From Paenibacillus peoriae (lineage in GTDB: Bacteria > Bacillota > Bacilli > Paenibacillales > Paenibacillaceae): 64,000 nucleotides of DNA. The stretch is taken from NCBI RefSeq assembly GCF_022531965.1, contig NZ_CP092831.1, positions 1,888,001 through 1,952,000 of the forward strand, written 5' to 3'. Below, piece by piece: positions 1 to 64,000 of the stretch. Position 1 is the stretch's first letter; each line of letters opens with the position of its first letter. The notes below the pieces were generated by a model. The model saw nothing but the letters and a program-made list of their open reading frames with translations, had not been told where the DNA came from and ran no database searches. A program made the translations under genes and the position numbers.

Positions 1-35
1 TGAGCAAGCTGGCTGATCGTAATGTGTTCTTTCAA
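1..35 (-). CDS. MerR-family regulator, N-terminal fragment cut by window edge
   Basis: Only the first 11 codons are visible, starting at a TTG at 35 and reading L/M-KEHITISQLA, the usual opening of a MerR helix-turn-helix. An AAGGAG ribosome site lies 8 bases upstream of the TTG. A promoter with the 19-bp spacer typical of MerR targets lies directly upstream. MerR proteins untwist such promoters and usually control their own operon. The effector and the rest of the protein are outside the window. Start and family are inferred from the short sequence plus the promoter. Confidence 0.65.
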   Translation of the reverse strand, partial: MKEHITISQLA

Positions 36-69
36 TGAGAGGACTCCTTACTGATATTTGAATAACTCC

Positions 70-100
70 ACTATAAACCTTAGGTCAGACCTAGGGTCAA
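70..100 (-). promoter_or_regulatory. MerR-type promoter with 19-bp spacer and operator dyad
   Basis: On the minus strand the -35 TTGACC (95-100) and -10 TATAGT (70-75) are 19 bp apart. The spacer holds an inverted repeat, ACCTTAGGTC at 77-86 and GACCTAGGGT at 88-97 on the plus strand, with one mismatch. The long spacer plus central dyad is the hallmark of MerR-activated promoters. It points into the MerR-like start at 35. Confidence 0.8.
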
Positions 101-177
101 TAGAAAATATCAAACAAATCTTGGATAGGCGTATGTGTCGAGCATTTGATGCCCACACAAAGGGAGAGACTGGAGAG

Positions 178-206
178 TTTACCTGTCGGTGATAACCCGT
201 TATAAT
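178..206 (+). promoter_or_regulatory. possible sigma-A promoter of the radical SAM gene
   Basis: TATAAT at 201-206 is preceded, after 17 bp, by a weak -35 TTTACC at 178-183. It lies about 60 bases before the gene start at 264. The -10 is a consensus match but the -35 is poor. Confidence 0.4.
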
Positions 207-263
207 CATAAGATTAGTGAGCATAAACAAGATGCTCAGGATGAAGGTTAGAATGGGGAAATC

Positions 264-1142
264 ATGTTGAAAACTTTTAAAAAGGTATACATTGAGATAA
301 CGAGCATTTGCAATCTCGCATGCAGCTTTTGTCCTCAAACACAGCGTGTCAAAAAATTTATTGATCCGGAAGTCTTTCGAAATGTGCTTGATCAGGTCAA
401 ACCACATACAGATTATATCTATTTGCATGTAAAAGGAGAGCCGTTGCTCCATCCGAAAATTGATCTTTTACTGGAAAGTGCTCATGAGAAAGGCTTAAAG
501 GTCAATATTACCACTAATGGTACCTTGCTGCCGAAGACCGAACATAAGCTGCTTGGGCAACCAGCGCTGCGTCAGATGAACTTCTCTCTCCATAGTTTTG
601 ACGGACATGAAGGCTCCGTGGATCGAGAAGGATATTTGGGTAATATCTTCACGTTTGTAAGAGAAGCGGTGAAACACAATGTCATTATTTCGTTCCGTCT
701 CTGGAACTTGACTGAAGATAATTTGACTAATGTGCAGCGTCAGCGCAACCGGGAAACACTTGAACGACTGGAGCAAGAGTTTGGACTGGACTATCGGATT
801 GAGGAAAAGGTGATACCGGGTAGTGGGGTCAAAATTGCACCAAACGTTTATTTGAATCAGGACCACGAATTTGAATGGCCGAGCCTCAGTGCCCCGGAAG
901 ATGACGGAAAAGGCTTTTGCCATGCACTCCGTAGCCAAGCAGCGATATTGGTGGATGGAACGGTGGTCCCTTGCTGTCTGGATGGAGAAGGTGTCATTAA
1001 TTTAGGTAACGTGCATGAGCAATCTTTTTCCGACATTGTGGAAGGGGAGCGTGCAAATCGTCTGTACTTCGGGTTCTCCAAAAGAGAAGCGGTAGAAGAG
1101 TTATGCCGAAAATGCGGGTACCGCAAACGATTTGGAACATAG
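264..1142 (+). CDS. radical SAM/SPASM domain protein
   Basis: A 292-residue radical SAM enzyme. The cluster motif CNLACSFC (C16, C20, C23) near the N terminus should bind the [4Fe-4S] cluster that cleaves S-adenosylmethionine. The C terminus has a SPASM-like cysteine set, with a CC pair in the VVPCCLDGEG stretch and CRKC near the end, which would hold an auxiliary cluster. Substrate cannot be read: SPASM proteins often modify peptides, but no small precursor peptide gene is visible next to it. The gene stands alone between a promoter-like TATAAT and a clear terminator. The ribosome site before ATG 264 is weak (GGGG). Confidence 0.85.
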   Translation: MLKTFKKVYIEITSICNLACSFCPQTQRVKKFIDPEVFRNVLDQVKPHTDYIYLHVKGEPLLHPKIDLLLESAHEKGLKVNITTNGTLLPKTEHKLLGQPALRQMNFSLHSFDGHEGSVDREGYLGNIFTFVREAVKHNVIISFRLWNLTEDNLTNVQRQRNRETLERLEQEFGLDYRIEEKVIPGSGVKIAPNVYLNQDHEFEWPSLSAPEDDGKGFCHALRSQAAILVDGTVVPCCLDGEGVINLGNVHEQSFSDIVEGERANRLYFGFSKREAVEELCRKCGYRKRFGT

Positions 1143-1191
1143 TCATACAGGTAGAGCTTTAATCGACAGTAGAATGAATCGCAAGAAAGAT

Positions 1192-1214
1192 AGCCCTTTT
1201 GCAGGGCTTTTTTA
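1192..1214 (+). terminator. intrinsic terminator after radical SAM gene
   Basis: AGCCCT (1192-1197) pairs with AGGGCT (1203-1208) around a 5-base loop and is followed by a run of T. Confidence 0.85.
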
Positions 1215-1286
1215 CTTATATTTTGATATATACATAATTAATGGTTTTAAACTGTTCAGACGAAGTTGGATATATTCGATTGCTTG

Positions 1287-1301
1287 TGAGAATGATTATC
1301 A
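1287..1301 (+). promoter_or_regulatory. Fur box
   Basis: TGAGAATGATTATCA matches the Bacillus 7-1-7 Fur consensus TGATAATnATTATCA at all but one defined position. It lies about 75 bases upstream of the decayed AraC/siderophore-binding gene, a family normally induced by iron limitation. Confidence 0.8.
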
Positions 1302-1376
1302 ATTATAATAAATTTAATTCTGATAGGACGGAATAAGAATTGAAGGAACGGTTTGGATGGGGGCTGAGCGGTAGTA

Positions 1377-2498
1377 ATGAAGTTGAACGATCACATTTTG
1401 CTGTGGAATCATGTTTTTATACAGGTGATGGATGTTCGTCATAGGAAGATCGAAAAAGGAGAGGAGCTTCGAGCCTATCGACTTCCTGCCAGTGCGTTCT
1501 TATATGCCGTGCGTGGAAGCGCACGGGTACGGTTGGATACAGTATTCACAGGATAGAGCGTTTCCATGTACTGCATGGCGGAAAAGGAATGTGCCTGAGT
1601 ATCCTAGCGGAGGATGTGCTTGAATATTACATCATTTTGTACAGGGCGACGTTGGCCCTGCCTGATCGCAAAGAGATAGCACAATTGCTGGAAAAGGAAA
1701 ATCCCTTTCAGAATCAGTATGCTTTCGCACCACATTACCCGCTGTCCCTGTACGAGAAAGTGAAGCTGTTGGAGCAAGAATGGCCTGGAGGTTCTGGACT
1801 TGGCAAACTGCATGTTAAAGCCTTGTTTCATCAATTTGTATACGAGTTGTTGCAGCAGTTGTATTGGCAGGGCATCGAACCTCTTAAGCCCGACCTTGTA
1901 TCGCAGGCTCATGCACGGAAGAGTTAAAATAACGGCCATGATGATTATGCTGTGTTTATCATTGATGCTGGGAGCTTGCTCGGCTCCGACGAATACAAAT
2001 GGAAGTTCGCAAACGAAGGCTAATCATACAGCGACAACATCCAACAGCGATGGACAAGCGGCAGTGCAAGCACTGGATAAATTCCGTAGAATCAGTGAAA
2101 TCTTTGGCAAGCAGAAAGAAGCCGAGCAGTGGATTACTGAATACGAGAAGAAAGCTGCAGAGGCCAGAATGAAAATTCAAGGTATCGTTAAGGACGGAGA
2201 GACGGTTTCAATTGTACAAGTCGCCAATAAATCGATATATGTTTTGGCAGCGAAAGGCGGCAATTACGGAAGTCCGACCATTTATCAGATGCTAAAGCTA
2301 CCACCTACCAAGAAGGCATTGAATATGAAAGAAGGATTTGAAAATATTTCACTTGAGGTTTTACCCGAGTATATGGGAGATCACATCTTTGTATACGGTT
2401 CAGAAGATGAAGGGGCTAATCAGATTCTGCATAGTGAGCTATGGAAAGGCCTTCAGCTGGATACCATAGTTAATCTCTTATTAGCCCACAAAAAATAA
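1377..2498 (+). pseudogene. decayed AraC-type regulator fused to siderophore-binding domain (Btr-like)
   Basis: Three frame pieces together look like one damaged gene. The first (1377-1556) reads MKLNDHILLWNHVF and on, an AraC-type sensor start, and hits a TAG at 1554. The sensor continues in another frame (about 1545-1927, with FHVLHGGKGMCLSIL and LYEKVKLLEQEWPGG). The DNA-binding AraC domain expected next is absent. A third piece (from ATG 1911) has a membrane/lipobox-like segment (LCLSLMLGAC) and then only the C-terminal lobe of a FecB/FhuD-type siderophore-binding protein. In B. subtilis Btr an AraC regulator carries such a binding domain and activates a siderophore uptake operon. The 1911-2498 part could still make a 195-residue lipoprotein, but it lacks about half of the binding fold. 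Confidence 0.7.
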
Positions 2499-2575
2499 AA
2501 GGATGTACAAGTAACATCTCCTATCTAAACAAGGGGAAGCTTTTAGAATTTCAAGCTGTGATAGTCATATAGACA

Positions 2576-2618
2576 AAATCCGCTTAACACAAAGATTCCT
2601 AAGTGTTTGGCGGATTTT
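2576..2618. terminator. bidirectional terminator, dispersed family copy A
   Basis: ATCCGC-TTAACAC pairs imperfectly with GTGTTTGGCGGAT, flanked by A-rich and T-rich ends, between two converging genes. The same hairpin sequence recurs at 11335 and 13139. Confidence 0.75.
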
Positions 2619-2625
2619 ATCATGT

Positions 2626-3762
2626 CTATATTTCTTCTTCTCTGTATGTTTTGGTGTATCTTTGAAATTCAGATTTTTGATTATCGTAATAATCAGCTCT
2701 CGTCCAAAAAATAATTTGAGAGAATGAGTCAGAATGTTCCAAATAAGTGATTAGATATACAATTTTTACTTTATCACTCTCTACCCATACTTCGTATTGC
2801 AAGCCTTGATTCCCGTTTATATTGACCTTTACTGGTCCCGTCGAAATAATCCCTTTTCCAGACCTTTTGAGTACTAATTGAGCTGAAAACTCAGCGTAAT
2901 CTTTTAATGTGATCATTGAGGATTTCTCATACGGCAGTTCGGATTTCCAATCCTTGATGATCGTCATGTATGCATCGTTTTTTTCATACCAAGCTTGAAT
3001 TAGCGCATCTGGATTAAGAATTAAACCAGTCTTCCATATATAAGGGAGACGAATTTGTTGCGTGGCATCTTCACTTTTAAATGTTTTCAAAATAGTTGTT
3101 GAGCGAAGGTCTGGCTTAACTTGTGAGTCGCTTAAGACTTTCAAGGAGCTGGCTATAGTTGCAAATTCGTGATGTTGTTCTACTGCAGAGCCTCCCCTTG
3201 AATAGATTAATACTTGAAGATAGTGCTGCTTACTCTCTAACATGGCACTGAAGTAATAGACCTGTTGGCCATTGTATTTCCCGCTATAATCGGCTGTTCT
3301 GGCGGTTGTGGAATCAATCTGGATTGGGGTAGTATCCACAGCCTTAAAGTTTTCTAGGCCCAATGCGGAGATTTCTTCACGTTGCTGTACGAATTCGTCG
3401 AGCGTCATATTATTTGCAAAAGCTGACTTGGGGACACGGAAAACCAGACCTACATTCTTTTTTTCTTTGTCACAAACACTAAGCACCGAATCCAGTTGTC
3501 CCTGTTTAAATTTACGCCAGCCAGCGGGAATGGTAAGAGCCACAAGATCCTCATCCGAGGTAACGGTATGAGGCAGCGACTCTGTGACGGGTAGAACAGG
3601 CTGACTTTCTTTGTCTACAACTGTTGTACTATGAGCCGCATTGTCTACATCAGAATTTGTTTGGACTGCAGTTGCAGCATTTTTTGAGGTGCAGCTGGTA
3701 AGCATGAGCACTGCGATCAGTGCAATAACATAAAATCGGAAATGCACAAAATTGAATTTCAT
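2626..3762 (-). CDS. lipoprotein with two tandem PsbP/MOG1-like domains
   Basis: A 378-residue exported lipoprotein: a hydrophobic signal segment ends in the lipobox LTSC at about residues 21-24, followed by a low-complexity linker. The rest divides into two halves of about 140 residues (roughly 70-215 and 220-378). Both start with a threonine/isoleucine-rich strand and an aromatic-rich stretch (IPAGWRKF; LPYIWKTG) and end with a helix. The layout resembles a duplicated PsbP/MOG1-like fold; this is inference from pattern. It should sit on the outer face of the membrane. Function is unknown. GAGGGAG lies before the ATG at 3762. It converges with the pseudogene and shares its bidirectional terminator. 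Confidence 0.7.
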   Translation of the reverse strand: MKFNFVHFRFYVIALIAVLMLTSCTSKNAATAVQTNSDVDNAAHSTTVVDKESQPVLPVTESLPHTVTSDEDLVALTIPAGWRKFKQGQLDSVLSVCDKEKKNVGLVFRVPKSAFANNMTLDEFVQQREEISALGLENFKAVDTTPIQIDSTTARTADYSGKYNGQQVYYFSAMLESKQHYLQVLIYSRGGSAVEQHHEFATIASSLKVLSDSQVKPDLRSTTILKTFKSEDATQQIRLPYIWKTGLILNPDALIQAWYEKNDAYMTIIKDWKSELPYEKSSMITLKDYAEFSAQLVLKRSGKGIISTGPVKVNINGNQGLQYEVWVESDKVKIVYLITYLEHSDSFSQIIFWTRADYYDNQKSEFQRYTKTYREEEI

Positions 3763-3853
3763 GGAAATAACTCCCTCTGTTTCATATTTACAAAGGAAAT
3801 TTTACCCTTTTATAAAATTATAAAATAGAGGCGTTTGTCCTGTTTTACGTAGC

Positions 3854-4264
3854 TCAGTCGCTTATGGTAGTCGTTACTGTAACATTGTTGACAGAGGTTG
3901 AGGAGGCACTAGAGTTGAAATTAATAACTTCAACGACTACTGTCGCGCCAACAATCAGGCCTGTATTTATAATTAGGTTTGTAGCAGAAAGCGTTGTTAA
4001 GCCGCCTCGCTGCAACGTCCCATTTACAAATACATTGTAGTATCCGCTACTGGTCGGAACAACAAGACTGTTTGCCGCGACTGAAGTACCACTATCATTC
4101 GTGAAATTTTGTGCTGGGATAGTGGTCACTCCACCTAATATATTACCAAGCACGACAATAGCTGTGTAACGATTAACCACTGGAGTGACATTGATACTTG
4201 TTGTGATAGCAATGTTTCCAGATACGATACTGTCTGCTTCCAGATAGATTTGAATAATAGACAT
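3854..4264 (-). CDS. DUF4183-type protein, probable spore-surface component
   Basis: A 136-residue protein rich in Thr, Val, Asn and Ser with alternating beta-strand character. The block SSGYYNVFVNGTLQRGG followed by LSATNLIINTG is typical of DUF4183, a family found in spore-forming Bacilli and often linked to spore outer layers. No signal peptide is visible, as expected for a protein made in the mother cell. A CATAnnnTA motif upstream fits a SigE/SigK promoter. GAGGAA precedes the ATG. Function beyond a structural surface role is not known. Confidence 0.7.
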   Translation of the reverse strand: MSIIQIYLEADSIVSGNIAITTSINVTPVVNRYTAIVVLGNILGGVTTIPAQNFTNDSGTSVAANSLVVPTSSGYYNVFVNGTLQRGGLTTLSATNLIINTGLIVGATVVVEVINFNSSASSTSVNNVTVTTTISD

Positions 4265-4301
4265 AGGAATTCCTCATTCCTAATACTCCAGATAAATATA
4301 A

Positions 4302-4310
4302 TAGTTTATG
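4302..4310 (-). promoter_or_regulatory. possible SigE/SigK -10 element
   Basis: CATAAACTA on the minus strand fits the mother-cell sporulation -10 pattern CATAnnnTA and lies about 38 bases before the DUF4183 start. The -35 is not clear. Confidence 0.45.
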
Positions 4311-4352
4311 TGAATACTCTAGATATGGATTGGATGGGGAGGAGTCTTCTAA

Positions 4353-5165
4353 TTATTTCTCTTTGTTCAAGCTTCTTTGGGCCCGGGTTACTATTCGCTT
4401 CGTTTCTTTAGTATCCGAAGCCATTAGCCATGCATTACAAACTTGAAGAACCCATTCCGGGCTGGTTTTGCTGGCATCATTCAACCAATTGCCAACGGAG
4501 TCCTGGACATATTTGACCGGATCGGACTGAACAGCCTCCAAGAGCGGAAGAGCCAACTCGGGATGTTCTTTTAGTTCAGGGATGTGCTTGGCCCAAACGC
4601 CTTGTGGTCGGGTTAATTCAATGGCAAAACGACGTATGTTAGCATCCTCATCTCGCACCCAACTGTCTAACAGGGCAAGCCCTTCAAGCAGTTGCAAGGA
4701 TATGGATTCTCTCACGGCCATCCAGGCTATTTCACGTACTCCGAAATGGGAATCCGCTGCAAAGGGGCGAATGCCAGCCAATTTTTCCTCTACACTTAAA
4801 CAGGGATCAACCCCGATGATGTAGGCAGCCCAGCAGCGAATGCTGTCTGAAAGATGCGAGGCCATCGCATCAAAGATGCGAATACGTTCTTCTATCGCTT
4901 GTTGCTCAAACACATGAAGCCACGCTCGCGCGATTGCGGGTATCATTTTCATGATCTTCTTTTCCTTCAGCTCATTCAATTCGGTCAGGAAGACATCGAA
5001 TGATTGCTGCAAGTCAAATTCATCAAGAGTATTTTGCAATAGTACAACATGATCGACAGCCAGCCATTCGGTGAGATTCGCCGTCTGAAGCCGCCCCTGC
5101 TGTAGCAGCTGAAGCACATCACTAGGAATATCTGACCCTTTGCGAGCACCTTTTCGTTGTAACAT
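4353..5165 (-). CDS. HEAT-repeat DNA alkylation repair protein (AlkC/AlkD-like)
   Basis: About 270 residues, almost entirely paired helices (HEAT repeats). The C-terminal block KYVQDSVGNWLNDASKTSP is the conserved signature of the AlkC/AlkD glycosylase superfamily, which removes alkylated bases such as 3-methyladenine by cradling the duplex. A preceding stretch (RDEDANIRRFAIELTRPQG) also fits this family. An in-frame GTG lies at 5174, but GGAG is spaced well only for ATG 5165, so that start is chosen. No neighbouring ada or alkA gene is present. Substrate range cannot be read from sequence. Confidence 0.75.
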   Translation of the reverse strand: MLQRKGARKGSDIPSDVLQLLQQGRLQTANLTEWLAVDHVVLLQNTLDEFDLQQSFDVFLTELNELKEKKIMKMIPAIARAWLHVFEQQAIEERIRIFDAMASHLSDSIRCWAAYIIGVDPCLSVEEKLAGIRPFAADSHFGVREIAWMAVRESISLQLLEGLALLDSWVRDEDANIRRFAIELTRPQGVWAKHIPELKEHPELALPLLEAVQSDPVKYVQDSVGNWLNDASKTSPEWVLQVCNAWLMASDTKETKRIVTRAQRSLNKEK

Positions 5166-5241
5166 TTCATCCACTCCATATCGTAAATTGTCTGATAGGT
5201 ATACGATACTTTTTTGGGGTGGAGTATAGATGTAATGTAGT

Positions 5242-5916
5242 TTACAACTTCACTAACTTTTCGCGATGGATGTAAACCGTCTTAAAGCCGGTTTTAATGA
5301 CCTTTTCTTTGACAAGCTCCTGAAGAGCAGCTGTTACAGCCTCACGGGTGGCCCCGACCAGATTCGCAATTTCTTGATGAGAGAGAGGGAAATTGATTTT
5401 GCAATACTCATCACGGCTTTGGAGGGCGAACTGATCGGACAATTTCAGAAGAATATACAAAATTTTATCCTGTAAATTTCCCAAAGCTAAATGCTGGGCC
5501 AGACTGCTCATTCCTGAAATTCGGTCACTTAACACCTTGATCATGTTCATCATGAACCTGGGATGTTCTATTAAAAAATGCTCGAATCGGTCTTTGTCCA
5601 TACGGCAGATATCGCATTCTTCTATCGTTTCTATATACATCTCCCTTGTTCCTAGTGAAATCATATCCATTTCACCAAATACATTTCCCTCGCGGAGGAT
5701 ATCCAAAGTAAATTGCTTCCCGTCAGCATTTAGCTTATATAGACGTACTTTGCCCTTTTTCACAAAATAAAGTCCCTCGGAAAAGGTCTCTGGAGTTTGT
5801 ATAAAGTTTTTTTTCGGTATAGTCGTAATGGAGGTCATTTGATCCATTTCAATTAAATCTTCTAATGAGAGACTATGAAGCAAATTAAATTGGGACAAAT
5901 ATTGAATGCTATTCAT
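5242..5916 (-). CDS. Crp/Fnr-family transcription regulator
   Basis: A 224-residue regulator. An N-terminal cyclic-nucleotide-binding-like beta-barrel (GLYFVKKGKVRLYKL, GNVFGEMDM) and a long dimer helix lead to a C-terminal winged helix (SHQEIANLVGATREAVTAAL). The N-terminal cysteine cluster of oxygen-sensing FNR is absent, so an Fe-S sensor is unlikely. The arginine that contacts cAMP is not obvious either, so the signal is unknown. AAAGGAG precedes ATG 5916; the upstream extension to 5955 has no ribosome site. Confidence 0.85.
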   Translation of the reverse strand: MNSIQYLSQFNLLHSLSLEDLIEMDQMTSITTIPKKNFIQTPETFSEGLYFVKKGKVRLYKLNADGKQFTLDILREGNVFGEMDMISLGTREMYIETIEECDICRMDKDRFEHFLIEHPRFMMNMIKVLSDRISGMSSLAQHLALGNLQDKILYILLKLSDQFALQSRDEYCKINFPLSHQEIANLVGATREAVTAALQELVKEKVIKTGFKTVYIHREKLVKL

Positions 5917-6122
5917 ATGTTCTCCTTTTCGGTTGCACAGGGTATACAGAATCATAATACAATTATAGCTTCTATAAGGTATTTTGACCTCTATTACTCA
6001 CTTGTTTGCGATAGAGTGAATAATGAATTTTGGGGAATCTGTTGGATTTATATAAAAGAGAGGTTGGTATAAAATAGATATACATGATTAATAGTAGATA
6101 CATAAAGAGTGAGGTAATAACC

Positions 6123-7205
6123 ATGATTAAATTAAAAGATGTAGGCAATTTCAAGGTTCTTCCTGAGATAGCGATGCATATCGTTCAAGGCAATATATCC
6201 GCTTTACGCCAGGCGCTGACCGAAGGCTGGGATATAGAACAAGGGATCGTACTCAGCAAATATACGACATTAAGTCCACTGGATATTACACTCATAACTG
6301 GGCAAATGGAAGTCTTGAAGCTACTGGTCGATGAGGGGGTTCAACTTAATGTAAAGGATAATCCCGCATTCCTGACGGCTGTTCGCTATGGTACCGAAGA
6401 GGTTGTCCGTTATGTGGTCGCCCATGGCGCCAAGCAGGACGGTAAAAATCATGTCAAATCTGGTGCTTATGAGCAAGCCTACTACGGTAACAAAAGTAAT
6501 ATGCTGCTTATCCATGAGCTGGGCCTCGATATGAAGCAGCATGCTGGAGCAACACTCCGCAACGCAGTTAGTGAGCATGACTTGAAAACAGTAGCTTTAC
6601 TATTGGAACATGGCGTAGATATTAATTTCAATGCCCCTAATATGGTATATCCATATAAAGCCACGCCTTTGACAGTGGCGGCGCGCAACAACGATTTTTC
6701 GATGGTGAAGTATTTGGTTCAACTAGGCGCTGATGTGACGCTGGCAGAAAAAGATGGAGAACGGGCATATACAATTGCACTAAGTAATAAAAACGTAGAA
6801 ATGGCTGAGTATTTAAAGTCTGTAGAGCCTCCGGCATTTCATAATCTGGAAAATAAACGACATGCTTTGAAAAGCTACAAGCTTCCGAAGGATTTAATAG
6901 CCTTTCTGACAGGGAATCAACTCCGTGTGAACCTGCCAGAAAATGATCTTGATATTCAATTTGTTGAGTTCTTTTCAATTATCGATACGGTTGAGATGAA
7001 GGTAGGTCGGCAAAAGCTGTTGCGTCTGTCTCTAAACGTAGATAATTACTCGGATATTATATTGGTGTGGAATCCAAAGCAGAAGTGCCTGGGTTATTAT
7101 GACGAGGAGCATCAGGAATATGCGGATGTGTGCAGCTTTGCTGAGTTTCTTGCACAGCCGGAAGATTATCTGGAGAAGATTATTGAGGGTGAATATGTAT
7201 CATAA
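6123..7205 (+). CDS. ankyrin-repeat protein with SMI1/KNR4 (SUKH)-like C-terminal domain
   Basis: A 360-residue cytoplasmic protein. Residues about 25-245 are ankyrin repeats (TPLTVAARNNDFSMVKYLVQLGADV is the clearest unit, shown here only by its start TPLTVAARNND). From about 255 the pattern changes to a SUKH-like domain with LPKDLIAFLTGNQ, DNYSDIILVWNP and a final FAEFLAQPEDYLEKI helix. SUKH domains commonly act as immunity proteins for polymorphic toxins, and ankyrin-SUKH fusions often sit in immunity arrays. No toxin is adjacent. ATG 6123 is chosen because GAGG lies 8 bases upstream; a longer frame from 6084 lacks a ribosome site. Confidence 0.75.
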   Translation: MIKLKDVGNFKVLPEIAMHIVQGNISALRQALTEGWDIEQGIVLSKYTTLSPLDITLITGQMEVLKLLVDEGVQLNVKDNPAFLTAVRYGTEEVVRYVVAHGAKQDGKNHVKSGAYEQAYYGNKSNMLLIHELGLDMKQHAGATLRNAVSEHDLKTVALLLEHGVDINFNAPNMVYPYKATPLTVAARNNDFSMVKYLVQLGADVTLAEKDGERAYTIALSNKNVEMAEYLKSVEPPAFHNLENKRHALKSYKLPKDLIAFLTGNQLRVNLPENDLDIQFVEFFSIIDTVEMKVGRQKLLRLSLNVDNYSDIILVWNPKQKCLGYYDEEHQEYADVCSFAEFLAQPEDYLEKIIEGEYVS

Positions 7206-7211
7206 CAAGGT

Positions 7212-7256
7212 GAGCCATGAATGCGGTATGCACGCAGTCATGGCTCTTGTTATTTT
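7212..7256 (+). terminator. intrinsic terminator
   Basis: GAGCCATGA (7212-7220) pairs with TCATGGCTC (7238-7246), followed by a T-rich tail. Confidence 0.75.
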
Positions 7257-7386
7257 AAAATACAGCGCTAGTGTACACAGGTGCCTAATGCTCATCAGGA
7301 ATGGTTACGTATGAGCTGAATGAGGTTTCAGGGAAATTGGGACGAATTGTGCGCATAATGGTAAAATAGTACTGATGGAAGCTTTA

Positions 7387-7404
7387 GAACGTTTTTGAAC
7401 GTTT
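7387..7404. promoter_or_regulatory. candidate FruR operator (upstream site)
   Basis: On the minus strand this reads AAACGTTCAAAAACGTTC: two AACGTTC units ten bases apart, start to start. An 18-bp copy with one mismatch lies inside fruR at 7827-7844. Assignment to FruR is inference from placement and the paired sites. Confidence 0.5.
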
Positions 7405-7466
7405 ACTGCTGAATTCCTATGTAAGAAGAATGAATTTACATAAAAGTAGATGAATTTTCTTTAAAA

Positions 7467-7480
7467 TGTAAACGCAATCA
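7467..7480 (+). promoter_or_regulatory. cre-like CcpA site upstream of fru operon
   Basis: TGTAAACGCAATCA matches the cre pattern TGnAAnCGnTnnCA with one mismatch. It lies about 100 bp before the likely promoter, in the 400-bp gap between the ankyrin gene and fruR. CcpA control of sugar operons is established in Bacilli. Confidence 0.5.
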
Positions 7481-7562
7481 TGTCGATTAGAGCGGGAATT
7501 CACCATTTTGTAAAAAAATGAAGTTGGAATGAATTTTTTTGAATCTTTTTGGAGAAAAATGA

Positions 7563-7590
7563 TTGTTTTTTATCAGGTTTGTGGTACGAT
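7563..7590 (+). promoter_or_regulatory. fruR: likely fru operon promoter
   Basis: -10 TACGAT (7585-7590) with TG just upstream and a -35-like TTGTTT (7563-7568), 16 bp apart. It lies about 20 bases before fruR. The rest of the 7257-7560 gap shows only the two sites listed and AT-rich sequence. Confidence 0.45.
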
Positions 7591-7612
7591 ATAAACAGTT
7601 GGGGGAATGAAG

Positions 7613-8359
7613 ATGCTGACGGAGGAAAGATACAAGTTAATAATACAGCGCTTACAAGAACGTGGTGTTGTAAAGTTGCAGGAATTGGCTGATCTGTTGG
7701 GAGCTTCTGAATCAACAATTCGGCGCGATTTGATAGATCTTGAGGGCCGTCAGTTGCTAAAACGGATTCATGGTGGGGCAACCTTACTGAATCAGAAAAG
7801 TCAGGAACCTGGCATGGAAGAAAAAACATTCAAAAACGTTCAACAAAAAAACGCAGTCGCCCGCATGGCAGCCAAAGAAATTTTGGATGGCGAATGTATT
7901 TATCTGGATGCGGGAACAACAACGATGGCGATGATTCCTTACATTGAAGCTAAAGACGTGACGGTCGTGACGAATGGTCTATCCCACGTAGAAGCACTGG
8001 TAAGTAAAAGAATCAGAAGCTATCTACTGGGAGGGATGATGAAAATTCATACCAAAGCCGTAATTGGCAGTATTGCCCTACAAAATTTGGACAATTTTCG
8101 ATTCGACAAGTGCTTTCTAGGAACGAACGGGGTGGATATGGAAATGGGGTATACAACTCCTGATCCTGAAGAGGCGCTAATCAAGCGGCGAGCCCATCAG
8201 TTGTCAGGCAAAACGTATGTGTTGGCCGATTCCAGCAAAATTGGAGAAGTAACCTTCGCCAAACTGTTCGAGCTCAAGGAAGCTATACTTATTACCGAAT
8301 CGATGCCAGAACGCTCACGCCGATCCATCGCTCAGAAAACTAAGATAATCGAGGGATAA
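7613..8359 (+). CDS. fruR: DeoR-family repressor of the fructose operon
   Basis: A 248-residue DeoR-type regulator. Residues 1-57 form the helix-turn-helix (VVKLQELADLLGASESTIRRDL) followed by the family signature KRIHGGA. The remainder is the sugar-phosphate sensor domain (GECIYLDAGTTTMAMIPY, FDKCFLGTNGVD, DSSKIG). In Bacillus FruR represses fruRKA and is relieved by fructose 1-phosphate. Two ATGs compete; GGGGG at 7601-7605 touches the first (7607) and is well spaced for 7613, which also matches the family N terminus. Stop is 2 bases before fruK. A candidate operator is embedded in the coding sequence at 7827-7844. Confidence 0.9.
   Translation: MLTEERYKLIIQRLQERGVVKLQELADLLGASESTIRRDLIDLEGRQLLKRIHGGATLLNQKSQEPGMEEKTFKNVQQKNAVARMAAKEILDGECIYLDAGTTTMAMIPYIEAKDVTVVTNGLSHVEALVSKRIRSYLLGGMMKIHTKAVIGSIALQNLDNFRFDKCFLGTNGVDMEMGYTTPDPEEALIKRRAHQLSGKTYVLADSSKIGEVTFAKLFELKEAILITESMPERSRRSIAQKTKIIEG
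7827..7844 (+). promoter_or_regulatory. candidate FruR operator (intragenic site)
   Basis: AAACATTCAAAAACGTTC inside fruR matches the upstream site at 17 of 18 positions, in opposite orientation and 440 bp away. Such a pair would allow looping repression, but binding is not shown. Confidence 0.45.
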
Positions 8360-8361
8360 CA

Positions 8362-9273
8362 ATGATATATACAGTAACGCTGAACCCTTCCATTGATTAT
8401 ATCGTGGAAGTTGACGATTTGAAGCTTGGTGATTTGAACCGGATGAAACGTGATTTGAAATTGCCAGGTGGTAAAGGAATTAATGTATCACGTGTACTAA
8501 ACCAGCTGGGAGCAGATAGCACGGCGATCGGCTTTCTAGGAGGATTCACAGGCAGGTTTATCGACGATACATTGCGGGAAGAATCCATTAAAACTGATTT
8601 TGTAATGATCGAAGATGACACACGGATTAACATTAAACTCAAGCATGGCGATGAAACGGAAATTAACGGTTTGGGACCTGTGATTCGTGAGCAAGAGGCC
8701 GATGCGTTGGTGCAAAAGCTGGCCGCACTCCAGAAAAATGACATTGTCGTCTTGTCGGGAAGTATCCCGCCGTCACTTGGAGGAGACTTCTATGATCGGC
8801 TGATTAGCGTATGCCAGCAAACTGGGGCTGAATTCGTCATCGACACCACAGGTGAGGCGCTGATGAAGGCACTGGTTCATAAACCGCTGCTCATCAAGCC
8901 AAATCACCACGAGTTGGCTGAGTTGTTTGGCGTAACTATTCACTCAAAGGAGGAGATCGTCACTTACGGTCGTAAGCTGCTGGAAGCAGGTGCAAAAAAT
9001 GTACTGATTTCCATGGCAGGAGAAGGGGCTTTGTTCATTACGGCAGATGAAGTGTATCACGCAAATGTACCAGCAGGAACGGTTAAAAATTCTGTAGGCG
9101 CAGGTGATTCAATGATTGCTGGATTCGTGGGTACGCTGGCTCTTCATGGCGATCCGATCGAAGCATTCCGTGCAGGAGTGGCATCCGGAAGCGCAACTGC
9201 GTTTTCCGATGATCTGGCTACTAGAGAGAAAATTGAACAATTACGGCCGCAAGTCACGATTTCAAAACGGTAA
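8362..9273 (+). CDS. fruK: 1-phosphofructokinase
   Basis: A 303-residue PfkB-family kinase that phosphorylates fructose 1-phosphate to fructose 1,6-bisphosphate in the cytoplasm. The first PfkB signature, GGKGINVSRVL, is at residues 36-46; the second, with the catalytic Asp (NSVGAGDSMIAGF, D249), is near the C terminus. Length is normal for FruK. It sits between fruR and the fructose PTS gene, so it uses the fructose 1-phosphate made by FruA. Its ATG follows the fruR stop by 2 bases, which suggests translational coupling. Confidence 0.95.
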   Translation: MIYTVTLNPSIDYIVEVDDLKLGDLNRMKRDLKLPGGKGINVSRVLNQLGADSTAIGFLGGFTGRFIDDTLREESIKTDFVMIEDDTRINIKLKHGDETEINGLGPVIREQEADALVQKLAALQKNDIVVLSGSIPPSLGGDFYDRLISVCQQTGAEFVIDTTGEALMKALVHKPLLIKPNHHELAELFGVTIHSKEEIVTYGRKLLEAGAKNVLISMAGEGALFITADEVYHANVPAGTVKNSVGAGDSMIAGFVGTLALHGDPIEAFRAGVASGSATAFSDDLATREKIEQLRPQVTISKR

Positions 9274-9340
9274 TCCGGCTGCATCATGAGCTTATTATGC
9301 GTGTATCGACACGCTGACCGAACTTAGGAGAGTGTGAAAA

Positions 9341-11269
9341 ATGAGAATAACAGACCTGATGATTAAAGAAACGATGATCATGGACCTGCAGGCGACGACA
9401 AAGGACGAGGCGATTGAGGAGCTCATCGCTAGTCTCGAAGCAAGTGGACGTATTAATGACCGTGCCTTGTTTAAAGAAATGATTTACAAACGTGAAGCAG
9501 AGTCCAGCACTGGAATCGGCGGCGGCATTGCGATGCCGCATGCCAAGACCAAAGCTGTGAATGAAGCGACTGTCGTTTTCGCCAAAAGCAGTAAAGGCGT
9601 AGAATTCGAATCGTTGGACGGTGAGCCGGCAAAAGTGTTCTTTATGATTGCGGCTCCAGAGGGAGCAGCAAATACGCATCTTCGCACACTGGCAGCCCTT
9701 TCCCGGCTCTTAATTGATACCGATTTTATCGGGAACCTTATGAAAACGCAAACACCGGATGAAGTATCTGTGTTGTTTGATACCAAGCAGGCGGAAGAAG
9801 AAGCTGCCAAAAAAGCAAAAGAGGCTAAGAAAGAGGCAGCCAAAGCGCAGCAAACGCCAGACGTTATCGTTGGCAATCCGAATTCTGACGAGTTTGTGGT
9901 TGCAGTGACCGCTTGTCCTACAGGCATTGCACACACGTTTATGGCTGAAGATGCTCTTATTAAGAAAGCGAAAGAAATGGGTGTAAATATCCGTGTAGAG
10001 ACGAATGGCTCGGAAGGCGCACAAAACGTACTGACAGCGGATGAAATTCGTCGTGCCAAAGGAGTAATCGTCGCAGCTGACAAGAAGGTTGAAATGGCCA
10101 GATTTGATGGTAAACCTGTATTACAAAGACCGGTAAGTGACGGTATTCGTAAATCTGAGGAACTGATCCGCAAAGCGCTGAACGGCGATGCGCCAATTTA
10201 TCGTAGTGAAGGTAAAGGCAGCGCTGAAGAGTCGAAAGCGGAGAAGAGCAGCGTAGGCAGCAAAATCTACAAGGATTTAATGAACGGTATTTCTCATATG
10301 CTACCATTCGTTGTAGGCGGGGGGATCTTGCTAGCCATTTCCTTCTTGATTGAACAGGTAGCGGGAGAAGATAATGTATTCTTCCAACTGTTACAAACGA
10401 TTGGCGGCGGAACAGGTGCGTTCCACTTCCTGATTCCGATACTGGCCGGATTTATCGCGATGAGTATTGGAGACCGCCCGGCACTGATGCCAGGTATGGT
10501 TGGGGGTCTGATGGCTGTAAACTCCAATGCAGGTTTCCTTGGCGGTCTGGCAGCAGGTTTTCTGGCTGGTTATGTGGTGATCTTCCTGCGTAAAGCTTTT
10601 GCAGGTCTACCAAAAACGCTGGATGGTTTAAAACCAATCTTGTTATACCCGGTATTCGGACTCCTAATTACAGGCGCGATTATGTTCTACCTGTTTGATC
10701 CAATTTTCGGTGGTATTAATACGTGGCTTGTCAACGTTCTGAACAATTTAGGAACAGGTAATGCAGTTATTTTGGGTCTGATCCTGGGCGGAATGATGTC
10801 GATTGACATGGGTGGACCTTTCAACAAGGCAGCTTACGCATTTTCGATCGGTGTCTTTACTTCCAGTGGTAACACGAACGGAGCTATGATGGCGGCTGTT
10901 ATGGCGGGCGGCATGGTACCTCCGCTGGCAATCGCATTAGCTTCGACGTTCTTCAAAAATAAGTTTACTGAGCAAGAGCGCAAGTCTGGCTTGACGAACT
11001 ATGTACTTGGATTGTCCTTCATTACGGAAGGAGCCATTCCATTCGCAGCTGCTGATCCTCTGCGTGTCTTAACCTCTTGTATTGTAGGTTCAGCGATTGC
11101 TGGTGGTCTGACGCAGTTCTGGCAAATCAATCTTCCAGCTCCACATGGCGGAATTTTTGTAGCAGCTCTTGCCAATCATGCTTTGCTGTTCTTGCTTGCA
11201 GTGGTGATTGGTTCCGTAATTTCCGCGCTCATTCTGGGACTGTGGAAAAAACCGCTTGAAGCGAAATAA
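9341..11269 (+). CDS. fruA: fructose PTS permease, EIIABC
   Basis: A 642-residue three-domain PTS permease that imports fructose and phosphorylates it at C1. EIIA occupies residues 1-150 with phospho-His H67 (GIAMPHAKT). A charged Ala/Lys linker follows at about 150-172. EIIB has phospho-Cys C192 (VTACPTGIAHTF). EIIC, from about 310 to 640, holds the membrane segments and the family blocks SIGDRPALMPGMVGG and MGGPFNKAAYAF. GGAG lies before ATG 9341. It follows fruK after 67 bp and is the last gene of the operon, before terminator copy B. Confidence 0.95.
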   Translation: MRITDLMIKETMIMDLQATTKDEAIEELIASLEASGRINDRALFKEMIYKREAESSTGIGGGIAMPHAKTKAVNEATVVFAKSSKGVEFESLDGEPAKVFFMIAAPEGAANTHLRTLAALSRLLIDTDFIGNLMKTQTPDEVSVLFDTKQAEEEAAKKAKEAKKEAAKAQQTPDVIVGNPNSDEFVVAVTACPTGIAHTFMAEDALIKKAKEMGVNIRVETNGSEGAQNVLTADEIRRAKGVIVAADKKVEMARFDGKPVLQRPVSDGIRKSEELIRKALNGDAPIYRSEGKGSAEESKAEKSSVGSKIYKDLMNGISHMLPFVVGGGILLAISFLIEQVAGEDNVFFQLLQTIGGGTGAFHFLIPILAGFIAMSIGDRPALMPGMVGGLMAVNSNAGFLGGLAAGFLAGYVVIFLRKAFAGLPKTLDGLKPILLYPVFGLLITGAIMFYLFDPIFGGINTWLVNVLNNLGTGNAVILGLILGGMMSIDMGGPFNKAAYAFSIGVFTSSGNTNGAMMAAVMAGGMVPPLAIALASTFFKNKFTEQERKSGLTNYVLGLSFITEGAIPFAAADPLRVLTSCIVGSAIAGGLTQFWQINLPAPHGGIFVAALANHALLFLLAVVIGSVISALILGLWKKPLEAK

Positions 11270-11334
11270 CAGGTATGACAACAAGAGTATAAAAATAAAG
11301 AGAGGGCCACATTTTCTTAGGCCTTCAAAATAGT

Positions 11335-11380
11335 AAAGCCGCTAAACACCAGGTTTCTGAGTGTTTAGCGGTTTTTTCTT
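11335..11380 (+). terminator. fru operon terminator, dispersed family copy B
   Basis: GCCGCTAAACAC pairs with GTGTTTAGCGGTT and is followed by T-rich sequence. The sequence closely resembles copies A (2576) and C (13139). A second, weaker hairpin (GAGGGCC/GGCCTTC) lies just upstream at about 11300-11325. Confidence 0.85.
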
Positions 11381-11422
11381 TATGCAAAGATGATATAACT
11401 TATTAGTAGTCTCTCATAGATG

Positions 11423-12298
11423 CTATAGCCTGCAAAGCTCCTTAACCAGCTGTATAAATAGCTTTCGGGCCGAAGACATATACTGCTGGTGATGGTTGTT
11501 TTGTAATAGTCCAACGGCAATATTAGGGTCTGTTAACTGGAGGGGGACGGTGACCAGTTCCTCCGGCAAAGGCATTGACGATAGAACCACTCCAACTGAA
11601 GGAATCGTTTTTACGAACGTGGGGATCGACGAGATTTGACTGACAGTATAAAAAAACGGCATCGACGGGAAGTGTGAAAGCTCTTTCTCCAGTCGTATAT
11701 GGTACAAGCAGTTCTTACCTCCGACGATAAGCGGATACGCGTACAGATCTTCGAGCTGAAGCTCACTTTTTGCCGCGAAGGGATGATTACGGGACACAAT
11801 AAAGGCGATGTGTTCGTGAAATATGGATTCAAAGTGTAAAGAAGGAATGGAGTGAGGTTCCCCAGAGATAGCAAAATCCAGCTTACCATCCACCAAAGCA
11901 TGTGCGAGTGCATCCGTGTTTCCAACTGTAAAATGACATGTAATATTCGGTTTATGCTCTCGAAACTGCTGCAGAGCCAAGGGGAGTAAGGTAGCCGCTA
12001 CCGTTTCAAGCACACCGATATGGAGCGTGCCGATCTCCTCCTTTTTCAGCGACTTCGCCTGGTCCATTACAAAATTCCAATGCTGAATAAGTCCGTCTAT
12101 CTCCTCGGCATATAGTTTGCCCGGGGACGTTAACTCCGCATCCCAACCCCTTTTAAAAAGTTGAAATCCCAGCTCTTTTTCAAGCCTCTGGATTTGGTTC
12201 GTGACTGTAGACTGAGCGTAGTTTAATTTGACAGCAGCTTTTGAAAACGTTCCTTCTTCGATTATGGTACGAAATGTAGTTAATTCTTTCAGATCCAC
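11423..12298 (-). CDS. LysR-family transcription regulator
   Basis: A 291-residue LysR regulator with an N-terminal helix-turn-helix (FSKAAVKLNYAQSTVTNQIQRLE, core AAVKLNYAQSTVTNQI) and a two-lobed effector domain. The start is a GTG at 12298 with GGAG about 10 bases upstream. It is divergent from, and only about 110 bp away from, the tautomerase/CMD gene pair. LysR proteins usually regulate the divergent operon, so that pair is the likely target. The inducer is unknown, perhaps an aromatic or quinone-type compound judging from the target families. Confidence 0.85.
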   Translation of the reverse strand: MDLKELTTFRTIIEEGTFSKAAVKLNYAQSTVTNQIQRLEKELGFQLFKRGWDAELTSPGKLYAEEIDGLIQHWNFVMDQAKSLKKEEIGTLHIGVLETVAATLLPLALQQFREHKPNITCHFTVGNTDALAHALVDGKLDFAISGEPHSIPSLHFESIFHEHIAFIVSRNHPFAAKSELQLEDLYAYPLIVGGKNCLYHIRLEKELSHFPSMPFFYTVSQISSIPTFVKTIPSVGVVLSSMPLPEELVTVPLQLTDPNIAVGLLQNNHHQQYMSSARKLFIQLVKELCRL

Positions 12299-12409
12299 GC
12301 TTGCTCATCTCCATCGATGAAATTGAATATATTTATGATTATTTTCAATTATACAGATGAAAGTAAGGGGAGTACAATCATCTTATCCCAACGGATAGGA
12401 GAGATGAAC

Positions 12410-12796
12410 ATGCCATTTGTACGAGTTGGCTACATGGAGCAACAATACACAGAGCAAGAGCTGTCTGACATTAGCTGCTGTATCATGAATGCTTTGATCG
12501 AACATTTTCAGGTTCCGGAAAAAGATTACTTTCAGGCTTTTCATGCTCATAAGCAAAGCGAGTTTTATTATAGTCCCGATTATTTGAATGTATCCAGAAC
12601 AGACAAGCTGCTGTACATCCAAATTACGATGGGATCGGGTAGAACTACGGAACAAAAAAAGGATTTTTACCAAAGATTAGCCGAACTCATCTCTATTGAA
12701 TGTAAAGTCCGACCGGAGGATGTTTTTGTGACACTGGTAGAGACTGAATTAGAGGATTGGTCCTTTGGCAATGGACTTGCCCAGATGATTGTATGA
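12410..12796 (+). CDS. tautomerase-superfamily protein
   Basis: About 128 residues starting MPFVRV. After Met removal Pro1 is exposed, the catalytic base of the 4-oxalocrotonate tautomerase/MSAD superfamily, which makes ATG 12410 the right start; ATGs farther upstream would bury the proline. AGGAGAG lies upstream. The length, about twice that of 4-OT, fits the longer tautomerase forms (DUF1904 or MSAD-like). It overlaps the next gene by ATGA, so the two are likely co-translated. Substrate is unknown. Confidence 0.75.
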   Translation: MPFVRVGYMEQQYTEQELSDISCCIMNALIEHFQVPEKDYFQAFHAHKQSEFYYSPDYLNVSRTDKLLYIQITMGSGRTTEQKKDFYQRLAELISIECKVRPEDVFVTLVETELEDWSFGNGLAQMIV

Positions 12797-13128
12797 AGCA
12801 TAAATTGATTAGATCGAGTGTTCGGGAAACGATCGGTGATTTTGCTCCCGCTTTTGTAGGTTATACGGAGGATGTCCTTTTTGGAGATGTATGGAGAAGA
12901 GGTGAGCTATCTCTAAGGGAACGGAGTCTCATTACAGTTGCCGCTCTGGTAGCGGGTGAGCATGTGAATCAACTTCCTTATCATCTGAACCTGGCCAAGG
13001 AAAACGGGATTTCGGAGGAAGAACTGGTTGAAGTCATTACACAGCTTGCCTTTTATGTAGGATGGCCCCGGGCAGCCTCAGCCATTCAGGTTGCCAAAGA
13101 GGTGTTTTGCAAAGAGCAAGAAAGTTAA
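12793..13128 (+). CDS. carboxymuconolactone decarboxylase-family protein
   Basis: A 111-residue CMD/AhpD-fold protein. The block RERSLITVAALVAGEHVNQLPYHL (core RSLITVAALVAG) and the closing FYVGWPRAASAIQVAKEVF are typical of small CMD proteins that act on muconolactones or related keto compounds, or as peroxiredoxin-like reductases. The CxxC of AhpD is not present, which argues against thiol peroxidase activity. ATG 12793 overlaps the tautomerase stop by four bases (ATGA). Terminator copy C follows. Confidence 0.85.
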   Translation: MKHKLIRSSVRETIGDFAPAFVGYTEDVLFGDVWRRGELSLRERSLITVAALVAGEHVNQLPYHLNLAKENGISEEELVEVITQLAFYVGWPRAASAIQVAKEVFCKEQES

Positions 13129-13138
13129 GCATGAACCT

Positions 13139-13186
13139 AAAAAAACTGCTAAGCACAAAGGATTCCGAGTGTTTGGCGGTTTTTTG
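13139..13186 (+). terminator. terminator, dispersed family copy C
   Basis: ACTGCTAAGCAC pairs with GAGTGTTTGGCGGTT with G-U pairs and ends in a T run. It is the third copy of the same hairpin sequence in the window. Confidence 0.75.
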
Positions 13187-13197
13187 GCATGATTGTA

Positions 13198-13226
13198 TTG
13201 TTATTCTGCATTGAAAGCGGTATAGT
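13198..13226 (+). promoter_or_regulatory. promoter of the licT unit
   Basis: -35 TTGTTA (13198-13203), 17-bp spacer, -10 TATAGT (13221-13226). TGAAAGCGGTATAG at 13212-13225 resembles a cre with two mismatches and overlaps the -10, so catabolite repression is possible. Confidence 0.55.
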
Positions 13227-13260
13227 AAGAGTAATTGAATGAGGGGTGAAGTGCCCTTCG

Positions 13261-13332
13261 GGATTGTTACTGGTGAGCAGGCGATACCCAAATAATGACT
13301 AATTGATTTAGTCGTTATTTGGTTTTTTTTTT
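13261..13332 (+). promoter_or_regulatory. RAT antiterminator target and terminator before licT
   Basis: 13261-13289 has the ribonucleic antiterminator pattern GGATTGTTACTG-(spacer)-GCAGGC-(n)-ACC. Its last bases overlap a terminator: CCAAATAATGACTAA (13288-13302) pairs with TTAGTCGTTATTTGG (13308-13322), followed by ten or more T. In the BglG/LicT systems the protein binds RAT and blocks the terminator hairpin. Confidence 0.9.
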
Positions 13333-13376
13333 GTTATTACAAACTTTGTCATTACATCAATGAGGTGAGCAGATAA

Positions 13377-14234
13377 ATGATCATCCGGCAAATTTTTAAC
13401 AACAATGTTATCCGAGTCGAAAATCAGGTGGGTCATGAATTTGTTGTCATAGGGAATGGTCTAGGCTTTAAAAAGAAAAATGGCCAGAGGGTCGATGAAG
13501 ACAAAATAGAAAAAACCTTTGTATTAAAGTCCGATAAAATTCCACAAAAATTAATAGATCTTATTGGGGAAACATCTGTAGAGTATTTAAAGGTGGCGGA
13601 TGAAATTGTAGGCAGCGCAAAAAAGGAAATGGGAGATATTTTTAGTGACAATATCTATATTTCTCTGATTGACCATATTCAATTTGCCATCTCTCGATAC
13701 AGAAAATCCGTAGGACTTAAAAATTCACTGTTATGGCAAATTAAAAAATTTTACAAAAAAGAATTTATGATCGGAATGAACGCATTGGACATCATCCATG
13801 CTCAATTTGGCATCCAAATGGATGAGCATGAAGCAAGCTTTATTGCTATGCATTTTGTAAATGCAAGACAAGACGGTCAGGGAATGAAACAAACGGTTGA
13901 GATTACCGAGATTATTGATGACATTTTCAACATTGTAACCGATTACTACGAGATTACACTGGATGAAACTTCGTTCAATTATTCCCGTTTTATTACTCAT
14001 TTGCAGTACTTTGCCCAACGATTGCTGAGCAATGAACAAGAACAACTAGCTTCAGGGGATAATTTCTTGTATGACCAAGTCAAAGATAAATACGAGAAGG
14101 CTTTTCAATGCACCCAATTAATCAATCAATATTTAGAGTTAAAGCATGAAAGTGCTATGTCGATTGATGAAAAAGTGTATTTGACGATTCATATACAGCG
14201 TGTAACCTCCAGAAATGATATAGCTAGTTCTTAG
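13377..14234 (+). CDS. licT: BglG/LicT-family transcription antiterminator
   Basis: A 285-residue antiterminator. Residues 1-57 are the RNA-binding CAT domain (MIIRQIFNNNVIRVENQVG, conserved VIGNGLGFKKKNG). Two PTS-regulation domains follow at about 65-170 and 172-280, with the expected histidines (LIDHIQFAI, IAMHFVNA, ITHLQYFAQRL, LTIHIQRVT). Phosphorylation by HPr and the cognate EII sets dimerisation and hence binding to RAT RNA. The two RAT sites flanking this gene (13261 and 14294) are its natural targets, one controlling its own gene and one bglP. GAGGTGAG precedes the ATG. Confidence 0.92.
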   Translation: MIIRQIFNNNVIRVENQVGHEFVVIGNGLGFKKKNGQRVDEDKIEKTFVLKSDKIPQKLIDLIGETSVEYLKVADEIVGSAKKEMGDIFSDNIYISLIDHIQFAISRYRKSVGLKNSLLWQIKKFYKKEFMIGMNALDIIHAQFGIQMDEHEASFIAMHFVNARQDGQGMKQTVEITEIIDDIFNIVTDYYEITLDETSFNYSRFITHLQYFAQRLLSNEQEQLASGDNFLYDQVKDKYEKAFQCTQLINQYLELKHESAMSIDEKVYLTIHIQRVTSRNDIASS

Positions 14235-14243
14235 AAAAAAAGC

Positions 14244-14272
14244 TTGCAAACGATTTCTAAGTGATTTATAGT
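14244..14272 (+). promoter_or_regulatory. bglP promoter overlapped by a cre-like site
   Basis: -35 TTGCAA (14244-14249), 17-bp spacer, -10 TATAGT (14267-14272). TGCAAACGATTTCT at 14245-14258 fits the cre pattern with one mismatch and covers the -35, the classic position for CcpA repression. Confidence 0.65.
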
Positions 14273-14293
14273 AGGCTCACAACTTAAATATAA

Positions 14294-16298
<2,005 letters not shown>

Positions 16299-16327
16299 TA
16301 CAGGAAAGCCTATCATCACATTCATGA

Positions 16328-17782
<1,455 letters not shown>

Positions 17783-17797
17783 TTAAAGCCGCCGTGA

Positions 17798-17850
17798 AAA
17801 AGCACCTCCTTGAAATGGATGTTACCATTTTGAGGAGGTGTTTGTATTTG
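17798..17850 (+). terminator. bgl operon terminator
   Basis: CACCTCCTTGAAATGG (17803-17818) pairs with CCATTTTGAGGAGGTG (17825-17840) and is followed by T-rich sequence. Confidence 0.9.
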
Positions 17851-17960
17851 TAGCCTTGGGGGAGAGTTTGATTTCATTCAGGCATTCAATTACTCCTTTC
17901 CCAGAAGTGTGATCGTGTATTATATAATAGAAGAAACACAAACGGAAAGGACATCATGCA

Positions 17961-18863
17961 TTGACCTTACAACAATTAAAATATGTCATTGAGGTTGCCA
18001 ATCGCGGTTCCATGAATGAGGCGGCAAAGCGGTTGTTCATTTCCCAGCCCAGTCTGTCGAACGCGATTCGTGATCTGGAGGAAGAAATTCATATCACCAT
18101 TTTTGAGCGTACCAATAAGGGGATTTCTTTGTCCAAGGAAGGCGTGGAATTCCTCGGTTATGCACGTCAGGTCGTTGAGCAGGCGGAGCTGCTGGAAAGT
18201 CGCTATCTGGATGCCAAGCCTACACCACAGCATTTTGCTGTGTCCACGCAGCATTACGCTTTTGCCGTAAATGCATTTGTGAATCTGGTGAATCAATATG
18301 GTCAAGAAGAGTATGAATTGGCTTTGCGAGAGACCAAAACCCATGAAATCATACAGGATGTCAAAAGCCTGCGCAGTGAGATCGGAATCCTGTATCTGAA
18401 CGAATTTAACGCCAAGGTCATTAACAAGCTGCTAAAAGATGCGAATCTACAATTCAACAGCCTGTTTACGGCCAAGCCACATATTTTTATCAGTGCCAAT
18501 AATCCGCTATCCCAACAGTCCATCGTGACCATTGACCAGCTTTATCCGTATCCGTATTTGTCCTTTGAGCAAGGGGAGTACAATTCCTTTCACTTTTCCG
18601 AGGAGATTCTCAGTACGTTATCGCATCCCAAAAGCATTCGCGTCCATGACCGGGCGACCCTTTTTAATCTGCTCATTGGGTTGAACGGCTATACCATTTC
18701 TACCGGAGTGATCAGTGCCGATCTGAACGGTAACGACATTATTTCCGTCCCTCTGGAATGTGATGAGTCTATTAATGTGGGATGGATTTGCCATAAAAAT
18801 GCTGCGCTCTCCAAGCTGGCCACTGTCTATGTAGAAGCGCTGCATGAGGCGATAGGGGAATAA
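17961..18863 (+). CDS. LysR-family regulator, likely of the adjacent methionine-synthase-like gene
   Basis: A 300-residue LysR regulator. The helix-turn-helix is at residues 5-62 (MNEAAKRLFISQPSLSNAIRDLEEE, core AAKRLFISQPSLSNAI), followed by a type 2 periplasmic-binding-like effector domain. The start is TTG 17961 with AAAGGA about 10 bases upstream; the nearby ATG at 17955 is out of use because it runs into TGA. It resembles CysB/CmbR/MtaR-type sulfur regulators in general character. The next gene is a cobalamin-independent methionine synthase homologue, and the 123-bp gap between them holds a 17-bp palindrome in the MetR/CmbR box format. Confidence 0.85.
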   Translation: MTLQQLKYVIEVANRGSMNEAAKRLFISQPSLSNAIRDLEEEIHITIFERTNKGISLSKEGVEFLGYARQVVEQAELLESRYLDAKPTPQHFAVSTQHYAFAVNAFVNLVNQYGQEEYELALRETKTHEIIQDVKSLRSEIGILYLNEFNAKVINKLLKDANLQFNSLFTAKPHIFISANNPLSQQSIVTIDQLYPYPYLSFEQGEYNSFHFSEEILSTLSHPKSIRVHDRATLFNLLIGLNGYTISTGVISADLNGNDIISVPLECDESINVGWICHKNAALSKLATVYVEALHEAIGE

Positions 18864-18872
18864 AAAGTTGGG

Positions 18873-18904
18873 TATAGCCCTAGGCTATAACTAGCTATAG
18901 TTTA
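18873..18904. promoter_or_regulatory. candidate LysR/MetR-type operator
   Basis: TATAGCCCTAGGCTATA (18873-18889) is a perfect 7-3-7 palindrome, followed at once by AACTA-GCTA-TAGTT (18889-18902). This 17-bp TATAG-n-CTATA layout resembles the Met boxes bound by CmbR/MtaR-type LysR proteins. The assignment is by format and position only. Confidence 0.55.
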
Positions 18905-18986
18905 TTGGAGTTACCTTATAACTGAAAATGTATGTTATCTTTCTTACAAGAACTTCACTATAGAAGCGAAAAAGGAGATAACCCTA

Positions 18987-20126
18987 ATGAGCAGCATCCT
19001 TGATAATGCATCCCAACGTAAAGTGACCCCTTTTAGACATGATATGGTCGGCAGCTTTTTGCGCCCGCAAGCGATTAAAGACGCCAGAATTCAATTTCAA
19101 AATAATGAAATCTCTGCGGACGAGCTGAGAAAGATTGAAGATAACGAAATTATCAAGCTAGTGGAAAAGCAAAAATCCGTAGGACTTCAAGCCGTGACGG
19201 ACGGTGAATTCAGACGCTCCTGGTGGCATCTTGATTTTATGTGGGGTCTGGACGGTGTGGAAAAGGTACAGCTTTTGAACGGCTACCAATTCCAAGGTGT
19301 GGAAACAAGAGCGGAAACTGCACGCTTGTCCGGTAAAATCGGACATTCCCGTCATCCTTTCATTGAAGATTTCAAATTCCTGAAGCAAGTAGCAGGTGAG
19401 GATGCGATCGCACGCCAAACGATCCCGGCACCTGCACAGTTCCTGGCCGAGCTATTGCGCGGAGAGAATAAAGAAACAACCGATACGTATTACAGCAATC
19501 TGGATGAACTGGTGACGGATATCGCCAAAGCCTACAAATCCGTGATTCAAGCGTTGTACAATGAGGGTTGCCGCAGCTTGCAACTGGATGATTGCACATG
19601 GGGTATGCTCTGTGATAAAAACTATTGGGAAGCTAGACAGCATGCGGGTGAAAATGTGGAAGATACCAAAAAGCTGTTCGCCCGTGTGAATCAGGAAACG
19701 GTGAAGGATCTTCCAGCCGATTTGGTCGTTACGACCCATGTATGCCGTGGTAACTACCATTCCACCTGGGCATCTTCTGGCGGCTATGAGCCTGTAGCCG
19801 AAACCCTGTTCGGCATCGACAACATCGACGGCTACTATCTCGAATTCGATACCGACCGTGCAGGCGATTTCACACCGCTTAAGCATCTGAAAGATCAAAA
19901 GCAGGTCGTACTGGGTCTCGTTTCCTCCAAAACGGGTGAACTGGAAGACAAGCAGACGGTCATTAATCGCATTAAGGAAGCGACTCAATTCGTCGACATC
20001 AACCACATCTGCCTCAGCCCACAATGCGGCTTTGCTTCGACAGAAGAGGGCAATATTCTGACAGAAGAGCAGCAGTGGAAAAAGCTTGCTTTCATTAAAG
20101 AGATTGCGGACGAGATTTGGAAGTAA
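18987..20126 (+). CDS. cobalamin-independent methionine synthase-like protein (YxjG/YxjH type)
   Basis: A 379-residue MetE C-terminal-domain protein. Conserved blocks include the N-terminal VGSFLRP, the VTDGEFRRSWWHLDF block (binding of folate and homocysteine in the family), QLDDCTW, THVCRGNYH (zinc-ligand HxC) and LSPQCGFAS, which supplies a further zinc cysteine. The short form lacks the N-terminal half of true MetE. YxjG/YxjH proteins are annotated as methyltransferases that act on homocysteine, but the methyl donor is not firmly known. AAGGAG precedes the ATG. It has no S-box riboswitch; the preceding LysR gene and palindrome suggest its control. Confidence 0.88.
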   Translation: MSSILDNASQRKVTPFRHDMVGSFLRPQAIKDARIQFQNNEISADELRKIEDNEIIKLVEKQKSVGLQAVTDGEFRRSWWHLDFMWGLDGVEKVQLLNGYQFQGVETRAETARLSGKIGHSRHPFIEDFKFLKQVAGEDAIARQTIPAPAQFLAELLRGENKETTDTYYSNLDELVTDIAKAYKSVIQALYNEGCRSLQLDDCTWGMLCDKNYWEARQHAGENVEDTKKLFARVNQETVKDLPADLVVTTHVCRGNYHSTWASSGGYEPVAETLFGIDNIDGYYLEFDTDRAGDFTPLKHLKDQKQVVLGLVSSKTGELEDKQTVINRIKEATQFVDINHICLSPQCGFASTEEGNILTEEQQWKKLAFIKEIADEIWK

Positions 20127-20177
20127 GGTTTGGTTTAGGATATTTAAAAGGTTCTATTAGTTAAAGATATTTTATTG

Positions 20178-20207
20178 AAAAACACGTCATATATGGACGT
20201 GTTTTTT
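20178..20207 (+). terminator. intrinsic terminator
   Basis: AAACACGTC pairs with GACGTGTTTTTT. Between here and 20428 I see no gene, only AT-rich sequence with a -35-like TTGCAT near 20379. Confidence 0.85.
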
Positions 20208-20428
20208 GATCTTTACAAGATTAGGTGGGGGTTTTCTTTTGATTGAATTCTATAACATTAACAACATGGTCATATGGTTTCGCCAAACTGATGGCGGGAA
20301 ACTCTAAAAAAGCATAATCTCTGAGTATCCTAAAAAAGGCTAAGACTCTTTTATGTTTGTCCACTTCCTATTTACAACTCTTGCATACAATGGATTGTAG
20401 AATGGTATTAAGAGGGAGTGACAAAAAA

Positions 20429-20914
20429 ATGAGTCTTTATTTTCGAAACAGCACCAATTCTACCGTACAGGTAGCCATTTTCTATCACGCGAGTAGGTGT
20501 GGGTTTGTCTTTGTGGGACAAACTGGTATATTGTCTACCTGGTACCGTTTGGCGCCTGGTCAAACGAGGGAAGTTGTTACTGGCAACGTAGGGGATAGAA
20601 CAATATATTATTACGCTGAGAGCGTATCAAGAAATCTTGTGTGGTCAGGTAGTTTCCCCATACATGTTCCTAATTATAACTTCAGTGGATGTTGGATCTG
20701 GAATATTAATGGTAATCTATGCAATAATTGCAGAAGAGTTGGTTTTAAAACACTTAACATCCAACGCGGTTTCGTGAACTTTACAGTCAACCTTATTACA
20801 AATAGTGCCCAAAGAAAAGCGAAGCTAAAAAATGTTCGTATGGTATTGCCCACAAAAAGGGTAAAAAGAAAATTTAAATTGAATGACCGCAAGAAACTAC
20901 CTAGAAGCCAATAA
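20429..20914 (+). CDS. DUF1036-type protein with basic tail
   Basis: A 161-residue protein. The block MSLYFRNSTNSTVQVAIFYH, then WYRLAPGQTREV and YYYAESVSRNLVWSG, is the pattern of DUF1036, small proteins of unknown role. Cysteines cluster near residues 91-102 (CWIWNINGNLCNNC). The last 35 residues are strongly basic (KRVKRKFKLNDRKKLPRS), which is unusual and could bind nucleic acid or phospholipid. Start ATG 20429 is supported by GGGAGTG upstream; the frame extends to 20357 without a ribosome site. No operon partner. Confidence 0.65.
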   Translation: MSLYFRNSTNSTVQVAIFYHASRCGFVFVGQTGILSTWYRLAPGQTREVVTGNVGDRTIYYYAESVSRNLVWSGSFPIHVPNYNFSGCWIWNINGNLCNNCRRVGFKTLNIQRGFVNFTVNLITNSAQRKAKLKNVRMVLPTKRVKRKFKLNDRKKLPRSQ

Positions 20915-21118
20915 TTTCATAATGGCGGGAAATCCTTTGCAATTTCGTATTCGATTCGGTTCGCGCTTTTATATAAGAAACTTGAAATTAAGATAATACT
21001 GGATATATATATGTTATTTTAATGTTCGATAGGGTATTGAACTTACGTAAAACAATAGTGCAATAGGAACTGCCTTGTTAACTAAAGGTGGCTCCTTTAT
21101 TTTTGCTAAAAAATCCTT

Positions 21119-21457
21119 TTATTTTGTAATCTCCCGTATCACATTCCTCGCCAAGCGTACTTTCTCTGGACTCGATTTTTGGAGTATTTTTACGATTTCT
21201 TGTATATCAGTTTCATGTTTTGTAACCTTAATATCCTCATTTACATAAGCAAAAAGCTGAATCAAATTAACATCCAGTGCATTAGCAATTTTAGCTATAT
21301 TTATTAAAGATACGTTTTTTTCTCCACGCTCAATCTGCCCTATGTATGAAAAATGGAATCCACCTTTTTCCCCAAGCGACTCCTGAGACAATCCTTTTTC
21401 TTTTCGCAAAGCACGTATTCTGGCACCCACTAATTTAAGAACTTCTTTATCTTCCAT
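21119..21457 (-). CDS. XRE-family regulator
   Basis: A 112-residue DNA-binding protein. Residues 8-62 form a Cro/C1-type helix-turn-helix (IRALRKEKGLSQESLGEKGG, FHFSYIGQIERGEKNVS). The C-terminal 40 residues are helical, possibly a dimer segment. It is about the size of SinR/SlrR but lacks a recognisable SinI-interaction motif. It is divergent from the HEPN-like gene about 145 bp away and may control it. Prophage or plasmid-type repressors look the same. Confidence 0.8.
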   Translation of the reverse strand: MEDKEVLKLVGARIRALRKEKGLSQESLGEKGGFHFSYIGQIERGEKNVSLINIAKIANALDVNLIQLFAYVNEDIKVTKHETDIQEIVKILQKSSPEKVRLARNVIREITK

Positions 21458-21602
21458 CGTCTACACCTCACTATTCTAAAAGTGTAGACAAGATATCCAA
21501 ACGAAAACATTGAATAATGAATATAATAAATAATAATAATATCTATAAGTATTATTTTGGAGTATAATAAGACTAATATTGAAATTCTCTGGAGGAATAG
21601 AT

Positions 21603-22074
21603 ATGAAAGAAGCCCTTCTACCTTTATTCCAAGTCCCCCTCAACCGTCCAGACCCTCACAACACCTACATAATTCAATAACCGATTTCCACACTCTATCT
21701 CAATACCACATGAAACTAGCCCAAATCCTGTACAAGCACAATCAAGTCCAATGCTGCATTATCCTATGTGACTGGGCGTTAACTTCCATGTTAAAAGCTC
21801 TATATATGAAAGAAAACAACAGCCTTTTTCCTCCCGGATTCCTGTCTATGACTGACCTGCTGCACTTATTACATACCGAAACCACCCTGGATTAGATGTT
21901 GTCGTATTTATAGGTACCACTCAATTTCTTTCATCCCAGTTAGAAACCCCGCTCCTTCAAATGATGAGGCACAAGGATGTGAGCAGGCTGTTGCGCAGAA
22001 CTAACGATATTCTCTGCCAGTTGTCATCCAGAGTCATTAGCGATCTATCTCAAACGTATCAGTCCATTTTTTGA
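21603..22074 (+). pseudogene. HEPN-like helical protein, broken by two single-base shifts
   Basis: GGAGG and ATG 21603 open a frame MKEALLPLFQV that breaks in a run of five C near 21635. The protein continues in the next frame (YHMKLAQILYKHNQVQCC, WALTSMLKALYMKE), a HEPN-like helix pattern. It breaks again in CCC near 21887, after which DVVVFIGTTQFLSSQ to SQTYQSIF ends at TGA 22074. Adding one C at each run restores one open frame of about 157 residues. Either the gene is decaying or the sequence has two homopolymer errors. No HEPN R-x4-6-H motif is seen in the restored product. Confidence 0.6.
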
Positions 22075-22131
22075 GTAGCCCTTCTATGGCAATAAACTTG
22101 CCGATTCGCCCTGTCGTTATCCACTTTTCTA

Positions 22132-22140
22132 CATACGATA
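22132..22140 (+). promoter_or_regulatory. possible SigE/SigK -10 element before yjcZ-like gene
   Basis: CATACGATA matches CATAnnnTA, about 35 bases before the sporulation peptide gene. Confidence 0.4.
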
Positions 22141-22173
22141 AGAGTAAGCTTTAATGCAAGGAGGGATTCAGAC

Positions 22174-22272
22174 ATGGGTGAAGTAGGTTACGGTGGAGCA
22201 TGGACATCCACAGGAGCGATTTTGGTATTGTTCATTTTGTTGGTAATTATTACTAAGTCTTTTCTGATCTAA
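22174..22272 (+). CDS. YjcZ-family sporulation peptide
   Basis: A 32-residue peptide with a short Gly/Tyr-rich head (MGEVGYGGAWTS) and one hydrophobic membrane helix (AILVLFILLVIITK). This matches the YjcZ/SscA-type small spore proteins of Bacilli in size and layout. AAGGAGGG at 22158-22165 is ideally placed before ATG 22174. A mother-cell sigma -10 motif lies upstream. SscA is linked to spore coat assembly, but the role of this copy is inferred only from family. Confidence 0.8.
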   Translation: MGEVGYGGAWTSTGAILVLFILLVIITKSFLI

Positions 22273-22491
22273 CAGCAGGTTAGCATCGCTTAAATCACAA
22301 ATCGGCCTTCTTTCACGACATCGTGAGGGAGGGCTTTTTATGCAGAATGGGTGTTAGTCCAACATGTTGTCTGGCCCTGCAAGCATTGTTATACTTTACA
22401 TACAGGGATAATTTCCCTCAAATCTATAGCAATACGGATAGCGGAAGACGTGGGAAAACGGAAATTCGCTGACTATTATCAGGAGGATTGT

Positions 22492-22941
22492 ATGATGAAC
22501 ATGGCAATCAGTCCATTTCAATTTACGACAGACACGGCGACTCTTTGCCTATTTGATACGCAAGCTCTGAAGCATCGCTTGAACGATGAGCCGGATTGGT
22601 GGTCCATTGAAGAGGACGAGCTGGGCGAGTTGAACAAAGGAAATGTAGCTTTTTTGAATCTGGGAGCGGACGGAACGTATGAGGTTGTGATGACAGATCA
22701 TATCGACAAGCCTGCTGTGCGGCTGTTTTTGAAGGTTCCCTCAGGCAACCTATTTATTGGAGCAGGGGAGGAAGCCACAAGTGGTGGGCTGGAGCCTGAG
22801 TGTGTATGGGGAGGGATGTTCCTTTCTTTGCAACCGGGACTTTATGAATGCATGGCAAGCAGAGAAGACAACCGTATTTACCTTTCTATAAAAAAAGGAA
22901 GCGAAGGCAGCAATAGCTTTACAGGTCTGATTCGATTGTAG
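22492..22941 (+). CDS. conserved hypothetical protein (DUF6386-like)
   Basis: About 149 residues, cytoplasmic, rich in acidic residues. The blocks FTTDTATLCLFDTQALKHRL, PDWWSIEEDELGELN and AFLNLGADGTYEVVM look like a conserved family of unknown function common in Paenibacillus and found near toxin-immunity genes; DUF6386 is my best guess. Beta-strand-rich second half. AGGAGG at 22481-22486 serves ATG 22492 or 22495. It could be an immunity protein, but there is no toxin beside it. Confidence 0.6.
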   Translation: MMNMAISPFQFTTDTATLCLFDTQALKHRLNDEPDWWSIEEDELGELNKGNVAFLNLGADGTYEVVMTDHIDKPAVRLFLKVPSGNLFIGAGEEATSGGLEPECVWGGMFLSLQPGLYECMASREDNRIYLSIKKGSEGSNSFTGLIRL

Positions 22942-23026
22942 ATTGCAGGATCAATACGTGACGGTCATACATGCCGCTTGAACAGGTGGAAGCAGGAACA
23001 ACCGAAGCTAGAGGAAATGGAAAAAG

Positions 23027-23068
23027 GCTATCCCCACGGCTTACAGATCCGTGAAGACAGCCCTTTAT
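23027..23068. terminator. bidirectional terminator
   Basis: AAAGGCT-(n)-ACGG pairs with CCGT-(n)-AGCCCTTT between converging genes; a few mismatches. Confidence 0.5.
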
Positions 23069-23072
23069 CCGT

Positions 23073-24203
23073 CTATTGATACTTTACAATAATGGCATTG
23101 CTGATTTGGCGGCCGGGTGTGGTGAGATAGGAGCCGTTGTAATACAGCCCGCTTGAAGCACCGCCGTCCAGATTCATGGCCTGATAAGCGCCGGCCTGCT
23201 TCATCATTTGGGCGAGCTGCGGAATGGTCGCTCCGCTTGTGGTCAGGAGGATCAGCTTATGATCCCGACTCATTCCGAGTGCGCTGCGGGCGCCGCCGCC
23301 TGTTAATATTTTAGGGTCCTTGAAGCCTTCGGCTTTGACATTTAGGGAAACCTGACCGTTCGTAACCAGACGAGGCCCGGCTTGAAGGGCACCTTTAACA
23401 CTGCCTTGGCTTAACCGTTGTTCGAAGGCGGAACCCGACATTAGCTCGGATAAATGGTTAGCATCGTAGGTGAAGACCGTTCGTTGGTCGCCAGAGCTTT
23501 TTTTCAACATCTTTCCGTGACTGACCAGATAGCCGTAAGGCGTCTTGTAGGAGCTTTTGGTATAGGCGTCAAAGAATATGCCATTAATGGCTACAACCGC
23601 TTGATTGCGTTTGGCGAGACTGCTTAAGTCTTCCACTTTACCAATGGTATCGCCTGCTAGAGCCACCTCTAGGCTTACCTTGGGATGGAGCATAGAGACG
23701 GTGACCACCTTAGCGGAAAAGGTACGAGACCCGACCTTGAAGCTTTTATGAGCCGTTGTAATGGGGGGAGTATTTCCGGGTAGCTTACCAGTAAGTACCG
23801 GAAGCGTGACGGACGTTGTACCCTGCTTAATGCTTACAGCTGAGGTTTCCTTTTGCCATGAGACTTGCAGGTTTAGATATTGGCTGATGAACTGCAAGGG
23901 TACATAGGTCGAACCATTATCGGTAAAAGGAGCATTTTGCAAACGGACCGTCTGATCATTCACTTTGGCGGTAGATTGTCCGGTGAATAATGTGATCCGG
24001 GTATTGCCTTGCGCGATTTCTATTTTTTTGTCCGCGGCAGTCATGTTGAGTGTGATCCCTTCATAGCTGTTCAGGAGACGGAGCGGGATGAAGGAGTGGT
24101 TACTTTGATCCACATAGACCAGCATAGGTGCTGGGGCAGTAGCGTAGATCGGGGTTACAAGTAATAGTAAGGACAGGATAACAAGTGCGGTGATTCTTTT
24201 CAT
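23073..24203 (-). CDS. secreted phosphodiester glycosidase with copper-amine-oxidase N-domain
   Basis: A 376-residue secreted protein. A signal peptide (MKRITALVILSLLLLVTPIYA) is followed by a copper-amine-oxidase-like N-terminal module at about 30-130, with no copper site, which Paenibacillus uses as a wall or sugar-binding module. The NAGPA/phosphodiester glycosidase domain fills about 160-376. Its blocks AVVAINGIFFDA, GGGARSALGMS and MNLDGGASSGLYYNG are typical; the last holds the conserved Asp. Such enzymes remove alpha-N-acetylglucosamine-type caps or cleave exopolysaccharide. AAGGAG is 12 bases upstream of ATG 24203; a longer start at 24236 would spoil the signal peptide. Confidence 0.85.
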   Translation of the reverse strand: MKRITALVILSLLLLVTPIYATAPAPMLVYVDQSNHSFIPLRLLNSYEGITLNMTAADKKIEIAQGNTRITLFTGQSTAKVNDQTVRLQNAPFTDNGSTYVPLQFISQYLNLQVSWQKETSAVSIKQGTTSVTLPVLTGKLPGNTPPITTAHKSFKVGSRTFSAKVVTVSMLHPKVSLEVALAGDTIGKVEDLSSLAKRNQAVVAINGIFFDAYTKSSYKTPYGYLVSHGKMLKKSSGDQRTVFTYDANHLSELMSGSAFEQRLSQGSVKGALQAGPRLVTNGQVSLNVKAEGFKDPKILTGGGARSALGMSRDHKLILLTTSGATIPQLAQMMKQAGAYQAMNLDGGASSGLYYNGSYLTTPGRQISNAIIVKYQ

Positions 24204-24336
24204 GAATAGATCAATCTCCTTATGTAGTCTTGACACTTTACGAGGTGCTTGTAGTTATATCGGATTTTGTGAGTTGTAAATGTATGTTATACGAATGTTG
24301 AGTGTTTAACTGATATAGGAAGCGGGGTGGCTGGGG

Positions 24337-24810
24337 ATGAGCAGGTATGAGACGAGACTTGAGGATTACCGTCGCAGAGAGCGCCCGTCTTATCGTGTGT
24401 TTGAAGGATTGCAGGAATTGGTGCATAGCGTGGGGCAACTGCATAATAACTGGTTATATGTGAATGTAGATCAATGGGATCAGGACCCTGTTCACACACC
24501 GATTTATTATTGGGATGAGCATTGGCTAGAGGAATGTGCAGAGGAGGGTACAGCCGTAACCAACGAACATGACGAGTCTATTCCCAAGTGGGTGCCAGAT
24601 CGTCAGGTTCAAACCTGGTTTGAGTTGGCGACCTTCGAAAGTATTGTGGAAGTCCTTAAGGCTGCTGGACAGCCAGTGACGCTTCAGATGGTGATTATAG
24701 CGGTAAAATACTATGACAAGCACGATGCCTATCTGGACTATGAAGAGGTGAAGGCAGTGACAGACCTGTGGTCTGTGCTGACAAAGGTGAGAAACCACCT
24801 AGCAGAATGA
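24337..24810 (+). CDS. hypothetical acidic protein, immunity-like
   Basis: A 157-residue acidic cytoplasmic protein with blocks LYVNVDQWDQDPVHTPIYYW and FESIVEVLKAAGQP, then a helix ending AVKYYDKHDAYLDY. I do not recognise the family with confidence; the look is that of immunity-type proteins found near contact-dependent toxins. Its stop overlaps an in-frame ATG of the following reading frame (ATGA), and a SUKH gene lies further on, so the three probably belong together. Ribosome site before ATG is GGGG-rich and weak. Confidence 0.55.
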   Translation: MSRYETRLEDYRRRERPSYRVFEGLQELVHSVGQLHNNWLYVNVDQWDQDPVHTPIYYWDEHWLEECAEEGTAVTNEHDESIPKWVPDRQVQTWFELATFESIVEVLKAAGQPVTLQMVIIAVKYYDKHDAYLDYEEVKAVTDLWSVLTKVRNHLAE

Positions 24811-24860
24811 ACAAGCCTGTAGATCAAACGGGGCATACATACACTGGATGGGGGAAGCGA

Positions 24861-26174
24861 ATGAGTTGGTTGGATCATGAAATGGCAGCAAAGTGGCGAC
24901 AGGAAGGAAAAAGGTATGCTGCAGATGTGAATGAATTTGTCAGAATCGGTATGGAAAGCCAGTGGCAGCAGGAGCAGCCAGAGCCAAAGCAAGACGAACG
25001 CTCCAAACTGGCTGAAGATATTTTTCGTATGATTCAGGACGCAAATCAGGCAGAGGAAACAGAGCAGTTACGTCGGGAAATTCCGGCTGCATCCTGGCCG
25101 CTTACAGCAGCGTTTGAGGAGGCTTTGCAAGCCGTTAGGCCGATAGCTTTTATGAATGGAGGCAATGAAGTCATTCTACATGCGGGCAATCCTCGGGAAT
25201 GTGGAATGATCTATGTGGCGGGAAAAGATAGAATCTTGCAAATCCCCGGACTGCATCGAGTAGGCTGTTCGCCAGACGGGACTTATTTTGCGTTGGTGGA
25301 TGGACAGGGGATTCGTATTGTTCGTCAACCGGACTTAAATCTGCAAGGAGAAGAGACAGCACATTTTCAGTGGAAGGATATACAAGGACGCTTAAAAGCA
25401 TCCATTCCTGATTTGGAGTGCTTGGGAGATGAAGAGCATCCAGAGGATATATTAGATGAAGTGATTCCGTTTGGCGATGGACAGCGAGTTCTGCTGGTAT
25501 GCGGTTACGGCGTTTATTTGTTGGCTGGTGATCAGGTGGATTTGATCCATCCCAAGACGTCTGAACGAAGAGAACTAGAGCTGGAAGACACGATTGTGGA
25601 TATGGCCCATGGAGCTGTGTCAAGGGATGGACGCTGGATCGCTTACGGTAGCCAGATGAGTGAGCATATGCTTATGGATCTGTCCGATAAGACGGTGCAT
25701 ACATTGGAGCCAAATTCTAGTTATCCGCATTATGCTGTATTTTCCAAAGATGATTTGAATGTCTGGTACAATGCCTGTCATTTCTACAACGGCGCCACCA
25801 TTCAAGTGTCGATTGCTGAGGTGGATCAGGGTCTTGCTCAGAATAAGGAAGAGTGGCCGATGATAAATGAAGAAATGCGAGTATACGCTGCAACAGCACT
25901 GACGCAAGGATCTATTTTGGGTGATGCCTACGGTTATCTCCGTCTGATTGACAGGGAGGGGCGTGAACTTTGGCGCTATTTTGTCGGCAGTACGATATCC
26001 GGGCTGGCAGTTACACCCGATGAAGGCATGTTGGCGGTTGGAACGTATGGTGGTATGCTTCATTTGATTGATTTGCAGAGCAGCACGAAGGACGAATATA
26101 GCATTGGCACCGCTCTAATTCACGAGACAGAACGTTGGATGATCTGGCGTAACTATGAGCCGTTGCGCTGGTAA
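24861..26174 (+). CDS. WD40/YVTN-like beta-propeller protein
   Basis: About 437 residues. After a helical acidic N-terminal 100 residues, repeated four-stranded units appear, each centred on a G-x-x-x-A/C-SPDG-type turn (GCSPDGTYFALVD, AVSRDGRWIAYGS, AVTPDEGMLAVGT). This indicates a beta-propeller scaffold. It ends ERWMIWRNYEPLRW, an ending seen in propeller proteins of immunity clusters. Two starts compete: ATG 24807, overlapping the previous stop by ATGA, and ATG 24861 with GGGGAAG five bases upstream. I prefer the second, with low certainty. Confidence 0.6.
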   Translation: MSWLDHEMAAKWRQEGKRYAADVNEFVRIGMESQWQQEQPEPKQDERSKLAEDIFRMIQDANQAEETEQLRREIPAASWPLTAAFEEALQAVRPIAFMNGGNEVILHAGNPRECGMIYVAGKDRILQIPGLHRVGCSPDGTYFALVDGQGIRIVRQPDLNLQGEETAHFQWKDIQGRLKASIPDLECLGDEEHPEDILDEVIPFGDGQRVLLVCGYGVYLLAGDQVDLIHPKTSERRELELEDTIVDMAHGAVSRDGRWIAYGSQMSEHMLMDLSDKTVHTLEPNSSYPHYAVFSKDDLNVWYNACHFYNGATIQVSIAEVDQGLAQNKEEWPMINEEMRVYAATALTQGSILGDAYGYLRLIDREGRELWRYFVGSTISGLAVTPDEGMLAVGTYGGMLHLIDLQSSTKDEYSIGTALIHETERWMIWRNYEPLRW

Positions 26175-26328
26175 TACTAATATTCCGCAAATGGTGATAA
26201 AAGCAAGTTCTGATAAGCTGAACTTAAAAGTGCAGTAACACATGAATACAATGCTATTTTCATATAGAGAGCATTTGGCATAAACCCATGATGCAAAATG
26301 CGAATAGAGAGGAAAGAGGTGTGAGGAC

Positions 26329-26952
26329 ATGGACAAGAAAGCGGATATTCGTACATCTATGAAGGAACTATTTGCACAGATGGATGAAGCCTTTTTTATG
26401 GATGTGGAAGAAAATGTACCGATTGAAATGCGTGATGGGAATGTCGACGAGGAGGGATGGATCAAATGGAAGCCTCTCCCTTCACAGATTACTGAACAGG
26501 AAATTCGGGAGATGGAGGAAAAATACCATTTTGAGCTGCCGCCCCTGCTAAGGAGTTTTATCATGTCCTACCATTATGTATCTTTACAATTCGATAATGA
26601 GTCCATTCCGGGAGTGTACTGGAGCGATTGTACGTTTGTTGAGTTTCCACGTCTGCCTGTAGGTCAAGGCTTAAAGGCATTTTATGATTTGCTCGATCAA
26701 TGGTCACCTCTGCTGTCAGCAGGCTACATTCCTTTTGCAATAGCAGAGGACGACCAAGGTCCCGTTTGTTTAAATGTAGGCAGCAGACATAAGGACGGCG
26801 ATTATCCTATTGTTTGGTTCTTTCATGAGGACCTACAGCATTTGGATGAGGATGAGCTGCGGATCAGGAGTAATCTGCTTCCCCATGTACAAGGGCTGTT
26901 TCCCTCCTCTGTCGAAATGTTTAACGTGATGTTTAAACACATTAGACACTAG
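26329..26952 (+). CDS. SMI1/KNR4 (SUKH) family immunity-type protein
   Basis: A 207-residue protein. The SUKH core spans about 45-200, with the signature ITEQEIREMEEKYHFELPPL, FIMSYHYVSLQFDNE and IPFAIAEDDQGPVCLNVG. SUKH proteins are the commonest immunity fold in polymorphic toxin systems and bind nuclease toxins. An N-terminal extension of 45 acidic residues is extra. It is the third gene of a cluster with an immunity-like gene and a beta-propeller, about 155 bp downstream. No toxin is adjacent. GAGG lies before the ATG. Confidence 0.8.
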   Translation: MDKKADIRTSMKELFAQMDEAFFMDVEENVPIEMRDGNVDEEGWIKWKPLPSQITEQEIREMEEKYHFELPPLLRSFIMSYHYVSLQFDNESIPGVYWSDCTFVEFPRLPVGQGLKAFYDLLDQWSPLLSAGYIPFAIAEDDQGPVCLNVGSRHKDGDYPIVWFFHEDLQHLDEDELRIRSNLLPHVQGLFPSSVEMFNVMFKHIRH

Positions 26953-26995
26953 CGATTTCCTAAAATGTAATTTTACTGCTCAGCCAACCGAGATA

Positions 26996-27024
26996 TTGAC
27001 ATAAAAAATGAGGAATGTTATAAA
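26996..27024 (+). promoter_or_regulatory. htpG: sigma-A promoter of htpG
   Basis: -35 TTGACA (26996-27001) is perfect, 17-bp spacer, -10 TATAAA (27019-27024). The CIRCE element starts 10 bp downstream. Confidence 0.85.
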
Positions 27025-27033
27025 AAAGGTAGG

Positions 27034-27060
27034 CTAGCACTCGAAAGATGGGAGTGCTAA
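27034..27060. promoter_or_regulatory. CIRCE element (HrcA operator)
   Basis: CTAGCACTC (27034-27042), nine bases, GAGTGCTAA (27052-27060). This matches TTAGCACTC-N9-GAGTGCTAA with a single mismatch. It overlaps the expected transcription start of htpG. Confidence 0.93.
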
Positions 27061-27132
27061 CAAAGTAGAATCGTTTGCATAGCTCATATCTGCTGGCCTT
27101 ACATAGGTTTACATCTGAAAGGAGATATCCGA

Positions 27133-29013
27133 ATGGAGAAAAAACAGTTTCAGGCTGAGTCCAAGCGTCTGCTCGAAATGATGATTAACTCGATTTACAC
27201 GCAAAAGGAAATTTTTCTAAGAGAGCTGATCTCCAATGCAAGTGATGCGATTGACAAAATTTATTATAAAGCATTGACGGATGATCAACTGGTCTTTGAC
27301 AAAGAAAATTATTATATCAAAGTAACTGCCAATAAGGATAATAGAACGCTAACCCTGCGTGATACCGGGATTGGTATGACTAAGGAAGAACTAGAAAATA
27401 ACCTGGGTGTTATTGCTAAAAGCGGCTCACTGGCATTCAAAAATGAAAATGAATCCAAGGATGGTCATGACATCATCGGTCAATTCGGCGTCGGCTTCTA
27501 TTCAGCTTTCATGGTAGCAGATGTGGTTACAGTGACTACCAAGGCTTTGGGAAGCGATACTGCATATAAATGGGAATCCACAGGTGCGGACGGGTATACC
27601 ATTGAGGCAGCTGAGAAGGACGAGGTCGGAACCGAGATTGTTCTGAAAATCAAAGCAAACACCGAAGATGAGTCCTACGACGAATATTTGGACGAGTATC
27701 GTTTAAAAGCACTGATTAAAAAATACTCCGACTTTATCCGCTATCCGATTAAAATGGATATTACAGGCAAGCGGTTGAAAGAGGGAAGCGACAACGAGTT
27801 TGAGGATTACGAGGAAGAACAGCGTATCAACAGCATGGTTCCGATCTGGAGAAAAAACAAAAGCGAGCTGACCGACGAGGATTATCAAAATTTCTATGCG
27901 GAAAAACGCTATGGCTACGACAAGCCGCTCCAGCATATCCATGTCAGCGCGGACGGCGCGGTAGTGTACCAAGCTATTCTGTTTATTCCTGAGAATATCC
28001 CGTTTGATTTCTACTCCAAGGAATATGAAAAAGGGCTGGAGTTGTATGCCAACGGTGTGCTGATTATGGAAAAATCCCCTGATCTGCTGCCGGATTATTT
28101 TAGCTTTGTCAAAGGTATGGTTGACTCCGAAAGCCTGTCACTCAACATTTCCAGAGAAATGCTGCAGCATGACCGTCAGCTGAAGCTGATTGCCAAAAAT
28201 ATCGAAAGCAAAATCAAAGGCCAATTGCTGACCTTGCTCAAAAATGACCGGGAGAAATATGATCAATTCTACAAATCATTTGGCAGACAATTGAAATTTG
28301 GTGTCTACAACGATTACGGCAGACATAAAGAAACTCTGCAGGATCTGCTCATGTTCTACTCTTCTACAGAGAAAAAGCAGGTTACTTTGGACGAATACGT
28401 ATCACGTATGCCAGAAGATCAAAAGTATATCTATTATGCTTCCGGCGAGTCCAACGAGCGTATTGAAAAACTGCCGCAAACCGAAATGGTGGCCGACAAA
28501 GGCTACGAAATTCTGTACTTCACTGATGATATTGATGAGTTCGCTATTAAAATGCTCTTAAGCTACAAAGAGAAAGAATTCAAATCTGTATCAAGCGGTG
28601 ATCTGGGCATTGAGCCTGACGAAACCGAGAAAGAAACAGAAGCAGAACAAAACGACAACAAAGAGCTGTTCGAGTACATGAAGGGCTTGCTGGAAGGCAA
28701 GGTATCCAGTGTTAAAGCCTCTAAGCGCTTGAAGACACATCCGGTATGTCTATCCGCAGACGGCGAAGTGACGATTGAGATGGAAAAAATCTTGAACGCC
28801 ATGCCTAATAACGCTGATGTCAAAGCGAATAAAGTGCTGGAAATTAACGTAAACCATGCGGTGTTCAACTCTTTGAAAGAAGCTTTTGCCGAGGATAAGG
28901 AGAAAGTAAACCTCTATACGGCATTACTGTATAATCAGGCTTTGCTGATCGAAGGCTTGCCGCTGCAAGATCCGGTTGAATTCACGAACGATATTTGCAA
29001 AATCATGGTTTAA
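27133..29013 (+). CDS. htpG: molecular chaperone HtpG (Hsp90)
   Basis: A 626-residue bacterial Hsp90. The N-terminal GHKL ATPase has SNASDAIDK (N35), the Asp of DTGIGM and the glycine lid [11 protein letters not shown]. The middle domain contains SLNISREML with the catalytic Arg. The C-terminal dimer domain follows an acidic linker near 490-510. It remodels client proteins together with DnaK. AAAGGAG precedes the ATG. Control by a CIRCE element differs from B. subtilis, where htpG is not in the HrcA regulon. Confidence 0.97.
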
Positions 29014-29032
29014 CAAGCTTTATTACTATATA

Positions 29033-29066
29033 GAGCCGTTCCCGTACTGGGAGCGGCTTTATTTAT
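29033..29066 (+). terminator. htpG terminator
   Basis: AGCCGTTCCC pairs with GGGAGCGGCT around a 5-base loop, followed by TTATTTAT. Confidence 0.85.
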
Positions 29067-29170
29067 CATAAACGTTTCCTAAAGCTTCATGATAGACCAT
29101 ATAGCGCTTACAGAAGAAGGGATGGGCCCACACATTGCCGATCATACTCAATACAAAGGAGGGCAATTAT

Positions 29171-29440
29171 ATGAGTCTGGATCAAGCCAACCAGGAACTC
29201 CAAAATTTAGACCGTTTAGAACGAAGTGAGCTTATACAGTTAGTAGAAAAAATCATCAGAGATGAGGGAACAGAAGAGGAAATCGACAGTATGCTGACCA
29301 TAGTGATGCAAAATACGCCTCATCCGGGGATCAGTGATTTGATCTACTGGGATGACCGTGACTTGAGTGCGGCAGAGATCGTAGATGAGGCATTACGCTA
29401 TCAGCCCATTATTTTACCACCCCATGAATCATCTTCATAG
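29171..29440 (+). CDS. colicin/pyocin-type bacteriocin immunity protein
   Basis: An 89-residue acidic four-helix protein of the colicin E immunity family. The signature run is QLVEKIIRDEGTEEEID, then the conserved NTPHPGISDLIYW loop and AAEIVDEALRY. In colicin systems these residues bind HNH nuclease toxins tightly. No HNH bacteriocin is adjacent, so it may act as an orphan defence against rivals' toxins. AAAGGAGG is well placed before ATG 29171; the frame upstream to 29135 lacks one. It stands alone between two terminators. Confidence 0.85.
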   Translation: MSLDQANQELQNLDRLERSELIQLVEKIIRDEGTEEEIDSMLTIVMQNTPHPGISDLIYWDDRDLSAAEIVDEALRYQPIILPPHESSS

Positions 29441-29465
29441 GATGCGGAGGGGTGGTCTTTTGTTT
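29416..29465 (+). terminator. intrinsic terminator
   Basis: ACCACCCC (29416-29423) pairs with GGGGTGGT (29449-29456), followed by CTTTTGTTT. Confidence 0.75.
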
Positions 29466-29754
29466 AGAAATAAGATAATATTAATTCTTTAGGGCTATGC
29501 GCATTATATTTAAAAAAACTTCCGTTAAACGTGTGCTGACTTCCCTGGGGTGTATGGGGTAATAGTTGTTTTCTGCTTACTTTACGGATTTTTATGCCTA
29601 ATTTTGGGTTTTGTAAAGTTTTTGTGACATGTTCCTGTGAATTTTGACACAGCAAATTGTCGTTTTTCTTGATTATTTGGTGGGATGTCTTTATAATCAT
29701 TTTGTTTGCAAGAATGATTAGCGATTAGCGTATGGAATAAGGAGGTTATTTATT

Positions 29755-30954
29755 TTGGGAAAAGCATTGATTATTGGCGCCGGTGGCGTGGCCAGCGTTG
29801 TGGTGCATAAATGTTGCCAAAACCCAGATGTATTTGAAGAAATTTGTATCGCAAGCAGAACTGTTGAGAAATGCGATGCGCTTAAAGAGAAGCTGGGTGG
29901 AGGTCGTACGAAGATACAAACGGCTCAGCTTGATGCTGACAACACCGACATGGTCATTGACTTGATTCGAAGCTTTCAACCGGATGTAGTTATCAATGTG
30001 GCTCTCCCTTATCAGGATTTGACGATAATGGATGCTTGCCTTGAGACAGGTGTTCATTACGTTGATACGGCGAACTATGAACCGCCGGATACGCCGAAGT
30101 TTGAATACAGCTGGCAATGGGCCTACAAAGAAAGATTCGAAAAAGCAGGAATTACAGCTCTGCTGGGCAGCGGTTTTGATCCAGGCGTGACTGGAGTATT
30201 TACAGCTTATGCTCAAAAGCACTACTTTGATGAAATTCATACGATTGATATTGTGGATGCGAATGCAGGGGACCACGGATATCCTTTTGCAACTAATTTT
30301 AATCCGGAAATCAATATTCGTGAAATTACGGCGAAGGGCCGTTACTTTGAAAACGGAGAATGGATTGAAACTGAGCCACTTTCTGAGAAAAAGGTATACG
30401 ACCTTCCTGAAATTGGACCGAAAAATATATATCTTTTGTACCATGAAGAACTGGAATCTCTTGCAGTGAATATTAAAGGCGTGAAAAAAATCCGCTTCTG
30501 GATGACGTTCTCGGACAATTATCTGAATCATTTGAATGTACTTCAAAACGTAGGCATGACTTCGATCGAGCCTATTGATTACGAAGGACAAGAAATCATT
30601 CCATTGCAATTCCTGAAGGCTATTTTGCCAGATCCGGCTTCTCTGGGTCCAAGAACAAAAGGCAAAACGAACATTGGTTGCATCATCCAAGGCGTGAAAG
30701 ATGGAAAGCCGAAAACCTATTATGTTTACAATGTTTGTGATCATGAGGAATGTTATGCAGAGGTTGGCTCCCAAGCCATTTCTTACACAACTGGTGTTCC
30801 TGCCATGATCGGCGCAATGCTTATTATCAAAGGTATCTGGAAAAAACCAGGCGTTTACAACGTTGAGGAATTTGATCCAGATCCATTTATGGAAGCCCTA
30901 AATAAACACGGATTGCCATGGCAAGAGAACTTTACGCCAACGTTGCTTGATTGA
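29755..30954 (+). CDS. carboxynorspermidine dehydrogenase (saccharopine dehydrogenase family)
   Basis: A 399-residue NADPH-dependent dehydrogenase. The Rossmann motif GAGGVASVV is at residues 7-15 and the saccharopine-dehydrogenase blocks VDTANYEPPD and GSGFDPGVTGVF follow. It condenses aspartate semialdehyde with putrescine or diaminopropane to make carboxyspermidine or carboxynorspermidine, the alternative polyamine route that needs no decarboxylated SAM. The start is TTG 29755 with AAGGAGG upstream. Its stop is 8 bases before the decarboxylase gene, which is the next enzyme of the pathway. A long antisense open frame on the other strand is a codon-bias shadow. Confidence 0.88.
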   Translation: MGKALIIGAGGVASVVVHKCCQNPDVFEEICIASRTVEKCDALKEKLGGGRTKIQTAQLDADNTDMVIDLIRSFQPDVVINVALPYQDLTIMDACLETGVHYVDTANYEPPDTPKFEYSWQWAYKERFEKAGITALLGSGFDPGVTGVFTAYAQKHYFDEIHTIDIVDANAGDHGYPFATNFNPEINIREITAKGRYFENGEWIETEPLSEKKVYDLPEIGPKNIYLLYHEELESLAVNIKGVKKIRFWMTFSDNYLNHLNVLQNVGMTSIEPIDYEGQEIIPLQFLKAILPDPASLGPRTKGKTNIGCIIQGVKDGKPKTYYVYNVCDHEECYAEVGSQAISYTTGVPAMIGAMLIIKGIWKKPGVYNVEEFDPDPFMEALNKHGLPWQENFTPTLLD

Positions 30955-30962
30955 GGTCTGCG

Positions 30963-32102
30963 ATGAATATTGATATTACAGGACTTCCATCACCTTGTTA
31001 TCTTGTTGACGAAAGACTTCTTGTCAAAAACCTTGAGGTTTTAAATTCCGTTCAAGAACGGACAGGCTGCAGTATTTTGCTCGCTCTTAAGGGATTTTCG
31101 ATGTTTTCGACCTTTCCTCTGGTTGGCAAATACTTAAAAGGGGTAACCTCCAGTTCGTTGTTTGAGGCTAGACTTGGTCGCGAAAAAATGGACAAGGAAG
31201 TTCACGTATACGCACCTGCTTATGTTGACAGTGAATTTGATGAGCTATTGGAGTATGTTGACCATATTGTTTTCAACTCCTTTGATCAACTGAAACGCTA
31301 CAAAAGCAGAGTGCAAGGCGTAACTTCCAAAAAAATCGACATCGGCATTCGGGTTAATCCGGAATATTCGGAAATCGAAACGCCGTTGTATGATCCTTGC
31401 TACAACAACTCCAGAATGGGTGTGACTCTGGCTAACTTTAGACCTGAGGATCTGGATGGCGTGGACGGTATTCATTTTCATACGATGTGTGAACAGAATT
31501 CAGATACGCTGGAGCGCACCATTAAAGTCGTGGATGAGAAATTCGGGCCATACATTAAAAACATGAAATGGCTCAATTTCGGAGGCGGTCACCATATTAC
31601 CAGAGAAGACTATGATCTGGACACGCTGGTACGCTGTATTCAATATTTTCAGGATAAATATGGTGTGCAGGTTTATCTGGAGCCAGGCGAAGCTATTGCT
31701 TTGAATACTGGATATCTGGTGGCTACTGTATTGGATACGATGAAGAACGGAATGGATATTGCCATTCTGGATACTTCGGCCGAATGTCATATGCCTGATG
31801 TGCTGGCTATGCCTTACCGCCCGAATATCATTGATGCAGGCAAACCTGGTGAGTATGCACATACTTATAGACTTGGTGGGCTTACGTGCTTGGCCGGAGA
31901 TGTGATTGGAGACTATTCCTTTAAAGAGCCATTGAAGCCGGGAGACAAGCTTGTATTCTGCGACATGGCCCATTACACGATGGTCAAAAACCACATGTTC
32001 AACGGAGTCAACCTGCCAGCCATCGCCAGCTACAACGACGAAGAAGGCATTAAGGTAATCCGTCAGTTCTCCTACGAGGACTTTAGTTCTCGTTTGTCGT
32101 AA
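30963..32102 (+). CDS. nspC: carboxynorspermidine decarboxylase
   Basis: A 379-residue PLP enzyme of the alanine-racemase-fold decarboxylases. The PLP lysine is K43 (ILLALKGFSMF). Further family blocks are NPEYSEIETPLYDPC, HFHTMCEQNS, LNFGGGHHIT and EPGEAIALNTGYL. It decarboxylates carboxyspermidine or carboxynorspermidine to the polyamine. GAGG sits across the previous stop, so the two genes form an operon. Since the genome's diamine pool is unknown, spermidine is the more probable end product in Firmicutes. Confidence 0.92.
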   Translation: MNIDITGLPSPCYLVDERLLVKNLEVLNSVQERTGCSILLALKGFSMFSTFPLVGKYLKGVTSSSLFEARLGREKMDKEVHVYAPAYVDSEFDELLEYVDHIVFNSFDQLKRYKSRVQGVTSKKIDIGIRVNPEYSEIETPLYDPCYNNSRMGVTLANFRPEDLDGVDGIHFHTMCEQNSDTLERTIKVVDEKFGPYIKNMKWLNFGGGHHITREDYDLDTLVRCIQYFQDKYGVQVYLEPGEAIALNTGYLVATVLDTMKNGMDIAILDTSAECHMPDVLAMPYRPNIIDAGKPGEYAHTYRLGGLTCLAGDVIGDYSFKEPLKPGDKLVFCDMAHYTMVKNHMFNGVNLPAIASYNDEEGIKVIRQFSYEDFSSRLS

Positions 32103-32149
32103 GACAAGGGTAATGTGAAATAACAGAGTGTACCAATTGCATGATCTTA

Positions 32150-32189
32150 AAAAAGAGCCTAGCCCCTTAAAAAAGGGGCTAGGCTCTTG
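32150..32189. terminator. strong terminator between converging genes
   Basis: AAGAGCCTAGCCCCTT pairs perfectly with AAGGGGCTAGGCTCTT. The T run is best on the minus strand, so it mainly ends the PPC-domain gene, but it also follows nspC. Confidence 0.9.
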
Positions 32190-32299
32190 GTATAGTTAGA
32201 GTTTTTTGATTTTTGTACGCGCCTTTTGTATGTATCCAACACAACAGCAGGCATTAATTAATGATTCACTACTTGAAAAGTTACATAAATTTAATTAGT

Positions 32300-32800
32300 C
32301 TACCTTACAGCTTCAGAAGAGAGTTTATAGTCAAACATTTTTCCTCCGTATTGAAGCCCGAGCGCATTGACGGCTAGGTAGTAATCTTTACCTTGCTCAA
32401 GAGTTGCATTTAAAAAATATTGACCATTTTTTGAACTTTTAATGCTTTGACCATTACTATCGAAGAGGGTTAGCTCCAACCAAGAATCGGGATATTTGTG
32501 TCCCTCAATTGTGAAGTGAACTTCTCTTGAGTTATTTTCTGCCATTATTTTATATACATCGTAGTTTTCCCACATCCCATGCTTCTCTTCACCGAGGGTT
32601 CCAATGACCCCATCACCTATAAAATAATAGTTAGCTTGTTCAAAAGTATCATTTGGCTCCTGTTCATCATATTCAAGTAAAGGGGCAATAGTTGTTTCCT
32701 TTGCAACTGGTACGGAATTTGCTTCTTCGGCTAAAGCAACACTGGCAGAAGTACTTAGCAGAAGTGTAAGGCCTAATGAAGCTAACAACGTTTTTTTCAT
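32300..32800 (-). CDS. secreted protein with PPC-like domain
   Basis: A 166-residue secreted protein. The signal peptide MKKTLLASLGLTLLLSTSAS ends near ALAEE. A single beta-sandwich domain begins with EQEPNDTFEQANYY, the standard opening of bacterial pre-peptidase C-terminal (PPC) domains, and ends with GKDYYLAVNALG. Normally PPC domains are appended to peptidases; here the domain stands alone with no catalytic part. Function is unknown, possibly binding or inhibition. GAGGTAG precedes the ATG. Confidence 0.8.
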   Translation of the reverse strand: MKKTLLASLGLTLLLSTSASVALAEEANSVPVAKETTIAPLLEYDEQEPNDTFEQANYYFIGDGVIGTLGEEKHGMWENYDVYKIMAENNSREVHFTIEGHKYPDSWLELTLFDSNGQSIKSSKNGQYFLNATLEQGKDYYLAVNALGLQYGGKMFDYKLSSEAVR

Positions 32801-33111
32801 GAATAATCTACCTCTCTTTTTTGGGATTTATATTCATTTATATGAATATATTAGTAACTATTTCTGAGTTAATTGTATATCAATCGCCAGGAAATTGGAA
32901 TAATAAAAAGGAACATTTATCAATAAAATAAATATAATAGAGTATTTTGTTACAGAATTGCATTTCGCATGTTCACAAGTTTGTCCCAGGAGTTCTGTTT
33001 AAAGGTCACATTTCTTGGAGGAAAATATATATGGTATACTCATTGGATTAGGAACAAATTTGGACATGATTTGGGAAATAAATTGTAGCGATAGGCAGAG
33101 GTGAAAAATAC
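32801..33111. other. AT-rich 311-bp gap with a promoter-like motif
   Basis: ATATTCAT-TT-ATATGAATAT near 32831 is a dyad before the PPC gene. TGGTATACT at 33032-33040 is an extended -10 that probably serves the 33112 gene. I see no gene in the gap. Confidence 0.5.
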
Positions 33112-33627
33112 ATGTTCGATCCGACGGTTTTTGATAATTTAAAAGTGGCTATAGAAAATGCGGTTTACGATCTGGATAATTTGGATTCACGTATTGACAT
33201 TACTCAGCGGATCGATAGATTGGAAATGTCTGTGATGTCGCGTGAATTTGGCGTACAGTTCAGACTGAGGGAACAGCCGGATGTGATGGCAGAACTTCAA
33301 CTAAAGATGGATTTAAACAACTTGGCTGCGGAAATTTTGGAAATCAAAGATCAAATTCCAGGATGTCTCTTGTTGCTGAGTTTTTACATGGAAATTCGTG
33401 AAATTGAGTCACAATGCAACCGGATTGAAAATATACTGACCGAAATTTGGAAGCCCGATCTTCGACCGGTACAAACGCTTAGTCAGATTTACGGAGAGAG
33501 GACATCTACATACCAAAACAGGATTGAACTCCGATTTTCCAGACAAATTAACGAAGACCAGATGGAAGACATTCCAGAGCTGTTGGAACACATATTGCTG
33601 ACGCTTATGGAATTAAACAAGGTCTAA
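33112..33627 (+). CDS. hypothetical helical protein
   Basis: A 171-residue cytoplasmic protein predicted almost wholly helical, with charged heptad-like stretches (ENAVYDLDNLDSRIDITQRI; EIREIESQCNRIENILTEIW) that suggest a coiled coil or helical bundle. No catalytic motif, membrane segment or known family is recognised. GAGGTG precedes ATG 33112. Stands about 70 bp before a GNAT gene in the same direction and could share its transcript. Confidence 0.6.
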   Translation: MFDPTVFDNLKVAIENAVYDLDNLDSRIDITQRIDRLEMSVMSREFGVQFRLREQPDVMAELQLKMDLNNLAAEILEIKDQIPGCLLLLSFYMEIREIESQCNRIENILTEIWKPDLRPVQTLSQIYGERTSTYQNRIELRFSRQINEDQMEDIPELLEHILLTLMELNKV

Positions 33628-33697
33628 AGGGTTAGGACCGTAATGTAAATCACATTAGTAGACCAACAAGTTAACGTTAGAGGAGTTGAAAGTATAA

Positions 33698-34216
33698 ATG
33701 AATGAACTTGAATTCTCTCAAGTATATGCGATTATGGAGGCTTCTTTTCCCGAAACGGAATGCAGGACATTCGAGTCACAGAGGGCTCTTCTTCATCATC
33801 CGTGTTATCGTTTACTTACCAAAAAAGACGAACAAGGGCAAACAATAGCTTTTTTGGCGGGCTGGGAGTTTACAGATTTTCGGTTTGTAGAGCATATTGC
33901 CGTAGATTCGGCTATACGAGGTGGCGGGTTAGGTAAAGAGCTTATGAGCAAGTTTATTTTACAGTTCGGTAAACCGGTAGTGCTGGAGGTTGAGCCACCA
34001 GTGGATGAATGGACTCGGAGAAGAATTGGTTTTTATGAACGTTTGGGGTTTCATCTGAACCATTTTGACTATGTACAGCCCCCTTTAAGAGAAGGACGGG
34101 CTGATCTGCGGCTTCAAATTATGAGCTATCCAGGTGCGTTGGCTGAACAGGATTTTGCTCCGTGTAAAGAGATTTTATATACCGAGGTCTATGGGTTAAA
34201 TAAGAAGACTATATAG
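33698..34216 (+). CDS. GNAT-family N-acetyltransferase
   Basis: A 172-residue GNAT. The acetyl-CoA motif A is visible as VEHIAVDSAIRGGGLGKELM (pyrophosphate loop RGGGLGK), and motif B as RRIGFYERLGFHLN. The substrate is unknown. AGAGGAG lies upstream. It converges on the second GNAT gene, which is unrelated in sequence beyond the fold. Confidence 0.85.
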   Translation: MNELEFSQVYAIMEASFPETECRTFESQRALLHHPCYRLLTKKDEQGQTIAFLAGWEFTDFRFVEHIAVDSAIRGGGLGKELMSKFILQFGKPVVLEVEPPVDEWTRRRIGFYERLGFHLNHFDYVQPPLREGRADLRLQIMSYPGALAEQDFAPCKEILYTEVYGLNKKTI

Positions 34217-34230
34217 CTAAAGGTACTTCA

Positions 34231-34671
34231 TTATCGTTCATGTTTTGTCCATACCATTACAAATTCTTTCTCGTCAGTTTCGGCATCCACAGATTCTGCT
34301 TGAACGGTAAATCCATTTTTAGTATAAAAGTTAAATGCTTTCGTGTTTGACTGATACACCTTTAATTGAATCTCATCATGTTGCTCCTTAACCCAATCTA
34401 ATAGTAACTTGCCGTAGCCCTTTCTTTGAGAATCAACACGTATAAATAGAGCCGCCAAGTATCCATCCAACATGGAAACGAAGCCGCCGATGCTATGATC
34501 ATCTTGTATGATAACGTAGTTTTGAGCGAGGGGAAGGTACCTGTTCTCCATCTCAGTAGCTTGTGATGCCCAATACTGCGGAGCAATAAAATGGTGGGCT
34601 TCTACGGAAGCATCCAGCCAGATGGCTGCCAGTTCCTTGAACTCTTCTACATTCGCGGGTCTAATCGACAT
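34231..34671 (-). CDS. GNAT-family N-acetyltransferase behind a structured leader
   Basis: A 146-residue GNAT with motif A reading ALFIRVDSQRKGYGKLLLDWV and motif B FNFYTKNGFTV. It resembles small PhnO/YiaC-type acetyltransferases whose substrates range from amines to antibiotics. The start ATG 34671 (MSIRPANVEEF) has AGAGG upstream. About 70 bases upstream on the same strand lies a strong terminator preceded by a highly structured RNA with short leader frames. The gene may therefore be controlled by attenuation, unless the RNA is an independent transcript. Confidence 0.82.
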   Translation of the reverse strand: MSIRPANVEEFKELAAIWLDASVEAHHFIAPQYWASQATEMENRYLPLAQNYVIIQDDHSIGGFVSMLDGYLAALFIRVDSQRKGYGKLLLDWVKEQHDEIQLKVYQSNTKAFNFYTKNGFTVQAESVDAETDEKEFVMVWTKHER

Positions 34672-34741
34672 CGTAACGCCTCTTTTCACAGTATGTAATC
34701 CTATTCCGATAGTCAAGTATGAGAAAGATGTTGTTGAAATA

Positions 34742-34902
34742 AAAAAGACCGTCCGAGGACGGTCTTTCTACCCGTGGCGCTTAATTAAAGCTTTGATCCG
34801 TATCCCGCGCCTCCGTTAACTCTGTAAATTAGAGAATAACGGACCGGGTAAGGGATACGTTCAACATGTGATTATTGATGTTGACGCACCTCCTTTCCTG
34901 AT
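34742..34902 (-). ncRNA. structured RNA or attenuator leader ending in a terminator
   Basis: Transcribed leftward. TGGTAAAAT (34917-34909) is an extended -10, so the RNA would start near 34902. In order: AGGAGG (34894-34889), a hairpin TCAACAT/ATGTTGA (34884-34861), an 8-bp stem CGTATCCC/GGGATACG (34859-34852 with 34806-34799) and, inside it, a 7-bp stem TCCGTTA/TAACGGA (34843-34837 with 34818-34812). Two segments inside the stem can also pair outside it: TACCCG (34850-34845) with CGGGTA (34774-34769), and GGCGC (34811-34807) with GCGCC (34780-34776). That gives a pseudoknot or an alternative fold. The terminator AAAGACCGTC/GACGGTCTTT plus T run closes it at 34767-34742. It matches no riboswitch class I can recall. 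Confidence 0.6.
34829..34867 (-). other. possible leader peptide frame, 12 codons
   Basis: ATG 34867 to TAA 34829 reads MLNVSLTRSVIL. The AGGAGG is 21 bases upstream, too far unless the intervening hairpin folds out. A shorter alternative, GTG-CGT-CAA-CAT-CAA-TAA (34889-34872), overlaps the AGGAGG but has AGGA upstream. Translation of either is speculative. Confidence 0.3.
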
Positions 34903-35064
34903 GAACCCATTTTACCATATCTGGTTTGTGATATCCAGTGATTTTCTTATATTTACGGAAATGATTCATAGGAAATATATTATAAAAATAGCTTGATTTT
35001 ATGTTCTATGGGAGATATAATCTTAACTACCGTGATTGAAAATATCGGTGTGAGTACATAATAT

Positions 35065-35149
<85 letters not shown>

Positions 35150-35165
35150 TCATGCCTAACATTTA

Positions 35166-35208
35166 CAGGTTCTTGGATTGGCTGGATGCCACCAAGAGCC
35201 TGTTTTTA
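35166..35208 (+). terminator. terminator after tRNA-Leu
   Basis: CAGGTTCTTGG pairs with CCAAGAGCCTG (one G-U) and is followed by TTTTTA. Confidence 0.85.
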
Positions 35209-35241
35209 TATGGGTAAGATGCGTGTACTATTATAACTATT

Positions 35242-35775
35242 TTATTTATACTGAAATATATATTTGATATAATCCTTTGCACTCTGATTAATGTCTTCGT
35301 CACTTGCTTGAAACGAGGCTCCAAAGACAGCGAAATAGGGTAATGTTATGGCGCCAACATGTACTGCGCTTGCTTTAAAAGGTGCTATAACTTCATCAAC
35401 AGTGAAAGAAACGGAACCAGTAGGTAAGTAATTTTCTTTTTTATCGCCAATGGACATGGCTATCCCTAGCTTCTTTCCTTTTAACTTATCACCTTGTGAA
35501 CCATAAGCCCATCCGTGAGTAAAAACATCATCGAACCACTTTTTTAATAAAGGTGGGTAACTATACCAATATAAAGGGAATTGAAATATGATATTACTAT
35601 GTGTTTCAAGTAACTTTTGCTCTCTCAAAACATCAATGCTCCAGTTTGGATACTCTTTATAAATCTCATGAATAGTAATTTCATTGGTATACTGAAGTAA
35701 TTCTTGTTTCCATCTTTGATTTACTCTGGAATCTTCAATATTCGGATGTGCTAAAATCACGAGAGTTTTCATCAT
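35242..35775 (-). CDS. NAD(P)H-dependent flavodoxin-like oxidoreductase
   Basis: A 177-residue member of the MdaB/KefF/YwrO flavin reductase family that passes two electrons from NAD(P)H to quinones. The FMN-binding start LVILAHPNIEDSRVNQ and the middle block IIFQFPLYWYSYPPLLKKWFD (core FPLYWYSYPP) are typical. A final block SFTVDEVIAPFKASAV follows. It is divergent from an HxlR regulator 194 bp away, the usual arrangement for quinone- or aldehyde-responsive reductases. Ribosome site is AAAGG, about 7 bases upstream. Confidence 0.88.
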   Translation of the reverse strand: MMKTLVILAHPNIEDSRVNQRWKQELLQYTNEITIHEIYKEYPNWSIDVLREQKLLETHSNIIFQFPLYWYSYPPLLKKWFDDVFTHGWAYGSQGDKLKGKKLGIAMSIGDKKENYLPTGSVSFTVDEVIAPFKASAVHVGAITLPYFAVFGASFQASDEDINQSAKDYIKYIFQYK

Positions 35776-35969
35776 AAATCACCTTTCTTACATAGCATCA
35801 TTTGTTTTTTGTTGGTACGTCTTATTATTCTGTACGCTATAAAAAAAGTAAATACACACAATAAAGTAATATAGTTACTAGAAAGTGTGCATGGTACTTA
35901 GAGTAAATATATGGGATTATAGAATTAATCAGATCAACTTAGTTATTTTAGCGTTGAAGAGGTGGTCGT

Positions 35970-36326
35970 ATGAAACAATATAATTTAGGCATAGAAGCAA
36001 CACTTGAGATCATCGGAGGTAAGTGGAAATCCTTAATCATATGCTTACTAATGTCTGGTAGAAAGAGGACAAGTGAATTACAGCGCAGTATTCCAGGCGT
36101 TTCTCAAAAGGTTCTTATACAGCAGCTCCGTGAACTTGAGAAGGATGGCATCATTGGCAGACATGTGTATAATCAGATGCCTCCAAAAGTGGAGTATTAT
36201 ATAACGGAATATGGTATAACAGCAAATGAAATAATTGATTTAATGTGTTCTTGGGGAAGAGCTAATATCAAAATAAGACAACAGCAAGGAGAAGATGTGA
36301 TGTTGTTAGAATATGATTCAAAATGA
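35970..36326 (+). CDS. HxlR-family transcription regulator
   Basis: A 118-residue winged-helix regulator (LEIIGGKWKSLIICLL, RTSELQRSIPGVSQKVLIQQ, DGIIGRHVYNQMPPKVEY). The single cysteine C22-type position used by YodB/HypR sensors is shifted: cysteines are in the IICLL helix and near the C terminus (LMCSWGRAN). HxlR proteins sense quinones, diamide or aldehydes and control divergent reductases, as the flavodoxin-like gene next door would be. GAGG is upstream of the ATG. Confidence 0.88.
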   Translation: MKQYNLGIEATLEIIGGKWKSLIICLLMSGRKRTSELQRSIPGVSQKVLIQQLRELEKDGIIGRHVYNQMPPKVEYYITEYGITANEIIDLMCSWGRANIKIRQQQGEDVMLLEYDSK

Positions 36327-36495
36327 ATAGTGGAGTAAAAAAGCGTTATAGACTACGATGTTTGCGGCGGTTTTCTTCGGCTGCCTTCAAGTGCTATGTT
36401 ATATGTTGAGCCACAAGCTGATTTGCTATATAGTAATGACTGGACAACCATTCCATCCATATTAAATGAATGCCAAAGTAGGGGGACCATTTACA

Positions 36496-37677
36496 ATGAT
36501 TATTAAACCGAAAATTCGTGGTTTCATATGTACGACTGCACATCCTGCAGGATGTGCGGCTCATGTTAATCGTCAGATCAACTACATCAAAGACAGTACA
36601 TCAATACAAGGAGCTAAAAAGGTACTTGTGATCGGAGCATCTACTGGATATGGGCTGGCTTCTCGTATTGCTGCGAGCTTTGGGCTGGGAGCGGATACCG
36701 TAGGGGTATCCTATGAACGTCCCGCATCAGAGGGGCGCACGGCTTCAGCAGGCTGGTATAATACAGTAGCCTTTGAAAGAGCGGCCAGAGCAGCTGGCTA
36801 CATAGCAGAAAGCATTAATGGAGATGCTTTTTCTCATGAAATTAAGCAGGAGACATTGAAGCTGGTAAAGGAAAAGCTGGGCAAGGTAGACCTGATTGTG
36901 TATAGTGTCGCTTCACCGCGACGGACACATCCCGATACGGGTGAAACTTTTAATTCCGTTCTCAAGCCTATCGGACAGTCTTTTTCTAATAAAACAGTGA
37001 ATACGAATACAGGTGTCGTATCAGAAATTACGCTGGAACCGGCTACGCAGGAGGAAATTGAGAACACCATCACGGTAATGGGTGGCGAAGATTGGTCCTT
37101 GTGGCTAAAAGCGTTGGAAGAAGCTGATCTGCTGGCTGAAGGGGTAACCACACTGGCTTACTCGTATATTGGTCCCGAAATTACGGAGGCTATCTATCGT
37201 AAAGGAACCATTGGCCAAGCTAAAAATGATTTGGAAGCTACAGCACATACTCTAACAAAGCAACTGGAACGTTATCATGGAAAAGCCTACGTTTCTGTGA
37301 ATAAAGCTTTGGTTACACAATCCAGTTCGGCTATTCCAGTCGTACCATTGTATATTTCTTTGCTGTTTAAGGTCATGAAGGAAAAGGGACTGCACGAGGG
37401 ATGTATTGAGCAGGCACAACGTCTGTTCGAGACGCTATACAGTGGGTCCACGGTGGAAACGGATGAAGAAGGACGCATCCGTCTGGATAACTGGGAAATG
37501 AGAGACGATGTGCAGCAGGCTGTCAAAGCAGCTTGGTCTGAAATCACTACAGAAAATGTATCTGAATTGGGCGATCTCGAACAATACCGTCTGGATTTCC
37601 TCCAATTATTTGGATTCGGGTTTGATGAAATTGATTATGAATTAGATGTTAACCCAGAGGTAGACACGACTTCATAA
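36496..37677 (+). CDS. fabV: enoyl-ACP reductase FabV (trans-2-enoyl-CoA reductase type)
   Basis: A 393-residue NADH-dependent reductase that completes each round of fatty acid elongation. The N terminus is MIIKPKIRGFICTTAHPAGC, the NAD loop GASTGYGLASRI is at 47-58 and the catalytic Tyr-x8-Lys sits in IYRKGTIGQAK. FabV is typically resistant to triclosan, unlike FabI. The family start is Met 36496; a 10-residue extension to 36466 is possible. The ribosome site GGGGG is 10 bases upstream. Monocistronic, with a terminator. Confidence 0.95.
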   Translation: MIIKPKIRGFICTTAHPAGCAAHVNRQINYIKDSTSIQGAKKVLVIGASTGYGLASRIAASFGLGADTVGVSYERPASEGRTASAGWYNTVAFERAARAAGYIAESINGDAFSHEIKQETLKLVKEKLGKVDLIVYSVASPRRTHPDTGETFNSVLKPIGQSFSNKTVNTNTGVVSEITLEPATQEEIENTITVMGGEDWSLWLKALEEADLLAEGVTTLAYSYIGPEITEAIYRKGTIGQAKNDLEATAHTLTKQLERYHGKAYVSVNKALVTQSSSAIPVVPLYISLLFKVMKEKGLHEGCIEQAQRLFETLYSGSTVETDEEGRIRLDNWEMRDDVQQAVKAAWSEITTENVSELGDLEQYRLDFLQLFGFGFDEIDYELDVNPEVDTTS

Positions 37678-37695
37678 GTAAATATGTGTAAAATA

Positions 37696-37746
37696 AAAAC
37701 GGGTACTCTCAAGCGATGCAATTGGCTTAAGAGGCCCGTTTTTTTA
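37696..37746 (+). terminator. fabV terminator
   Basis: AAACGGG and inner CTCTCAAGC pair with GCTTAAGAG and CCCGTTT, followed by seven T. It may also end the minus-strand gene at 37792. Confidence 0.8.
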
Positions 37747-37791
37747 TGTATTCTAGCAAAATACAAGTTGCACTCGTTTCACTAACAGCAT

Positions 37792-37995
37792 TTATCGAGA
37801 ATTAGACGTGGAAAGCGACTTACGGTGCAGCAAGCGAAAAACGGCAATGGTAATGATAATCCCCGCAATGCCAAAGATTGCAACAGAAGTCAGGGCCCGG
37901 TAAGCTTGCCAGCCGAACAAAAATGTAATACCACTGCCAAACGTTGTACCTGCCAGTAACCCAAGTGCGCAGGCAATATCCGTTCCAAATTTCAT
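37792..37995 (-). CDS. small two-helix membrane protein
   Basis: A 67-residue protein with two hydrophobic segments, around residues 8-30 (ACALGLLAGTTFGSGITFLFG) and 34-56 (LTSVAIFGIAGIIITIAVF), then a short basic tail. No family recognised. AAGGAA is 7 bases before ATG 37995, and too close to the ATG at 38001. It is divergent from araM. Confidence 0.5.
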   Translation of the reverse strand: MKFGTDIACALGLLAGTTFGSGITFLFGWQAYRALTSVAIFGIAGIIITIAVFRLLHRKSLSTSNSR

Positions 37996-38062
37996 AAACA
38001 TGTTCCTTTCAAATGTATAAATTAAAAAGTAACTTGTACTTTTTCTCTGGACTTAGACACAC

Positions 38063-38078
38063 ACTTGTGCGTACAATT
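38063..38078. promoter_or_regulatory. AraR operator upstream of araM
   Basis: ACTTGTGCGTACAATT matches the AraR consensus AnTTGTnCGTACAAnT. It is one of three AraR-type sites in 2.8 kb. Confidence 0.8.
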
Positions 38079-38082
38079 AAAT

Positions 38083-38096
38083 AGTAATCGTTTTCA
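38083..38096 (-). promoter_or_regulatory. cre-like CcpA site upstream of araM
   Basis: On the minus strand TGAAAACGATTACT matches cre with one mismatch. It lies 4 bp from the AraR operator, which suggests joint repression by AraR and CcpA. Confidence 0.6.
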
Positions 38097-38163
38097 AACG
38101 GAATCTATTAATCATTATGGATCATTCTTGTGCAAATTATTCCTTTTTCAGGAGGCTGATGAA

Positions 38164-39315
38164 ATGAATATGAATGAACAGATCAAGCTGTGGAACGAAG
38201 AGGCGCAGGCTAGTAACGCTGATCATCCTCACCGAAAGGTTGAATTGTTTATCGAGGTACGAGATGGAGCACTGGAGTCTGTTGTTCCTTATCTGAACCA
38301 ACAGGATTATCGTCATGTAGCTCTGGTAGAAGATGAGCATACTTCGGCGGCGGCTGGAAAAAAAGTAGCTGAGCTGATCCGTGAGGCAGGTTTGACAGTT
38401 GATGTAGTCCGTTTACCTCCGAATGCTGTAGGGGATGTCATCGCTGATGAAACCTACATTATGAAGGTGCTGCTGGGTGTGGCGGATAAGAGTCAGGCTG
38501 TACTTGCTGTAGGTTCTGGCACGATTCATGATCTGGTTCGCTTCGTATGTTATAAAATGAATCGTCCCTTCTTGTCAGTACCGACGGCTGCTTCGGTGGA
38601 TGGTTTTACCTCCGCAGGCGCACCACTGATTGTGGACGGTAGCAAGCAGACATTCCAAGCAGTTCCGCCAGAGGCGATCTTTGCTGATTTGTCCGTGCTG
38701 GCAAATGCGCCACAGACGATGACTGCCGCAGGTTTTGGCGATATGCTTGGTAAGTTCACCTCACTAGCGGACTGGCATGTTTCCAGAGATTTGGGAAACG
38801 AGCCGTATTCGCCTGTGGCTAATCGCATTACCGAGGAGGCTTTGCGTGCCTGTGTAGAGCATGTCGATGAGATTGCGGCAGGCAGCAAGGCTGGTGTCGA
38901 GGTATTGATGAATGCGCTGATTGCATCCGGTATTTCGATGCTGATGATAGATCATTCCCGTCCAGCGTCAGGGGGAGAGCACCATATTTCCCATCGAATT
39001 GAAATGGATTTTATTGCAGAGGGACGCAAGCAAGTTTTGCATGGTGCTAAAGTAGGCGTAGCATCCGCATTGCTGTCTGACCTGTACAGGGATTTAGCAT
39101 CCAGTCAAGATGTAGAGGCTTTTAAGGTGTATCAGGCTTTGCCTACGTCGGAGCAGATGCGTGCATGGCTGGCTCAGGTCGGAGGCCCATCTACCATTGC
39201 CGAGCTAGGAGTTACGGAGGAACTGCTCGCTCGTGCATTGCGCACGGCTCATACCTTGCGTGATCGCTATACTGGGCTCAAGTATATGAACGAACATCAA
39301 TTGCTTCGTTCGTAA
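38164..39315 (+). CDS. araM: glycerol-1-phosphate dehydrogenase, AraM/EgsA family
   Basis: A 383-residue NAD-dependent, metal-binding dehydrogenase. In B. subtilis AraM reduces dihydroxyacetone phosphate to glycerol 1-phosphate, used for archaeal-type lipids. Key blocks: GSGTIHDLVRFVCYKMNRP (NAD site), SVPTAASVDGFTS and GEHHISHRIEMDF (His metal ligands). AGGAGG is placed for ATG 38164; the frame open to 38065 is not needed. An AraR box and a cre lie just upstream, so it is in the arabinose regulon although araA, araB and araD are not intact here. Confidence 0.93.
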   Translation: MNMNEQIKLWNEEAQASNADHPHRKVELFIEVRDGALESVVPYLNQQDYRHVALVEDEHTSAAAGKKVAELIREAGLTVDVVRLPPNAVGDVIADETYIMKVLLGVADKSQAVLAVGSGTIHDLVRFVCYKMNRPFLSVPTAASVDGFTSAGAPLIVDGSKQTFQAVPPEAIFADLSVLANAPQTMTAAGFGDMLGKFTSLADWHVSRDLGNEPYSPVANRITEEALRACVEHVDEIAAGSKAGVEVLMNALIASGISMLMIDHSRPASGGEHHISHRIEMDFIAEGRKQVLHGAKVGVASALLSDLYRDLASSQDVEAFKVYQALPTSEQMRAWLAQVGGPSTIAELGVTEELLARALRTAHTLRDRYTGLKYMNEHQLLRS

Positions 39316-39432
39316 TGTGCAACATCTACGTAAATTGTCCTTAGATATTCAGCCAATCTTGTGTGGCAAGGAAGGGATAAGCGAATGGGTTTACACCTCC
39401 GGCAGCAATACGAGGATATCCTGCTCCTGTGA

Positions 39433-39466
39433 CATTTGTATGTACAAATGAACGGTATGCTATAAT
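39433..39466 (+). promoter_or_regulatory. araR: araR promoter with AraR operator
   Basis: ATTTGTATGTACAAAT at 39434-39449 is an AraR-type palindrome. The extended -10 TGCTATAAT ends at 39466, so the operator covers the -35 region. This is the expected autoregulatory layout. Confidence 0.85.
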
Positions 39467-39512
39467 CGTGGAATATAAACAGGTACACGATATTGCGAGT
39501 ACGGAGGAAATT

Positions 39513-40619
39513 ATGGCGCCAAAATATATACAAGTTAAACAGGAAATTTTGTCCTGGATTCATTCATCCAGACTTGAGCCGCAAAGTCAGCTTCCATCTG
39601 AGCATGAAATGTCTGAACGTTTTGCCGTTAGTCGGCAAACGGTGCGTCAGGCGCTGGGTGAACTGGTGCAGGAAGGATGGCTGTTTCGAATGCAGGGCAA
39701 GGGAACCTTTGTCGCGACACGTGACAGTAAACAGCCCGAAGATCCAAAGATTATTGGAGTCATTACAACCTATATTTCGGATTATATTTTCCCATCCATT
39801 GTACAGGGAATTGAATCCAAATTGAGTCGCCAGGGCTACAAGATGCTGCTGTCAAGTACAGGTAATGACCCTGAGCAAGAAAGTCAGTGCCTGGAAATGC
39901 TGTTAAGTCAACCGCTGAGCGGAATTATTATTGAACCGACCAAAAGTGGAGAGCGTAACCCCAATCTGAACTATTATTTAACCGTGGAAAATCGCCAAAT
40001 CCCTTATTTGATGATCAATGCGCGTTATGAGGAAATGGATGCGCCATGTCTGCGAGTAGATGATGAAAAGGGTGGTTTTTTGGCGGCCGAGCATCTGATT
40101 AAGCTGGGACATCGACGCTTGGCTGGATTTTTCAAAACCGATGATATGCAGGGGATTCTTCGTATGAAGGGATTTGTGGCCGCTCACCGCAAATACGGAG
40201 TGACATTACACCCGAACGCAGTAACGACTTACCGGACAGAAGAAAAAAATGAGATTCCGCTACAACGTGCGTCGAGGCTGCTGGCGATGGAGGCGGGAGA
40301 GCGTCCTACTGGATGGGTGACCTATAATGATGAGTTGGCTGTTCGACTCCTGGACATTGTACGTTCGGCGGGTCTGAATATACCCAATGATCTATCGCTG
40401 GTTGGGTTTGATGATTCGTTTTTGGCGACAGCAACAGAAATCAAGCTAACGACAATTCGGCATCCAAAGGAAGAATTGGGGCTACGTGCTGCCGATACCA
40501 TGCTGTCGATGATTGAAGAGAAGGGGTACCATGAAGAAGATCGTCAGTTAATTCTACCGCCTGAGCTCATCGTTCGTGAATCTACAGGGCCTGTCCAGGT
40601 CATGCCTGGAGAACACTAG
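39513..40619 (+). CDS. araR: arabinose operon repressor AraR
   Basis: A 368-residue repressor of chimeric type. A GntR-type winged helix fills residues 1-70 (LPSEHEMSERFAVSRQTVRQ, RMQGKGTFVA) and a LacI/RbsR-type sugar-binding domain follows (IGVITTYISDYIFPSIVQGI; LVGFDDSFLA). L-arabinose releases it from DNA. GGAGG is well spaced for ATG 39513; the frame extends to 39429 through the operator and is not used. Three AraR-type operators lie near it: before araM, before itself and before the araB remnant. Confidence 0.92.
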   Translation: MAPKYIQVKQEILSWIHSSRLEPQSQLPSEHEMSERFAVSRQTVRQALGELVQEGWLFRMQGKGTFVATRDSKQPEDPKIIGVITTYISDYIFPSIVQGIESKLSRQGYKMLLSSTGNDPEQESQCLEMLLSQPLSGIIIEPTKSGERNPNLNYYLTVENRQIPYLMINARYEEMDAPCLRVDDEKGGFLAAEHLIKLGHRRLAGFFKTDDMQGILRMKGFVAAHRKYGVTLHPNAVTTYRTEEKNEIPLQRASRLLAMEAGERPTGWVTYNDELAVRLLDIVRSAGLNIPNDLSLVGFDDSFLATATEIKLTTIRHPKEELGLRAADTMLSMIEEKGYHEEDRQLILPPELIVRESTGPVQVMPGEH

Positions 40620-40721
40620 GCTGGGAGATCAGTCACTTTTATTACTTAACATGTAAGGACAGGTTAGTAAGTATACAGCTGTAACGCTTCATATTTGATG
40701 GGCATGGTTCTCGCCATACCG

Positions 40722-40763
40722 AACAGTCTGTTTTCTGGATTGCAGAAATAGACTGTTATTGTT
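40722..40763 (+). terminator. araR terminator
   Basis: AACAGTCTGTTTTCTG pairs with CAGAAATAGACTGTT, with T-rich tail. Confidence 0.75.
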
Positions 40764-40821
40764 ATATCTTTTCTGAAAATAAGTACATAAATCTATCGAA
40801 AAAACATAAAAAGGTTAGCTA

Positions 40822-40844
40822 AGTTGTACGTACAAGTATATAAT
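40822..40844 (+). promoter_or_regulatory. AraR operator and -10 before the araB remnant
   Basis: AGTTGTACGTACAAGT (40822-40837) is an AraR box, touching -10 TATAAT (40839-40844). The promoter looks intact although the gene behind it is destroyed. Confidence 0.8.
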
Positions 40845-40883
40845 GAAAGCAGAACCAAGAATAAAGGGTCAATGCAATCGGTC

Positions 40884-41269
40884 TGTAACCGTTCTCTGTT
40901 GGTCGACACTAACCTGACAGGGCTTATTGTCGGGTATACGTTGCTGACGTAACCGGACGGGAATTTATTTAAGGTTGCAGCTTCCACCCAAACTCCTGCG
41001 CTGGGTGCGGCCATGTTCGCAGCAGTGGCTGCGGGAGCTTAAACTGGAGGTTACAATGATATCGTCGAAGCAGCGCGTCATATGGCCGTGTACGGGACGA
41101 GAACTTCAAACCGATCCCTGAGAACGCGGCCGTGTATGATAAGCTGTACGAGGAATACTGCCGTCTTCACGACTACTTTGGACGTGGAGGCAACCCGGTG
41201 ATGAAAAAGCTAAAGTCCATTAAGGAAGAAGCTGGACGTTCAACTGAAGCGGTAAGCATTCATTCTTAA
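40884..41269 (+). pseudogene. araB: araB (L-ribulokinase) remnant
   Basis: Only C-terminal kinase pieces remain. NRSLLVDTNLTGLIVGYTLL (40887-40946) matches the region before the ribulokinase active-site end, then a stop. KVAASTQTPALGAAMFAAVA follows, then a stop at 41039. NDIVEAARHMA, then a frame change, leads into ENFKPIPENAAVYDKLYEEY, LHDYFGRGGNPVMKKLKS and a stop at 41267. Roughly the first two thirds and an internal block of the usual 560-residue protein are missing. No neighbouring araA or araD is seen. Confidence 0.85.
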
Positions 41270-41316
41270 GATACTGATAAAATATAAGCAAGAAATATTT
41301 AAATGCTCTGTTATCT

Positions 41317-41358
41317 AAAAAGCACAGTACACCGAGGAATCGGTAGACTGTGCTTTTT
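41317..41358. terminator. terminator between araB remnant and double-HTH gene
   Basis: AAAAAGCACAGT pairs with ACTGTGCTTTTT, with inner ACCGA/TCGGT. Good on both strands. Confidence 0.9.
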
Positions 41359-41475
41359 GCATTTTATATTCTGTGAAATTACATGATGTGAAAGTCTCAG
41401 CGAATGAAAGATGGTAATGCGTTCCTTTCAAAGACTTTCATGAAAATTACAATCATTTCTCTTTTACGGACATTT

Positions 41476-42060
41476 TTACTTTTTCAGCATGGCATCAGCA
41501 AACAAAATGGATTTTGGAATACGGAAAAACTGTTCCGCCTGATCCTGGAAAGTTTGCGAAGGAACGGTACCCTGATGCAACCATTTCCGAAATGTACCGG
41601 GGTGAACTCCAATCCAATGACTCACATCGGTCACCGAAATATCATGTACCATGCATAGACCCGCCAAAATCCGATTTTTAACCGGAGAACGAGTCACAGT
41701 CCGTTTCATAAAACGGGACGGCGCTGGTTGACAGATGAGTGGTGAACGCCGGACAACCTCTTCATTAAATAGGATATGGTGCGGATAACCAAGTGTATTA
41801 CATGTCTTTTCCAGATTAGTGTTGCCGGGAATGCGACCTTCATATACCCACGCACTGACACTACGGGAGGAAATGGAAAGCTCCTCGGCAAGTTGGGACA
41901 GTTTAATGTCATTAGCCATCAAAACGGCAAGCAAAACGCGATTGCGTACTTGACAGCGTGTTGGTTTACGAAAACGTTTGACACGCACGCCTTTTCCCAA
42001 ATATTTGCGATTGATCAGAGACCACGCCTGAATGGAATGTTTATCTTGTTGTTTAGGCAT
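41476..42060 (-). CDS. protein with two tandem helix-turn-helix units
   Basis: A 194-residue basic protein. Two similar units of about 64 residues follow each other. Unit 1 (about 40-105) reads RNRVLLAVLMANDIKLSQLA, LSISSRSVSAWVYEGRIP and NTLGYPHHILF. Unit 2 (about 130-194) reads KNRILAGLCMVHDISVTDVS, IGVHPGTFRKWLHQGTVP and FRIPKSILF. Each looks like a Cro-type HTH. A monomer carrying two HTHs could bind an asymmetric or palindromic site unaided. GGAGG is 5 bases before ATG 42060. It diverges from the rhs accessory gene, with a perfect 14-bp palindrome between them, so it likely regulates that locus. Confidence 0.7.
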   Translation of the reverse strand: MPKQQDKHSIQAWSLINRKYLGKGVRVKRFRKPTRCQVRNRVLLAVLMANDIKLSQLAEELSISSRSVSAWVYEGRIPGNTNLEKTCNTLGYPHHILFNEEVVRRSPLICQPAPSRFMKRTVTRSPVKNRILAGLCMVHDISVTDVSHWIGVHPGTFRKWLHQGTVPSQTFQDQAEQFFRIPKSILFADAMLKK

Positions 42061-42216
42061 ATACCCTCCGATTTTTTTAAACACATACTACTATACCCGA
42101 AGGGGGGTTTGCAAGTGGCTCCTCTCCTGATTTTCTTTTAATCCCATGGGCTTAACCGGTTTATGGAAAATAAGGTCCATTTGGCCTATAAAAATGGAAG
42201 TTTAAGGTGCCGACAT

Positions 42217-42278
42217 ATTAAAATGTGACATTTTTAATGGAAATGGAGGTAACATGTTCTTCTCTTACAATTGTAAGG
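42217..42278. promoter_or_regulatory. dyads in the divergent region before the rhs locus
   Basis: CTTACAATTGTAAG (42264-42277) is a perfect palindrome. ATTAAAATGT-G-ACATTTTTAAT (about 42217-42239) is a near-perfect one. Both are candidate operators for the double-HTH protein. A 12-codon frame with TGGAGG (42254-42292) overlaps the first palindrome. Confidence 0.45.
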
Positions 42279-42355
42279 ATGTACAGAGATAAAAGTGGGT
42301 CCTTGCAGCCCGACATGGATTTTTTTGACGAGAAAAAAGGAGGTTATACAGCTAG

Positions 42356-45300
42356 ATGATTTGTAAAAAGGTAATGGTATGGTTTCTGACGGCACTTTTA
42401 GCAACAAACACTTTGCTGTGCTTGCCTAGTGTGGCAGGAGCGGAAAAACAAGATTTAAGGGACGGAGTACAACTGGATCAGGCAGGTTTGGTACAGGAGG
42501 AGCAGGAGCTTTCTGATGAAACAGTTTCTTTCAATCCGCCTACCTCTGCAACAAACAGCGTTTATAACGCACTCATGATGAGTTTGGCAGCGGTGGAGTA
42601 TACGTCAATTGTTATCGAACCTGGGGAAACCTATGAATTCGAGAATACAGATACGATCAGTAAGTCCATATATAGCAACGCTTCTCAATCAAAAGGCATT
42701 TTGTACGATAGTGTAAGTTACAAAGAGGACGGAGACATCAGCACTGTCCATATGGACTATGGCATAAGCCCCATTGGTGTTCCTGGGGGAGGCACAGCGT
42801 TTATTACGAATACAGGAACAGCAGCATTAACCGTAAAAGTAACGGACGTCTTAACCTACAGTACATCGGAGGACCCGGCACTAGAGCGAGTTACGGTCTC
42901 TAAAAATGAAAGCTATCGGATTGTGAATGAAGGATGGACTGCCCGTTCGATTCAGCATGATGGGTCAAATGCAGACAATCGCCGTTTTGATTACGCAAAA
43001 TACAAGGCAGACGGAACTTTATCCGCATCTGATCTTAATAGCATTGCTCATCCCTCTTTGGGTGATGGCGAGGAACTGATTATTACAGGTTCCACTGCCA
43101 ATGCGGTTACCTTCGGATTTCCATACGGTAAATACAGTATAGAAAGCACCGGCGAGCCGGCTTATGCGCGGGTTACCCTAAATCAGGGAGAAAGCTACCA
43201 ATTTATCAATGTGGGAACCCGATTGGATACGGTGGAAAGTGACGGTACATCTAAAGATAAACTTGACTATGTTGTTTATCTGGCAAACGGAACAGAGGCT
43301 TCACGCGGCAGTGGCACTACGGCGAAGCCGCAGATTGCTGTGGACAGATACGCGGTAATTACTCAGGTCACTGCAAACCCGGTGACATATGGGGCTCCAT
43401 ATCGCAATTTTATTGCCCGTCCAGTGGGTGGAGATGCAATCAGCCGTGTGGAGCTTGAGGTAGGCAAGAGCTACATTTTCCACAACAATGGTACGCTGGT
43501 GAATCCGATCTACAATAACTCCAAAAAGGTAGGAAGCTTGTTCGACTATGCTATTTACAAGCCGGATGGAACGGTAAATTCCTCTGGTTTTAACAGCCAG
43601 TCTGGTCCCATGATCCCGCCTTCGGGATATGCCATTGTGACTGTGATCGGTCCGAATCCTATTATCTTTGATTATACAGATGATTTTTCCTGGGAAACGA
43701 GTAGCCATCCTGCTTTCTTGCGGGTAACACTTTCGAAAGGTGAAAGTTATGCTTTTACCAATATTAGTGATCATTTGAGGAATCTGCACAGCACAGCCAA
43801 AACTGTTAAAGGAAAATTTGATGTGGTCCTGTATAAAGCAGATGATACAGAGCAATCCAGGCGCAATACCGGGAACTCAACCTTTTTGGTTGGTGCAGGT
43901 AAAAAGGCTAGTGTGACGGTAACCAGTGACACGCCAATCACGTTTGGGGGTATCTATCGGAGCTTTAAGGCCAGCGAAGATGATAATGGTATCGGGCAAA
44001 CGACGCTGGAGCCGGGAGATTCGTATGAGTTTCGTAATCATGATAGTCAATCGAATTCATTGCGGCATGACAAAAGCAGTGGCAATGCACACTTTGATGC
44101 TGCAAGTTATAAAGTGCTTCGATTACTGACATCAGATCATTTCAACAATACAGTGGACCCAGAGATTGTCGCTGGCGGTAAAGCCATTGTCACCAATGTA
44201 TCCGATCGGCCAATTACCTTTACCTATAGCAATAAGGTGGAGGCTTTGCTTAGCGGGCAGGCTGCCTTCCATCGAATTACACTAAAACGCGGTGAAGGCC
44301 GGAAATTTATAAATGTAAGCACTTTGGACAAGGCCCTAGACGTCATTTCAGTCAGCGGTATGAAGTGGAATTACATGAATTACAAGGCAGACGGGACGGT
44401 ATACAGTCAGGCCAGTGATACGACTCAATTGCCGTTGGTACAGGCTGGAGGTTATGCCATTGTAACGACGGTCTCGGATGTACCCGTGACTTATGGAGCT
44501 GTGTTAGGAATATTCGACGTTGAGGATGCTCAGGTGCCGACAGGCAATCAGGTTACCATCAAGCAGGGAGAAAGCTATGTATTCCATAATGTTGGCTCAC
44601 AGGCTTCCTCATTAACCACAGATGCTTCAAACGAAAGCCGTCTCTATGACTATGCCATGTATGGAGAAGGTAGCGGTGTGAATTCCAAGGTGGATAGGGC
44701 AGGTATGGATGCTTCTCTACCTGAAATCTCACTTGGAGCAGGAGGTACGCTTGTTGTAACCGTCACTTCGCCGCAAGCTGTAACCATTCATTTCAACAAT
44801 GACATTAAAGCAGATCCAAGCACAGAACCAGCATTATTAAAAACGTCTTTGTCTGGCGGCAAGCAGGAAGTATGGATCAATCGCGGGAGCCAGGAAGCAC
44901 CTGTTTTGACGAATGCGAAAGCAACGGGTGGAACATATCAGTTCACTGTTGCAGATCGTGCTGGAAAAGTGATTAGAGAACATAAAGAGGCGACAGATAC
45001 TCAACAGCAAGTGCCAGCTAACGCAAATATTCATATTTCCGTAGCTGCAACTACTCCTGCTGTTAACTTTGGAGCGCCTTATCGTGTGTTTGCTGTAAAA
45101 AATAACGATGACAGCAAGCTGGACGAGCTAATTGAGCTTATAGATAAGGAAGCTGACTTTACGGTAGGCCAACAAGGGAAATATCGGTTTACACCCAAAG
45201 AAGACGGGATTTACCGTTTTGCGGTGAAGGAGAAATCCAACTTTGCTGCGCAGCAGCCAATTCTAGCCTTGTTTACGGACCCTGATTTTAGTAGTCAGCT

Positions 45301-45595
45301 TGTCTCCTCAACTGAGCAAGCACAAATATATGGTTGGGATTACACGGTCTTAGAGTATGAGATGAAGGCAGGTCAAACGGTTTATGTGAAGCTGTCAGAA
45401 ATTAATAGCGGTGCATTACAAACTGTAATTAAGGCAGCCCATATGGCGCTTGGCAAAGATACTTCATACGAATACGGCAAAGGAAACCGACTGAATAAAG
45501 TTATTTTATTCACCGGTGATCAAATTCAATTGGATTATGATTTAAACGGAAACGTCATTAAACGGACAAAAAAGGTATTTCCTTTTACAGATTAA
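42356..45595 (+). CDS. secreted repeat protein of the rhs locus
   Basis: A 1079-residue secreted protein. A signal peptide ends near VAGAE (residue 29). About nine degenerate repeats of 85-92 residues run from about 82 to 890. Each starts with a strand of the form RVTLxxGESYxFxN and carries xxYKADGTxxS and GGYAIVTxxSxxPVTF motifs. A PPC-like domain follows (about 910-1030: YRFTPKEDGIYRFAVKEK). The tail YEYGKGNRLNKVILFTGDQI with YDLNGNVIKRT resembles a single YD repeat. The gene lies 71 bp before the RHS toxin gene and is probably co-transcribed. A role in surface display, delivery or binding of the toxin is inference. AAGGAGG is 13 bases before the ATG, unusually far. Confidence 0.7.
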   Translation: MICKKVMVWFLTALLATNTLLCLPSVAGAEKQDLRDGVQLDQAGLVQEEQELSDETVSFNPPTSATNSVYNALMMSLAAVEYTSIVIEPGETYEFENTDTISKSIYSNASQSKGILYDSVSYKEDGDISTVHMDYGISPIGVPGGGTAFITNTGTAALTVKVTDVLTYSTSEDPALERVTVSKNESYRIVNEGWTARSIQHDGSNADNRRFDYAKYKADGTLSASDLNSIAHPSLGDGEELIITGSTANAVTFGFPYGKYSIESTGEPAYARVTLNQGESYQFINVGTRLDTVESDGTSKDKLDYVVYLANGTEASRGSGTTAKPQIAVDRYAVITQVTANPVTYGAPYRNFIARPVGGDAISRVELEVGKSYIFHNNGTLVNPIYNNSKKVGSLFDYAIYKPDGTVNSSGFNSQSGPMIPPSGYAIVTVIGPNPIIFDYTDDFSWETSSHPAFLRVTLSKGESYAFTNISDHLRNLHSTAKTVKGKFDVVLYKADDTEQSRRNTGNSTFLVGAGKKASVTVTSDTPITFGGIYRSFKASEDDNGIGQTTLEPGDSYEFRNHDSQSNSLRHDKSSGNAHFDAASYKVLRLLTSDHFNNTVDPEIVAGGKAIVTNVSDRPITFTYSNKVEALLSGQAAFHRITLKRGEGRKFINVSTLDKALDVISVSGMKWNYMNYKADGTVYSQASDTTQLPLVQAGGYAIVTTVSDVPVTYGAVLGIFDVEDAQVPTGNQVTIKQGESYVFHNVGSQASSLTTDASNESRLYDYAMYGEGSGVNSKVDRAGMDASLPEISLGAGGTLVVTVTSPQAVTIHFNNDIKADPSTEPALLKTSLSGGKQEVWINRGSQEAPVLTNAKATGGTYQFTVADRAGKVIREHKEATDTQQQVPANANIHISVAATTPAVNFGAPYRVFAVKNNDDSKLDELIELIDKEADFTVGQQGKYRFTPKEDGIYRFAVKEKSNFAAQQPILALFTDPDFSSQLVSSTEQAQIYGWDYTVLEYEMKAGQTVYVKLSEINSGALQTVIKAAHMALGKDTSYEYGKGNRLNKVILFTGDQIQLDYDLNGNVIKRTKKVFPFTD

Positions 45596-45666
45596 AAGGA
45601 TGTCTTGGCTTCGGAAAAATATAACAGATCATTAGATGTATAGGCATTATTAATAGGGGTGAGCGA

Positions 45667-48600
45667 GTGTTTAAACGTTATATTTGTAGTCTACTATGTG
45701 TGCTGATGTTGCTGGGTCCATGGAGCACATGGGCATATGGAGAAGAAGGACACGGAGAGGCAGCAGCTTCTCAATCTTCTTCGTCTTCTACTCCGCAGAT
45801 TATTACCAGAGCATGGCTTGCACAGCAAACAGGTAAGGATCAGGCTTGGGTCAATGCACAGTTATCCAAAGGCTATACCTTATATGATATTTATAAAGCA
45901 TGGCAAAAAGATGGTGGAGAAAATTCATTACCAGAACAAAGTCCAAGCTTGTGGGTACAGCAGAATGAACTGACATTGGGCATAAATGCAAAGGTGGAGC
46001 CTTCCGATGAGTCGGCTGCGCTGAAGGAGGGTGAAAAGCCCGCTCAGGCTACCCAGGATGAAAAGGCAACTCAACATCCACTTGATAAGGAAGAGGGTAA
46101 AGAGCCGGCTCCAGACACGACTGAGATGGTTATCCCATCTATACCCCGAGTAAATGATTCCGTATATGCTCCGACTCCAGGAGAAAGCGGACTGATCGGG
46201 CAGGATTTATTTAAACAAAGTTTGTTGCAGGTATCAGCTACAACAGATGTGTATGCTCCTTTTGATCAGGCGGCGCTTGCACAAAGCAGGTTGAGTGATG
46301 ATACGTCTCGTTATGGAATGGACTATGGTGACAACAGTGTGTCCACCGCTTCAGGACAGCTCGTTGTTCAAAATACGGATTTGGTACTGCCCGGGTCATT
46401 GCCCTTTGCATTGACTCGTGTGTATAACAGTTCATTGGCAAATAATCAGATTGGTGTGCAGCAAAATGAAGGGTTGTATACAAACACAAGTGCCATCCGC
46501 GAGGAAGAAGCAGCTTCTGGTCTGGGGAGAGGCTGGAAATGGGATCTTCCTCATATGCAGAAACAGGATGGTAAACGGTATTTGTATATTCCGGGAACAG
46601 GCTCCTATGAACTGAGAGATGATTTGCAGCTAGAAGGATATGCGTACAAAGATCTGAAGATCAGTACAGATCAAAGCGCAAGTGTGCAGGGAGTAAGCAG
46701 TGCATACAAAATAGCAGTGCTGAATGGAAATGACTATTATATCGATCAGGACGGTTATTTGATTTTAATCCAGGATGCGTATAAGAATCGGGTGGAGTTT
46801 GATTATACAAGTTCTGGTGGAGTAAAGCTTATTCGATCGATTCGAAACAGTGATGGCAAAGAGCTTGACTTCACTTACAATGCCGGGCAAATTGTTGTTA
46901 AAGAGCAGGGCACGGACCATCAGTACACCTATCGCCAAAGTGGCGAGGGAAGCAGCAAGGTGCTGTCAGAAGTATTGGATTCTCTTTCCCGAAGCACAAG
47001 CTATGCGTACACATTTATGGATGCTCCTTTTAATGTAGTCGTAAATGGTGAAGGAAAGACTGGAGCTCTACAATCCAATGAAACCGCGCTCCTTACACGA
47101 ATTGTACGACCTACTTCATCGATTACAGACATTCGGTATGAAGCCTATAACAAGCAGATAGGCGTATACGGTACACAAGGCGTGTTTAAGGTGGCTTCAC
47201 GCGCTGATATGTACAGTACAACTGCCGGCGATCGTTTTTTAAATAAACTTGATTTCGCGTATTCCGGAGAAGATCTAGCAAGTTATGGCAAAAATGCTGA
47301 GTGGACGGTGGTTGCTAAAGGGACGCGTACAACAGAAACCTTCCATTTTGGTAAAGTCTTTAGAGGTGATAATACACCAGACAAGCTTGTTCTTAACCGC
47401 TATGATCAAGAGGGTGATTCTACCGGCTATCATATAAACTACATATATAATGATGCCATGGACTGGAATTTGCCTGTGCAAATGCAAGAGTCGTATACGG
47501 AGGGAGGTTCTTCGTCAGAACCTGTAACCACCTCCTATGACTACAATGAATATGGTCTTCCACTAAAAGTATCCCAAAGTACTGGATTGGAGACTGTTCA
47601 TACGTATAAAACCTCTAGTGAGCCTTTTTTCTGGATTCAACCTGCTCAGACAGTCAACAAAATAAGTGAAGGGAAAACGTTAACGACGGTTCGCACCTAC
47701 AAGTCAGAGGGCAATTTGTATGAGCTAAAAAGCTATGAAGGCACAGAGCAAGGAAAGCTATTATCGCACAGCTCTACTTTTTACAATACAAAAGGGAATG
47801 TAAGCAGCCAGAAAATTCAAATTGATGACAGAAGCGATGCTAATGTGTCTATTGATTATGATTCTCCTTATGGTTCTTACCTCCCAACAAGGCAGCTTTT
47901 GCCTAAAGGTGTTGAGTATACGTATGATTACTATCCGACCGGAGAAATCAAGTCCCAAACAGATGCCAAGCGCAAAACGGAGTCTTATGTGTATGACGCA
48001 ATGGGGCGTGTAACAAAGGTTACTTATCCGGACGGCACTCAAACTGTCGTGGTGTACAAGGATGATACGAATGATGTCACTGTTACCAGACCCGATGGCG
48101 TAAGCGTTGAAAGATTGTATAATCCGTTCGGGCAGATGCTCCAGCAGCAGGTGGATGATGCAATCTATGGTTATGGTTATGATGATAATGGAGATATGGT
48201 AGAAAGCACGGATGCTGAACAAGCAACCACTCGCTACGCCTACGATGCTTTTGGGCGACCTGTAAAGACGACCTATGCGGATGGAACAACAGATACCGTG
48301 GCGTATAATGCGGTGGATCGTACCGTTACTCAGACGGATGCCTCTGGCTACAGTATACGTGAAGTATCGGATGCTTTAGGTCGTGTGACCTCTACACAAG
48401 AGGCTAAAAATGGATCATTTCAGCCGCTGGAATCGTTAGCTTATAATTATGCGGATATGGTTACTAGCCGTACAGACGGTAACGGCCAACGTATGACCTA
48501 TGATTACGATGCACTGGGACAAATGACCTCCGTCACAGATCCATCTGGACAAAAGACCAGCTATATGTATGATCTGGCCGGAAATTTGAAGACCGTTCAG

Positions 48601-50676
48601 TATCCTGATGGGCAAAAGAATATGTATTCCTATGATGAGCTGGGCAGACGTATGTTACTGGAAAAATCAAGCGGAGGAACAACGCTCAATATTTATGATA
48701 CGGATGGAACCATCACTCGTATGCTGACAGGAAAATCGCAAGCGATTACCTTTCAATATAACTCGTACGGGCTGGTTACCGAAGCGGCGGGACCGGATTT
48801 TAAAACCAATTATACCTATGACCTTGCGGGACGCCGAACCAGCATGACAGATGGTCAGGGAACGACCACCTATGCCTATGATCCATCAGATGGGTCGTTG
48901 ACTGGGCTGAAGTACCCTGATGGTACGCACATCAGCTATGAATACAACAAGCAGTCTCGTACAGGCTATGTGCTAACAGATGCTGCTGGCACGTCTATGC
49001 ACGTTCAATCCAAGCTGGACAGTGTGGGCCGAGTTACCCAAATGGACATTAGCGCTGGGACAGGTGCGGCAAATGTACAGAGCTTGGGAGAAGCGAGTGC
49101 TGCTGGGGGCGGATCATTGGATCGAATGACGTTCGATTATGCTCCTAATGGTTTGCTGAAAAGCCAGTCTTCGAGCAGAGGGCTGAGTACGCGATTCAGC
49201 TACAACGGACTGGATTTATCCGGGGTTACGGTGGAGCACGGTGGTACGTCGCTACATCAATTTGGGTATGAACGGGATGGGAATAAAAACATCATCGGAC
49301 GTACACAAAACGGAACAACAGACCAGTTTGGATATGACCCGTCAAACCGAATTGCCAGCGCAACCGCAAGTGAGAAGAATAAGACCTATGGCTACGATCC
49401 GAATGGAAACCGAAGCGCCGAAGGCAGTGGCAAAGTGTTCGGTATGAAGAACGCTGAATATACGTATGATTCTGTCAGCCGTCTGACAAAGGTGAGCGGT
49501 GAAGGCAAAGAGGTCGGGTACAGCTATAACGGAGACGGTCTACTGTACGAGCGTACAGAGGGCGGAAAAACGACTCGGTATTACTATGACGAAGAAGCGA
49601 AGCTGATTGCGGAAGCCGAGGTCCAAGGTGGAACAGCGAAGATCACGTACGCTTACGTATATGACTTATCCGGTCAACTGTGGGCTAGACAGGACAAGGC
49701 AAGCGGACAGTTGCAATACTATCAGTTGAATGGCCACGGTGATGTGGTAGGACTAAGTGATAGTTCGGGCAAGGAACTGAATAGCTACAGCTACGATATC
49801 TGGGGCGGCCCGGAGAAGGTCAAAGAGAACGTTCCGAACGTGCTGCGTTATGCTGGCGAGTATTGGGATGACACGGCTGGACTCCAGTACTTGCGGGCTC
49901 GCTGGTATGATCCGGGCACAGCCCGTTTTATGGGCGAGGATACGTACCAGGGCGAGATCAGCGATCCGCAAAGCTTGAACTGGTATGCGTATGCAAATAA
50001 TAATCCGTTGAAGTACACTGATCCAAGTGGGCATATTCCTACTGCGAGGGAAGCCGCCGAAATGGCAGATGATATCTATAGTGCGACATTAAGTCTTAGA
50101 AGAAAAACACTTTTAGGTGATTGGAGATTGCATACTATTCTTTCAGGTTCAGAAGGATTAAAAATAGGTGTATATTTTAGAAACAAAAATGGCACGATGG
50201 AATACGCACTGGTTAACAAAGGTACTAGCACATGGGGAGACGCGGGTAATGATATCCAACAACCAGTAGGTTACTCAGATGACATGAGAGATTCGATTTT
50301 AAAATCTTCGTATTTTGTGGCTAATCATAAGGATAGTGAAATCACTATGGTGGGCCATTCAAAGGGTGGTGCTGAAGCAATTGCAAATGCAGTTGCAAAT
50401 AATAAAAATGCCATTACATTTAATCCTGCAGTACCTTCACTAAGTAAATATGGTTTAAGTAATAAGAACTATACCGCAAACGCAATAAATTTTGTAGTTA
50501 CGAATGAAATTTTGAATAAGACTTTGGGTACAGTAGACACTGGAACAACGAATTACTTACCTACGCAGTATAAAATTAAGTGGTGGCACTCTGATGCATA
50601 TAAGACTTGGCAAATGATCAGAAATCATAAAATGGGTTCAGTAAAGAATGCTTTGAAGGAGGATGGATATAAATGA
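45667..50676 (+). CDS. secreted RHS/YD-repeat polymorphic toxin with lipase-like C-terminal domain
   Basis: A 1669-residue protein. It has a signal peptide (CVLMLLGPWSTWAYG), a Ser/Glu-rich linker and an RHS N-terminal region (about 215-700, GMDYGDNSVSTASGQLVV). Many YD repeats follow (YDAMGRVTKVTYPDGT, YDALGQMTSVTDPSGQKT), then the RHS core end (RARWYDPGTARFMGEDTYQG, YAYANNNPLKYTDPSGH). From about 1460 the sequence turns AT-rich and encodes a new domain with GHSKGG (nucleophile S1565), a lipase/alpha-beta hydrolase elbow. RHS shells encapsulate such tips and release them by cleavage. Start is GTG 45667, with GGGGTGAG upstream. The stop overlaps the next gene (ATGA). Confidence 0.9.
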   Translation: MFKRYICSLLCVLMLLGPWSTWAYGEEGHGEAAASQSSSSSTPQIITRAWLAQQTGKDQAWVNAQLSKGYTLYDIYKAWQKDGGENSLPEQSPSLWVQQNELTLGINAKVEPSDESAALKEGEKPAQATQDEKATQHPLDKEEGKEPAPDTTEMVIPSIPRVNDSVYAPTPGESGLIGQDLFKQSLLQVSATTDVYAPFDQAALAQSRLSDDTSRYGMDYGDNSVSTASGQLVVQNTDLVLPGSLPFALTRVYNSSLANNQIGVQQNEGLYTNTSAIREEEAASGLGRGWKWDLPHMQKQDGKRYLYIPGTGSYELRDDLQLEGYAYKDLKISTDQSASVQGVSSAYKIAVLNGNDYYIDQDGYLILIQDAYKNRVEFDYTSSGGVKLIRSIRNSDGKELDFTYNAGQIVVKEQGTDHQYTYRQSGEGSSKVLSEVLDSLSRSTSYAYTFMDAPFNVVVNGEGKTGALQSNETALLTRIVRPTSSITDIRYEAYNKQIGVYGTQGVFKVASRADMYSTTAGDRFLNKLDFAYSGEDLASYGKNAEWTVVAKGTRTTETFHFGKVFRGDNTPDKLVLNRYDQEGDSTGYHINYIYNDAMDWNLPVQMQESYTEGGSSSEPVTTSYDYNEYGLPLKVSQSTGLETVHTYKTSSEPFFWIQPAQTVNKISEGKTLTTVRTYKSEGNLYELKSYEGTEQGKLLSHSSTFYNTKGNVSSQKIQIDDRSDANVSIDYDSPYGSYLPTRQLLPKGVEYTYDYYPTGEIKSQTDAKRKTESYVYDAMGRVTKVTYPDGTQTVVVYKDDTNDVTVTRPDGVSVERLYNPFGQMLQQQVDDAIYGYGYDDNGDMVESTDAEQATTRYAYDAFGRPVKTTYADGTTDTVAYNAVDRTVTQTDASGYSIREVSDALGRVTSTQEAKNGSFQPLESLAYNYADMVTSRTDGNGQRMTYDYDALGQMTSVTDPSGQKTSYMYDLAGNLKTVQYPDGQKNMYSYDELGRRMLLEKSSGGTTLNIYDTDGTITRMLTGKSQAITFQYNSYGLVTEAAGPDFKTNYTYDLAGRRTSMTDGQGTTTYAYDPSDGSLTGLKYPDGTHISYEYNKQSRTGYVLTDAAGTSMHVQSKLDSVGRVTQMDISAGTGAANVQSLGEASAAGGGSLDRMTFDYAPNGLLKSQSSSRGLSTRFSYNGLDLSGVTVEHGGTSLHQFGYERDGNKNIIGRTQNGTTDQFGYDPSNRIASATASEKNKTYGYDPNGNRSAEGSGKVFGMKNAEYTYDSVSRLTKVSGEGKEVGYSYNGDGLLYERTEGGKTTRYYYDEEAKLIAEAEVQGGTAKITYAYVYDLSGQLWARQDKASGQLQYYQLNGHGDVVGLSDSSGKELNSYSYDIWGGPEKVKENVPNVLRYAGEYWDDTAGLQYLRARWYDPGTARFMGEDTYQGEISDPQSLNWYAYANNNPLKYTDPSGHIPTAREAAEMADDIYSATLSLRRKTLLGDWRLHTILSGSEGLKIGVYFRNKNGTMEYALVNKGTSTWGDAGNDIQQPVGYSDDMRDSILKSSYFVANHKDSEITMVGHSKGGAEAIANAVANNKNAITFNPAVPSLSKYGLSNKNYTANAINFVVTNEILNKTLGTVDTGTTNYLPTQYKIKWWHSDAYKTWQMIRNHKMGSVKNALKEDGYK

Positions 50677-51227
50677 AAGTGAGAAAATCAATGTTATTAC
50701 TAAGCATTCCGTTGTTGTTGGCATTTGCAATCGTAGTGTACATTGCTTTACCTTGGCTTCTAATATTCATAGGGATTCAATTAGAACCAAATCCTTCACG
50801 TCCTGAAATTACATATGGGAAATTTCCATTTCGTTTGGAATATGAAATTAACGGACAACGAAAGGTTATTCAAGATACTTTAATATGCGAATATGATGGC
50901 ATTGGTTCAGATGAAGGTCGAGGCAAATATCGTAAGTGGAAGGAAAGATTAGCTAGCGGAAATGAAAGAATAACGTTACTAAAAGTCGATGACACAAAGG
51001 AAATATACTATAGTCCAGGAAATGCAAATTACTATATGGGCGATTTGGACGATCCTGGAGAGTATGAGCATTACTTTCCTGATGCTCTGCTTATTGAAAG
51101 AGACAACATAGGAGCCAATACTGGAATAATTCTTGCAGATGAATTACTTGATAAATACCGTATTAAACTGATAAGTTGGGATTATACCCCACCAATCAAA
51201 AATAATTTTTCTGCAACTAAAAAATAA
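50673..51227 (+). CDS. membrane-anchored immunity candidate for the lipase tip
   Basis: A 184-residue protein with one N-terminal membrane segment (LLLSIPLLLAFAIVVYIALP, then WLLIFIGI) and an extracytoplasmic domain of about 145 residues rich in Tyr, Asp and Glu. It overlaps the toxin gene by four bases (ATGA), so production is coupled. Its exterior location suits inhibition of a lipase that attacks membranes from outside. No known immunity family is recognised. GGAGG within the end of the toxin gene supplies its ribosome site. Codon use is AT-rich like the toxin tip. Confidence 0.7.
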   Translation: MKVRKSMLLLSIPLLLAFAIVVYIALPWLLIFIGIQLEPNPSRPEITYGKFPFRLEYEINGQRKVIQDTLICEYDGIGSDEGRGKYRKWKERLASGNERITLLKVDDTKEIYYSPGNANYYMGDLDDPGEYEHYFPDALLIERDNIGANTGIILADELLDKYRIKLISWDYTPPIKNNFSATKK

Positions 51228-51389
51228 GAGGAAAATGAAAATTTTCGTTTTTCGAGAAGGGGCTTTATTAAACCACAAACGGGACTAATTCTCGCTTGTT
51301 CTAGCAATAACCAGTTGTCAACGAGTGTACTTTATGTCACAATCAAAGCCACAATGGACAACTGTCTGAGTAACTTAAAACAAATTTAT

Positions 51390-51430
51390 AAAGCACTTGA
51401 AACCCTTTGGTGATTTCAGGTGCTTTTTTA
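51390..51430 (+). terminator. rhs operon terminator
   Basis: AAAGCACTTGAAA pairs with TTTCAGGTGCTTT, followed by T. Confidence 0.85.
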
Positions 51431-51464
51431 CGTCCCCGTATAATTCTATAAGTCTAGTAACATA

Positions 51465-51690
51465 ACTATGACATTTGGGGGGATATAGCTTCTTCACAGG
51501 AGAATGCATACAATCCATTCCGTTACTCGGGTGAGCTATGGGACAGTACCACAGAACTTCAATATTTGCGAGCCAGATGGTTGTGATTCCGCAAACGGCA
51601 GGTTTATTAATGAGGACACGCATAGAGGCGATCCCAATGATCCGCTGTGTTGATGTAAGTGGAACTATATGGGTTAAATAATACTCCTTT
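51465..51690 (+). pseudogene. orphan RHS core remnant
   Basis: Broken frames give IWGDIASSQENAYNPFRYSG (from about 51470), ELWDSTTELQYLRARW to 51583, then in another frame NGRFINEDTHRGDPNDPL, then WNYMGLNNTP. These match the end of RHS cores, as in the intact toxin (EYWDDTAGLQYLRARW), but are a diverged copy with frame breaks. It is the usual debris left by swapping toxin tips. The rest of 51228-52076, outside the terminator and this remnant, shows no gene. Confidence 0.85.
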
Positions 51691-51972
51691 TTGACACTCC
51701 ATTTTCTATTAGAAACCCAGAATATTCAGTCAGATACCACTGTATCTATCTCCAAGTACCTTACCTTCATTTTCTTCAGGTAGTCTCTAGTTCTATCAAA
51801 ATTTATTCACAACTTTGTAACTTTATCTGGCGGTGGGGTTGCGAGATTGTTTTCAAATTGTTTTACTATATTTACCTACTATAGTCTGTTAATCTATTAA
51901 TATATACAGGGGGAACGAAAAGACGTCCGGTTCAGTCGGTTGAGATGCGTTTATGTTCTATATGTTGAGTGA

Positions 51973-52014
51973 ATGTCTATATTGTCATGTCTATATCGTC
52001 ATGTCTGTATAACT
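51973..52014 (+). repeat. three 14-bp direct repeats before the deacetylase gene
   Basis: ATGTCTATATTGTC, ATGTCTATATCGTC and ATGTCTGTATAACT follow each other without gaps, 60 bp before the gene. Could bind a response regulator; untested. Confidence 0.55.
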
Positions 52015-52076
52015 TCATAGACAAGCTAGAGATAGCTCCCGCACATTATAAAATACAGCACAGGATGGTGTAATGA

Positions 52077-53213
52077 ATGAAGCTTTTAAATGCAAAATGG
52101 ATGGCTGTATGCTTGATGGCAATCTGTTGTTTGGGTTTGCTAGGTATACATACGAATACAGCGAGTGCACAAGCGCAGGCTCCTTTGCTTGGGGTCAATG
52201 ACGTGTTACTAGATTCGAATACGGTTAAGCCCGTAATGGAAAATGATAAGTTGTATGTACCTGTCGTGACATTAGGGCAAAAGATGGGCATTTCTACTTC
52301 GGCTAGCGGCAACACATTGGTGCTGACTGGACATAATCGCAGCTTTACGCTGGATTTGAACAAGGGGGATGTGTTCGAGCGTGGAGGACGCACGTTGGTG
52401 CCAATTCGCACTTTGACCGATGCATTCGGCTTCACTATTACGGTTCCTACAAGTAATCTGTATCGAATTCAGAATGCAAACGCTAGTTTGTCTGATGCTC
52501 AGTTTTTGAATACATTCGCGGCAGAAATTAAACAGTATGCAGCTGTCGAACCGGGCAAAGCCAGCAATACAGGCAACAAGGGAACTGCCTCATCATCCAG
52601 CCGTACGATTTATTTGAGCTTCGATGATGGTCCTACGGCGCATACGTCGCAGCTGCTGGATATTTTAGATAAATATAATGCGAAGGCTACTTTCTTCATG
52701 CTGGGACCTGAAATTCGCCAACATAGCGCAGTGATGAAGAGAATGGTAGACGCAGGGCATGGTTTGGGCCTCCATGGGATGACACACCAGGTGAAAAAGA
52801 TCTATGCATCCTCGGCAGCAGCATTGGCAGAGATGAATCAGGATAACGACATTTTATTTAAGGCCACAGGGAAACGCACTTCTTTGATTCGTACACCTTA
52901 TGGCAGCAAACCGTATTTGAAGAAAGCATATCGTGATCAACTGACGGGTGCAGGTTATCATATTTGGGACTGGAACATCGATTCGAATGATTGGCGTTAT
53001 ACTAAAAATCCGCAGCATTTTGTACAGACAGTCCTCAGTGATATTAAGAGACTGAAAAAGCAAGGCAGAACACCAGTCGTTCTTATGCATGATAAGCCAT
53101 CTACGATCAAGGTGCTTCCACAAATCATGGCGGCCTTGCAGAAAGAAGGATATTCGTTCGAGCCGTTGAATGATAACCTGACTCCGCTTAATTTTTGGAA
53201 TGATCATCGTTAA
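52077..53213 (+). CDS. secreted polysaccharide deacetylase with copper-amine-oxidase N-domain
   Basis: A 378-residue secreted enzyme. After a signal peptide (MAVCLMAICCLGLLGIHTNT, ASA) comes a copper-amine-oxidase-like N module (about 35-130), then a low-complexity linker near 165-180. The NodB domain is at about 180-370. Motifs: SFDDGP (catalytic and metal Asp), HGMTHQ (His pair), RTPYGSKP, DWNIDSNDW and VVLMHD. It removes acetyl groups from peptidoglycan or other amino-sugar polymers at the cell surface. The ribosome site is weak (GGATGG); a downstream ATG (52101) is possible. Terminator follows. Confidence 0.9.
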   Translation: MKLLNAKWMAVCLMAICCLGLLGIHTNTASAQAQAPLLGVNDVLLDSNTVKPVMENDKLYVPVVTLGQKMGISTSASGNTLVLTGHNRSFTLDLNKGDVFERGGRTLVPIRTLTDAFGFTITVPTSNLYRIQNANASLSDAQFLNTFAAEIKQYAAVEPGKASNTGNKGTASSSSRTIYLSFDDGPTAHTSQLLDILDKYNAKATFFMLGPEIRQHSAVMKRMVDAGHGLGLHGMTHQVKKIYASSAAALAEMNQDNDILFKATGKRTSLIRTPYGSKPYLKKAYRDQLTGAGYHIWDWNIDSNDWRYTKNPQHFVQTVLSDIKRLKKQGRTPVVLMHDKPSTIKVLPQIMAALQKEGYSFEPLNDNLTPLNFWNDHR

Positions 53214-53230
53214 TTGAATAGCATGAAAGA

Positions 53231-53280
53231 AAAGGCACCTTTTCAACCATTTGTATAGTGGTTTGGAAGGTGTCTTTTTG
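53231..53280 (+). terminator. intrinsic terminator
   Basis: AAGGCACCTTTTCAACCA pairs with TGGTTTGGAAGGTGTCTT, followed by T. Confidence 0.85.
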
Positions 53281-53419
53281 TTGTATTTGCTCGAAAATGT
53301 GAAGTTTGCAGCATGGTTTATATGAATCTATGAATTCATGTCTATGCACAGGTCATATGACTTTACGGGTTATCACGTCGCTGCATATATTACAGTAACC
53401 GCCCCGAGAGGAGGAAGGT

Positions 53420-53845
53420 ATGAATATTAATCCGAGTATGTTTAGTATGATTTGTGCTACCGCAGGAGCCTTTATTACGTTTGCCTTTGGCGGCTGGAAT
53501 CAGCTAATGGTGCTATTCACGGTTGCAATGGCTGTCGATTATGTGACTGGAGTCGCCGCAGCAATTAAGACTGGGCAAGGTTTAAGCAGTAAAGCCGGCT
53601 TTTGGGGGTTGGCGAGAAAGGCTTTAATGCTAATGGTAATTTCTTTGGCGCATCATGTGGACCTCCTGATGGGTACCGAAATCATGAAAGGGGCGGCAAC
53701 GTACTTTTATTTATCCAATGAATTGATCTCTATTACGGAAAACTGTTCACGAATGGGTTTACCGCTCCCACCGAAGCTCAAGAATTTTTTTGCCCTATTA
53801 AAGGACAAGGAGTCTGATGGAAAAAATGGTGGAAAAGATCGCTAG
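53420..53845 (+). CDS. phage-type holin (TcdE/Cph1 family)
   Basis: A 141-residue membrane protein with three to four hydrophobic segments: ICATAGAFITFAFGG, LMVLFTVAMAVDYVTGVAAA, the segment around ALMLMVISLAHHVD and TYFYLSNELISI. The VDYVTGVAAAIKTGQGLSSK block is the hallmark of this holin family, whose members open the membrane for endolysins or toxin release. No endolysin, tail or other phage gene is nearby, so it may be a domesticated holin. Ends in a charged Lys/Glu/Asp tail. AGAGGAGG before the ATG. Confidence 0.85.
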   Translation: MNINPSMFSMICATAGAFITFAFGGWNQLMVLFTVAMAVDYVTGVAAAIKTGQGLSSKAGFWGLARKALMLMVISLAHHVDLLMGTEIMKGAATYFYLSNELISITENCSRMGLPLPPKLKNFFALLKDKESDGKNGGKDR

Positions 53846-53925
53846 AATTGCAAAGTTTCTTTCCGTATGTGGGGCGTTATGATAAAATTTTCAAGAGAAC
53901 ATTTTAAGATAAGGAGCCTATACGC

Positions 53926-54213
53926 ATGATTAAACATATTGTTTTGTTCAAATTGAAAGACCGCTCCCCCGAAAGCATTGAGCACACAGCATCCATTTTG
54001 CGCAGCATGAACGGCAAAATCAAAGAGCTGCTGTCACTCGAAGTAGGTACGGATGTGATTCGTTCGGAACGTTCTTATGATATTTCCCTTACCGCTGTTG
54101 TCGAAACACTGGAGGATTTGCAAACGTATCAGGTACACCCTGTGCACCAGGAAATTATTGTACACATGAATGAAGTGAAGGATGTATCTATCGCAGTTGA
54201 TTATGAAATCTAA
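53926..54213 (+). CDS. Dabb-domain (stress-responsive alpha/beta-barrel) protein
   Basis: A 95-residue ferredoxin-fold protein. It starts MIKHIVLFKLKD and contains LEVGTDVIRSERSYDISLT and HPVHQEIIVHMNEVKDVSIAVDYEI, the standard Dabb layout with its conserved His pair. Dabb proteins are dimers often bound to small hydrophobic ligands; the substrate is unknown. AAGGAG is upstream of the ATG. It is followed in 23 bp by the HepT-like gene. Confidence 0.85.
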   Translation: MIKHIVLFKLKDRSPESIEHTASILRSMNGKIKELLSLEVGTDVIRSERSYDISLTAVVETLEDLQTYQVHPVHQEIIVHMNEVKDVSIAVDYEI

Positions 54214-54236
54214 AGCGGTACTGGAGGTGCAGGACC

Positions 54237-54677
54237 TTGTATTATGTCAACCGGGAACAAATTGAGCTTCGACTAGGGGCTGTTCCCGACATTGTCGCCG
54301 GACTTCGCCAGACTTCTGCTTCCTGGAACGGCGATCTGTTGCAGGGGCTAGTGCAGGAGCGCTGTCTTCATCTGGCCATTGAGACGGTAACGGACGTAGG
54401 AAGCTATATCATCGACGGATTTATTATGCGTGACGCCAGTAGCTATGAGGATATTATCGGTATCATTCATGAGGAAGGTGTACTGGATGATACCGTATTT
54501 CATTCGCTAGTAGAGCTGGTAGGCTTACGTAAACCCTTAGTGCAGGAGTATTTCCATTGGGACCGGACAAGCCTTCACCCGCTTACAACAAAGCTGCCTG
54601 GGTTGCTGGAGCTTTTTGCATCTAACGTGCATGATTATTTAAATAAGGAATTGGGTCACCAGCCCGAGGGAGTGTAA
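54237..54677 (+). CDS. HepT/DUF86-like protein, catalytic His replaced
   Basis: A 146-residue helical protein of the HEPN DUF86 group. It starts at TTG (MYYVNREQIELRL) with GGAGG about 10 bases upstream. The typical block is SSYEDIIGIIHEEGVLDDTV followed by LRKPLVQEYFHWD. In toxic HepT the motif is R-x4-H-x-Y, a nucleotidyl-transfer/RNase site; here the His is Gln (RKPLVQEY). There is no MntA-type antitoxin beside it. It may therefore be a non-toxic housekeeping homologue. It precedes the SufR-like regulator by 8 bases. Confidence 0.85.
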   Translation: MYYVNREQIELRLGAVPDIVAGLRQTSASWNGDLLQGLVQERCLHLAIETVTDVGSYIIDGFIMRDASSYEDIIGIIHEEGVLDDTVFHSLVELVGLRKPLVQEYFHWDRTSLHPLTTKLPGLLELFASNVHDYLNKELGHQPEGV

Positions 54678-54685
54678 AGGCAAAA

Positions 54686-55333
54686 GTGACGGATAAGTAT
54701 ATCGTACCCGAAATGCCCACTAGGCGCATGATCATGACACTATTGAAAACCCAGGGACCTGTGGGCGTCGGAAGCTTGGCAGCTCAATTAGGCATTACCG
54801 AAATGGGAGTGCGTAGGCATCTCAAATTGATGGAGCAGGATGGCCTGATCGTGGCTACAATCGTGAGACAGGCGATGGGACGCCCGACGTTTTTGTACAG
54901 CCTGAGCGAGCAGGGAAGCGAGCAGTTTCCACGTAATTATGATCATTTGTTACTGGAACTGTTAGAGGAACTCGATGAAGAACAGGGAATGGAAGCTGTT
55001 TACTCGCTGTTTGATGGTAGAAAACGTAAAATGATGAAGCGTTACGCCCCTCATATAGAGGGGGAGACTACACTGGCTTCACGTGTGGAAAAGCTTTCGG
55101 GCATCCAGAATGCTTCCGGATATATGGCAGAGTGGCGCGAGGAAGAGGATGGTAGCTACTCTATTGTGGAATACAATTGTCCTATCTCTCAAATTGCAGG
55201 CCGTTACCGCAAGGCTTGTGAATGCGAGCAGCAAATGTTTGAGGAGCTACTTGATGCCGAGGTTGTTCGTGAGGATTGTTTGGCAGATGGGGGCCGTTGC
55301 TGCCTGTATCGTATCCGCTCTAAAAAAAAGTAA
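54686..55333 (+). CDS. SufR-like Fe-S winged-helix regulator
   Basis: A 215-residue regulator starting at GTG 54686. The N-terminal winged helix reads VGSLAAQLGITEMGVRRHLK (about residues 25-50). The C terminus has the SufR-type cysteine set: NCPISQIAGRYRKACECEQQ and CLADGGRCCLYRI, spaced to bind a [4Fe-4S] or [2Fe-2S] cluster. In SufR the cluster reports iron-sulfur sufficiency. Close behind the HepT-like gene (8 bases), so probably co-transcribed. Target genes are not adjacent. Confidence 0.85.
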   Translation: MTDKYIVPEMPTRRMIMTLLKTQGPVGVGSLAAQLGITEMGVRRHLKLMEQDGLIVATIVRQAMGRPTFLYSLSEQGSEQFPRNYDHLLLELLEELDEEQGMEAVYSLFDGRKRKMMKRYAPHIEGETTLASRVEKLSGIQNASGYMAEWREEEDGSYSIVEYNCPISQIAGRYRKACECEQQMFEELLDAEVVREDCLADGGRCCLYRIRSKKK

Positions 55334-55423
55334 AACTTTTCAGGCTTGTTTTCTGTATCATGACAAGCTCCCCATGCTTATAATGCACTAACAGATGGGC
55401 ATTCGCCCGGGCACAAGGGAGAG

Positions 55424-55753
55424 ATGATGATGGAGGAGAACTGCAAAAGTTTTATCCGAGGCGCGTTGGCAGGCAGCATTGTTGGTTCGGTTGCTGCTTT
55501 ATTATTTGCCCCTAAGTCAGGTCGTGAGCTGCGTCAGAATATTACAGATCAGGCGCGCAACGTAAGTGATAAGGGACAGGAGCTAGCGGGGAAAATTTCA
55601 GACACCTCAATTGAGTATACTGACAAAATTAAGGAGACAGCCTCAGCCGTCATTCATGAAATTGGGCAATGGCGTAAAAAAGGTGAAATGATTCCTGAGG
55701 TTAGTATTTCATCAGCGACTGCTCAAGAAGATACGGAAAAAGATACGCTGTAA
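55424..55753 (+). CDS. YtxH-type envelope stress protein
   Basis: A 109-residue protein with one membrane-associated segment (GALAGSIVGSVAALLFAPKSG, core AGSIVGSVAALLFAPKSG), the YtxH signature, followed by an extended amphipathic helix (DQARNVSDKGQELAGKISD). YtxH proteins are general stress/SigB or SigH-type proteins of unknown role. GAGAGATG region precedes the ATG at 55424; a second ATG follows immediately. Acidic C-terminal tail. Confidence 0.8.
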   Translation: MMMEENCKSFIRGALAGSIVGSVAALLFAPKSGRELRQNITDQARNVSDKGQELAGKISDTSIEYTDKIKETASAVIHEIGQWRKKGEMIPEVSISSATAQEDTEKDTL

Positions 55754-55799
55754 CGGTCTGTAAAAAATAGGTGAAACACTGAATACAGTTTGAATTCGT

Positions 55800-55828
55800 G
55801 GCTTCTCCCGTTGGGATGGAGCCTTTTT
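55800..55828 (+). terminator. intrinsic terminator
   Basis: GGCTTCTCCC pairs with GGGATGGAGCC, followed by TTTTTA. Confidence 0.75.
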
Positions 55829-55955
55829 ATTGATCACTTCCTCGTTTTAGGGTAATCTTTTGGGGTACCTTTTACACTGATACGACATAAGGTATGTAGC
55901 AACGGATAGCTTTCCGAGATGAAATAACTCATATTTGAACAAAAAAGGAAGCGGT

Positions 55956-56771
55956 GTGTACGTGCAGCAAGCGATTGCAATATTGGATTCCGGTGTAGGA
56001 GGTTTGACGGTTGTAAAAGAAGTCATGCGTCAGCTTCCACGGGAAAAAATCATTTATTTTGGAGACACTGCGCGCACTCCGTATGGCCCCCGACCATCGG
56101 AAGAGGTTAAAAAATTTACAGAGCAAATGGTTGATTTTCTGATTCAATTTGATCCGAAAGTCATTATTATTGCTTGTAACACGGCTACTGCCGCGGCATT
56201 GGACTATATAAGCCAAAAGGTATCCATTCCGGTGATCGGAGTCATTCACCCCGGGGCTCGTGCTGCGATTAGCGCGACTGCTACCGGGCATGTCGGGGTG
56301 ATTGGGACTGTCGGTACGATTCGAAGCGGAGCGTATACAGCTGCGCTCAAGCAATTGTCTCCTTACGTAGACGTGGTGAGCCATGCTTGTCCTGCGCTTG
56401 TTCCATTGGTGGAGCAAGGGTTATTTCGCTCTAAGACGACATCGCAGGTTGTGGAGGAGACATTGAGGCCTATTCAAACGTATCCGATTGATTGTTTGAT
56501 TCTTGGTTGTACGCATTATCCTTTTTTGAAGGAAACGATTCAAGAAGTCATGGGGCCTGCAGTAAAGCTCATTAGCTCGGCAGATGAAACGGCGCGTGAG
56601 ACGAGTACCATTTTGTATAACAAAGGCAAGTTGGAAGCTGGGGATGAAACGCCGGTACATCAGCTTTTTTGTTCCGGTGATCCTGAATTGTTCCAGCGCA
56701 TTGCCGCACAGTGGCTCGGGGAGCAAATTCGCCAAACGCCTGTCGTCTGGCAAGTCACCAATTTGGATTAA
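55956..56771 (+). CDS. racE: glutamate racemase
   Basis: A 271-residue cofactor-independent racemase making D-glutamate for peptidoglycan. The two catalytic cysteines are in ACNTATAAALDY and LGCTHYP. The Asp of LDSGVGG and YFGDTARTPYG are also present. Start GTG 55956 has AGGA six bases upstream; an internal GTG at 55962 is also possible and the frame is open to a TTG at 55935. Located in a run of envelope genes. Well expressed families often use ATG, so the non-ATG start is a mild oddity. Confidence 0.95.
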   Translation: MYVQQAIAILDSGVGGLTVVKEVMRQLPREKIIYFGDTARTPYGPRPSEEVKKFTEQMVDFLIQFDPKVIIIACNTATAAALDYISQKVSIPVIGVIHPGARAAISATATGHVGVIGTVGTIRSGAYTAALKQLSPYVDVVSHACPALVPLVEQGLFRSKTTSQVVEETLRPIQTYPIDCLILGCTHYPFLKETIQEVMGPAVKLISSADETARETSTILYNKGKLEAGDETPVHQLFCSGDPELFQRIAAQWLGEQIRQTPVVWQVTNLD

Positions 56772-56775
56772 CGAG

Positions 56776-56823
56776 ACAGCCGACTTTTTGTCATTGGACA
56801 AAAGAAGTCGGCTGTTTTGCTTT
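56776..56823 (+). terminator. racE terminator
   Basis: ACAGCCGACTT pairs with AAGTCGGCTGT, inner TTTGTC/GACAAA, followed by T. Confidence 0.85.
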
Positions 56824-56888
56824 TCGCTACATCAAGACACGCCGCGTTTGCATAACATGCAGTAAGGCAGATGGAAGGGGCGTAGAAG

Positions 56889-58109
56889 ATGAGGGAATAT
56901 ATCGTTCGAAAAGGAGATACATTACACCGGGTCGCCTCGGCTTTTAAACTATCGGCGGATACTTTAATCGTAGATAATCCGTGGGCCGCCACGCAACCCT
57001 ATCTGATTAGTGGTCAAGTGTTATATATTCGTCCGTCTACGGATCGTAAATACGTTATTCAGCCTGGTGAGTATGCAAGACAGATTGCCAAGCAGTTTGG
57101 TGTGGAGCTTAATGAGTTACGGCTAGCCAACCCCGGACTTGCGGAGCATGATTTTATGGAAGGAAAAACTATTGTTATTCCTGAAGACCATCAGGATCAG
57201 ATTGTACGATTACGTGGAGAGTATGGATATGAAGATTTAAAGGAAGACCTAGCGGCCTTAGCCCGCAGATATCCGTTTATTGAAGTTGGCAGCATTGGAA
57301 CCAGTGTCATGGGGAAGGATATTCCTTATGTACGTATTGGGCAGGGAACGCGTAAAATTCACGCCAATGCTTCAGTTCATGCTAATGAATGGCTGACGAC
57401 GCCTTGTTTGCTGCGTTTTATAGAGCAATATGCACAAGGGATCGGTGGGACTGAAGAACATGTAGTGGCCACTCAATGGGTGTATGGAGGTTCTCCGCGG
57501 GATTTGCTGGAGCATACATCCTTATGGGTGGTTCCGATGGTCAACCCGGATGGGGTAGAGCTGGTGCAACAAGGTATACTCCCAACTCATCCGTTGTATC
57601 ATGACCTCAAAAAGTGGAATGAAGGACGTGCTGATTATCGCGGTTGGAAGGCCAATATTCGTGGTGTCGACCTCAACGATCAATTTCCGGCATATTGGGA
57701 AGAAGAGGTGCGCAGACGCGGTAAAACAGGTCCGTCTCGACGAGACTATGCAGGGCCTGCACCTTTGTCTGAACCAGAGTCTAAGGCGCTTGCCGATCTA
57801 ACGGAGCGCGAACAGTTCGACATGGTGTTATCCATACACAGTCAGGGACAGGAGATCTATTGGAATTATCGGGATCTAGAGCCTAAGGAGAGCCGAGATT
57901 GGGCCTTACGGCTAGCTGCCGCAACAGGTTACCGGGCGGTAAAGCTGGGTGGGAGCGATGCAGGGTACAAGGATTGGTTTATACAGCGATTTGGTAAACC
58001 GGGGTTTACCGTTGAAGTCGGTCTAGGCGTAAATCCGCTGCCCATGCGTGATTACGATGATATTGCAGCAGAAGTGGGCATGTTAATGGCAACAGTGCTG
58101 TCATGGTAA
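56889..58109 (+). CDS. LysM-M14 peptidase, gamma-D-glutamyl-L-diamino acid endopeptidase type
   Basis: A 406-residue protein with two LysM modules, YIVRKGDTLHRVASAFKLS (about 4-48) and KYVIQPGEYARQIAKQFGV (about 55-97), then an M14 zinc peptidase domain (about 115-400). Zinc ligands are in the HANEW block and the later His of SIHSQGQEI; the catalytic Glu lies in FTVEVGLG. Related B. sphaericus/B. subtilis enzymes cut spore or cell-wall peptides between D-Glu and the diamino acid. There is no signal peptide, as in the sporulation-linked forms. GAAGGGG upstream. Confidence 0.88.
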   Translation: MREYIVRKGDTLHRVASAFKLSADTLIVDNPWAATQPYLISGQVLYIRPSTDRKYVIQPGEYARQIAKQFGVELNELRLANPGLAEHDFMEGKTIVIPEDHQDQIVRLRGEYGYEDLKEDLAALARRYPFIEVGSIGTSVMGKDIPYVRIGQGTRKIHANASVHANEWLTTPCLLRFIEQYAQGIGGTEEHVVATQWVYGGSPRDLLEHTSLWVVPMVNPDGVELVQQGILPTHPLYHDLKKWNEGRADYRGWKANIRGVDLNDQFPAYWEEEVRRRGKTGPSRRDYAGPAPLSEPESKALADLTEREQFDMVLSIHSQGQEIYWNYRDLEPKESRDWALRLAAATGYRAVKLGGSDAGYKDWFIQRFGKPGFTVEVGLGVNPLPMRDYDDIAAEVGMLMATVLSW

Positions 58110-58154
58110 AAAATTCGGCCTACTGAAACGTATCGAATCATTTGCACGTATTAG

Positions 58155-58188
58155 GAGGAACACGTTTTTTATAAGTGTTCCTCTTTAC
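58155..58188 (+). terminator. intrinsic terminator
   Basis: GAGGAACAC pairs with GTGTTCCTC and is followed by TTTACAT. Confidence 0.75.
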
Positions 58189-58245
58189 ATGTCCCTTCAA
58201 TGGGGTATATATACTTAGGAGCATTGGAAATGGAGTGAACAACCT

Positions 58246-58512
58246 ATGAAGTGGAAAAGATTACTATCTCTCCGTCAATGGTCACATGTATTTCGTCGTA
58301 TGCCCCGATTGATTACTTCATCAAGGATTCCGCTGGGAGAAAAATTACTCTTTGCGGTGCCTGTGTTGCTCTATTGGGTATTACCTGATGTCATGCCATT
58401 TATGCCCATCGACGATATTGGTGTTACGCTATTGCTTATGAATTGGTTTGTCACCCGTGCCGAACGAAAATATCCAGATGTGCTTGAAAAGCAACATGTA
58501 CGTGTTCGGTAG
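58246..58512 (+). CDS. DUF1232-type small membrane protein
   Basis: An 88-residue protein with a hydrophobic hairpin around LLFAVPVLLYWVLPDVMPF and VTLLLMNWFV. The motif YWVLPDVMPFMPIDDIG is the DUF1232 (YkvA) signature. Its N-terminal 30 residues are strongly basic. Role unknown. GGAGTG lies upstream of the ATG. Confidence 0.8.
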   Translation: MKWKRLLSLRQWSHVFRRMPRLITSSRIPLGEKLLFAVPVLLYWVLPDVMPFMPIDDIGVTLLLMNWFVTRAERKYPDVLEKQHVRVR

Positions 58513-58652
58513 ATAAGCTTATGAATTTCGTGATTGCGATTTTTCGCGATTTTCTTTACAATAGGAATATTGCCTTTTGCTATGCTAAACATAATTGTGA
58601 TTTATCCAATAAACCACATTTCATTTAATGAATATGAAGGAGATGAAGTTTG

Positions 58653-58955
58653 ATGAACTGCAAAATTACTCGTAACGCAGCTAAAGTATTGAAACTTGAA
58701 CTGGATAAGGAAGAGAACCAAGGGAAGAGCCTGCGCGTTGTTATTACTCATGCTCATGGAGATCATGCTCATTACGGGCTGGATTTGGACACGCCTAAAG
58801 AAACAGATACTGTCGTATCTACAGATAAAGGCATTGACGTAATTTTGGAAAGCGGCCAGCCGCTGCTGGATGGTGTGAAAATTGATTACTTGTACTTCCC
58901 CGAAGAAGGATTTGTCATTACTAACCCTTCCCAAGGTAATCACGGCGACCACTAA
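58653..58955 (+). CDS. HesB/IscA-like protein lacking the cluster cysteines
   Basis: A 100-residue protein with the HesB fold pattern: MNCKITRNAAKVLKLELD at the start, the LRVVITHAHGDHAHYGLDLD core and SGQPLLDGVKIDYLYFP and GFVITNP at the end. True A-type carriers (IscA/SufA) have three conserved Cys; here only one Cys, at position 3, is found. Instead there is a His-rich HAHGDHAHYG stretch, with HGDH at the tail, that may bind another metal. AAGGAG is 10 bases upstream of ATG 58653. It is 24 bp before the DUF1450 gene. Confidence 0.75.
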   Translation: MNCKITRNAAKVLKLELDKEENQGKSLRVVITHAHGDHAHYGLDLDTPKETDTVVSTDKGIDVILESGQPLLDGVKIDYLYFPEEGFVITNPSQGNHGDH

Positions 58956-58978
58956 GCCGGAGCTCGGAGGGATGACAG

Positions 58979-59200
58979 ATGGCCAACGATATTCGCGTAT
59001 GTGATGAATGCAATCATATTCGCTTGAAAACAATCTTGCCCAAGTTGCAAAAGATGGCACCAGATGCCGAGATCAAAATCGGCTGCAAATCGTATTGCGG
59101 TCCTTGTGGGAAACGGGCGTTTGTGTATGTGAACGGACGTTATGTGAGTGCGGCCACGGAGGATGAAGTATTGGAGAAGGCTGCGCGCTTTATCAAATAG
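58979..59200 (+). CDS. DUF1450 (YuzB-type) protein
   Basis: A 73-residue protein with four or five cysteines in CDECNH and KSYCGPCGKRAFVYVN, the DUF1450 pattern, likely a metal or Fe-S binding fold. The CGPCG motif also resembles thioredoxin-like sites. GGAGGG is before the ATG. It is paired with the HesB-like gene, which suggests an iron-sulfur or metal role by context only. Confidence 0.85.
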   Translation: MANDIRVCDECNHIRLKTILPKLQKMAPDAEIKIGCKSYCGPCGKRAFVYVNGRYVSAATEDEVLEKAARFIK

Positions 59201-59294
59201 TTCCAGTACGCAGCATTCGCAATTTTTGAATAGTTCCCCTTCTTCTGATCCATGCTAATGGATGTAGACCACTGCCCAGAAGGAGGAGTGACTC

Positions 59295-59564
59295 ATGGCC
59301 CAATATGATTCCAATCTCGACAATCACAGTGTTGAGGCTCAAACACAAAACTCGGTGGACAGGCTCCACAATGCCGTCTCTCAGGCATTGTCACATCCAG
59401 CTGAGCAACTGATTGAACAGGCGGAGCAGTCTCGCACTCATGCTGAACATGCCATACAGCAGGCGAAGGATAGCCTTGGTGACGACTCAGTAGAAGTTGC
59501 GGAGGACATGCTTGGTGAAGAGGTACAACGGCTTGAACAGGCCAAAAAAACGTTGCGTTCCTAA
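59295..59564 (+). CDS. hypothetical coiled-coil protein
   Basis: An 89-residue acidic protein, almost all helical. Residues about 25-80 show Gln/Ala/Glu heptad-like repeats (HPAEQLIEQAEQSRTHAEHA, EEVQRLEQAKKTLRS). No family recognised; it resembles small stress or spore proteins of Bacilli in composition. AAGGAGGAG is a strong ribosome site. A strong terminator follows. Confidence 0.6.
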   Translation: MAQYDSNLDNHSVEAQTQNSVDRLHNAVSQALSHPAEQLIEQAEQSRTHAEHAIQQAKDSLGDDSVEVAEDMLGEEVQRLEQAKKTLRS

Positions 59565-59608
59565 GCATTTGTGACTGGTAACAACGAGCGCAGTCGAGTG
59601 ACAATCCA

Positions 59609-59658
59609 TAAAAAAGCACGATCCACAGCACTTACAAGCCGATGGATCGTGCTTTTTT
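59609..59658 (+). terminator. intrinsic terminator
   Basis: AAAAAAGCACGATCCA pairs with TGGATCGTGCTTTTTT, near-perfect. Confidence 0.92.
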
Positions 59659-59763
59659 GTTATATACAGAGTAGTTATGCGGCGACATCGTTAAAGGGGT
59701 TTGGGAAGATGCTGTATCAGCAACCTCCCACATAAAGTCTATTAGATACAGATACAGAAGGAG

Positions 59764-61746
59764 TTACTTCTTTGTTTGTGGTTCCCATTCGCGAATAAGA
59801 TCGTATGTGATAACCTGATCGGATATGTTCAACCGATTGAGAGCTTCGGTATATCCCGGTCCGCAGGCGTTTACGTCTGTAGGCTGGCCTGTACTCAGGT
59901 TGTAACAGGTCCCTTTGGAGAATGTACCGTCCTCAGATGGAATGTAGTACACTCGTCCATCCGTGAAAGCACCAGTACGTAGCACAACCATACGAGGCTT
60001 CCCGCTAAACAGATCGTTTCCCATAAAATGATATGGTTTTGTAGAAATCCCAAGCAGGTGCATTACGGAAGGAGTCAGATCCAACTGACCTGCCGGTTCT
60101 GTATACGTGCCCGCCTGACTTCCGTCAGGAAGATGCACAAGCAATGGCACCTGATTCATGATTTTCTGCATGTCCAGATCCGTAAGTGGCTTGCCTAAAA
60201 ATTTCTCATACAGTGCTTTGTCTTTAATAGAATTATCATGATCCCCATAAAACATCAGGATCGTATCATCCCACAGTCCGTCTTTCTTCATCTGATCTAC
60301 CAATTCGCCTAGTGCTTCATCTACATAATGGACAGATTTTAGATAGTCTCCGAACATGGTACCTTCAAACTCGCCAACGTCTAAATCTACCGCGTCAGGT
60401 GACAGGTTGTACGGATGATGGCTCGAGATACCGACCATATAGGCGTAGAACGGCTGCTTAACTTCGGTAGTGAGATCATTGAGCGTTTGACGGAAAAAGG
60501 ATTTGTCTCCCAGGGACCAGCCCAATGGCTCATCAATTTTAAAATCTTTTTTACTGTAGAACTTGTCATAGTTCATTGCCTTATACATAGTGTAGCGGTT
60601 CCAGAAGCTGCTGTCATACACGTGAAACGCATTGGGACTATATCCAGTATCCTTCAAAATGGAAGGGAGCGTATCGAATTTATGGTCCGCATAACGGATA
60701 AATACGGAGCCTGTAGGGAGCGGATGCAGCGAAGCATGTGTAGAGAAGTCCGCGTCCGAAGTACGGCCTTGCGCAGTCTGGTGAAAATAATTGTTGAAAT
60801 ACATGCTTTCCTTCGTCAGTTTGTCAAAGTTAGGCGTAATCGCTTGACCGTTGATCTGTTTGCCGATAAAAAAGTTCATGAACGCTTCAGCTTGAATGAC
60901 CATCACGTTTTTGCCCTTATACTTGCCAGATAGATCATTTTTTACCTGAAGCAACTTTTGGTGCTGATTAAACCATTCCTTATCCTTATCGGATTCCGCT
61001 TGAGCCAATGTAGGCTGAGGACCAAGGTGATCCTGACCATAGCGGTAGATGTCATATCCATGAAATCCGATCAACCCTGTTACATTGTACAAGGCCATCG
61101 ACCACCAGTTGCCGACAAATATGCCAGTTGCCCACGTGGAGGTATAATATTTGATCGGCCCAAATGTTAATACATAGCCAATCAGGAAGGCCAATGCTCC
61201 TTTAGAGAAGCGAAGCAGGAACCTCTTTGTGTAGGAGCTTCGGGATGCTTTTAAATAAGTATCATTCGTGGTAAATCGACGTCGTAAGGAAGCCACAAAT
61301 ATGACATACGGAATGAATAGAATCCAGTCTGCAAAAAAGAGAATGTCCCCCCAGTACATAAGGGATGCGATACTTCCGCCTAGAGAATCAACTTGTCCAG
61401 CTTGAAGTAAGACGGGAATCGTAATGAAATCCTGGAAATACCGATAATAAACCATGTCGGAATAAATGAGCGCGGTGAGCAACATATCGAGCACCACAAG
61501 AGCAATCAAACGTCCGCGACGTGGCAGCCATAAGGTCCAGAAGCTCACAAGTAAAAGCGAACCAATAGCGATGACATAATCCAGCGGATTCATGTCAATA
61601 TTTTGGGCATGCAAGTTATAGTGAATCAGTACGAGCTTGCCGATCATAAGCACAAAAAACAGACCTAGTCCAAAATATCGAGACAGCAGCATTCTGCTGA
61701 ACGTGTTACCAGTGCGACTTGCACTGGACGTGCGAATAACCAACAC
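59764..61746 (-). CDS. lipoteichoic acid synthase-like sulfatase
   Basis: A 660-residue membrane enzyme. The N-terminal third has about five membrane helices. The extracellular sulfatase-type domain (about 240-620) carries FHQTAQGRTSDADF, with the nucleophilic Thr, and MFYGDHDNS, a metal site. LtaS-type enzymes polymerise glycerol phosphate from phosphatidylglycerol into lipoteichoic acid; other family members prime or modify it. The C terminus has the usual LLVHLPDGSQAGTYTEPAGQ segment. The start is read as TTG or GTG-like at 61746, with a ribosome site GAGGGGG upstream. Monocistronic. Confidence 0.9.
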   Translation of the reverse strand: MLVIRTSSASRTGNTFSRMLLSRYFGLGLFFVLMIGKLVLIHYNLHAQNIDMNPLDYVIAIGSLLLVSFWTLWLPRRGRLIALVVLDMLLTALIYSDMVYYRYFQDFITIPVLLQAGQVDSLGGSIASLMYWGDILFFADWILFIPYVIFVASLRRRFTTNDTYLKASRSSYTKRFLLRFSKGALAFLIGYVLTFGPIKYYTSTWATGIFVGNWWSMALYNVTGLIGFHGYDIYRYGQDHLGPQPTLAQAESDKDKEWFNQHQKLLQVKNDLSGKYKGKNVMVIQAEAFMNFFIGKQINGQAITPNFDKLTKESMYFNNYFHQTAQGRTSDADFSTHASLHPLPTGSVFIRYADHKFDTLPSILKDTGYSPNAFHVYDSSFWNRYTMYKAMNYDKFYSKKDFKIDEPLGWSLGDKSFFRQTLNDLTTEVKQPFYAYMVGISSHHPYNLSPDAVDLDVGEFEGTMFGDYLKSVHYVDEALGELVDQMKKDGLWDDTILMFYGDHDNSIKDKALYEKFLGKPLTDLDMQKIMNQVPLLVHLPDGSQAGTYTEPAGQLDLTPSVMHLLGISTKPYHFMGNDLFSGKPRMVVLRTGAFTDGRVYYIPSEDGTFSKGTCYNLSTGQPTDVNACGPGYTEALNRLNISDQVITYDLIREWEPQTKK

Positions 61747-61869
61747 TTTACCCCCTCTGGCAGAAATGTTCGGCTAGTATAAATTACATATTAACGTAAT
61801 GTTAAAACCGAAATGCCTTTAATTATTATAGCGCTCATCTCGCGCATTTCAATGATTAAGTAAAGAAAA

Positions 61870-61920
61870 TACAGCACAAATCAGGCCAGAACAACGAACG
61901 GAGAGTTCGTTTCCTGGCCT
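61870..61920 (-). terminator. terminator of the methyltransferase gene
   Basis: On the minus strand AGGCCAGG-AA-CGAAC pairs with GTTCG-TT-CTGGCCT; the T run is weak. Confidence 0.6.
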
Positions 61921-61934
61921 AGGCTTCATCTTAT

Positions 61935-63095
61935 TTAAGGCTGCAACGGCGAAGTATCTTTGCGGCGCGGAGGCAGAGGGCCTAGATACTGATAGTATTG
62001 GCATTCGATCCGGCCGTTAAACAACTTCCGGCGCTTGTCTGCTTTACGGCCCCAATAATGCTCAAATTGCTTGGTGGAGCTGATGGCAAAGAAGGACCAG
62101 GTCTTCATTTCGGCTGCCGTGCGTGCGAGTGAACGGATCAGCTTTTCCACCTCGGATTGTTCGCTCAGTCTCTCGCCATAAGGTGGGTTTGTAATCATCA
62201 CACCATATTGTCCTTCGAGTCTGACTTTAGTTACAGGCATCACTTTAAGAGGGATGTCTTTAGCAAAGCCTGCTGCTTTTACAGCTGCCTCAGCAACTTG
62301 TATGGCATTTGGATCGATATCGCTACCTGCAATTTCAAAAGGAATGTCATCGCGGGTCAAATCCATCGCCTCGTCGCGAGCCTGATCCCATAATTCTCTG
62401 CCAATGACAGGCCAGTCTTCCGAGTTAAAGGTACGTCTCAGTCCTGGCGCAATATTCCAGGCTTGCATGGCAGCTTCGACCAATAAAGTACCGGAACCGC
62501 AGCATGGGTCATAGAAGGGGCGGTCCGGGCTCCAGCGACTAAGCTGAATAAGAGCAGAAGCCATCGTTTCTTTGAGGGGCGCCTCTGTAACGAGCTTACG
62601 GTAGCCGCGTTTGTGCAGTCCTGGACCGGTTGTATCAAGCGTCAGCAACGCACGATCATTCAATAGAATGACCTCAATGACGTAACGAGGGCCATCTTCA
62701 GCAAACCAATCTGTGTGGTAGGTTTCCTTGAGCTTCTCTACAATCGCCTTCTTGACGATTCCCTGACTGGCTGGTACGCTACTAAGCTGTGATTTGTGCG
62801 AACGTCCCTCTACGGGGAATTCACCATCTACAGGAATCCAATCCTGCCAGGGTAATGCTTTGGTACCCTCGAACAGCTCATCGAAGGTTGTTGCAGCAAA
62901 TTCACCCATTTTAATAAGTACGCGGTCTGATGTGCGAAGCCACAGGTTACACCGGCATATATCCATATAATCTCCGGTAAAAACGACGCGGCCGTTTTCG
63001 ACGGTTAGATCTTCGTACCCGAGTTCTCTGAGTTCTCGGGCCACGACGGCCTCAAGTCCCATTGGCGCAGTTGCAATTAGTTGCAGTTGAGTCAT
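61935..63095 (-). CDS. THUMP-domain 23S rRNA methyltransferase-like protein (RlmL/YpsC)
   Basis: A 386-residue class I methyltransferase. An N-terminal THUMP RNA-binding domain (about 60-160, TSDRVLIKMGEFAATTFDEL) is followed by a SAM domain. Key blocks are FYDPCCGSGTLLVEAAM, GSDIDPNAIQVA and the catalytic NPPYGERL, which is the N6/N2 methylation loop. The RlmL family methylates guanine in 23S rRNA; B. subtilis YpsC is the homologue. ATG 63095. GGAGTGAAT lies upstream. Confidence 0.92.
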   Translation of the reverse strand: MTQLQLIATAPMGLEAVVARELRELGYEDLTVENGRVVFTGDYMDICRCNLWLRTSDRVLIKMGEFAATTFDELFEGTKALPWQDWIPVDGEFPVEGRSHKSQLSSVPASQGIVKKAIVEKLKETYHTDWFAEDGPRYVIEVILLNDRALLTLDTTGPGLHKRGYRKLVTEAPLKETMASALIQLSRWSPDRPFYDPCCGSGTLLVEAAMQAWNIAPGLRRTFNSEDWPVIGRELWDQARDEAMDLTRDDIPFEIAGSDIDPNAIQVAEAAVKAAGFAKDIPLKVMPVTKVRLEGQYGVMITNPPYGERLSEQSEVEKLIRSLARTAAEMKTWSFFAISSTKQFEHYWGRKADKRRKLFNGRIECQYYQYLGPLPPRRKDTSPLQP

Positions 63096-63252
63096 TAAAC
63101 GTATTCACTCCGTCCCCATAATCATGTAAGCTTGGTTCAATCCCTATAGTATAGGTCATTGTACTCGAAGAGACAAATCATTAAGGTAAAAAATTTACGA
63201 AGGACACCACGTCCTACCTGCGTTATGATTAAGCAATAAGGAGAGATGAATC

Positions 63253-63897
63253 GTGGAAATTACACCCAATATGACGCCTGAACAATATGTAGACCAGCTG
63301 GTACAAGAGGATGAAGCACTTCGCAGTATTAGGGAGGCTATCGTTAAAGAAGGTATGCCGGAAGTATCCGTTGCCCATCCTTATGGAAAACTGTTGACCT
63401 TTCTAATTGAAGTATCTGGCGCACAGCATGTACTGGAAATCGGCGCATTAGGCGGCTACAGTGGATTATGTCTGGCCCGTGGGTTGGGAGAAAAGGGCCG
63501 TATTGTGTCACTGGAGCTGAAAGAAACGTACGCAGCGCTGGCACATCGACATATGGAAAACAATGGCTACGGTGACCGTGTCGAATATCGTATTGGACCC
63601 GCAGCGGACAGCTTGAAAGAACTTCAGGAAGAGGGAAGAACTTTCGATTTTTTCTTCATTGATGCAGATAAGGAAAATTACCCAGTATATCTGGAGTATG
63701 CGATTGCTCTGGCGAATCCAGGTGCCATTATTGCGGGAGACAACTGTTTCCTTCGCGGACGGACGCTGAATACGGATAAGAACGGCCCTGCCGTCCAGGC
63801 CGTGAGACGTTTTAACGAAACGATAGCAACAGATCCGCGGCTGGTCAGCACGCTTTTGCCAGCTTACGATGGATTGGCGCTAGCTCGAGTTAAATAG
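63253..63897 (+). CDS. class I SAM-dependent O-methyltransferase (YrrM/CCoAOMT type)
   Basis: A 214-residue enzyme starting at GTG 63253 with GGAGAG upstream. The SAM site reads VLEIGALGGYSGLCLARGLG and the later block FFFIDADKENYPVYLEYA carries the metal-binding Asp of family 3 methyltransferases; GDNCFLRG follows. Such proteins methylate catechols, caffeoyl-CoA or, in YrrM, unknown small molecules or tRNA. No partner genes. A strong terminator follows. Confidence 0.88.
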   Translation: MEITPNMTPEQYVDQLVQEDEALRSIREAIVKEGMPEVSVAHPYGKLLTFLIEVSGAQHVLEIGALGGYSGLCLARGLGEKGRIVSLELKETYAALAHRHMENNGYGDRVEYRIGPAADSLKELQEEGRTFDFFFIDADKENYPVYLEYAIALANPGAIIAGDNCFLRGRTLNTDKNGPAVQAVRRFNETIATDPRLVSTLLPAYDGLALARVK

Positions 63898-63930
63898 CGT
63901 TCATTCCCCATGTATAGCTATCTATACAAA

Positions 63931-63975
63931 AAAGAACCTCCTTGTCCACTATAGCGTGGGCAAGGAGGTTCTTGT
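63931..63975 (+). terminator. intrinsic terminator
   Basis: AAGAACCTCCTTGTCC pairs with GGGCAAGGAGGTTCTT, near-perfect; followed by TGTCTGTT. The rest of the window to 64000 shows nothing further. Confidence 0.85.
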
Positions 63976-64000
63976 CTGTTAAGGTGGGCTTGTCTTACCT

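Follow-up and report, generated by a model that had tools for sequence, protein, structure and literature searches.

In Paenibacillus peoriae, a structured RNA of ~160 nt precedes an acetyltransferase gene, which raises the question of whether it is a control element of that gene or a gene in its own right. Positions below are those of the window, the whole stretch of 64,000 nt that was analysed.

Layout and predicted fold of the RNA

The RNA is read from the minus strand, from a predicted 5′ end near 34902 to a terminator at 34741. Its outline is as follows.

34909..34937, minus strand: promoter, TGGATA-17-TAAAAT, with a -35-like TGGATA and a TG before the second hexamer (extended -10)
34741..34902, minus strand: RNA, ~160 nt, from the predicted start near 34902 to the end of the terminator
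34741..34767, minus strand: intrinsic terminator, a hairpin in the fold followed by a T run, recurring in homologs

The promoter ends at 34909, which predicts a transcription start near 34902. The site alone is weak evidence, since the region is rich in promoter-like sites (13 in 2.5 kb vs 8.0 expected). The terminator hairpin is evident from the fold and by eye, and was not listed by the terminator pattern scan. Judged from sequence only, the RNA has a promoter and a terminator of its own, as dual-function small RNAs do.

Folding of 34735-34910 (minus strand) gave -62.9 kcal/mol, compared with a mean of -41.6 kcal/mol (s.d. 4.0) for shuffled sequences (z = -5.4), and none of 200 shuffles reached the native value. 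Read from 34902, the RNA comprises a Shine-Dalgarno (SD) sequence, P1 (whose 3′ arm holds an ATG), CGTATCCC, TACCCG, P3, GGCGC, GGGATACG, GCGCC, CGGGTA and the terminator, and these segments form the following helices.

34861..34884, minus strand: P1 hairpin, 34878-34884 with 34861-34867, containing the ATG
34799..34859, minus strand: P2, CGTATCCC (34852-34859) with GGGATACG (34799-34806), competing with an SD-masking hairpin
34769..34850, minus strand: pseudoknot helix (PK), TACCCG (34845-34850) with CGGGTA (34769-34774)
34812..34843, minus strand: P3 hairpin, 34837-34843 with 34812-34818, with covariation above a simulated null
34776..34811, minus strand: P4, GGCGC (34807-34811) with GCGCC (34776-34780), invariant in 43/43 aligned homologs

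A first-pass annotation had listed an SD, a 5′ hairpin, nested perfect stems of 8 and 7 bp, out-of-stem complements of 6 and 5 nt, and a terminator 70 nt before the acetyltransferase gene. Each is present in the sequence: the 8-bp stem is CGTATCCC/GGGATACG, the 7-bp stem is TCCGTTA/TAACGGA, the complements are TACCCG/CGGGTA and GGCGC/GCGCC, and the T run ends at 34741. The ATG of the acetyltransferase (GNAT) gene is at 34671, 70 nt beyond the RNA, and its protein matches Pfam acetyltransferase models.

Distribution and database matches

A DNA search of 149 genomes recovered the RNA in 70 of the 75 genomes of the same genus, a conservation that makes it more than a chance structure. Some match was found in 74/149 genomes; those in G090 and G119 cover the terminator only and that in G005 is truncated, while G080 and G106 are true distant members. 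Two covariance models were built, R1 from alignment A1 (26 sequences) and R2 from alignment A4 (43 sequences). The covariance search in Paenibacillaceae that the first-pass annotation had proposed returned homologs in 105 of 295 family genomes and 6 of 19 genera (R1); many genomes of the family had no match, under filters strict enough that weak members could be missed. R2 matched 137 of 392 sampled genomes of the order, in 7 of 49 genera and nearly always once per genome; one genome from another family of the order, G805, has 9% contamination. In the class sample, R1 matched 31/398 genomes (29 within the family, two weak), and in the phylum sample R2 matched 6/398, all within the family, leaving no credible match outside the order in either sample of 398. 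Two matches outside the order were rejected, one for its low score and chance-like alignment (G625) and one for its low score (G465). Second matches within one genome (R1: G189 and G323; R2: G025, G046 and G189) scored 20-22 bits and were taken as chance. A pattern scan gave 95 stretches, and the 80 listed came from Paenibacillus, Saccharibacillus, Cohnella and one record named Bacillus sp. FJAT-27264.

At the gathering threshold, no Rfam 15 family fell on the RNA in the window, where the one match was a tRNA elsewhere; 12 homologous loci gave one tRNA and two glycine-riboswitch matches, none on the RNA. The best sub-threshold Rfam match around the RNA scored 18.8 bits. The earlier description, a structured RNA with a terminator that matches no known riboswitch class, is thus borne out. 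A search of the largely open-access literature found no description of the RNA. In P. riograndensis, 27 small RNAs were reported, nearly all of unknown function (PMC5670726), and the RNA may be one of them. It appears to be a small RNA, highly conserved in Paenibacillus and its relatives, that has so far gone undescribed.

Gene neighbourhood

To compare loci, the surrounding open frames were grouped into clusters, and for several clusters Pfam was used to name a single member. A GNAT gene lies downstream of the RNA in 12/49 loci. In one Paenibacillus group the RNA is flanked upstream by polyphosphate kinase and downstream by a GH53 glycosidase. The RNA and trmD converge in group g13, where rimM, khpA and, at some loci, rpsP come after trmD and L19 lies on the opposite side of the RNA. 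Nine loci of the Saccharibacillus type carry a chemotaxis receptor upstream. A recognisable core was found in 73 of 75 loci (the others being a terminator-only match, L047, and a truncated allele, L145), and the commonest neighbour cluster among the 73 has 21 members (khpA 21, trmD 20), so no downstream gene is conserved. The neighbours differ between clades while the promoter, core and terminator are mostly kept: the extended -10, SD and terminator are present in most rows of all neighbourhood groups, and in other genera the terminator hairpin and T run are kept with changed stems. Because the RNA is not tied to GNAT and its neighbours change between clades, we regard it as a stand-alone gene. 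No conserved antiterminator shares a strand with the terminator, the conserved helices all lying 5′ of the terminator stem. By these comparisons, the RNA is probably not a control element of the adjacent acetyltransferase gene; the earlier suggestion of an attenuator or leader finds no support on either count, and the free small RNA offered as another option gains support.

Several loci have features of their own. A tRNA-Leu (CAG) lies just upstream of the RNA promoter in the window (35064-35151, plus strand), divergent from it; a link to this tRNA was considered and rejected, as the upstream tRNA was not found in every row (e.g. L003 and L010). Two convergent GNAT-family genes occupy 33698-34671, and the one on the minus strand follows the RNA. 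At L110-L124 and similar loci, which belong to one Paenibacillus group, the RNA sits between trmD and the L19 gene of the ribosomal rpsP-khpA-rimM-trmD region, in the opposite orientation. Locus L104 has two adjacent glycine riboswitch aptamers (5815-6031) ~2.7 kb from the homolog. Six loci (L097, L098, L099, L100, L101 and L105) have an extra hairpin between core and terminator. At L007, the terminator has an interrupted T run, and directly after its hairpin comes a transposase-type gene (Pfam DUF772; frame 1757-2374). The terminator end is matched a second time ~1.6 kb further on, an arrangement that would fit the entry of an insertion sequence into the terminator.

Covariation of the helices

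The A1 alignment pairs in 97.2% of cells, with 8 pairs changed on both sides compared with 3.0 in shuffles. In A4, P3 varies widely and P4 never, so that covariation is uninformative for P4. Tested over all pairs against 100 simulated alignments (the null having a named model and no fitted rate parameters), the P3 pair 64-96 stands out alone (E <0.01), followed by P3 pair 61-99 (E 0.28); P2 pair 47-110 reached E 12 and the PK pairs E 44 and 86, all behind the unpaired column pairs 18-99 and 19-99 (E 2.3). A test on 120 sequences, restricted to 31 structure pairs with a null simulated from the alignment, gave <0.001, 0.001 and 0.012 for P3 pairs 61-86, 58-89 and 62-85, 0.036 for P2 pair 44-100, and 0.5 or more for PK, whose counts are lowered by partial misalignment of the 3′ end (cores were trimmed).

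P2 has one double-sided change, U-A to C-G, in 11/43 A4 rows and 15/120 sequences, and PK has C-G to U-A in 2/43 and G-C to A-U in 4/43 A4 rows. In 17/43 A4 rows P1 contains a mismatch, and pairing there moves to a shifted, bulged register. The compensatory changes that the first-pass annotation had proposed looking for are therefore strong in P3 by sequence comparison and weaker elsewhere, being marginal in P2 and only suggestive in the pseudoknot, where they are not significant alone.

An extended SD and a conserved micro-ORF stop

The 5′ part of the RNA contains the elements of a small, putatively translated frame.

34887..34897, minus strand: extended SD GAAAGGAGGTG, 11 nt, in 42/43 A4 rows (GGAAGGAGGTG in one row)
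34829..34867, minus strand: micro-ORF MLNVSLTRSVIL, ATG to TAA, 12 codons, with its stop within the P3 hairpin
34877..34879, minus strand: AUC, candidate start, 9 nt after GGAGG and in frame with the ATG

Situated at the extreme 5′ end of the RNA, the SD sequence GAAAGGAGGTG is taken here to be complementary to the 3′ end of 16S rRNA over 11 nt, and over 12 nt in some homologs. It is absent from L036 and L145 and differs by one base in L096. These three loci are left out by the pattern that defines the core (GAAAGGAGGTG, ATG[CT]TGA and the 3′ core), which reduced 254 loci to 118 distinct cores; of the three, L036 and L096 have the micro-ORF stop.

All 118 distinct cores have an in-frame stop 33, 36 or 39 nt past the ATG (11-13 codons), by means of TAA in 97, TGA in 19 and TAG in 2. 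In the other two frames, stops that begin within nt 27-41 are found in only 10/118 and 31/118 cores, a difference that makes selection on the micro-ORF frame likely. Among 19 mutually dissimilar segments (<60% identity), the stop is present in 19, compared with 4 and 4 for the other frames; shuffling gave a mean chance of 0.30 per segment, or ~4e-11 for all 19. The same stop is found in 70/71 rows of alignment A2, the remaining row being a spurious second match in L128. The short frame proposed earlier is supported, its stop being kept in every distinct core amid otherwise variable sequence. A second proposed frame, encoding MRQHQ, is poorly supported: the GTG that would open it is part of the SD, and 4 of 38 distinct loops lack its stop.

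The peptide follows the pattern M-L-[NSI]-[VA]-[SF]-[LFP]-T-[RQL]-x and is unconstrained at its C-terminus. Residues vary at several positions, and several of the changes that covary in the RNA alter amino acids; since such substitutions occur where the RNA covaries, the extent of the frame rather than the peptide seems to be selected, and the peptide itself is probably not the product. The sensing of an antibiotic or amino acid, also suggested at first, finds no specific support: the frame has no run of a single codon, and its C-terminal residues vary.

The distance from GGAGG to the ATG is 21 nt in 115/118 cores, unusually far for normal use. A 3-nt frame-keeping insertion in the P1 loop at L107 fits the sole core with a distance of 24 nt. 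At the usual SD spacing, 118 of 120 distinct homologs have AUU, AUC or AUA and never AUG; the other two have TTT and TTC, which fits a 1-nt deletion just before, present in L099 and L105. The third base of this AUH codon has undergone at least 8 parsimony changes, none to G, too few to prove that G is avoided, and no bias at third codon positions was found in the P1 loop. In Staphylococcus aureus, a 2026 study reports conserved AUU/AUA starts paired with extended SDs (infC, cvfC1 and ccpN; PMC13009471), so by analogy an AUH codon is a plausible start of the micro-ORF.

Two predicted, mutually exclusive pairings of one strand

In the minimum-energy fold, the SD is paired.

34850..34895, minus strand: SD-masking alternative hairpin, 17 bp, 34878-34895 with 34850-34867

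This hairpin consists of P1 extended by ten pairs, and uses the strand that otherwise makes P2 and the start of PK. The shared strand (nt 42-51) can thus pair either with the SD or with the 3′ strand of P2, the latter in a fold that includes PK, P3 and P4, which supports the earlier idea of a pseudoknot or alternate fold. In A1, 99.3% of masking-hairpin cells pair with no two-sided change, as the SD strand is invariant anyway. Each of the 10 extension pairs is kept in 41-43 of the 43 A4 rows. Substitutions in the shared strand are transitions only, and they break a P2 pair in 1/43 rows and two extension pairs once each. The predicted gains in the window are similar, at -13.2 kcal/mol for SD masking vs -13.0 kcal/mol for P2. 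In the 43 homologs masking gains range from -5.7 to -21.4 kcal/mol and P2 gains from -8.1 to -14.9 kcal/mol, and the two are unbalanced in some; the largest masking values are due in part to a P1 register that was scored poorly. With both sets of pairs kept, the predicted masking and anti-masking helices exclude each other as those of a riboswitch do.

Truncated alleles and complements in the genome

Two alleles, L036 (2396-2537) and L145 (3030-3154), have lost the promoter-proximal half (the SD and the 5′ arm of P1) and kept PK, P3, P4 and the terminator. Their 3′ domain may work alone, or the loss may be recent damage.

Searches for complements in the RNA's own genome used two strands, the nearly invariant C-rich strand TCCCTTACCCG and the P4 loop, and yielded no clear trans target. 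The C-rich strand had 31 complements vs 31 in a reversed control, counts that include the RNA itself. The P4 loop had 50 vs 11, again including the RNA, and the two counts are not comparable as the compositions differ. The C-rich strand has six two-mismatch complements, of which five fall within open frames spanning at least 100 codons. The remaining one, L261, coincides with the end of an opposite frame and precedes a 187-codon frame by 45 nt. For both strands together, eight of nine two-mismatch sites are inside open frames, with L261 not clearly so.

A proposed ribosome-gated small RNA and its alternatives

The best explanation, to which we give about an even chance, is a stand-alone, bistable small RNA gated by the ribosome. 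It builds on what the homologs share, namely conservation with no fixed neighbour, an SD with a micro-ORF stop and two pairings, and would add to these ribosome gating and an output in trans. Transcribed from its own sigma-A-type promoter and ended by its own terminator, the RNA would have its fold set by the ribosome. The masking hairpin would form first as the RNA emerges; a 30S subunit capturing the SD would lead to translation of the micro-ORF, and the ribosome would clear the switching strands and leave at the P3 stop. Because the ribosome would leave there, the 3′ half would go unread and could adopt PK, P4 and P2 with the SD accessible; without a ribosome, the SD would be locked away. 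The RNA would thereby report translation-initiation capacity, and could act in trans through the 3′ pseudoknot domain or the nearly invariant C-rich strand. Gating is consistent with the conserved P3 stop, the retention of both exclusive pairings and the 3′ half kept by the truncated alleles; against it, 21 nt from SD to ATG is too far, PK is only suggestive and the truncated alleles could be damaged. A more specific proposal, which we consider distinctly unlikely, is a free sensor of translation initiation, in which the extended SD holds a 30S subunit over the never-AUG AUU/AUC/AUA, the IF3 state or free 30S decides whether the micro-ORF is used, and the RNA then retains the outcome in one of its two folds, of which the pseudoknot form acts in trans. 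No regulatory RNA is known to us to work as such a sensor with no cis target.

Other readings account for parts of the same evidence. The classical geometry of SD masking against P2 and the very conserved 3′ domain would suit an orphan aptamer or translational riboswitch, in which recognition of a small molecule or protein by the 3′ pseudoknot frees or hides the micro-ORF SD, the output being a tiny peptide or its translation. We think this unlikely, as the SD is followed by just an 11-13-codon frame and no regulated gene, the micro-ORF crosses three strands of the would-be aptamer, Rfam has no match and several peptide residues vary. An ordinary antisense RNA, with TCCCTTACCCG as a C-rich seed for mRNA SD regions and an incidental micro-ORF, seems unlikely to the same degree: C-rich seed strands occur in several Gram-positive sRNAs and this one is nearly invariant, but the conserved stop does not look incidental, complements are no commoner than in the reversed control and five of six near-complements fall inside open frames. 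An RNA that instead uses its complement to the anti-SD (11 nt, 12 in some) to bind the 3′ end of 16S rRNA, serving as a decoy or regulating ribosomes, would explain an SD at the very 5′ end that is far stronger than a 12-codon frame needs. We hold this to be highly doubtful for a single chromosomal copy with no sign of the abundance that a decoy needs, and it leaves the micro-ORF stop and P2/PK unexplained. A cis leader or attenuator, in which micro-ORF stalling or a ligand decides between termination and read-through into GNAT, is very improbable indeed. A terminator 70 nt before GNAT, a leader-like short frame and the 12/49 loci with GNAT downstream speak for it, whereas other clades have GH53 glycosidase, convergent trmD or other genes there, and no conserved antiterminator strand overlaps the terminator stem.

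Comparison with known systems

The RNA is a compact gene, mostly single copy in Paenibacillus, Saccharibacillus, Cohnella and relatives, with no match in Rfam 15. To our knowledge, an extended SD, a micro-ORF conserved in stop position and competing SD-masking and pseudoknotted folds are rarely found together in a free RNA. If ribosome gating holds, the RNA would offer a small genetic system for how cells sense translation initiation with no cis-regulated gene.

Like dual-function bacterial small RNAs, it is a short independent gene with its own promoter, terminator, SD and small conserved ORF; unlike them, it has a frame that runs into the structured core and encodes a peptide with a variable C-terminus. 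As in translational riboswitches that sequester the SD, one strand pairs with the SD or with a 3′ strand, but here there is no regulated downstream gene, the micro-ORF lies inside the switching strands and Rfam has no match. With ribosome-mediated attenuators that carry leader peptides it shares a strong SD, an 11-13-codon frame, overlapping stems and a terminator, whereas its terminator lies outside the switch and no gene is fixed downstream. The extended SD with a well-spaced, never-AUG AUU/AUC/AUA resembles the starts of S. aureus infC, cvfC1 and ccpN, which begin real proteins (PMC13009471), in contrast with the putative start of a ~16-codon frame in this RNA.
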